A DNA stretch of 36,983 nt. It comes from Planctomycetota bacterium. GTDB taxonomy: Bacteria; Planctomycetota; UBA1135; UBA2386. Every line of letters begins with the position of its first letter. Within the stretch, counting starts at the first letter, position 1. The notes beneath the pieces are model-generated. The model was not told where the DNA came from. It did not search any database and was given only the letters and a program-made list of their open reading frames with translations. The position numbers and the translations under genes are program-made. Where the stretch lies: positions 1 to 36,983 of the forward strand of contig JAPYTD010000042.1 of NCBI GenBank assembly GCA_029936315.1. Reading direction: 5' to 3'. Positions 1-36,983 of this stretch are shown here, in pieces.

Positions 1-36
1 ACCGCCGCCACCGCCGCCACCGCCGCCACCGCCGCG
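1..36. repeat. 9-bp tandem repeat coding for poly-glycine
   Basis: Four consecutive copies of ACCGCCGCC, the last ending in G, open the window. Read on the minus strand they are GGC/GGT codons of the poly-Gly run of the edge gene. The array may continue outside the window. Such GC-only microsatellites are prone to slippage and to assembly error. Confidence 0.75.
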
Positions 37-138
37 GCGGCGCCGACGACGACCACCGCGCCGCCACTTGCGATCTGGTCCGCCTTGGTCAGGCGAGCCT
101 TCGATGCCGCCGCCGAAATCGTTCTCCGTCATACTCAT
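1..138 (-). CDS. N-terminus of an Arg/Gly-rich protein, cut by the window edge
   Basis: The minus strand reads open from an ATG at 138 (a second in-frame ATG is at 132) to the left edge, giving 46 residues. It starts MSMTENDFGGGIEGSPDQ, then becomes basic (KWRRGGRRRRRR, residues 24-35), then a run of 11 glycines. Such Arg/Gly low-complexity N-termini are known from RNA-binding proteins (some Rho factors, RNA helicases, RNase E/G-type proteins), but no folded domain lies inside the window, so the function cannot be assigned. The poly-Gly part is encoded by a 9-bp tandem repeat. No clear Shine-Dalgarno precedes either ATG. It is divergent from clpP across an 825-bp gap. Confidence 0.5.
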   Translation of the reverse strand, partial: MSMTENDFGGGIEGSPDQGGPDRKWRRGGRRRRRRGGGGGGGGGGG

Positions 139-307
139 GCAGTGCGTCGCAACCGACAGCGCTCTGCTGCCGGGCTCCATTCGGGGTCGATCCGCCAACA
201 TGGCAAAACCATCGATGGCATACGAATCGACCGCTGCGCGTGTCAGGCGACGGCCAGCCAGCCAACGCGATACGAACAATCGAATCGCGCCAGGTAACTG
301 CGTTTCA

Positions 308-344
308 CCTCAATCGAGGCTGCCCAGCGAATCTGGGTAGCAGC
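308..344. repeat. Two adjacent hairpins
   Basis: CCTC (308-311) pairs with GAGG (316-319) across an AATC loop. It abuts a second hairpin in which GCTG and CCCAG (319-327) pair with CTGGG (333-337) and CAGC (341-344), with a 3-nt bulge TAG on the 3' side and a 5-nt loop. They share base 319, so they compete or stack. They lie in the gene-poor region and have no adjoining T-run, so they are not ordinary intrinsic terminators. Confidence 0.45.
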
Positions 345-570
345 CCGCAAGAACGTCACCCACGTTTGGGCGACAAAAGGTTCAGGTTTCCATCAAGGAA
401 TCCCACCGCTGCTTACCAGCTAGTTGACGCATCGGCCAAAGGTCGTGCTCGTCGGAAGAACTGTTGGGCAAAATCGGTGAGCTTGAGACTCCGAGTTGAA
501 GAAAATCGAGCAACACCAGTGCGTCCGGCTTCGCCATACTTGCGCGAAAAGACGCAGCGCGCTTACCCGC

Positions 571-640
571 GAGTCCTTACGACCCGTTGGTCTTCAACCT
601 CGCTCGCCCCGACTCGCCTCACCGAACTCGGTAAGGACTC
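571..640. repeat. 10-bp perfect inverted repeat with 50-nt spacer
   Basis: GAGTCCTTAC at 571-580 is exactly complementary to GTAAGGACTC at 631-640. The 50-nt spacer contains a small GTTG/CAAC inverted pair. In RNA this would close a 70-nt domain. Nothing in a neighbouring gene explains it. Confidence 0.5.
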
Positions 641-920
641 ATTGGCTTAGCTGCCACAAGGGCGAGATCCAGGGTGCATCGGCTAGGGACGGGGTTAACC
701 GGCCCTCAATCAATAGCTCCCGCAGACGGGCAGGAATGGTAGCCGGGTCTGCCCCGAGGCGCAAGTCGCATCCTCAATTCCCGATGGCATCGAGATTGGT
801 ACAAACCTGCGCTCCTCCCGTTTGCGACATTGCCCTTCACCGTGTGGTGCGCTATCCACCCTCCACTGCGATCGGCAGTTCGGATTCAACTTCACCCCCG
901 TCGAACACCGATCAGACCAA

Positions 921-941
921 CAGCGGGCGAACTGCCCGCTG
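921..941 (+). promoter_or_regulatory. GC-rich hairpin just upstream of clpP
   Basis: CAGCGGGC (921-928) pairs perfectly with GCCCGCTG (934-941) around a GAACT loop, ending 22 nt before the clpP ATG at 964. No T-run follows, so it is more likely a leader structure or an mRNA 5' end stabiliser than a terminator. The assignment to clpP regulation is inferred from position only. Confidence 0.45.
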
Positions 942-963
942 AACAAAGCGAAAGCACGCCAAG

Positions 964-1611
964 ATGCAGAATCCAACTGAGTTCGATCCCCGCCACCTCC
1001 GCCTTGAAGGAGAGGACTGCGACCACGAAAAGGACGAGAAAAAGGGCGACGGCATGCCCAATCCGTTCGAGAAGGCGTTGTTCGAATCGCGCACGCTGCT
1101 GCTCAGCGGCCCGGTCGACGACAAGATGCTCAAGGAAGCAACGGTTCGCGCCTTTGCGATGGAAGCGAAGGACAAAGACGCGCCCATCACGGTCTTCATC
1201 AACTCGCCTGGTGGTAGTGCCGACGCGGGCTTCGCGATCTACGACATGCTGCGCTTCATCGCGCCGCCGATCCGCACCGTCGTCAACGGCCTGTCAGCCT
1301 CCGCCGGCATCCTCATCCACCTCGGTGGTGATGATGGTCAGCGCTACTGCATGCCCGAGAGTCGCTTCATGATCCACCAGCCGTCTACCGGCGGTCGTGG
1401 TCAGGCATCCGACCTCGACATCACCGCGCGCGAAATCCTGAAGTTGCGCGACCGCTACAACCGCATCATCGCCGAAGCGTGCAACAAGACGCTCGAAGAA
1501 GTCACGGAGTCGGCCCGCCGCGACTTCTGGCTCGATGCTGGTCACGCACTTGAATATGGCCTGGTCACCAAGGTTCTAAGGAACCGCAAGGACCTGCCTG
1601 TCAACCCGTAG
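964..1611 (+). CDS. clpP: ATP-dependent Clp protease proteolytic subunit ClpP
   Basis: This is the serine peptidase of the cytosolic Clp complex. It forms a tetradecameric chamber and degrades proteins fed by ClpX or ClpA/C-type unfoldases. The 215-aa product shows INSPGGS (79-85), the nucleophile region NGLSASAG with Ser113, MIHQP with His138, and RRDF with Asp187 before an EYGLV helix, so the Ser-His-Asp triad is complete. The nucleophile motif reads SASAG where AASMG is usual, which may mark a divergent or second ClpP. The N-terminus is about 30 residues longer than usual and charged (DHEKDEKKGDG). An internal ATG at 1054 preceded by an AAAAAGGG stretch is an alternative start and would give 185 aa. 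No clpX or tig lies next to it. Confidence 0.93.
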   Translation: MQNPTEFDPRHLRLEGEDCDHEKDEKKGDGMPNPFEKALFESRTLLLSGPVDDKMLKEATVRAFAMEAKDKDAPITVFINSPGGSADAGFAIYDMLRFIAPPIRTVVNGLSASAGILIHLGGDDGQRYCMPESRFMIHQPSTGGRGQASDLDITAREILKLRDRYNRIIAEACNKTLEEVTESARRDFWLDAGHALEYGLVTKVLRNRKDLPVNP

Positions 1612-1687
1612 CTGGCCGTGCCAGCACGAGGAACCCGCAGCGACAGGTCAACGACCGAGCTGAACCTGGTGGCTCGTGCTACGTTGT

Positions 1688-1707
1688 AGGCCACTATGCT
1701 GTGGCCT
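1688..1707 (+). terminator. 7-bp perfect hairpin between clpP and the next gene
   Basis: AGGCCAC (1688-1694) pairs with GTGGCCT (1701-1707) around TATGCT. It lies 77 nt after the clpP stop. No T-run follows, so termination activity is uncertain. It also overlaps the most upstream possible ATG (1696) of the next gene, which is one reason to prefer a later start for that gene. Confidence 0.4.
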
Positions 1708-1743
1708 CATGCCAGCGCACCCCGGGCTGCAACGCCATTGGCG

Positions 1744-3465
1744 ATGACCTTGGCGGGTAGGATCTCCACGTCGATGTTCTCCACGTCGATGTTCTCCACG
1801 ACGATGTTCTCCACGACGAGTGTCTGTGCGCTCGCGTTGTGCCTTAGCTCGACGCTTTTCGGCCAGATCGAGGGGGCACAACCGGCGAAGGCGGCCAACC
1901 GCCAGCCGAGCATCATCATCGAAGTGCGCGACCCATCCGGGCAGCGCGTTGCCAACGCTGACGGCTGGTTCCGCGCCGAGCCGCAGAATCGATTCACGGC
2001 GCTGCCGATGGGCTTGCCCGGCAATCTGCTGTTCGCGGCGCCACGGACCAACGAGCTGACCGCGAAGAGCAACGACCGCGGCGTGCTGCGCTTCCGCAAC
2101 CCTGCTGCGACGGCGGGCAGCGGCATGATCACGACCCAAGCAGGACTCGGAGCGTTGCTGCCGCGCATTCACAGCCAACGCGCCCACCGCATCACACTGC
2201 ACCCACTCGCCGAAGTCACTACCAAGACGGGCAGTGAAACGTTCGTGTTGGTCGCGCGCGCTACCTTGCCCGATGGCTCCAAGGTCACCTTGCCGCCGCA
2301 GACGGGCCGCAAGGTGCGGCTGCCAGCCGGCGACTACGAAGTCTGGGCAAGCTGCGTCGACGGTTTGATCTGGCAACGCGTGCGCCTGCAACCAGGGGCC
2401 CGCAAAGAACTGGTGTTTGGCGGCACAGCGCAGCGCCTGCAACTTGCGCCCAACGCGTACGTACATCCCACCGGCATGCCGGACGTGTCGCTTCGGCAAC
2501 TCGCGAGAGACGCGGGAGGCGATGCCACGGTTGACGGCCTCGTCGTTCTGCGTGGCGCGGCACTGGCCGCGCCGCTGACGAGCTGGTTCGATGGCATTGT
2601 CACGCCGGCGCGAGTCGCACCCCGCCCACCGCTGCGCAAGCCGCTGGCCTGGCCACAAGCAGCAGATCGCTTGCCACGCACAACGGTGTTCCAACTCGCG
2701 GAGACCGCGCCCGCACAGACCACATTGCTCGGCTTGGTTCGCAAGCACGATCGCACGTTCCGCGTCGTCGCCTTTGCCAACAATGACGATGGTAGCCTGC
2801 GCATGCCGACGTGCCCGAATGGTGACGCGTGGTTGCTCCTACTGGCGCCCGATCACGCGGCAACTGCGCGCCCATGGTCGACAATGCGAACCGGCAAAAG
2901 ACTGCAGCCACCGATCGGACAGCCGATGACCGTGAAAGCGCGCGATCGCGGCAACTTGCCGATCGCCGACTTGAGGGTCCTGTTCACCCCAGAAGCTCAG
3001 GACGCGGCAACCATCGTCGCCCACACCGACGCAACCGGCATCGCGCGCTTTGGTCAGGTCAAGGGCCCAGGCACGCTGATGATCAGCGATGCGCGCTACG
3101 CCAACCAATCGATCGAACTCGACCTGATCCCGATCGGCCCGTTGCCATTGCTTGTCGACGCCGGCGAGACGCTGACCGCCACCGCCACCTTTGCCGACGG
3201 GGCAGCGGGTGCCGGCCAGACGATTGTGGTGACCTTGCGCGATCCGAGCGGGAATCTCCGGCCAGCACAACGCACGCGGATTGCGACGGCGGGAAAGCCG
3301 TTTACGTTCGCGGGCCTGCCCAGCGAGCACAACCTGCTGCTGACGGCCACCGCGCAGCGTGACGGCAAGACCTGGTCGGCGCGGCGCAGCGTGAACCTCA
3401 ACGAAGGCAACGTGCAGCTGTCGCTGCGCAACGAAGACCCTGAGTTTCGCCCCGGCAAGAAGTAG
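1744..3465 (+). CDS. Secreted protein with carboxypeptidase-regulatory/Ig-like segments
   Basis: No specific family is recognised. From ATG 1744 the product is 573 aa and has a Sec-type signal: a short N-region with Arg6, then hydrophobic CALALCLSSTLFG (28-40) followed by Q. The rest is beta-rich and polar. Segments such as IIIEVRDPSGQRVANADGWF, then LRFRNP, resemble carboxypeptidase-regulatory-like (CarboxypepD_reg) folds that model a default value and a qualifier. Later stretches (VKARDRGNLPIADLRV; TIVVTLRDPSGN) repeat the pattern, so three or four Ig-like units are likely. No catalytic motif is visible. The frame is open back to an ATG at 1696, and ATGs at 1774, 1789 and 1804 inside a 15-bp repeat are also possible starts. 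It is convergent with guaA with only 30 bp between the stops. Confidence 0.7.
   Translation: MTLAGRISTSMFSTSMFSTTMFSTTSVCALALCLSSTLFGQIEGAQPAKAANRQPSIIIEVRDPSGQRVANADGWFRAEPQNRFTALPMGLPGNLLFAAPRTNELTAKSNDRGVLRFRNPAATAGSGMITTQAGLGALLPRIHSQRAHRITLHPLAEVTTKTGSETFVLVARATLPDGSKVTLPPQTGRKVRLPAGDYEVWASCVDGLIWQRVRLQPGARKELVFGGTAQRLQLAPNAYVHPTGMPDVSLRQLARDAGGDATVDGLVVLRGAALAAPLTSWFDGIVTPARVAPRPPLRKPLAWPQAADRLPRTTVFQLAETAPAQTTLLGLVRKHDRTFRVVAFANNDDGSLRMPTCPNGDAWLLLLAPDHAATARPWSTMRTGKRLQPPIGQPMTVKARDRGNLPIADLRVLFTPEAQDAATIVAHTDATGIARFGQVKGPGTLMISDARYANQSIELDLIPIGPLPLLVDAGETLTATATFADGAAGAGQTIVVTLRDPSGNLRPAQRTRIATAGKPFTFAGLPSEHNLLLTATAQRDGKTWSARRSVNLNEGNVQLSLRNEDPEFRPGKK
1764..1823 (+). repeat. 15-bp tandem repeat within a signal-peptide N-region
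   Basis: Four copies (the last degenerate) of CTCCACGTCGATGTT. In the gene frame they give STSMF, STSMF, STTMF, STTSV. Three of the copies bring an ATG each. The array therefore lengthens the polar N-region in front of the hydrophobic core and multiplies possible start codons. Confidence 0.85.
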
Positions 3466-3495
3466 CGCCTGCTCAGGGCATGACGCGCGATTGCG

Positions 3496-7275
<3,780 letters not shown>

Positions 7276-7289
7276 GGCATGCTGGCGGC

Positions 7290-8858
7290 TCAACGACGCA
7301 GGAACGTCGCGCGTTCCGGATCCTGACCACTGACCACTGACACGCCAGCGCGATTCTGCGCGAGGTGCTGGAGAATCGGCCAACAATCGGCGGCGTCGGC
7401 ATCGACCTTCTTGGCGAGGTCCTGCACTCCTAAGGCATCGCTAGAAAGCGCAGCCAACAACTTGGCCTGCAAACCGAGAACCACGGCCGCCGCCTTCTTG
7501 CCCGCCTCGACGCCGGGTTGGTGGTACGCATTGGTATCGATCAACTCCGCGTAGATCGACACGGTGCGCTCAAACAACGCGACCAGCGCGCCGAGCACCC
7601 GTTCGTCGAGTCGGTCGACGCAGATCGTCGCCGAACGGCGCCCCTTCCCGTGCAGCGCCTTGCGCGTGCCTTGCCAGAAGCCATCGAGGTAATCGCCCGA
7701 CGTCACGCCGTCTTCGACTTCGAAGTGCTCGCCGCTGCGATCCTGCACTACGCGCAAGAACATCGCGAAGAAGTCGTGCAGGCCCTCGCGCAACTGTTGC
7801 ACGTAGGCATGCTGGTCGGTCGATCCCTTGTTGCCGTAGACGGTGATGCCCTGGTTGACGACGTTGCCTTGGCGGTCGTGCTCCTTGCCGAGCGACTCCA
7901 TGACAAGCTGCTGCATGTAGCGCGACAGCAGCAGCATGCGATCCTTGTATGGCAACACAACCATCGCGCGTTCCCCGCGGCCGTTGCCTTCGTGATGCCA
8001 GAACGCCGCCAGCATCGTCGCCGGATTCTGCCAAACGTCTTCGTTGCGCGTGGCATCATCCATCGCGGCAGCACCGGCAAGGAACGCGCGAACGTCCATG
8101 CCGATCAGCGCGCCGGGCAACAGCCCGACCGCCGATGTGATCGAGGTTCTGCCGCCAACCCAATCCCACAGCGGAAACGTCTTGAGCCAACCTTCTTGCG
8201 CGGCGAGCTGGGAAAGCTTGCTGCCATCGGTCGTCACGGCAATCGCGCGCGGCCCGAACGCAAGGCCTTGTTTCTGCACTTCGCGCTGCACCTCAAGCAT
8301 GCCGTTGCGCGTCTCTGCGGTGCCGCCAGACTTGCTGATGACGATGATCAGTGCGTCCTGCAAACCACCGACTCGCGCCAGCGACGCGTCGATGCCCTCG
8401 GGATCGGTGTTGTCGAGCACGCACAGACTCATCGGAGCCTCCGCACTCGCGAACACATCGGCGAGCAACATCGGACCGAGCGCCGAACCGCCGATGCCGC
8501 ACAATATGACTTTGGTAAACGCCCCGCCCTCCGGCGGCGAGATGCTGCCGGCGTGCACGGCTTGCACAAACGCCTCGATGTCGTCGATGCACGCGCGAAT
8601 GGCCTGCTCGACCTCTTCGCTCGGCGAAAGCCCTGGCGCCCGCAACCAGAAGTGCCCTACCTGCCGATCTTCATCGGGATTGGCGATGCTGCCACCTTCG
8701 AGGTCGCGCATTGCCGCAAGGGCCTTTTGCAACGGTGGCGTCAACGCGTCGACATCCTTGGCCTCAAGCGCGCTGTAGCTGAGGTCGAGCTCGACAAATG
8801 GATCGTCGAGCACACTGCGAAAACGAAGATAACGAGTGAAGCGGTTGACGGTATCCAT
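7290..8858 (-). CDS. pgi: Glucose-6-phosphate isomerase
   Basis: Interconverts glucose 6-phosphate and fructose 6-phosphate in glycolysis and gluconeogenesis. The 522-aa product has two SIS domains. Visible motifs are GIGGSALGP (121-129), the phosphate-binding SKSGGTAET (175-183), GGRTSITSAVG, the catalytic Glu in QQLVMESLGKEHD, a His in GSTDQHAYVQQL, and the C-terminal Lys in HQPGVEAGKKAA. The spacing and GNKGSTDQHA motif recall the shorter bacterial/cyanobacterial-type PGI rather than the E. coli type. It heads a minus-strand run with the lipoprotein and guaBA genes and is divergent from the symporter gene with 36 bp between the start codons. Confidence 0.95.
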   Translation of the reverse strand: MDTVNRFTRYLRFRSVLDDPFVELDLSYSALEAKDVDALTPPLQKALAAMRDLEGGSIANPDEDRQVGHFWLRAPGLSPSEEVEQAIRACIDDIEAFVQAVHAGSISPPEGGAFTKVILCGIGGSALGPMLLADVFASAEAPMSLCVLDNTDPEGIDASLARVGGLQDALIIVISKSGGTAETRNGMLEVQREVQKQGLAFGPRAIAVTTDGSKLSQLAAQEGWLKTFPLWDWVGGRTSITSAVGLLPGALIGMDVRAFLAGAAAMDDATRNEDVWQNPATMLAAFWHHEGNGRGERAMVVLPYKDRMLLLSRYMQQLVMESLGKEHDRQGNVVNQGITVYGNKGSTDQHAYVQQLREGLHDFFAMFLRVVQDRSGEHFEVEDGVTSGDYLDGFWQGTRKALHGKGRRSATICVDRLDERVLGALVALFERTVSIYAELIDTNAYHQPGVEAGKKAAAVVLGLQAKLLAALSSDALGVQDLAKKVDADAADCWPILQHLAQNRAGVSVVSGQDPERATFLRR

Positions 8859-8894
8859 TGCGACGTGGGCTGGTCGGGATGGTAGTGTCCCAGC

Positions 8895-10331
8895 ATGACG
8901 CGCGAAACGGCGATCCTGATCGCATTGATCGCCTTTCTCGGCGGACTGCTGGTGGTCGGCATACTGGCCAAGCGACGCACCAACGACTCCGACGGATTCT
9001 ACCTGGGCGGACGCACTCTCGGACCGTGGGTTGCGGCGCTCGCGGCCAACGCCAGTTCGTCGTCGGCGTGGAGCATCGTCGGCGCCAGTGGCTTCGCCTA
9101 TCTGTTTGGCATGCCGGCGTTGTGGCTGATCCCGGGCTGCGTCGGCGGCTTCGTGCTCAACTGGTTCGTGATCGCGCCGCGTCTCCGGGATCAGACTGGC
9201 ACAGCCATTACGCTGACCGAGTTCCTGGCCGGACCCGTTGGTAGCAAGGGGCGCCGCAAGATCATCGTATTCGGGGCACTGCTAACGCTCGCATCGCTGC
9301 TGACCTACGTCGCCGCCCAGATGCAGGCGGCCGGCCTCGCGTTTGCGCACGCCTTCCCGACCACGTTCGGCGACGACGCCAGCGTTGGCATCGTGATCGG
9401 CGCCCTGGTCACCGTGCTCTACACCCTGGTCGGTGGCTACCTCGCCGCGAGCCTTACCGACACCTTGCAAGGCCTGTTGATGGCCGCGGTCGCGATCGTG
9501 CTACCGGTCGCCGCGATCTGGCAAGCCGGGGGCGTTAGCGAGTTCGCGGATCAGGTCGCCGCCGTCGACCAAGAGCACTGGCACAGCCTGACCGGCAAAC
9601 ACGGCGGCGCCGCGGGCATGGCATTCGCGTTCGGTCTGATCGGCATCGGCCTCGGCTATCCCGGCCAACCGCACGCAGTCAACAAGTTCATGGGCATGTC
9701 GCCGAACGCTTCCATGACCGTCGCCCGCACGGTCGGCGTGAGCTGGGCAGTGATCCTCTACACCGGCATGATCGTCGTCGGCTGGGCGGCTCGCGCCAAT
9801 TGGCAACTGCCAATCGGCGATCACGAGCAGTGCATCTATGAAGCCAGCAAGAACCTGCTACCAACCGTCGTCGACGGCGTCGTCGTCGCGAGTGTGCTGG
9901 CCGCCATCATGTCGACGGTCGACAGCCAGTTGCTGGTGTGCGCCAGCAGCGTCACGCACGACCTGGGCGTTGGCCGCAACAATCCGCAAGGCATGCTCAA
10001 GGTCGCCCGCGTAACGGTGCTCATGATCGGGCTTGGCGCCCTGGTCGCGGCGCTGATGCTGCCCAAGGATGTGTTTGGCAACGTCATGTTCGCGTGGGCG
10101 GCACTCGGCTCGGCGTTCGGGCCTCTGCTGCTGGTGCGCCTCTGCTTTGGTACGGTGGCACCGAACTGGGCGTTTGCTTCGATGGTCGTGGGCGGCTCTA
10201 CCGCGGTACTGGCGTTCTACGTCAACAAAACGGGCTTCACCGGCATTCCCGCCGGCTTTCTCGACCGAGTCGCTTCCTGGGCCCTCGCATTCGCGATTGC
10301 CTTTGTGGGCACACGCCGCAACAACCGATAG
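8895..10331 (+). CDS. Sodium/solute symporter, PutP (proline)-like
   Basis: Inner-membrane secondary transporter of the SSS family, taking up a small solute with Na+. The 478-aa protein is almost entirely hydrophobic with about 13 membrane segments. PutP-type signatures are visible: GGYLAASLTDTLQGLLM in the mid region, GLGYPGQPHAVNKFMGM, and STVDSQLLVCASSVTHDL near residue 340. In PutP the latter two are close to the substrate and Na+ sites, so proline or a related amino acid is the best guess, though substrate cannot be read with certainty. It is followed 12 bp later by the aminotransferase gene, whose AGGAA Shine-Dalgarno overlaps the stop codon. Confidence 0.88.
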   Translation: MTRETAILIALIAFLGGLLVVGILAKRRTNDSDGFYLGGRTLGPWVAALAANASSSSAWSIVGASGFAYLFGMPALWLIPGCVGGFVLNWFVIAPRLRDQTGTAITLTEFLAGPVGSKGRRKIIVFGALLTLASLLTYVAAQMQAAGLAFAHAFPTTFGDDASVGIVIGALVTVLYTLVGGYLAASLTDTLQGLLMAAVAIVLPVAAIWQAGGVSEFADQVAAVDQEHWHSLTGKHGGAAGMAFAFGLIGIGLGYPGQPHAVNKFMGMSPNASMTVARTVGVSWAVILYTGMIVVGWAARANWQLPIGDHEQCIYEASKNLLPTVVDGVVVASVLAAIMSTVDSQLLVCASSVTHDLGVGRNNPQGMLKVARVTVLMIGLGALVAALMLPKDVFGNVMFAWAALGSAFGPLLLVRLCFGTVAPNWAFASMVVGGSTAVLAFYVNKTGFTGIPAGFLDRVASWALAFAIAFVGTRRNNR

Positions 10332-10343
10332 GAACGCCGAGCC

Positions 10344-11492
10344 ATGCGCGATTCCTACCTCGTTTTTGGGCAGCCGCTGATCGAACAGCCGGAGATCGAC
10401 GAAGTCCTCGACTGCCTGAAGACTGCGTGGCTCGGCACCGGCCCCAAGTCGGCGGAGTTCGAACGCCGCATCGCCACCTACAAGGGTGTGCCGCACGCGG
10501 TCGCACTCAACTCGTGCACGGCCGGACTGCACCTCGCATGCGTAGTACTCGACCTCAAGCCCGGCGACGAAGTGATCACGACGCCGATGACGTTCTGCGC
10601 GTCGATCAACGCAATCGTGCACGCCGGCGCCCAACCCGTGCTCGCGGACATCGACCCGATCACGATGAACATCGATCCCGCGTCGGTACTGAGCGCCATC
10701 ACACCGCGCACCCGAGCAATCATGCCGGTGCACTTCGCCGGCCGCGCCTGCGACATGGATGCGTTGATGGCGATCGCCAGGCAACACAACCTCAAGGTCA
10801 TCGAAGACTGCGCGCACGCGATCGAGACCGAATACAAGGGCCAGAAGGCCGGCACGATCGGCGACCTCGGGGTGCTCAGCTTCTACTCGACCAAGAACAT
10901 CGTGACCGGCGAAGGGGGCATGGTGTTGACACGCGATGAGGCACTCGCCAAGCGCGCCAAGATGATGGGCCTGCACGGCATGTCGGCCGACGCCTGGAAG
11001 CGCTTTGACGACGAGGGCTACATGCACTACGACGTCGAGGAAATCGGCTTCAAGTACAACATGATGGATCTGCAAGCCGCAATCGGCATGCACCAGATCG
11101 AACGCGTCGAAAAATGGTGGCGCCGTCGCCAGATGATCTGGCAGCGCTATATGGAAGCGCTCGCTGACTTACCACTGCAGCTGCCGGCGAAGTGGCCCGA
11201 CGACGAACGCCACGGCCTGCATTTGTTCACCGTGCAGGTCGACAAACGTCGCTGCGGCATTTCACGCGATGACATGCTGATGTCGCTTCACCAGCAGAAC
11301 ATAGGTGCCGGCGTGCACTATCAGGCGATTCCAGAACTGCGCGTCTATCGCGAGCGGTTTGGGTGGAACTCCGACGACTACCCCAACGCGAAGGCGATCG
11401 GCAAATGCACGCTGTCCCTGCCACTGTCGCCAAAGCTGAGCGATGAGGACGCCGACGACGTCATCGCCGCGGTGCGCAGCGCGCTCACCTAA
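10344..11492 (+). CDS. DegT/DnrJ/EryC1/StrS-family PLP aminotransferase
   Basis: A fold type I PLP enzyme of the sugar aminotransferase family, which transfers an amino group to keto-sugars for surface polysaccharide or lipid modification. The 382-aa product has the expected features: GPKSAEFE near the N-terminus, NSCTAGLHLA (56-65) for the phosphate, EDCAHAIE (154-161) with the PLP-ring Asp155, and the internal-aldimine Lys184 in SFYSTKNIVTGEGG. The C-terminal domain has GVHYQAIPEL and a KCTLSLPLSP tail typical of ArnB/WecE-like enzymes. No other sugar-nucleotide genes lie next to it, so the substrate is unknown. It is convergent with murA. Confidence 0.9.
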   Translation: MRDSYLVFGQPLIEQPEIDEVLDCLKTAWLGTGPKSAEFERRIATYKGVPHAVALNSCTAGLHLACVVLDLKPGDEVITTPMTFCASINAIVHAGAQPVLADIDPITMNIDPASVLSAITPRTRAIMPVHFAGRACDMDALMAIARQHNLKVIEDCAHAIETEYKGQKAGTIGDLGVLSFYSTKNIVTGEGGMVLTRDEALAKRAKMMGLHGMSADAWKRFDDEGYMHYDVEEIGFKYNMMDLQAAIGMHQIERVEKWWRRRQMIWQRYMEALADLPLQLPAKWPDDERHGLHLFTVQVDKRRCGISRDDMLMSLHQQNIGAGVHYQAIPELRVYRERFGWNSDDYPNAKAIGKCTLSLPLSPKLSDEDADDVIAAVRSALT

Positions 11493-11557
11493 GTCAGGAG
11501 TTGCGAACCGGTCCCAGTCGTCACTAGCGTGCACGCCAAGCTAGCGACCCTTGCCGC

Positions 11558-12829
11558 CTAGCCTTCGCTGATGCGTTCGATATCCGCGCCGATGCCTTGC
11601 AACTTGCTCTCGATGCGCTCGTAACCGCGATCAATGTGGTAGACGCGGCGAACATCCGTCGCGCCGCGAGCCACCAACCCAGCAAGCACAAGACTCGCCG
11701 ACGCCCGCAGATCGCTCGCCATCACTGGCGCGCCTTGCAGTTCGTCGGTGCCTTCCACGATCGCACTCGGACCTTCGCGTCGAATGCGGGCTCCGAGACG
11801 CTGCAACTCGGACGCGTGGATGAAGCGTTCTGGGTAGATCTTTTCGGTGATGACCGAGACGCCAGTCGCGCGCGTCATCAACGTCATGAACTGCGCTTGC
11901 AAGTCTGTTGGGAAGCCCGGATAGGCCATCGTCGTGACATCGACCGCACGCAACTTGCCGGTCGGGGTCGGGATCACGGTGATCGAGTCCTTGCCGATCT
12001 CTAGCCCTGCGCCGGCAGCGCGCAGGCGATCGATGACCGAGAGCATGTGCATCGGATTGCAGTCCTGCACAACTACCGGACTGTTCATCATCACCGCGCC
12101 GCACAAGAACGTGCCGGCTTCAATGCGGTCCGGGATCATGTCCCACTCACACCCGTGCAGTGTATCGACCCCTTCGATGGTCAACAGGTGGCCACCGATG
12201 CCGCTGATGCGCGCACCACAGGCGTTGAGGAAGTTACACAGGTCCTCCATCTCCGGTTCCATCGCCGCGCATTCGAGATAGGTGGTGCCGGTGCCCAGGG
12301 ACGCGGCCATCAACACGTTCGCCGTGCCGAGCACGGTCGAGCCCATGTTGCCGCCCATGAACGTGACCCCGCCGGTCGGGCGACCGCTGATGGTCACGTA
12401 GCCGTCGGAGTGCTCGATGGTGCCACCAATGTCAGCGAGACCCTTCAGATGCAGGTCGACGGGCCGGTGGCCGAACACGCAACCACCTGGGTAGCTGACG
12501 CGAGCCACGCCGCGGCGTGCCCACAGGGGGCCTAGCACAACGAAGCTGGCACGCATCGTTCGCACCAAGTCATAGGGCGCGACGTAGACCGTCTTGTCCT
12601 TGGCGTCCATCTCGAGCGAGCCGTCGGGGCGCCAACTGTGCACCACGCCGAGCTTGCCGAGAATGCGAAGCATGTTCTCGACATCCTTGAGCCGCGGCAT
12701 GTTGCGCAGCACGACCGGACCATCAACGAGCAGTACTGCTGCCAGGATCGGCAACGCACCATTCTTGCTTCCTGAAACACGAACGGAGCCGCTCAGAACG
12801 CGACCGCCGCGAATTCGGATTCTATCCAA
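11558..12829 (-). CDS. murA: UDP-N-acetylglucosamine 1-carboxyvinyltransferase
   Basis: First committed step of peptidoglycan synthesis, moving enolpyruvate from PEP to UDP-GlcNAc. The frame is open from 13075, but the chosen start is TTG 12829, 7 nt after GGAGG, giving 423 aa and the family opening MDRIRIRGGRVLSGSVRVSG. An ATG at 12844 would put the Shine-Dalgarno inside the gene. Lys22-Asn23 (SKNGALPIL) and the PEP-attacking Cys117 in GGCVFGHRPVDLHL are in place. A Cys here, not Asp, predicts fosfomycin sensitivity by analogy. Later motifs include YPGFPTDLQAQF and ERFIHASEL. The presence of murA indicates a peptidoglycan wall. Confidence 0.96.
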   Translation of the reverse strand: MDRIRIRGGRVLSGSVRVSGSKNGALPILAAVLLVDGPVVLRNMPRLKDVENMLRILGKLGVVHSWRPDGSLEMDAKDKTVYVAPYDLVRTMRASFVVLGPLWARRGVARVSYPGGCVFGHRPVDLHLKGLADIGGTIEHSDGYVTISGRPTGGVTFMGGNMGSTVLGTANVLMAASLGTGTTYLECAAMEPEMEDLCNFLNACGARISGIGGHLLTIEGVDTLHGCEWDMIPDRIEAGTFLCGAVMMNSPVVVQDCNPMHMLSVIDRLRAAGAGLEIGKDSITVIPTPTGKLRAVDVTTMAYPGFPTDLQAQFMTLMTRATGVSVITEKIYPERFIHASELQRLGARIRREGPSAIVEGTDELQGAPVMASDLRASASLVLAGLVARGATDVRRVYHIDRGYERIESKLQGIGADIERISEG

Positions 12830-12836
12830 TGAACCC

Positions 12837-12841
12837 CCTCC
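12837..12841 (-). promoter_or_regulatory. Shine-Dalgarno GGAGG deciding the murA TTG start
   Basis: GGAGG (within GGAGGGGG) on the minus strand sits 7 nt before TTG 12827-12829. The upstream ATG at 12844 overlaps it and has no site of its own. Confidence 0.75.
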
Positions 12842-12955
12842 CATTGCAACCGGACCGAGGGCATGGCGACCGGCTGGATTAACACTGCTGAGAACGAAAC
12901 GCGCCCGCAGAACAAAGGTGCGAGGACCCCGAATCACCCAGGTGTCGTGCAGAAA

Positions 12956-12985
12956 ATGTGGATTGCTTTCCACATCCTTTCCACA
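12956..12985 (-). promoter_or_regulatory. Repeat cluster upstream of murA: two direct TGTGGAAAG plus an inverted copy
   Basis: On the minus strand TGTGGAAAG occurs at 977-985 and 966-974 (12,9xx), exactly 11 bp apart, one helical turn. The second copy also forms a 7-bp perfect inverted repeat, ATGTGGA (12956-12962) with TCCACAT (12969-12975), around a 6-bp spacer. The units fit 8 of 9 positions of the DnaA-box pattern TTWTNCACA read on the plus strand (CTTTCCACA). They lie 127-157 nt before the murA start, suggesting a protein-binding operator. The binding protein is unknown. Confidence 0.5.
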
Positions 12986-13116
12986 GAGTCTTGGGGAACG
13001 GTTGACCGATCCGAACACCGCCCTACGGCGTACCGATAGTGTGACTGTCCGATGCCATCGGTTCAAGCACCACATGCATACTTCTTCGCTTGACCGTGTA
13101 GATCGGAGCTAAAGCT

Positions 13117-13986
13117 CTAGGGACCCGGCCCTTCCCGATCGTGTTCGCTGAGATGGAGCAAGACGCACTCCAATTCCAACTCCGGCGTCAGGCGCAGCAC
13201 GCGTTCGCCGTCATGATCCAACACATAGGTGCGTTGCTGCTGATCGACTGCCACAGCTAGTGGGTCGCGGCATACTTCGCTGAGTTGCGTCAGCGGCCGC
13301 CTGGTCCCATTGGCATGTAACGCGAGCAACTGCGCATGCACGTGCTCGTGATCGACGAGGAGGATCGTGCCATCGGCGAGACGCACCAAATGACCGGGCC
13401 GGGCCAGGAAATCGCCTTGGTTGACCGCGATTTCGTGGCTGAACGTGCCGTCCGCGCGAAAGCACTGCAGGCGACCACGCAGCGTGTCTGAGACCACGAT
13501 CCCTTTGTCGTCGGCCCAGATTCCGCGCGGCGCCGCCCATTTGTTCGCCGCATCGCCGCGCGCCGGCAAGCCAGCGAGCACCCGCCCATCGACGTGAAAG
13601 CACTGCACCGAGCGCCTTCGCGCCTGCTCACCCGTGCTGACGTAGACCCGCTCGAGGTGCGCCGCCACGGCATGTGGCCGATCCAAGACTCCGGGGCGAT
13701 CGCGGCCGTGATCGCGGGCTTCGTTGGTCGTCAACCCGAGGTCACCGAGGTGCTGGCCAAACGCGTTGAAGCGTCGCACCGACTGATTGTGGGCATCGGC
13801 GACGAAGATCCGGAAGTGCCGATCGATCGTGACGCCACCGGCGTCAGAATAGCCAGATGGCCCGACCGGGATGCACCAGGACGAAACACACTCCCGCGCT
13901 TCGAGGTCATACAGGAACACGTGGCCACGCCCAGCGGACCATGTGACGCATAGCAAGTTGTTCCGGACCGCCAAACCGCCGATCAT
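13117..13986 (-). CDS. NHL-repeat beta-propeller protein
   Basis: 289 aa from ATG 13986. A TTG at 14019 would add 11 residues (MAAVGQVASCA). The protein is a series of NHL-type blades: DAGGVTIDRHFRIFVADAHNQSVRRFNAFG, and later LDRPHAVAAHLERVYVSTGE, APRGIWADDKGIVVSDTLRGRLQCFRADG, and DPLAVAVDQQQRTYVLDH. That pattern implies a roughly six-bladed propeller. There is no signal peptide, no membrane segment and no catalytic motif. The role is probably binding or scaffolding, but this cannot be specified. Its start codon lies only 8 bp from that of the divergent lipoprotein gene. The run stops upstream of the murA control region, so it could also share transcription with murA. Confidence 0.78.
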   Translation of the reverse strand: MIGGLAVRNNLLCVTWSAGRGHVFLYDLEARECVSSWCIPVGPSGYSDAGGVTIDRHFRIFVADAHNQSVRRFNAFGQHLGDLGLTTNEARDHGRDRPGVLDRPHAVAAHLERVYVSTGEQARRRSVQCFHVDGRVLAGLPARGDAANKWAAPRGIWADDKGIVVSDTLRGRLQCFRADGTFSHEIAVNQGDFLARPGHLVRLADGTILLVDHEHVHAQLLALHANGTRRPLTQLSEVCRDPLAVAVDQQQRTYVLDHDGERVLRLTPELELECVLLHLSEHDREGPGP

Positions 13987-13994
13987 TGCGCACG

Positions 13995-14420
13995 ATGCTA
14001 CCTGACCAACTGCTGCCAAGCGGCAAAGCGTTCTCCGGATTGCAGCCAGGGATCTGTGGCCTCGTTGGCGTTCTGCTCGCCGCCATGCTCACGGTGGGCA
14101 GTTGCTCAACGATGCCCGAGCCCAGCTACCCACCGCATCAAGACCATCGATTTGATGCGAGCTTTCTGATCGGAGATGTTGGCAAACTACCGTTTCTGGT
14201 CACGTCGACCAACGTCGTCTTGCACCGACTCGAGCTGGACCCAAAACCCGACGATGAGCTGTTCGGCGGCGACGCACGCTGGTTTGTCTACCCGCCTGGC
14301 ACGACAGTGAAGGTACGCGGTGCCTTGCGTGCGTACGCGACGCACGACGGCAAGATACCTAGTCTCAAGGACCTGCTGCAAACGAGTGCCGCACGCATGA
14401 CCTCCCTCATCACCTTCTAA
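13995..14420 (+). CDS. Predicted lipoprotein of unknown function
   Basis: 141 aa from ATG 13995. A TTG at 13986 in frame is an alternative start. The N-terminus has Lys11, a hydrophobic stretch CGLVGVLLAAMLTV (21-34) and a lipobox-like VGSC with Cys37, so lipidation is likely though the box is not ideal. The mature part (FLIGDVGKLPFLVTSTNVVL, then LELDPKPDDELFGGDARWF) has no recognised domain. The gene is followed by a 19-bp tandem duplication that begins in its stop codon, then galT, 44 bp on. Confidence 0.6.
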   Translation: MLPDQLLPSGKAFSGLQPGICGLVGVLLAAMLTVGSCSTMPEPSYPPHQDHRFDASFLIGDVGKLPFLVTSTNVVLHRLELDPKPDDELFGGDARWFVYPPGTTVKVRGALRAYATHDGKIPSLKDLLQTSAARMTSLITF

Positions 14421-14456
14421 GCAGAACTGGCCGACTGAAGCAAAACTGGCCGAACG
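14419..14456 (+). repeat. 19-bp imperfect tandem duplication spanning a stop codon
   Basis: AAGCAGAACTGGCCGACTG (14419-14437) is followed directly by AAGCAAAACTGGCCGAACG (14438-14456), 16 of 19 identical. The first copy starts with the last two bases of the lipoprotein TAA. The repeat fills nearly the whole gap before galT. Confidence 0.8.
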
Positions 14457-14464
14457 CCTCCCCC

Positions 14465-15397
14465 ATGAGCGAACCCGAACCGCGCACCATCGTCGATCCA
14501 ACGACCGGCCGCCCCATCCTGATGGCGCCAAAACGTCAACAGCGACCGATGCACACCGGCAGCAAGCCGACCGACAAGCGCTGTCCTTTCTGCAGCGGCA
14601 ACGAGGCGGACACCCCGCCCGAAGTCGACGCCGTACGCGACGACGGCACGGCGAGAGACACGCCCGGGTGGCGCGTGCGCGCGTTCGCCAACTTGTATCC
14701 GGCAACTCGCCACCACGAAGTCATCGCCGAAGGCGCAGCGCATACGGAGCACCCGAGTGACCTCGATGCTGCGACCTGGGCGGACGCCATCGTCGTCTGG
14801 CAGCGCCGTATCACCGCGCTCGAAGCCAGGCCGGGCATCGCCTGCGCATTTTTCTTCAAGAACGTCGGTGCGCGCGCCGGCGCGTCGATTGCGCACAACC
14901 ACAGCCAGGTGATCGGCCTCGACAGGCTGCCACCGCGACTCGAACTCGAACGCAGCCAACAGCGCGCGCATGGTCGCTGCCTGACCTGCGCGTCGCTCGA
15001 GCACGCCGAGGCCGAACAACGCGTCATCGTCGCAACCGAACAGTTTGTGGCGCTCGCGCCCGAGCCACCAAAGTTGCCGTTCGAAACGTGGCTGATGCCG
15101 CGCGACTGCGGCAGTGATTTCCTGACCACTGACGCCGAAGCCCTCGCAGCGGCGCTGCATCCATGGCTGCAAGCCGTCGGCCACGGGCTAAATCGCGCGC
15201 CGTGCAACCTGTGGCTGCACCACGTGCCGGCCCCCCTGCTCGACCATGGCGAAACGTTCCATTGGCATTTCGAACTGCAGCCACGCACCGGCCAGCTAGC
15301 CGGGCTTGAACTCGGTGGCGACATGTACATCAATTCCGTACCGGCCGCAGTAACCGCGGCACGCCTACGCGCGGGGCTGGCGGAACATCCAAGCTAG
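14465..15397 (+). CDS. galT: Galactose-1-phosphate uridylyltransferase family (HIT superfamily)
   Basis: The family exchanges UMP between UDP-glucose and galactose 1-phosphate in the Leloir pathway, and close relatives act as ADP-glucose phosphorylases. The 310-aa product has the zinc-ligand motif CPFCSGNE (Cys40, Cys43), the active-site HNHSQ with His144 and nucleophile His146, then FETWLMPR and a C-terminal GGDMYINSVP closely matching the GalT signature. The length is slightly short (E. coli GalT is about 350). No galK or galE is near, so the precise nucleotide substrate is open. A hairpin follows the stop codon. Confidence 0.88.
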   Translation: MSEPEPRTIVDPTTGRPILMAPKRQQRPMHTGSKPTDKRCPFCSGNEADTPPEVDAVRDDGTARDTPGWRVRAFANLYPATRHHEVIAEGAAHTEHPSDLDAATWADAIVVWQRRITALEARPGIACAFFFKNVGARAGASIAHNHSQVIGLDRLPPRLELERSQQRAHGRCLTCASLEHAEAEQRVIVATEQFVALAPEPPKLPFETWLMPRDCGSDFLTTDAEALAAALHPWLQAVGHGLNRAPCNLWLHHVPAPLLDHGETFHWHFELQPRTGQLAGLELGGDMYINSVPAAVTAARLRAGLAEHPS

Positions 15398-15403
15398 GCA
15401 GGC

Positions 15404-15448
15404 GGCCCGCAATCCGGCGGCACCGGCACGGCACGATTGCGCCGGGCC
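15404..15448 (+). terminator. GC-rich hairpin downstream of galT
   Basis: GGCCC plus GCAATC (15404-15414) pair with GATTGC (15435-15440) and GGGCC (15444-15448), with a 3-nt bulge GCC on the 3' arm. The loop is about 20 nt. It starts 7 nt after the galT stop. There is no T-run, so Rho-independent activity is uncertain, but the position suggests a transcript end or a stabilising 3' structure. Confidence 0.4.
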
Positions 15449-15543
15449 CTAACGAATCTGGCCCAACCCGTTGCATCACAGTCCAGCTACAGAGACAGTC
15501 CGCTCGTACAGAAGCCCTCATCGGCCCACTCCTCGCTCACGGA

Positions 15544-17427
15544 ATGACGAACCAACCCAAGCAACAGTGGGGCTCGCGCCTCGGTGTGATCCTCGCTGTA
15601 TCCGGCTCCGCAGTCGGCCTCGGCAACTTCCTGCGCTTCCCCGGCAATGCGGCCGAGAACGGTGGCGGCGCGTTCATGATCCCGTACTTCATCGCGCTGG
15701 TGCTGCTCGGGATTCCGATCGGCTGGGCGGAATGGACGATGGGTCGCTACGGCGGTCGCAAGGGCTTCCACAGTGCCCCCGCGATCCTCGGTGTCTTCAC
15801 CAAGGGTCCAGTCGGTCGCTACCTCGGCGTGTTCGGCGTGCTGATCCCGCTCGGGGTCTACTTCTATTACGTGCTGATTGAGACGTGGTGTCTCTACTTC
15901 GTCATCCAGTACGTCAGCGGCGGCATCGGCATCGACCCCTCAGCGCCAATTGGCAGCTCCACGGAAGTCGGCAGCCAGGTCGAAGTCACCCACACGTTCT
16001 TCAACCAGATCACTGGCGCCACGGAAAACGGCATCCTGTTCTCGCAACCAGACGGCGGTGGTTTCCACCCAATCGTCTGGACGTTCTTGCTGGTCGCGTC
16101 GATCAACATCTACTTCATCTTCCGCGGCATCTCGAAGGGCATCGAAGCAGTTTGCAAGATAGCGATGCCCATCATGGCGATTCTCGGTGTGCTCATCCTG
16201 ATCCGCGTGCTGACGCTCGGCACGCCCGATGAAGCCAAGCCCGAACAGAGTGTGCTGCATGGCCTGGGCTACCTCTGGAACCCGGACCTCAGCAAACTCA
16301 CCGACTTCAAGACGTGGCTCGCCGCGTCGGGACAGATCTTCTTTTCTCTGTCGGTCGGCTTTGGCGTGATCATCAACTACGCGTCCTACATGAAGAAGAA
16401 GGACGACGTGGTGCTGTCAGGCTTGACCGCCTCGGCGACCAACGAGTTCTTCGAAGTGGCGCTCGGCGGCATGATCGCGGTCACCGCCTCGATCGTGTTC
16501 GTTGGGGTTGCGGTAACGCAAGAAGGCACCGGCGGCACCATGAGCCTCGGCTTCAAGACGCTGCCAATGGTGTTCGCGTCCATGCCCGCTGGCAATTTCT
16601 TCGGCGGCGCGTTCTTCCTGATCCTGTTCTTGGCAGCCATCACCAGCTCGCTGTCGATGCTGCAACCGACCAAGGCGTTCATCGAAGAGAGCGTCGGCGT
16701 CACCCGCATCGGCTCGACCGTGATCGTCACCGTCTGGGGCCTGGTCGGCAACCTGTTCGTGCTCTACTACTCGAAGGGCCTGATCGCGCTCGACACGATC
16801 GACTTCTGGGTTGGCACGTTCTTCATCTTGGTCGTCGCGGGCATCCAGATCATCGCGTTCGGCTGGATCTTCGGGATCGACAAGGGTCTGAAGGAAGCGC
16901 ATGAGGGATCGAACATGCGCATCCCGGCGGTGTTCGGCTTCATCATGAAGTACATATCGCCAACGTTCCTGTTGATCGTTGTCATTGGTTTCTGCATCAA
17001 CAACGCACCTGGCTACGTCGACAAACTGTTCGGCCACATCGAGGTCGAACTAAGCGATCCATCACCTCCCAAGGACGTCGACGACGAAGCCAAAAAGGGT
17101 TGGACGTATGTGTGGACCCAGTCGTCCGGCAAGCCGGGCACCCTGACCAAGACCACCGAAGCCACGGCGAACTTCGTCGCAGCAGAACGAGCCGTTGAAG
17201 AGAATAACTACGACGTCGCGTTCCAGGTCGTCATCAACGACGGCACGAACACGCGCACCGAGACGGTGACGCAGGGTATCGATGTCGAAGGTCCGCCGGG
17301 TGCCCGCAAGACGTGGCTCTTGCTGTTGGTGACCATCGCTGGCATTGCACTGCTTGTCTTCAAGGGTTCCAAGCGCAGCCGGGAACTCGGCCTCGACATC
17401 GACGGCCGAGAGCCACTCAACGACTAG
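15544..17427 (+). CDS. Neurotransmitter:sodium symporter (SNF) family transporter with periplasmic Ig/PKD-like insert
   Basis: Na+-dependent amino-acid uptake carrier of the LeuT fold. The 627-aa protein opens with the family signature GSAVGLGNFLRFPGNAAENGGG, which holds the unwound helix 1 and Na+ sites, and QIFFSLSVGFGVIINYASYM marks helix 6. Twelve membrane segments can be drawn, the last being TWLLLLVTIAGIALLVF (590-606). Between segments 11 and 12, about residues 505-588, lies an extra hydrophilic domain reading TYVWTQSSGKPGTL, then a FQVVINDGTNTRTETV strand pair, which looks like a PKD/REJ-type Ig fold. Topology puts it outside the membrane. The 46-aa MetS-like gene follows 33 bp later, as in MetPS-type transporters that need a small subunit, so methionine/alanine-type substrates are plausible. 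Confidence 0.9.
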   Translation: MTNQPKQQWGSRLGVILAVSGSAVGLGNFLRFPGNAAENGGGAFMIPYFIALVLLGIPIGWAEWTMGRYGGRKGFHSAPAILGVFTKGPVGRYLGVFGVLIPLGVYFYYVLIETWCLYFVIQYVSGGIGIDPSAPIGSSTEVGSQVEVTHTFFNQITGATENGILFSQPDGGGFHPIVWTFLLVASINIYFIFRGISKGIEAVCKIAMPIMAILGVLILIRVLTLGTPDEAKPEQSVLHGLGYLWNPDLSKLTDFKTWLAASGQIFFSLSVGFGVIINYASYMKKKDDVVLSGLTASATNEFFEVALGGMIAVTASIVFVGVAVTQEGTGGTMSLGFKTLPMVFASMPAGNFFGGAFFLILFLAAITSSLSMLQPTKAFIEESVGVTRIGSTVIVTVWGLVGNLFVLYYSKGLIALDTIDFWVGTFFILVVAGIQIIAFGWIFGIDKGLKEAHEGSNMRIPAVFGFIMKYISPTFLLIVVIGFCINNAPGYVDKLFGHIEVELSDPSPPKDVDDEAKKGWTYVWTQSSGKPGTLTKTTEATANFVAAERAVEENNYDVAFQVVINDGTNTRTETVTQGIDVEGPPGARKTWLLLLVTIAGIALLVFKGSKRSRELGLDIDGREPLND

Positions 17428-17460
17428 TCGGTCACCACAACATCTACTGAGGACGCACTC

Positions 17461-17601
17461 ATGCTCGCAGAAACACTGACCACAACCGGCTGGATCTTCA
17501 TGCTGACCTCCATTGGAGCGGTCACCACGTTGGTCATCTGCTGCTACAAGAAGATCCTGACGGCCCCTGCAAACGACGAGCCGGATGTCCCCGGCTCGTA
17601 G
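17461..17601 (+). CDS. MetS-like small membrane subunit (46 aa)
   Basis: A 46-aa ORF right after the SNF-family transporter. It has one hydrophobic helix, WIFMLTSIGAVTTLVICC (11-28), then basic YKKIL and an acidic tail ending DVPGS. In corynebacterial MetPS and related systems the NSS transporter requires such a one-helix partner encoded just downstream, so a subunit role is likely. Sequence match to the family is weak and the call rests on size, topology and position. A hairpin follows it. Confidence 0.65.
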   Translation: MLAETLTTTGWIFMLTSIGAVTTLVICCYKKILTAPANDEPDVPGS

Positions 17602-17604
17602 CGG

Positions 17605-17619
17605 GTGCCGCAACGGCAC
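17605..17619. terminator. Hairpin between convergent transporter and YbjQ-family genes
   Basis: GTGCCG (17605-17610) pairs perfectly with CGGCAC (17614-17619) around CAA, within the 33-bp gap between two convergent stop codons. It has no flanking T-run. The position suits a shared transcript end. Confidence 0.45.
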
Positions 17620-17634
17620 TAGCCTGCTGACTGC

Positions 17635-17958
17635 CTAGTCTGCTGGCTGCACAGTCACCGCAGTTCCAAACGCGAGGATTTCGCACATCCCCGCTGCGAT
17701 AGAACTGGTCGTGTAGCGAACGCCGATCACCGCGTTCGCTCCAAGCGCCTCAGCCTGTTCGATCAAGCGTTTCTTCGCCTTACGACGCGCCTCGGTCATC
17801 ATCTCCGAGTAGCCGCGGATTTCGCCGCCGAATATGGACTTGAGCCCAGCGGCGATGTCGCGCCCCAGGTGCTTGGACTGCACCATGTTGGCTTCAACCA
17901 ACCCATGTTCGGCAACAATGCGATAGCCAGCAAGGCTTCCAGTCGTTGTCAACAGCAT
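17635..17958 (-). CDS. YbjQ/UPF0145-family protein
   Basis: 107 aa from ATG 17958, the same length as E. coli YbjQ. The open frame extends to 18000, but the family begins at MLLTTTGSLAGYRIVAEHG. Typical segments are GLVEANMVQSKHLGRD, the GGEIRGYSEMMTEAR block and ANAVIGVRYTTSSI. Members form a small oligomeric alpha/beta fold once suggested to bind heavy metals. The function is not established. It lies 94 bp downstream of asnS on the same strand with no proof of cotranscription. Confidence 0.9.
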   Translation of the reverse strand: MLLTTTGSLAGYRIVAEHGLVEANMVQSKHLGRDIAAGLKSIFGGEIRGYSEMMTEARRKAKKRLIEQAEALGANAVIGVRYTTSSIAAGMCEILAFGTAVTVQPAD

Positions 17959-18052
17959 GCGCAAAACAACACATGGGCCTGAAGGATATTGCCAGCGCAA
18001 AGCTCAATTGATCAAGCGACCCCGCCAGCAGCATCACCTTTCTGCGCCGCAA

Positions 18053-19453
18053 CTAGAACGTCGCCGATCCCGGCACTCGCGGATACGGGATCGCGTCGCG
18101 GATGTTTTGCAGCCCCATCATGTAGACGATCAAACGTTCGAAGCCGAGACCGAAGCCGGCATGCGGCACGGTACCGTAGCGGCGTAAGTCGCGGTACCAC
18201 CAGTAGTGCGCGGGATCGATGTCCATCGCGGCCATGCGAGCGTCGAGCACATCGAGACGCTCTTCGCGCTGGCTGCCGCCGATGATCTCGCCAATGCCGG
18301 GCGCCAGGATATCCATCGCAGCGACCGTCTTCTGGTCGTCGTTCATGCGCATGTAGAACGCCTTGATGCTGGACGGATAGTTCATGACGACTACCGGGCG
18401 CCCGATGTGCTCTTCGCACAGAAAGCGCTCGTGCTCCGTCTGCAGGTCGACGCCCCACTCCGGCGCATAGTCGAACTTCTTGCCCGACTTCTGCAGCACC
18501 TCGATCGCGTCGCCGTAGTCGATGCGTTCGAACGACGCCTCCTGGAACTTCTCCAGGCGATCGATCACGCCCTTCTCGATGCGTTCCTCGCAGAACTCCA
18601 AGTCGTCGCTCCGCACTTCCAGCACGTGTCGGAAGACGTGCTTCAAGAACGCTTCTGCCAGATCCGCATCGTCATTGAGGTCGGCAAACGCAATCTCCGG
18701 CTCGACCATCCAGAACTCGGCGAGGTGCCGCGTCGTGTTGCTGTTCTCGGCCCGGAACGTCGGGCCAAACGTGTAAACCTTCGACAACGCCAGGCAGTAG
18801 GCCTCGACGTTGAGTTGCCCCGACACGGTCAAGAACGACTCGGTGCCGAAGAAGTCCTTCTGCCACTCGACCTCGCCTTTGTCGTTCTTCGGCAGGTTCA
18901 ACACATCGAGCGCGCTGACCCGAAACATGTCACCAGCTCCCTCGGCATCACTCGCCGTAATGATCGGCGTGTTGACCCAGAAGAACTCGTTCTTGGTGAA
19001 GAAGTCGTGGATCGCAAATGCCGCCGCATGCCGGATGCGAGCGACCGCACCAAAGGTGTTGGTGCGCGGCCGCAAGTGCGCTTGCTCGCGCAAGAACTCG
19101 AGGCTGTGTTGCTTTGGCTGGATCGGGTAGGTCTCCGGATCGTCGACGAGCCCGAGCACATCAACCGCAGCGGCCTGGATCTCGACCGTCTGGCCGCGCC
19201 CCTTCGATTCGACCAAGGTGCCGCGCACAACCAACGACGCACCGGCCGTCAGCTTCTGCACCTCGTCGACGTAATTGGCGAGTTCCTTTCTGGCGACGAC
19301 CTGGATCGTGCCCTGGCAACTGCCATCGCTGACCTGGATGAACGACAACCCGGCCTTGCTGTCGCGGCGCGTTCGCACCCAACCGCGAATCTCGACCTGG
19401 CTATCGATGGCGACCTGCCCCTTGAGCAGCTTGGCAATACTGACTGTCTGCAT
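18053..19453 (-). CDS. asnS: Asparaginyl-tRNA synthetase
   Basis: Class II synthetase charging tRNA-Asn with asparagine. From ATG 19453 the product is 466 aa, equal to E. coli AsnRS. An upstream in-frame alternative (19501) adds an unlikely 16 residues. An N-terminal OB-fold anticodon-binding domain (about 1-110; [20 protein letters not shown]) is followed by the catalytic core. Motif 2 is [17 protein letters not shown] and motif 3 is [15 protein letters not shown]. The [18 protein letters not shown] block separates it from AspRS. AsnRS means the cell need not make Asn-tRNA only through the GatCAB transamidation route. It is downstream of a GNAT gene on the same strand. Confidence 0.96.
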
Positions 19454-19601
19454 GATTTCTCGACGACTGAGCAAACAGCGCGGCGGGAACGGTGCCAACA
19501 AGAGTTTTGGGGCAGGCAGCGCTGGCGATGCAGCTAGCTAGCAAACGTGGGCTGGACGCGCGCCGTGACCATCGGACCGACGGTTAAGGGCGTCGCCGCG
19601 T

Positions 19602-20075
19602 CTAGACGCTGACGTCGAGCGGCGAGCGACCGCCGGCATGCACCATGCGCTCCATACGGATCCGGCTGTCACTGATACCCTTGGACTCAAAGCCAAGCTC
19701 AGCGAAGAAGCCGAGCGCCGGCTCGTTTTGGATGTCGATGTAGGCGACGAGGCGGCGCATGCCGACCTCACGGGCGCGGGCCAACGCCTCCTGAAACATC
19801 TTGCGGCCGTGGCCGCCGCGGCGCTGCTCTGGGGCGACGACCATCGTGATCTCGGCGACCCCGTCCGGGGCGCAATCCAAGCGCACCAGCCCGGCTGGCT
19901 GACCACCGGCGTGGGCTACGAGGGCGACGATGCGCCGATCTCGGAGCAAGCGCTCCGGCCACGCCGAACTTCCGCGCGGCAGCTGCAGGCCCGGACCACT
20001 CAGCCACGGAGCGACGAACTCTGCATCAGCAAGCTCGAAGGGACGCAACTGCAGGGATGCGGTGGGGTTGGTCAT
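19602..20075 (-). CDS. GNAT-family N-acetyltransferase
   Basis: 157 aa from ATG 20075. The frame reaches back to 20183, but alignment with GNATs starts at LQLRPFELADAEFV. Acetyl-CoA-binding motif A is clear (EITMVVAPEQRRGGHGRKMF, with the RRGGHG loop), followed by RLVAYIDIQNEPALGFFAELGF, the usual strand 5 and helix. The substrate is unknown; no neighbour gives a hint. It is divergent from nusA. Confidence 0.83.
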   Translation of the reverse strand: MTNPTASLQLRPFELADAEFVAPWLSGPGLQLPRGSSAWPERLLRDRRIVALVAHAGGQPAGLVRLDCAPDGVAEITMVVAPEQRRGGHGRKMFQEALARAREVGMRRLVAYIDIQNEPALGFFAELGFESKGISDSRIRMERMVHAGGRSPLDVSV

Positions 20076-20165
20076 GGGCGAGTGGTGCAATCTAGCATCG
20101 TACCGAAACAGGTAACCACCGGAAGCCGGACACTTTGGCAACCGCGACATTGCCAACCCGTTCGC

Positions 20166-20195
20166 TTGACCCAAGCCCAACACCGCGGCTAGGAT
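20166..20195 (+). promoter_or_regulatory. Candidate sigma70-type promoter for the nusA operon
   Basis: TTGACC (20166-20171; 5 of 6 to TTGACA) is 18 bp from TAGGAT (20190-20195; 4 of 6 to TATAAT). A transcript from about 20202 would have a leader of about 225 nt before the nusA ATG. Confidence 0.5.
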
Positions 20196-20232
20196 CCTCG
20201 CCCAACCCGCATGTCGCTTGCGCCATGCGGAA

Positions 20233-20266
20233 CCTGACGTCCCCGGAAACCCGGTCAGACGGCAGG
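20233..20266 (+). promoter_or_regulatory. 12-bp leader hairpin upstream of nusA
   Basis: CCTG (233-236) pairs with CAGG (263-266), CGTC (238-241) with GACG (258-261), and CCGG (243-246) with CCGG (251-254) around AAAC (last three digits of 20,xxx coordinates). Interruptions are one A/G mismatch and a C versus TCA internal loop. It sits in the nusA leader; the pattern matches no RNA class I know. Confidence 0.5.
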
Positions 20267-20288
20267 ATCCTCTTCCTCACTGGTAGCT

Positions 20289-20304
20289 GCCTTGGTAGCC
20301 AGGC
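20289..20304 (+). promoter_or_regulatory. Small hairpin in the nusA leader
   Basis: GCCT (289-292) and GG (294-295) pair with CC (299-300) and AGGC (301-304), with one T bulge and a TAG loop (last three digits of 20,xxx). Weak alone, it adds to the run of hairpins in the leader. Confidence 0.3.
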
Positions 20305-20314
20305 CATTCAGGAA

Positions 20315-20341
20315 CCCCGCCCGTTTGGTCGGGGGGCGGGG
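20315..20341 (+). promoter_or_regulatory. 8-bp GC hairpin in the nusA leader
   Basis: CCCCGCCC (20315-20322) pairs perfectly with GGGCGGGG (20334-20341) across an 11-nt loop. It is strong but not followed by T residues. It could be an anti-terminator, a pause site or a Rho-blocking structure. It lies immediately before the T-rich terminator-like hairpin. Confidence 0.55.
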
Positions 20342-20348
20342 ATCCTTT

Positions 20349-20372
20349 CGCCTGTTCGGGCTTGGCGTTTTT
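20349..20372 (+). terminator. Terminator-like hairpin with T5 in the nusA leader
   Basis: CGCC (20349-20352) pairs with GGCG (20364-20367) and five T follow (20368-20372). The loop holds an alternative GCC/GGC pair that would compete. It ends 55 nt before the nusA ATG. This is the layout of a transcription attenuator; NusA affects pausing and termination, so self-control is an obvious possibility. The stem is short. Confidence 0.45.
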
Positions 20373-20427
20373 CTCAACCGTTTTTCTTTAGACCTCCAAC
20401 CAGCACGAATCGCCCCCGCAATCTGGA

Positions 20428-21594
20428 ATGGCCAACCTCGCTGAAATCCTCCGCCACATCGACTCCATCGCCCGCGACAAGGAGATCGACAAGGAAGCGC
20501 TAATCGAAGGCATCGAGCACGCGATGTCTCATGCGCTTGCGAAGAAGTACGGCGTGGATGATGTCGAGATCACGCTCGACCGGGCGACCGGCGAGTTCGT
20601 CTGCAACTACGACGTCTCGATGGAAGAGCAGGGCCGCATCTTCGCGATGTCGGTCAAGCAGGCAATCATCGGCAAGGTTCGCGAAGCCGAGCGTGACGTG
20701 ATTTACGCCGAGTATGAAGCCAAGCTCGGCGAGATCGTCAGCGGCAATGTGCAGCGCTTCGAGGGCGACACGGTCATCGTCAACCTCGGCCGCAACCTCG
20801 AGGGCATCCTGCCGCGCACCGAGAAGGTTCGCAGCGAAAACTACAATGTCGGCGAGCGCATCCGCGCACTCGTCTACGAAGTCAAGAAGGTCGGCCCGCG
20901 CGTCAAGGTCATCCTGAGTCGCACCCACCGCGACCTCGTGCGTGCCCTGTTCGAAGTCGAAGTCCCGGAGATCGCCGACGGCACGATCCAGATCCGTCGC
21001 ATCGAGCGCGAGCCCGGCTACCGCACCAAGCTGGCGGTCGACTCCAGCGATGACAAAGTCGATTGCGTCGGCGCCTGCGTCGGTGTGCGCGGCAACCGCA
21101 TCAAGTCGATCATCGACGAACTCAACGGAGAGCGCATCGACATCATCCGATGGAATGGCGAACCGATCATTCTTATCGCCAATGCCCTGAAGCCGGCCGA
21201 GGTCGGCGACATCACGCTCGACCCAGACGTCAAGAAGGCGCTGGTCATCGTCGGGGAAGACCAGCAGTCCCTCGCCATTGGCCGCAAGGGCCAAAACGTT
21301 CGCCTGGCCAGCAAGTTGACCGGCTGGGATATCGACATCATGACGCGCGCCGAACTCGAGCAGTCGGTCGCCGAAGACGTCGCACAAGAAGAATCGGTAG
21401 ATGGTGATGCAGACGCTCCAGCTGCCGAGACGCCAGCTGCCGAGACGCCAGCGACAGAGACGCCAGCGACAGAGACGCCAGCGACAGAGACGCCAGCGAC
21501 AGACGCATCTGGGACCGAGAGCGCCCCACCAGAAACACCGCCGAGCGACCAGCCACCGGGTAATGAAACCGGCACGGCAGACTGTCCTAATTAG
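20428..21594 (+). CDS. nusA: Transcription elongation/termination factor NusA
   Basis: RNA-polymerase-binding factor for pausing, termination and antitermination. The 388-aa product has the N-terminal RNAP-binding domain (1-100), an S1 domain (about 104-170; SGNVQRFEGDTVIVNLG), and two KH domains with GVRGNRIKSI (219-228) and IGRKGQN (284-290). Residues 320-388 are an acidic, Pro/Thr/Ala-rich tail in place of the E. coli AR repeats. The tail carries five 5-residue repeats (AAETP/ATETP). rimP, which usually precedes nusA, is absent here. infB follows after 114 bp, then DUF503 and rbfA, a typical nusA operon order. Confidence 0.97.
   Translation: MANLAEILRHIDSIARDKEIDKEALIEGIEHAMSHALAKKYGVDDVEITLDRATGEFVCNYDVSMEEQGRIFAMSVKQAIIGKVREAERDVIYAEYEAKLGEIVSGNVQRFEGDTVIVNLGRNLEGILPRTEKVRSENYNVGERIRALVYEVKKVGPRVKVILSRTHRDLVRALFEVEVPEIADGTIQIRRIEREPGYRTKLAVDSSDDKVDCVGACVGVRGNRIKSIIDELNGERIDIIRWNGEPIILIANALKPAEVGDITLDPDVKKALVIVGEDQQSLAIGRKGQNVRLASKLTGWDIDIMTRAELEQSVAEDVAQEESVDGDADAPAAETPAAETPATETPATETPATETPATDASGTESAPPETPPSDQPPGNETGTADCPN
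21421..21495 (+). repeat. 15-bp tandem repeat array in the nusA tail
   Basis: Two copies of GCTGCCGAGACGCCA (21421-21450) then three copies of GCGACAGAGACGCCA (21451-21495), all in frame. They give AAETP x2 and ATETP x3. A sixth, degraded copy follows. Identity within each subtype suggests recent expansion. Confidence 0.9.
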
Positions 21595-21692
21595 GACCTG
21601 GCACGCTACGTCACGTAACTGCACTTACCACCCACACGCACGCTAGAGCACAGAACCATTCAGGCTTGGCCATCCTTTGAACGGCCATGACT

Positions 21693-21698
21693 GAGGAG
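21693..21698 (+). promoter_or_regulatory. Shine-Dalgarno GAGGAG for the infB TTG start
   Basis: GAGGAG ends 10 nt before TTG 21709-21711, which begins the typical IF2 opening KKVRVFELAREF. The ATG at 21687 is in another frame. Confidence 0.75.
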
Positions 21699-21708
21699 CA
21701 AACGCGAT

Positions 21709-24501
<2,793 letters not shown>

Positions 24502-24510
<9 letters not shown>

Positions 24511-24555
24511 CCCCACCACGACACATAGCCCGACCGCGATACATAGCCCAACCGG
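24502..24555 (+). repeat. 18-bp tandem triplication spanning the infB stop codon
   Basis: Three consecutive 18-bp units: 24502-24519, 24520-24537 and 24538-24555, consensus GATACATAGCCCNACCNC with 2-5 differences between copies. The first contains the infB TAG; since 18 is a multiple of three, the others supply two more in-frame TAGs at 24526-24528 and 24544-24546. Confidence 0.85.
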
Positions 24556-24559
24556 CCGG

Positions 24560-24576
24560 GCGCTGCCAACCAGCGC
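24560..24576 (+). terminator. Hairpin between infB and the DUF503 gene
   Basis: GCGCTG (24560-24565) pairs perfectly with CAGCGC (24571-24576) around CCAAC. There is no T-run. It may be a weak pause or processing site within the operon, ending 22 nt before the next ATG. Confidence 0.35.
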
Positions 24577-24598
24577 AGCGCTCAGGGGTGCCTTAAGC

Positions 24599-24892
24599 AT
24601 GCTCTACATCGGAGTCCTTCAATTCACCTTGGAGATCCCATACGCGGTGTCGCTCAAGGAAAAGCGATCAGCCATCAAGAGCTTGAAGGACCGGCTACGC
24701 CGGTCCTTCAACGTCTCGATCACCGAGTTTGAGGACCAGGACACCGCAACCATCGCAACCCTTGGCGCGGTCGTCGCCGGCAGCGACACCAAACACGTCA
24801 ACTCCTCGATGGATCATCTGATCAACGAGCTGCGCGACTGGCGCGACGGCAGCCTGATGGACCATCAGTTAGAAATCATCTCCCCGAAGTAG
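24599..24892 (+). CDS. DUF503 (YlxP-like) protein
   Basis: 97 aa from ATG 24599. The longer open frame (from 24428) is only infB overlap. The sequence MLYIGVLQFTLEIPYAVSLK, then EKRSAIKSLKDRLRRSFNVS, matches the DUF503/YlxP family, and the gene sits between infB and rbfA, the family's standard place. YlxP proteins are small alpha/beta proteins linked by context to ribosome maturation, but the biochemical role is not established. AGGGG about 10 nt upstream can serve as Shine-Dalgarno. The 3' end overlaps a 13-bp tandem duplication. Confidence 0.9.
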   Translation: MLYIGVLQFTLEIPYAVSLKEKRSAIKSLKDRLRRSFNVSITEFEDQDTATIATLGAVVAGSDTKHVNSSMDHLINELRDWRDGSLMDHQLEIISPK

Positions 24893-24905
24893 CTCCCCGT
24901 AGTTA
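24880..24905 (+). repeat. 13-bp imperfect tandem duplication spanning the DUF503 stop
   Basis: CTCCCCGAAGTAG (24880-24892), ending with the stop codon TAG, is followed by CTCCCCGTAGTTA (24893-24905), 10 of 13 identical. It fills half of the gap before rbfA. Confidence 0.55.
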
Positions 24906-24916
24906 CCCCCGCAACA

Positions 24917-25402
24917 ATGAACGAACGTCGTCTCGCTCGCCTGAAACAACAGATCAAACAGCGCCTTGCCGAGGTGCTGCAGCGGGACATTGCCGACCCC
25001 AAGCTTGGCCTGGTCACAATCACCCGCATCGAACTCGACACCGAGTTCACGCACTGCAAGGCCTACTGGTCGGTGCTGTCTGGCAGCAATCAGGATGACA
25101 AGGCGCGCCGCGAGAGCGCCGGTGTGCTCAACCGCGCCCGCGGGTTCTGCCAGCGCGAGATGGCCCGGGTTCTGCACACGCGCTCGGTGCCGCATCTGGA
25201 GTTCCTGTTCGATGAGGGCATCGACGGCGCCCTGCGCATGCAAGAGCTGATCCGGGAGGTCAACGCCCCCAAGCATTCAGGACCTGGCGAAGGTCAACCT
25301 GACGAGAATCCGCCCGGCGAGAAGGGCGACTTGCCCAGTCCTGACAGCGCGGGCACGCACGATCCAGCCGCCGGCGACAGCCCGAAAACGGACGACGCGT
25401 AG
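24917..25402 (+). CDS. rbfA: Ribosome-binding factor A
   Basis: KH-fold factor needed for 16S rRNA 5' end processing and 30S maturation. The 161-aa protein has the RbfA domain in residues 1-115: NERRLARLKQQIKQRLAEVL, DPKLGLVTITRIELD, then RVLHTRSVPHLEFLFDEGID. The remaining 45 residues are a Gly/Pro/Asp-rich extension (PGEGQPDENPPGEKGD) of low complexity. It is the last recognisable gene of the nusA operon. truB, which often follows, is not present. Confidence 0.94.
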   Translation: MNERRLARLKQQIKQRLAEVLQRDIADPKLGLVTITRIELDTEFTHCKAYWSVLSGSNQDDKARRESAGVLNRARGFCQREMARVLHTRSVPHLEFLFDEGIDGALRMQELIREVNAPKHSGPGEGQPDENPPGEKGDLPSPDSAGTHDPAAGDSPKTDDA

Positions 25403-25434
25403 CCTGGTCCGCACGATCCCGAAGCTTTGCGGGC

Positions 25435-25454
25435 TATGATGCGTCGACGACGCA
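25435..25454 (+). promoter_or_regulatory. -10-like TATGAT and start-site hairpin of a secreted-protein gene
   Basis: TATGAT (25435-25440) lies 14 bp before the ATG at 25455. TGCGTC (25440-25445) pairs perfectly with GACGCA (25449-25454), so a hairpin would end right at the start codon. A very similar CGGGCTACGATGCG lies before the next gene (26447-26460). No good -35 is visible. A transcript from this -10 would have a leader of only a few nt. Confidence 0.35.
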
Positions 25455-26423
25455 ATGAAGCCCCTCCTGCTATCGCTCCTCTCGGCCAGTCTGCTGATGG
25501 CCACGCTCCCCAGTCAGGACGCCGTGCAAAAGCCGGCAGTGGATCCCAAGGCCGCGGTCAAGAAGCGGCTGAAGGCGGCGCTTGCCAAGTCCGGCGCGAC
25601 GGCCGACACGGCGTTCAGCCTCAAGTGGGGCCCCGATAAGAAGGCGAAGCAGAACAACCCGTTCGCCGCGATGATGGGCCAGAGCAACTCTGGTTCGGTC
25701 AAGGGATCGTGGCATGACGACTACCGAACCGTGAAGTTCGCTGGCAAAGGAAAGGACGAACTGCTGCTGTCCGGCACGCGCATGCTTGCCCGCGACGACA
25801 ACCGCGAGTGGTGCCGCCGCAATGCACATTTCGCGGATGGCAACCAGATCACCTACATCCCGGACCCGCAGGTCCTGCTGCAGCAACTGGCCGCGTGGCC
25901 GCTCGCCGTCACCCACCGCGAAGCCGGCGCACTGAATGACCGCCCGGTCGAGATCGTCTCAGTGACGCTCAACGCGGACCAGGTCGGCGAGTTGTTCTGG
26001 TCCGGCGCGCTGCCGGAGTCAATGGCCACCAACAACGGCAACGGCAACGTCTTCCGCATCGCGCGACAAGTGGGAGGTGGCCGGGCGGCCCGCGCTGCAG
26101 CAACCCCACCCGACGTCACGATGGACCTCGCGATCTCGCTCGACCCAAGCACCCACCTCGTGCACGAGATCCGCGCCCGCGCCTGGGCCAAGGAGAACGC
26201 CAACATGGCCGTCTTCGTCATCAACGGGCGCATCGGCGGCAATGCCGACGATGAGGAGGAGGAAGAGGAAGTCGATGAGAGCGCGCCGCTCGTCTACGAG
26301 AAGGGCCTGCCCAAGCGACCCCGCAAGAAGATGAGTGTCGCGAACGTCACGCTGCGGCTCACGGAGCACGGCCAACGCGCCCAGGCGGAACTGAACGACA
26401 AGCAGAAGAGCCTCTTGCGGTAA
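25455..26423 (+). CDS. Secreted protein of unknown function
   Basis: 322 aa with a Sec signal: MKPLLLSLLSASLLMATLPS, cleavage likely before QDAVQ. The mature part starts with a basic helix (KKRLKAALAKSG), followed by beta-rich sequence (GSVKGSWHDDYRTVKFAGKG, then VTMDLAISLDPSTHLVHEIR) and an acidic patch of about ten Asp/Glu near residue 275. No domain or catalytic motif is recognised. The next gene also encodes a secreted protein with a comparable layout (helical N-part, then a beta-rich part with an Asp-Pro turn), so the two could be distant relatives or partners. It is followed 40 bp later by that gene. Confidence 0.65.
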   Translation: MKPLLLSLLSASLLMATLPSQDAVQKPAVDPKAAVKKRLKAALAKSGATADTAFSLKWGPDKKAKQNNPFAAMMGQSNSGSVKGSWHDDYRTVKFAGKGKDELLLSGTRMLARDDNREWCRRNAHFADGNQITYIPDPQVLLQQLAAWPLAVTHREAGALNDRPVEIVSVTLNADQVGELFWSGALPESMATNNGNGNVFRIARQVGGGRAARAAATPPDVTMDLAISLDPSTHLVHEIRARAWAKENANMAVFVINGRIGGNADDEEEEEEVDESAPLVYEKGLPKRPRKKMSVANVTLRLTEHGQRAQAELNDKQKSLLR

Positions 26424-26463
26424 CTGCGACAGGCCCCGCGGCATTCGGGCTACGATGCGCGTC

Positions 26464-27459
26464 ATGCGAGCTGCATTGCGAGTCCTCTTGTTGGCCGCCG
26501 GCACAATTGCCGGCACCACCACAGCTGGAACCTGCCAACAAGCTGGCGGTGAGACCACCCACAAGGCGCCTAAGGCCGACGCCAAAGCGCCTACTGACAA
26601 GCCAGGCGGCGCTGATGCTGAGAAACTAAGCCCGCGCCAAAAGAAGGCAATCGCACGCCTGCGCAAGGACCTCGCAAAGATCCAGGCCCACCTCAAGGAC
26701 TCAGCACACGCGTACCGGGGCAGCGTGACGTTCGAGTGCTCCGGCAACGCGGCGGACCTGCACGGCCTCGAGCTCGACTTCACCGGTGCTAGCAATCGCA
26801 CCTTGCAGTGGTTCTCACTCGACGACTGGCGAGTCGTCAGCCGCGGCGCGCAATCCGCGGTAGCCCAAGCAGGCGAACCTTGGGGCAAGCCGCAGGGCAA
26901 CTCACCCGACGTGCCGCTGTCGCCGATGCTGTTCGTTCCCCATCTGGCCAAGGCCGAACTGAGCCTGCCGACGCCCGCCGAACACAAAGGCCGGCCCGCT
27001 TTGCGCGTTCGGGCGCGGTGGCGCGGCAAGCCGGCGACCCGGGCGCTCTACGCGACGACCGTTCCTTCGACCAGGCACGAACAGATCCTCGAGGCACTCA
27101 GCCGAGCCGCGGCGAGAGACTCGACGGGGCGATTCATGGTCGACGCGACCATGCTCTACGACCCAGCCGCTCGCCAGTGGCTCTCGACGACGATGCGGTT
27201 CTCGTACCTCGATGGCCGCGCTATCCCGGACGACGTCCTGCCGCCGCCATCGCCCGAAGGCCTGCCGGCGTTGAAGAGCTTCCCGATGATCGAAACCATC
27301 TGGCACTTGGAGCGCTGTGATCCAAAGGACGCGAAGCTGCCAAAACTCGACAAGCGTGCCCGCGAGTTGCTGCAAGTGGATGAAACCGGCAAGCCAACAC
27401 CCGCATCGCCCAAGAAGAACGCGGACGCTGCCAACCGTGACAAGAAGCGCGGTCAGTAG
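26464..27459 (+). CDS. Secreted protein of unknown function
   Basis: 331 aa from ATG 26464. An ATG 9 bp upstream (26455) is in frame but overlaps the -10-like TACGAT. Signal peptide: MRAALRVLLLAAGTIAGTTTAG, then CQQAGG; a Cys follows but is not in a good lipobox. A Lys/Pro linker (HKAPKADAKAPTDKPGG) leads to a helical basic segment (SPRQKKAIARLRKDLAKIQ) and a beta-rich body (YRGSVTFECSG; FMVDATMLYDPAARQW). The C-terminal 50 residues are Lys/Ala/Pro rich. No family is recognised. Confidence 0.62.
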   Translation: MRAALRVLLLAAGTIAGTTTAGTCQQAGGETTHKAPKADAKAPTDKPGGADAEKLSPRQKKAIARLRKDLAKIQAHLKDSAHAYRGSVTFECSGNAADLHGLELDFTGASNRTLQWFSLDDWRVVSRGAQSAVAQAGEPWGKPQGNSPDVPLSPMLFVPHLAKAELSLPTPAEHKGRPALRVRARWRGKPATRALYATTVPSTRHEQILEALSRAAARDSTGRFMVDATMLYDPAARQWLSTTMRFSYLDGRAIPDDVLPPPSPEGLPALKSFPMIETIWHLERCDPKDAKLPKLDKRARELLQVDETGKPTPASPKKNADAANRDKKRGQ

Positions 27460-27485
27460 TCGCGCGCAACTTCATGCCGCGGCCG

Positions 27486-28553
27486 CTACTTCAGCCGCAG
27501 TAGGGCCGCGTCCGGCGAGCTCTTGACGAAGTGGCCAGCGATGGCAAAGCTCGGCACGCCCGCATCGCGCAGGCGATCGGACAGCTTCTGAGCCTGCCCC
27601 TCCGGCACGGCGATCAATAGACCACCGGATGTTTCCGCGTCAAACACCAGATCCGCCAAGGCTGCGTCGACACTGCTTTCGATCTGCACGCGGCCGCCGA
27701 AGTGCTGCTTGCCGCGCGCACAACCGCCCGACAGGGAGCCCGCCCGAACAAGATCGAGCGCACCCGCCATCAACGGCAACTGCGCCGTCTCGACTTCGAG
27801 CTGCAAGCCAGTGCCTTGGAGCATCTCACATGAGTGGCCGGCAAAGCCAAAGCCGGTGATGTCGGTCGCCGCATGCACGTCAAACTCGGACGCAATCTCG
27901 CTCGCGACCCGGTTGAGCGTCGCCATGACCTGCATGGCGTTCTCTTCCATGCCGGGCACCGCAGAACCGGCCGCCATCTTGTCCTTCTTCAGCGCGGTCG
28001 ACACCGCGCCCATGCCGAGCGGTTTGGTCACCAACATGGCGTCGCCAAGCTTAGCGCCCGCGTTGCGCCAGAAGCGGTCGGGGTGCACCAGACCGCTGAC
28101 CGACAAGCCATACTTGATCTCGGAGTCGACGACCGAGTGGCCGCCACACAGGACAGCACCGGCCTCTTCGATCTTGTCGAGGCCGCCGGCCATGACCTCA
28201 CCGAGGATCTCGACGTCGAGTTCGCGCGGCCAGCCGACGATGTTCATCGCCGTCAGTGGCTTGCCGCCCATCGCGTAGACATCCGACAGCGAATTGGCCG
28301 CAGCGATGCGACCAAACCAGCGCGGGTCGTCGACGATCGGCGGGAAGAAATCGAGTGTCTGCACGAGCGCGCGCTCGTCATCGATACGCATGACGCCCGC
28401 ATCCTCAAACCCGGCGTGGCCCGCAAGCAGGTCCGGATTCGGCTTCGCCTTCAGCATATGGAGAACCTTCCCGAGGCTCCCAGGTGGCAGCTTCGCTGCT
28501 CAACCAGAACTTGATGCGTAGCGCGTCAGTCGGAGATCGGTTGTGTCTGCCAT
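27486..28553 (-). CDS. selD: Selenide, water dikinase with Sec (in-frame UGA) at the catalytic position
   Basis: Makes selenophosphate from selenide and ATP, the selenium donor for Sec-tRNA. The first uninterrupted frame starts at ATG 28457, but that would lack the catalytic loop. Reading on upstream through a TGA at 28500-28502 gives ATG 28553 and MADTTDLRLTRYASSSG, then Sec18-Ala-Ala-Lys21. This matches E. coli LTQYSHGAGCGCK, with Sec at the place of Cys17 and Lys21 at Lys20. The total is 355 aa, close to the usual 347. Later motifs TLDFFPPIVDDP, ANSLSDVYAMGG, GGHSVVDSE, TDITGFGFAGH and DAETSGGLL are complete. selA ends 46 bp upstream on the same strand, so the pair probably forms an operon. 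No good Shine-Dalgarno precedes ATG 28553. Confidence 0.9.
28465..28499 (-). promoter_or_regulatory. Candidate bacterial SECIS region downstream of the selD UGA
   Basis: Directly 3' of the UGA, GCAGC (28499-28495) pairs with GCTGC (28491-28487) around GAA. A second stem ACCT (28485-28482) with AGGT (28468-28465) puts an apical loop about 19-31 nt after the UGA, in the range known for bacterial SECIS elements. The structures are modest and a thermodynamic fold is needed. Confidence 0.4.
28500..28502 (-). other. In-frame UGA codon predicted to encode selenocysteine (SelD residue 18)
   Basis: TGA on the minus strand, between Gly17 and Ala19-Ala20-Lys21. Frame and homology continue on both sides without another stop from ATG 28553 to 27486. 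Confidence 0.85.
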
Positions 28554-28599
28554 TCCTTAAAGTACTCGCGGGGTGACTTCGGCCAGGGAGTCGGTCAGC

Positions 28600-30006
28600 T
28601 TAACCAGCCAGGGCCTGCCGAACGGCAAGGGCAACTGCATCAAGATCTTCTAGCAACAGCGTGCGCGCGTCCAACAACACCCGCCCATCGGTAACCCGAG
28701 CGAACACGCTGACAGGCCTGGCGGCGCGCAGTTGGTCGCACTGGGCATCACCGCCGGGGATCGCGGTGGCAAAGCTCGCAAGCGGTTTGGCGGGATTGGC
28801 CCCGGAACCGGCGAACGACTCACTTGCCACGACCTCACCACCGAGATCGCGCAACAACATCGCCAACGCACCAGCACGGTTTTCGAGGTCCTCGGGCGAC
28901 ACCGATAGCATGCGCAGGGTCGGCACGCCGGCCAGTGGATCGCCATCGCGATACAACAGCAGCGTCGCCTCCAACGCGGCCAAGGTCAGCTTGTCACAAC
29001 GCATGGCGCGATAGAGCGGATGGGCACGACAACGCGCGATCAACTCAGCCGAACCAACCAAGATGCCCGCCTGTGGGCCACCAAGCAGCTTGTCGCCGCT
29101 GAAGCACGTCACATCGGCGCCTTGTTCGAGGCTATCGGCGACGCGCGGTTCGTCGACGAGGCCCGGCAACGGGTCGTTCCACAGCAGTCCGGAACCGAGG
29201 TCATCGAGCACCAACAGATTGCGCTCGCTGGCGATCTTGTGCAATTCTTCGACCGACGGCGTGCCGGCAAAGCCCTCGATGCGGTAGTTGCTAGGGTGCA
29301 CCTTCAGGTAGGCCGACGTGGCTTCGGTCGTCGCCGCTTCGAAATCGTATAGGTGGGTCTTGTTGGTCGCGCCGACCTCCACCATCGTGCAGCCGGCTCG
29401 GCGCATGACGTCCGGAATGCGGAAGCCACCGCCTATCTCGACCAACTCCCCGCGCGAGATGACCACTTCGGTGTCGGCCGTCAATGCAGCCAACATCAAG
29501 GTCACCGCCGCCGCGTTGTTGTTGACGGCCAACGCACCAACTGCACCGGTGAGGTCCTGCAGCAACTCAGACACCGCCACTTCCCGCTGGTCGCGTTGGC
29601 CAGAGCTCGGATCGACCTCAACAATCGCGTAGCCGCTGGCAGACACCATCGCGGCGACGGCCGCACTCGGCAGCGGCGCCCGGCCAATGCCAGTGTGCAA
29701 CACAATGCCAGTGGCGTTGTAGACGCACTCGTGGCGCCGGCGAGCAGCCGCCTCACAGCGCTCCCGAATCGTTGCTACCAAAGCTTCGGCTGAGCAACGC
29801 CGCTTGATCGCAGCGGCGTCGATCGAGCCATCGAGCGCCCCTTCCCGCAACTCCTCGACGAGGCTGCGAACGACGCGGATCAACACGGGGCGCGACAACG
29901 ATTGCAAATCATCGTTACGCAGCAGGTGATCCACCGAGGGCAATAAGCGCAGGGCAGAAGAACGGTCGGCGTCAGTTGTGGGCATCGCTGGATCGCTCGT
30001 TACCAT
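28600..30006 (-). CDS. selA: L-seryl-tRNA(Sec) selenium transferase
   Basis: PLP enzyme that converts Ser-tRNA-Sec to Sec-tRNA-Sec with selenophosphate. From ATG 30006, with AAGG upstream, the product is 468 aa, like E. coli SelA (463). The open frame continues to 30516 but there it overlaps recJ. Motifs: VYNATGIVLHTGIGRAPL (95-112), NNNAAAVTLML, RGELVEIGGGFRIPDVM, EVGATNKTH, LDDLGSG, and the PLP-Lys306 in SGDKLLGGPQAG. An ATG at 29985 would also be possible. selD follows 46 bp downstream. selB and tRNA-Sec are not in the window. Its start is only 12 bp from the divergent recJ start. Confidence 0.95.
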   Translation of the reverse strand: MVTSDPAMPTTDADRSSALRLLPSVDHLLRNDDLQSLSRPVLIRVVRSLVEELREGALDGSIDAAAIKRRCSAEALVATIRERCEAAARRRHECVYNATGIVLHTGIGRAPLPSAAVAAMVSASGYAIVEVDPSSGQRDQREVAVSELLQDLTGAVGALAVNNNAAAVTLMLAALTADTEVVISRGELVEIGGGFRIPDVMRRAGCTMVEVGATNKTHLYDFEAATTEATSAYLKVHPSNYRIEGFAGTPSVEELHKIASERNLLVLDDLGSGLLWNDPLPGLVDEPRVADSLEQGADVTCFSGDKLLGGPQAGILVGSAELIARCRAHPLYRAMRCDKLTLAALEATLLLYRDGDPLAGVPTLRMLSVSPEDLENRAGALAMLLRDLGGEVVASESFAGSGANPAKPLASFATAIPGGDAQCDQLRAARPVSVFARVTDGRVLLDARTLLLEDLDAVALAVRQALAG

Positions 30007-30018
30007 ACCCGACCCTTC

Positions 30019-31767
30019 ATGCTTCGCGCTGTACTCGAGACACCAAGACCTGATCCGCGTGAACAAGCGCTGGCACGGGCCCTTGGTTTGCCCGACCTGG
30101 TCGCGCGCGTCATGTTGGCCCGCGGGATCGACACCCCCGAACGCGCCAAGAGCTTCCTGCAGCCGGACCTGGGCAGCCTGCACGACCCATTCGCGTTCAA
30201 GGACATGCAGAAGGCAGTCGATCGCATCCGCGATTCGCTGCGTAACGGCGACCGGATCCTGATCCACGGGGACTACGACGTCGACGGAATCAGCGGCACA
30301 GTGCTGCTGCACAAGTTTCTGAAAATGCTGCACTGCGACAGTCGTCCGTACATCCCGGCGCGGGCGGACGGGTATTCGATCTCCCAGGCGAGCGTCGATG
30401 CGATCAAGAAGGGCGGGTTTCCGCTGGTGATCTCGGTCGACAATGGCACCAACGCCGTAGGCCCGGTCGCCGAGCTGCGGAAGAGCGGCATCGACGTGAT
30501 CATCACCGACCACCACGGCACGACCGAAAACGTCGCCGACGCCTTTGCCGTGCTCAACCCGCGACTACCAGATGCCGGCTACCCCGACAGCAACCTTGCC
30601 GGGTGCGGGGTCGCGTTCACCCTCGTCGCGGCCATCGCGGAGTCCCTGAGCGGCTCGATGCGCCAAAGCTCAGAGTTCTCCGAATATCTGATCGACGCCA
30701 TGGGCTACGTCGCCATGGGCACGGTCGCCGACGTCGCACCATTGTGCGGCGAAAACCGCACGCTCGTATTCCATGGTCTCCGCTCGTTGGCGATAAGCAG
30801 GAACCCAGGCATCCGGGCGCTGATGGACGCCGCCGGCTTGCTGCATCGCGGCGCCGGTGTCGAGGACATCGCGTTCCGCATTGCGCCGTTGATCAACGCG
30901 GCGGGTCGCGTCGGCCATGCCAACGACGCCGTCGCGTTGCTGTGTGCTCCGGGCTACATCGAAGCACAACAGGCCGCCAAGGTGCTCGAACGACACAACG
31001 AAGCGCGCCGCAAGGTCGAACGGCAACTGCAGGATGAAGTTCAGCAGTTGGTCGCAGGCGAAACCGGTGCCGCGATCGTGCTCGGCGCATCCAACTGGCA
31101 CCCGGGCGTGCTCGGCATCGTCGCGGCGCGAATCGCCGAATCGACGGCCAAGCCGGTGCTGCTGCTGGCGTTCAACGGCGACGTCGGCCGCGGCTCGGGT
31201 CGCTGCACCAACGGTGTCAACCTGCGCGACGCGCTCGGCGAGTGTTCCGATCTGCTGGAGGCCCACGGTGGCCACGCAGCCGCCGCCGGGCTCGAGATCA
31301 AGCGTGAACATTTCGACGCCTTCTGTGAGCGCTTCGACGCAGTCTGCGCGCGCCTAGCGCCAAGCGAGCACCCTTATCGCGTCGACGGTCTGGCGCGCTT
31401 CGAAGAACTCGAACCGCAAACCATCCGCCGCCTCGACGCGCTCGCCCCGTTTGGCCAGGGCCACCCGCGACCGCGCTTCGTCACCCACGGTGTGAAGTTA
31501 GTCGGCAACCCGTTCGTCGAGATGCGCGGCCAGCACGTGCGCATTCGCGTTGCCAAGGGCAAACAAATCCTGCCAGCGCGGGTCGTGCGAGGCGTGGCGC
31601 ACTTCGAGATGCTGCGCAAGAACAAGGGACCGTGGAGCATCGCCTACACGCCACGCATCAGTTCACGCGGCGAGGATGGCCCAGTGCAGCTCAGTATTCA
31701 CGATCTGTCGGCAGGTGCAGCCAAACCTGAAAACGGGCATGCGAGGGCAGAACCCAATGGCCGATAG
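30019..31767 (+). CDS. recJ: Single-stranded-DNA-specific exonuclease RecJ
   Basis: 5'-3' ssDNA exonuclease for recombination and mismatch repair, DHH family. The 582-aa product is close to E. coli RecJ (577). Metal-ligand motifs are intact: GDYDVDG (84-90), SVDNGTN (139-145), TDHHGT (163-168), GTVADVAPL and the DHHA1-domain AHGGHAAAAG. A C-terminal OB-like region closes the protein. The gene is divergent from selA, and the downstream membrane-protein ATG lies inside its last codons (11-bp overlap). Confidence 0.95.
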   Translation: MLRAVLETPRPDPREQALARALGLPDLVARVMLARGIDTPERAKSFLQPDLGSLHDPFAFKDMQKAVDRIRDSLRNGDRILIHGDYDVDGISGTVLLHKFLKMLHCDSRPYIPARADGYSISQASVDAIKKGGFPLVISVDNGTNAVGPVAELRKSGIDVIITDHHGTTENVADAFAVLNPRLPDAGYPDSNLAGCGVAFTLVAAIAESLSGSMRQSSEFSEYLIDAMGYVAMGTVADVAPLCGENRTLVFHGLRSLAISRNPGIRALMDAAGLLHRGAGVEDIAFRIAPLINAAGRVGHANDAVALLCAPGYIEAQQAAKVLERHNEARRKVERQLQDEVQQLVAGETGAAIVLGASNWHPGVLGIVAARIAESTAKPVLLLAFNGDVGRGSGRCTNGVNLRDALGECSDLLEAHGGHAAAAGLEIKREHFDAFCERFDAVCARLAPSEHPYRVDGLARFEELEPQTIRRLDALAPFGQGHPRPRFVTHGVKLVGNPFVEMRGQHVRIRVAKGKQILPARVVRGVAHFEMLRKNKGPWSIAYTPRISSRGEDGPVQLSIHDLSAGAAKPENGHARAEPNGR

Positions 31768-32470
31768 GGTGCCCGTGACCGACGCAACCCAAGACATGCC
31801 TGGATCATCAGGCCCCGAATCATCAGGGCCGAGGCCTCCGATGCTGCGGCGCGCTTGGAACTGGACGATCGGCGTGCCGCGGCGGATGTATGACTGGGTA
31901 ATCAGCTGGGCCCCGACGCCGTATGCATTGCCGGCGTTGTTCTTGCTCGCGTTCGCCGAGAGCAGCTTCTTCCCGATCCCGCCGGACGTGCTGCTGATCG
32001 CGATGTGCATCGGCACCGTCGCGAAGAGCTACCGCTTTGCGCTGTGGTGCTCTCTCGGCTCGATCGTCGGCGGGATGGCCGGTTACGGCATCGGCTACTT
32101 CCTTTGGGAGAATGAAGGCGTCAAGAGCTTCTTCTACGACTACGTCCCTGGCGTCAGTGCAGCCAGCGTCGACTCAGTGCGACAGCTCTACACCGACTGG
32201 GACTTCTGGATCGTCTTCGCAGCGGCCTTTACGCCTATCCCCTACAAGGTCATCACGATTTTGGCTGGCGTCTGCGCCATCAACTTCCCGATGTTCGTTA
32301 TCGCGTCAGCGGTCGGCAGATCCGCGCGCTTCTTTTTGGTCGCCTGGCTGTTCAAGCGCTACGGGCCGAGCATGAAGGACTTCATCGAAAAGCGTTTCGC
32401 GCTGGTCACGACCGTCGGGACCGTCGTGCTGATCGGCGGCTTCGTCGTCATCAAGTATCTACTGCACTAG
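31757..32470 (+). CDS. YqaA/DedA-type membrane protein (SNARE-associated family)
   Basis: 237 aa from ATG 31757, which overlaps the recJ stop by 11 bp and has GAGGG upstream. The frame is open far into recJ, but that part is only overlap. A Pro/Ser-rich cytoplasmic N-terminus of about 45 residues (ATQDMPGSSGPESSGPRPP) is followed by ALPALFLLAFAESSFFPIPPDVL, the family motif with the conserved Glu and Pro cluster, then GSIVGGMAGYGIGYFLW, FAAAFTPIPYKVITILAGV and GRSARFFLVAWLFKRYG. DedA members are thought to flip or transport lipid carriers. YqaA-like proteins are uncharacterised. It is not clear which applies here. Confidence 0.87.
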   Translation: MADRVPVTDATQDMPGSSGPESSGPRPPMLRRAWNWTIGVPRRMYDWVISWAPTPYALPALFLLAFAESSFFPIPPDVLLIAMCIGTVAKSYRFALWCSLGSIVGGMAGYGIGYFLWENEGVKSFFYDYVPGVSAASVDSVRQLYTDWDFWIVFAAAFTPIPYKVITILAGVCAINFPMFVIASAVGRSARFFLVAWLFKRYGPSMKDFIEKRFALVTTVGTVVLIGGFVVIKYLLH

Positions 32471-32519
32471 CTACGCCAATAGCTTCGACGCAGAGCGGCC
32501 AGGCGCTACAAAAGACTGC

Positions 32520-35222
32520 ATGGCGAAGCGGTTATTCCTGATCGACGGCACGGCCCTGGCCTACCGCAGTTTCTTCGCCTTCCAGGGCACTGGCCGGTCG
32601 CCGCTGACGACCGGAGATGGCCATCCAACCGCCGCAACCTACGGCTTCTGCATGACGCTGCGGGCGCTGATCGAACGCGAGCAACCGGATGCAATGGCGA
32701 TCGCCTTTGACGGGCCGCGCAGTGACCTGCTGCGCACCAAGATCTACCCGGAGTACAAGTCGACGCGCACCAAGATGCCGGACGAAATGGCGATGCAGCT
32801 CGACGACATCCGCGAAGCCGTCGACGGCTTTGGCCTGCAGGTCGTGTCGGCTGCAGAGCACGAAGCCGATGACGTCATCGGCACGCTCGCTGTGCGCGCT
32901 CGCGATGCCGGCATGGAGGTGTTCATCGTCACAGGCGACAAGGACTTCCTGCAGATCGTCGACGACAAGATCAAGCTGTGGAACCTGCGCAGTTCGACCA
33001 CCAAGCCGGAGATCTTCGACGCCGCCTCGTGCCAGGAGAAGTGGGGACTGCCGCCGACCGCCATCGTCGACATGCTAGCGCTGATGGGCGACAGCTCCGA
33101 CAACGTGCCGGGGGTGCCGAAGGTAGGCAAGAAGACGGCCGTCGATCTACTGCAGTTGTTCGGCACGATGGACGGCATCTACGAGCACCTCGAAGAGGTC
33201 AAGAAGCCGTCGATCAAGAAGTCGCTCGACGAGAACCGCGAACTTGCGCGCCTGTCCAAACAACTCGTGACGCTGCAGCTCGACCTGCCCCTGGGTGTCG
33301 AAGTAGAAGATCTCGGCGCGCCCGACCCGGATCCTGACAAACTGCGGCCGCTGTTCCAACGGCTTGAGTTCAATAACCTGCTTGCCGACCTCGCAGCTCG
33401 ATCCACCCCGCAACCGGACATCGAACAGCACTACTCGGTCGTCACCAACGCCGATGACTTGCGGGGTTTGATCGAACGGCTGGCTGGCCAAGACAGCATC
33501 GCGATCGCCGCGGAGACCATCCGCAGTGGCCTACACGGTCGCAAACTGTGTGGCATTGCGTTCGCCGAAGCTGCCGGCGTTGCGACCTACGTGCCGTTGT
33601 CCGATGAGGTTCTGCCCGGCCATCTTGAGATCATGGGCGGCCTGCTCGCGGCCGAAACGCCGAAGAAGAACGTGCACGATCTAAAGCGCCTGCTGGCGGC
33701 GCTGCACGATACCTCGGTCGACCTACGCGGAATAGACCTCGACACGATGCTGGCGAGCTACTGCACCGAACCCGGTCTACGTTCGCATTCGCTCGACGAA
33801 CTCGCGTTGAAGCACTTTGCGTTCAAGAAGACATCGCAGAAAGACCTGGTTGGCACGGGTAAGAAACAGCGCACGTTCGCCGAGATCGACCCTTTGCTAG
33901 TTGGCAAGTACGTCTGCGAAGAAGCCGATCTGGTGCTGCGCCTTGTGCCAGTGCTGCGCGAGTTGCTTGAGCGCTACCAGACAGCCTCCTTGTATCGCGA
34001 CCTCGAGCTACCGCTAGTTCCCGTCTTGCTCAAGATGGAGCGTGAAGGCATCAACATCGACCGCGACCACCTGACCAAACTGTCGGGCGAGCTGCACGAT
34101 CGCATCGAAGATCTGACCGAACGGATCTTCGAACGCGCCGGCCACGAGTTCAATCTCGCGTCACCGCAGCAACTCGGCGTCGTGCTGTTCGACGAACTCG
34201 AGGTGCACCGCATCGCCAACGTCAAGCCAAAGCGCACGCCCAAGGGCCAGTACAAGACCGATCACGATGTGCTCGAGAAGCTCGCGGCCAAGCACGAGGT
34301 GCCACAGCTGGTGCTTGAGTGGCGGCAACTGACCAAGCTCAAGGGCACCTACATCGACAGCCTGCCGGTATTGATCCATCCCGAAACTGAGCGCGTTCAC
34401 ACGACCTTCAACCAGGCGGTCGCCGCGACGGGTCGCCTGAGCAGCGAAGATCCCAACCTGCAGAACATCCCGATCCGCACCGAAGAAGGCCGCAAAGTGC
34501 GCGCGGCCTTCATCGCCAAGCGCACCGGGTGGCAGATCCTGTCGGCCGACTACTCGCAGATCGAACTGCGCATCCTGGCGCACCTGTCCGAAGACAAGGC
34601 GCTGGTCGAGTCGTTCCAGCAAGGAGAAGACATCCACGCACGCACCGCCGCGATCGTGCACGGCCTGCTGCCGACGATGGTGTCGCCCGAGCTTCGCAAC
34701 CAGGCCAAGATCATCAACTACGGCCTGATGTATGGAATGGGCGCCTCGCGCCTGGCCAACGAAACCGGCATGCGGCCACCAGAGGCGAAGAAGTTCATCA
34801 ACAGCTACTTCCGCGCCTTGCCAGGCGTGAAGGACTATCTCGACCGATCGCTCGAACAAGCCCGCACCGACAAGGAGGCGCGCACCATGTTCGGCCGCCG
34901 CCGGCCACTCGGCGACATCGACTCGACCAACGCCATGCAGCGCATCGCCGCCGAAAACATGGCCGTCAACACCCCCATCCAGGGCGCCGCCGCCGACATC
35001 GTCAAGCGCGCGATGTTGCTGGTGCAGGCAGCAATCGACGAGCGCAAGCTCAATGCCCGGCTGCTGCTGCAGGTGCACGACGAACTGGTTCTCGACGTAC
35101 CCGACGAAGAACGACTCGAAGTCGAGTGCCTGGTTCGCGACGCAATGATCGGCGCCGCCAAACTAAAGGTCCCCCTAGAAGTCAGCCTAGGCGTCGGCAA
35201 GAACTGGCTAGAAGCCCACTAG
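32520..35222 (+). CDS. polA: DNA polymerase I
   Basis: Gap filling and Okazaki-fragment processing. The 900-aa product has all three domains. The N-terminal 5' nuclease has FDGPRSDLLRTKIYPEYKS, EHEADDVIGTLA and GDSSDNVPGVPKVGKKTA. The central 3'-5' exonuclease fold is degraded: exo I reads IAAET (Ala330 for Asp, Glu332 kept), exo II keeps Asp387, exo III reads YVCEEAD with Glu468 for Asp. So proofreading is probably weak or absent. The polymerase domain is intact: motif A Asp677 (SADYSQIELR), motif B RNQAKIINYGLMYG, motif C Asp854 (VHDELV). Motif B has Tyr734 where most PolA have Phe. No close neighbour gene in the same operon; a hairpin follows. Confidence 0.97.
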   Translation: MAKRLFLIDGTALAYRSFFAFQGTGRSPLTTGDGHPTAATYGFCMTLRALIEREQPDAMAIAFDGPRSDLLRTKIYPEYKSTRTKMPDEMAMQLDDIREAVDGFGLQVVSAAEHEADDVIGTLAVRARDAGMEVFIVTGDKDFLQIVDDKIKLWNLRSSTTKPEIFDAASCQEKWGLPPTAIVDMLALMGDSSDNVPGVPKVGKKTAVDLLQLFGTMDGIYEHLEEVKKPSIKKSLDENRELARLSKQLVTLQLDLPLGVEVEDLGAPDPDPDKLRPLFQRLEFNNLLADLAARSTPQPDIEQHYSVVTNADDLRGLIERLAGQDSIAIAAETIRSGLHGRKLCGIAFAEAAGVATYVPLSDEVLPGHLEIMGGLLAAETPKKNVHDLKRLLAALHDTSVDLRGIDLDTMLASYCTEPGLRSHSLDELALKHFAFKKTSQKDLVGTGKKQRTFAEIDPLLVGKYVCEEADLVLRLVPVLRELLERYQTASLYRDLELPLVPVLLKMEREGINIDRDHLTKLSGELHDRIEDLTERIFERAGHEFNLASPQQLGVVLFDELEVHRIANVKPKRTPKGQYKTDHDVLEKLAAKHEVPQLVLEWRQLTKLKGTYIDSLPVLIHPETERVHTTFNQAVAATGRLSSEDPNLQNIPIRTEEGRKVRAAFIAKRTGWQILSADYSQIELRILAHLSEDKALVESFQQGEDIHARTAAIVHGLLPTMVSPELRNQAKIINYGLMYGMGASRLANETGMRPPEAKKFINSYFRALPGVKDYLDRSLEQARTDKEARTMFGRRRPLGDIDSTNAMQRIAAENMAVNTPIQGAAADIVKRAMLLVQAAIDERKLNARLLLQVHDELVLDVPDEERLEVECLVRDAMIGAAKLKVPLEVSLGVGKNWLEAH

Positions 35223-35260
35223 TACCGTGCCAGGCACAGAATCATGCTCTCCAAGGAACG

Positions 35261-35283
35261 GGCCTCTACAACGTGCAGAGGCC
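35261..35283. terminator. 7-bp hairpin between convergent polA and the 340-aa gene
   Basis: GGCCTCT (35261-35267) pairs perfectly with AGAGGCC (35277-35283) around ACAACGTGC, 38 nt after the polA stop and 5 nt before the stop codon of the convergent gene. No T-run on either strand. It is positioned as a bidirectional transcript end. Confidence 0.5.
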
Positions 35284-35288
35284 AACGA

Positions 35289-36311
35289 CTACTTCGACGC
35301 GCCTTGCTTCTGCAGCCACGTCAGCATGACGTAGCCCTCGGCGGTGTGGCGAGGGCCGGGTAGATCTGCGACTCGGCGAGCACTGCATTGCACCAGGCGC
35401 GAACGGAAGAACTCGAACAGGATCGAGCCGCCATCGCGACTGACTTCGCCAAACTGGCTGTCGAGTTCGATGCTGGTCAGACCTTCGCGCGCCATGCGCA
35501 GTGCCAGGCGGTCGAGCTCTTCGGACGAAGTGCCAAACAAGAACTCCCGGAACGCCTGCAGCTCGACTTCCTCGTAATCACGCTCGGTGAACAGGTCGAC
35601 GAACTCCTCGTCGCAGCCCTTGGTCATCAGCTGCATCAACTCACAGCTGCCGGCGAGCGAACCACCGATGACCTGCACGCGTTGGCGCGCCTCCCAGGTT
35701 GCTGCCAGGATCGGAAAGAAGTCGTGCACGCGCCAAGTCAGGCGGTTGTCCCACAGATTGGCGAGGTTACGAACGCCTTGTGCCCGCACGCTGCGTTCGA
35801 CCGAACCATCGGTCACGATGTCGGCGAGCACCTCTTCGACGAGACGCGTATGCACTGCCGCACGCAACCGCTGGGCAGCGACTTCGCGCAGGACCGACGC
35901 ATCCTCGGCACCACTTCGTTCGGCTTCATCGCCGACGGGCAGGCTACCGGTGAGGTGCCACAGCATGCGCAGGAAGTTGATCTGCGCCATGTTCATCGTG
36001 CGGCCAACCAACGCCTGCGTCGGCGCGCGGAATGGGAACGTCGCCTGGTCGGTCGTCACCATCGTATCGACCAGCGTCTCGAGCCCCCGCTTCTTGCCGT
36101 AGAGCACTTGGTCGGTCAGCGGCGACGGGTAACGATTGAGCAGCTCGCCAAACAGCGCGAGGCTCTCAAGGTGATGGCGGATGACGCGGATCGATTCTTG
36201 GCCGTCGTCGCCACCACTGACCTCGAGTGCCGCGACGACGCGCGACACGAGGTCCAGTTCTTCAGGTCGCAGTGGCTGCGAGTCGGGTGTCTTGGCTTCC
36301 GTTTTCGGCAT
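35289..36311 (-). CDS. Unrecognised 340-aa mostly helical cytosolic protein
   Basis: No signal peptide, no membrane segment and no motif I recognise. The N-terminus is polar (MPKTEAKTPDSQPLRPEELD), then long predicted helices (LDLVSRVVAALEVSGGDDGQ; IRVIRHHLESLALFGELLNR; VLREVAAQRLRAAVHTRLVE). A Trp/Asp-rich mid segment, NLANLWDNRLTWRVHDFFPI, and an acidic EEFVDLFTERDYEEVELQAF helix follow. Codon use is coding-like over the whole length. It starts 31 bp after the hisS stop on the same strand, so it may be cotranscribed with hisS; a link to histidine charging is not shown. Confidence 0.72.
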   Translation of the reverse strand: MPKTEAKTPDSQPLRPEELDLVSRVVAALEVSGGDDGQESIRVIRHHLESLALFGELLNRYPSPLTDQVLYGKKRGLETLVDTMVTTDQATFPFRAPTQALVGRTMNMAQINFLRMLWHLTGSLPVGDEAERSGAEDASVLREVAAQRLRAAVHTRLVEEVLADIVTDGSVERSVRAQGVRNLANLWDNRLTWRVHDFFPILAATWEARQRVQVIGGSLAGSCELMQLMTKGCDEEFVDLFTERDYEEVELQAFREFLFGTSSEELDRLALRMAREGLTSIELDSQFGEVSRDGGSILFEFFRSRLVQCSARRVADLPGPRHTAEGYVMLTWLQKQGASK

Positions 36312-36342
36312 CTGATGAAACTAGTTTGGGGCGTTTTGACAG

Positions 36343-36983
36343 TTACGTCGCAATACGGCGGGCGACATCTTGCACCGAACACGCCGTCTGCTCGCCACTG
36401 CTTAGATTCTTGAGCGCCACCGTGCCATCTAGAACCTCTTGGGGTCCGAGGATCGCTACGTGCCCGACGCCAATGCCATTGGCGTAGCTCAATTGCTTGT
36501 TCATTTTGGCGGTGTCGGCGTAGACCTCGACGCGCACGCCCGTCGCACGCAATTCGGTAGCGACGGCGATCGCGTGCGACGTAGAAACTTCGGCCATGCG
36601 GCACAACAGCACCTGTGGGCCTATGCCGAGGTCGGGGAACATCGAACGCTCCGTCATGACCAGCAGCACACGCTCGAGACCAAGCGAGAACCCGACCGCC
36701 GGCACGCCCTGCTTCTGGAACATGCCGATCAGGTTGTCATAACGACCACCGCCGCCCATCGAGCCAGGAAGGCCTTCGACCTGGATCTCGAAGATCGGAC
36801 CAGTGTAGTAGCTCAAGCCGCGCGCCAACGTCGGGTCAAACGTCAGGTGTTCCGCAGCGGGACCGCCACTCGCCAATTCAAACAACTGAATAAGCTCGCC
36901 GGCGCCAACCGCACCGGGACCTTCACCGCCTTCTGAGAGACGTTCTTCTGAGAGACGTTGCAGCGCGCCGTCTTCGCGCATGC
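36343..36983 (-). CDS. hisS: Histidyl-tRNA synthetase, C-terminal part (5' end outside the window)
   Basis: Class II synthetase that charges tRNA-His. Only the last 213 codons are in the window; the frame is open at the right edge. Visible are the HisRS signature ARGLSYYTGPIFEI, which binds histidine, motif 3 in GGGGRYDNLIG and GFSLGLERVL, and the C-terminal anticodon-binding domain (MAEVSTSHAIAVATELRATG; MNKQLSYANGIGVGHVAI). The segment upstream of the signature holds a 15-bp tandem duplication (QRLSEERLSEGG). The ATG at 36981 is internal and not the real start. Confidence 0.93.
   Translation of the reverse strand, partial: MREDGALQRLSEERLSEGGEGPGAVGAGELIQLFELASGGPAAEHLTFDPTLARGLSYYTGPIFEIQVEGLPGSMGGGGRYDNLIGMFQKQGVPAVGFSLGLERVLLVMTERSMFPDLGIGPQVLLCRMAEVSTSHAIAVATELRATGVRVEVYADTAKMNKQLSYANGIGVGHVAILGPQEVLDGTVALKNLSSGEQTACSVQDVARRIAT
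36931..36960 (-). repeat. 15-bp tandem duplication inside hisS
   Basis: TTCTGAGAGACGTTC (36931-36945) is followed directly by TTCTGAGAGACGTTG (36946-36960), 14 of 15 identical, in frame, giving RLSEE-RLSEG-like units in a region upstream of the histidine-binding motif. Confidence 0.85.

Follow-up and report, generated by a model that had tools for sequence, protein, structure and literature searches.

A PKD-type immunoglobulin-like domain inserted in extracellular loop 6 of a LeuT-type transporter from Planctomycetota

Transporters of the LeuT type serve as a structural model for the human neurotransmitter transporters. The stretch of DNA analysed here (the window, 36,983 nucleotides, contig JAPYTD010000042.1 of a metagenome-derived Planctomycetota genome) encodes a transporter of this type with an unusually long loop between its last two membrane helices, and an earlier note made from the sequence had read this loop as an inserted immunoglobulin (Ig) domain with a role in adhesion or sensing. 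What the extra segment is, how it arrived in this loop, and what it might do there are the questions addressed here. The segment is a homologue of PKD repeats by profile comparison, and the account that best explains the locus as a whole, offered tentatively, is a normal symporter whose extracellular loop 6 (EL6) carries a PKD-type domain as a docking module. Like the earlier note, which knew of no such case, we found no paper joining NSS/LeuT transporters with a PKD or Ig-like insert in the open-access literature, subscription papers lying outside the search. Each component is known; their combination appears undescribed.

The transporter and its enlarged loop

The 627-residue protein (Table 1) matches the NSS/SNF profile PF00209 (E 2.6e-48) and aligns with LeuT chains over residues 6-488 at E ~1e-113, and a Foldseek comparison of its model with LeuT gives a TMt of 0.87 at ~41% identity. 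It has 12 transmembrane (TM) helices, TM11 and TM12 both among them. Mapping onto LeuT finds Na1 (A23, N28, S268, N300) and Na2 (G21, V24, A364, T367, S368) kept, together with the R31/D420 gate pair and most substrate contacts, the exceptions being N21 to S, T254 to S, and site 359, which is M. E304 occupies the position of LeuT E290, a carboxylate standing in for chloride, which suggests that transport is Cl- independent. Because the sodium, substrate and gate positions are kept along with E304, the protein would be expected to be a working Na+-coupled amino-acid transporter, probably a Cl--independent one.

Table 1. Features of the transporter locus, in window coordinates
Feature	Position	Strand	Basis
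NSS (SLC6/SNF) LeuT-type Na+:amino-acid symporter gene with inserted domain, 627 aa	15544..17427	+	
TM11 (aa 463-486)	16930..17001	+	AlphaFold2 model
Native EL6 linker (A)PGYVDKLFG, common to relatives without the insert	17008..17034	+	
PKD-type Ig domain (aa 499-579)	17038..17280	+	
Inserted DNA without counterpart in L032, junctions approximate	17045..17294	+	DNA alignment and blastn
Linker IDVEGPP preceding TM12	17278..17298	+	
TM12 (aa 583-614), then basic stretch	17290..17385	+	
46-aa ORF with one TM helix, immediately downstream of the transporter gene	17461..17601	+	

Counted from N487, EL6 (the TM11-TM12 loop) comprises 99 residues, as compared with a median of 17 among homologues (n = 79), which bears out the statement that NSS transporters normally have a short loop here; the three other full-length carriers of an insert have loops of 101-107 residues. 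About 80 of the ~99 residues make up the PKD-type Ig domain, and that this domain sits inserted within EL6 is close to certain. The WTQSSG motif and the INDGTNTRTETV strand pair, to which attention had been drawn, are present in the ORF at residues 524-529 and 564-575. By LeuT topology, and from the basic stretch after TM12, the loop would face the periplasm, consistent with the extracytoplasmic placement proposed for it; TM12 is present as a helix, and the region is not a cytoplasmic tail.

The anatomy of the insertion is seen most directly against L032, a transporter of the same genus (G001, contig CALCZA010000157) with a 93% identical core, a short EL6 and conserved gene order around it. 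In a DNA alignment ~250 nucleotides of the window (approximately 17045-17294) have no counterpart there, and the flanks are 84-86% identical. The interval of 17053-17308 given in the earlier note thus had the place of insertion right and its exact ends about 10 nucleotides off on each side. The short L032 loop, GYIDTLFGETEAAGDARKTW, has close counterparts in several other genera (L037, L039, L040, L041, L055) and so appears to be the ancestral state, not the trace of a deletion. Among carriers the two linkers bounding the domain, GYVD-L-G and DVE.P, are conserved, the latter occurring in five of five carriers and in none of 63 PKD repeats from other proteins.

Unrelated EL6 expansions of 44-51 residues also occur within the same transporter family (L033, 4001-5689; L048, 3995-5719; L049, 219-1940; L051, 4001-5740), suggesting that this loop is a hot spot for insertions.

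A one-TM ORF of ~30-60 residues lies directly 3' of the transporter at all 78 homologous loci examined (L032-L111), which span several phyla, and is not specific to loci bearing the insert. Its consensus is GW.FM..S...V..L..WCF.KVL; a profile seeded with ten of these ORFs had no matches in upstream or reverse-strand controls, and two scanned copies had no Pfam or NCBIfam match. The arrangement resembles MetP/MetS of Corynebacterium glutamicum, and the ORF may encode a small subunit of LeuT-type NSS transporters, akin to MetS and so far unannotated. Upstream of the transporter lies a GalT-like hexose-1-phosphate uridylyltransferase gene (14465-15397, + strand) that scores below NCBIfam cut-offs, in a region conserved in G001.

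Identity and predicted fold of the inserted domain

Profile comparisons carry the assignment to PKD. A profile of the insert built from four carriers, aligned by hhalign with the five PKD repeats of a protein encoded in the window's own genome (G000:C113), gives a probability of 98.5 and E 3e-15, and an HMM built from all five carriers matches PKD repeats by the dozen in the large repeat proteins that other Planctomycetota encode, most with i-E values of 1e-8 to 1e-14. These matches generally span model positions ~20-84 of 84, positions 1-20 being the linker next to TM11; the strand that normally comes first in a PKD domain is not recognisable in the insert. The Pfam model PF22352 (K319L-like PKD) matches all four carriers scanned, with a best E of 3.4e-5, the match of the window's insert being sub-threshold (E 3.6e-4; 20.9 bits versus a curated cut-off of 27). 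Judged by these profiles, the insert is a PKD homologue beyond chance. An REJ identity, which had been proposed alongside PKD, was rejected, with no profile match at E values up to 10, and no Big family was matched either; a search of solved structures by the insert sequence returned no significant match.

Structure prediction gives strands rather than a helical or disordered loop. In the full-length AlphaFold2 model the insert forms strands at residues 499-502, 521-528, 543-546, 556-565 and 570-579, with an only moderate pLDDT of 63-85, and the TM12 helix that follows reaches 94-98 at its centre. Modelled alone with seven sequences, the domain again has five strands (mean pLDDT 74.8, pTM 0.63). 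Its best Foldseek matches in the PDB include Ig, cadherin, PKD-like and other beta-sandwich structures, none of them significant (best E 0.014), for which reason the fold assignment draws mainly on sequence: homology comes from the profiles, and the three-dimensional fold from prediction. A PKD-type fold is very likely.

The own-genome protein used in these comparisons (L117, 655-2061, minus strand) is a 956-residue open frame with five K319L-like PKD repeats and N-terminal RTX-like GGxGxD repeats. A protein of this type is a possible kind of donor for the inserted domain, although the insert matches another repeat better than it does those of this protein.

Distribution, origin and selection

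Homologues both with and without the insert were found. Carriers number 5 of the 34 genomes of the family (G000, G019, G030, G031 and G033), representing five species, with the G019 copy a fragment at a contig edge. No further carrier was present in 154 genomes of the class and order or in 392 sampled genomes of the phylum, nor among 80 homologous loci listed from a pattern-based scan of 84,980 species genomes, the one scan that covered phyla beyond Planctomycetota and one in which remote cases could be missed. The transporter family can do without the insert, as its absence from the 93% identical L032 shows; with this absence, and with carriers found in only five related species, the domain looks like an optional add-on.

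The history of the insert does not follow that of the transporter in a simple manner. In a tree of transporter cores, the window's protein groups with L032 (100/100) and the three other full-length carriers fall in a different genus-level group; forcing the carriers into one clade is rejected (p-AU 1.2e-38). In a tree of the domain, the other four carriers come together (99/90) and the window's copy joins them weakly (75/83). Among single sequences, the window's copy is matched best by a PKD repeat in a large protein of G133 (47% over 57 residues, E 1.6e-9) and not by another carrier, while the shared DVE.P linker points the opposite way. The insert may have arisen by two independent insertions, by horizontal transfer of the segment, or by one old gain followed by many losses, the last being the least parsimonious because the short loop is conserved. 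Carriage by phage or plasmid was rejected, there being no relative in viral contigs, no plasmid match and no PHROG match.

Among the three other full-length carriers, the insert is under purifying selection and is less constrained than the core, with dN/dS (NG86) of about 0.28-0.47 versus 0.17-0.22. Residues invariant among carriers are mainly those of the PKD core and the linkers, with no obvious binding motif.

Possible roles and relation to known systems

Structures of NSS transporters show EL6 in contact with EL2 and with EL4, which forms the lid over the outer vestibule (PMC6742698). The contact with EL4 would place the acquired domain of ~80 residues beside the outer gate, where it is predicted to form a small beta-sandwich at the periplasmic side of the Na+-coupled symporter. 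From this position it might dock or recruit a periplasmic partner, either a protein or a cell-wall component, and so act as an accessory to transport outside the transport cycle, as has been proposed for the Ig-like ectodomain of mammalian PepT1 and PepT2, which binds trypsin and whose removal does not appreciably reduce transport (PMC4597091). We favour this periplasmic docking role by analogy, and put it forward as a possibility that falls somewhat short of an even chance. The broader proposal that a PKD module entered the same loop at least twice, or moved horizontally between genera, to become an optional periplasmic recruitment domain in parallel to the animal peptide-transporter Ig ectodomain, is more doubtful.

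A serious rival, slightly less probable in our estimation than docking, is near-neutral decoration of the loop, in which an insertion-tolerant EL6 captured a mobile PKD module that itself contributes little or no function. The variable length of EL6 in the family, with its unrelated expansions at four other loci, would fit this reading, as would the few and scattered carriers and the faster evolution of the insert relative to the core. The retention of the domain in five species, its conserved PKD core residues and the dN/dS below 1 among three carriers speak against it, although the need to fold harmlessly would also produce a conserved core and a dN/dS of this kind. It is unlikely that the domain instead alters the kinetics or stability of the transporter by packing on EL4 and EL2, or on its own copy in a LeuT-type dimer: dimer contacts of LeuT involve TM12 and EL6 touches EL4 and the vestibule (PMC6742698), and the conserved linkers on both sides suggest a fixed placement, but sister transporters are without the domain.

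Two further readings have much lower probability. The earlier note suggested that an adhesion or sensing domain had been fused to the transporter, taken here as adhesion at the cell surface or sensing of the environment. In its favour, surface and secreted proteins commonly contain PKD repeats, and the own-genome protein with five such repeats is a candidate of this sort. By LeuT topology, however, an inner-membrane transporter of Planctomycetota would hold its loop in the periplasm beneath the outer membrane, from which a single domain of ~80 residues cannot reach the cell surface, and no signalling module is attached; adhesion or sensing is thus very improbable. The fragmentation of the window's genome into 180 contigs could be taken to indicate an assembly chimera, but the insert is in frame, the flanking synteny is continuous, and an equivalent insert in the same loop recurs in four further genomes, of which three have named records of their own, leaving this explanation with hardly any weight.

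Two transporters with 93% identical cores, one with and one without an Ig-type domain by the outer gate, form a near-isogenic pair in which the contribution of an ectodomain is directly testable. That EL6 tolerates loop expansions, including a folded domain, is also useful for engineering.

Comparison with known systems locates what is shared and what differs. LeuT of Aquifex aeolicus (PDB 2a65) has the same 12 TM helices and the same Na1, Na2, substrate and gate positions; its EL6 is short, whereas that of the window's transporter holds the PKD-type domain. With K319L-like PKD domains (PF22352 and the C113 repeats) the insert shares the strand motifs Y.W.Q.SG..V.L ... F ... DGTN, and it differs from them in its unrecognisable first strand, in its score below the Pfam cut-off, and in being flanked by two TM helices, where those domains stand in tandem. 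PepT1 and PepT2, with which no sequence relation is claimed, have the MFS fold and carry two Ig-like domains rather than one, in another loop; like the present protein, they are secondary transporters in which an outer loop holds an Ig-like module that homologues lack (PMC4597091).
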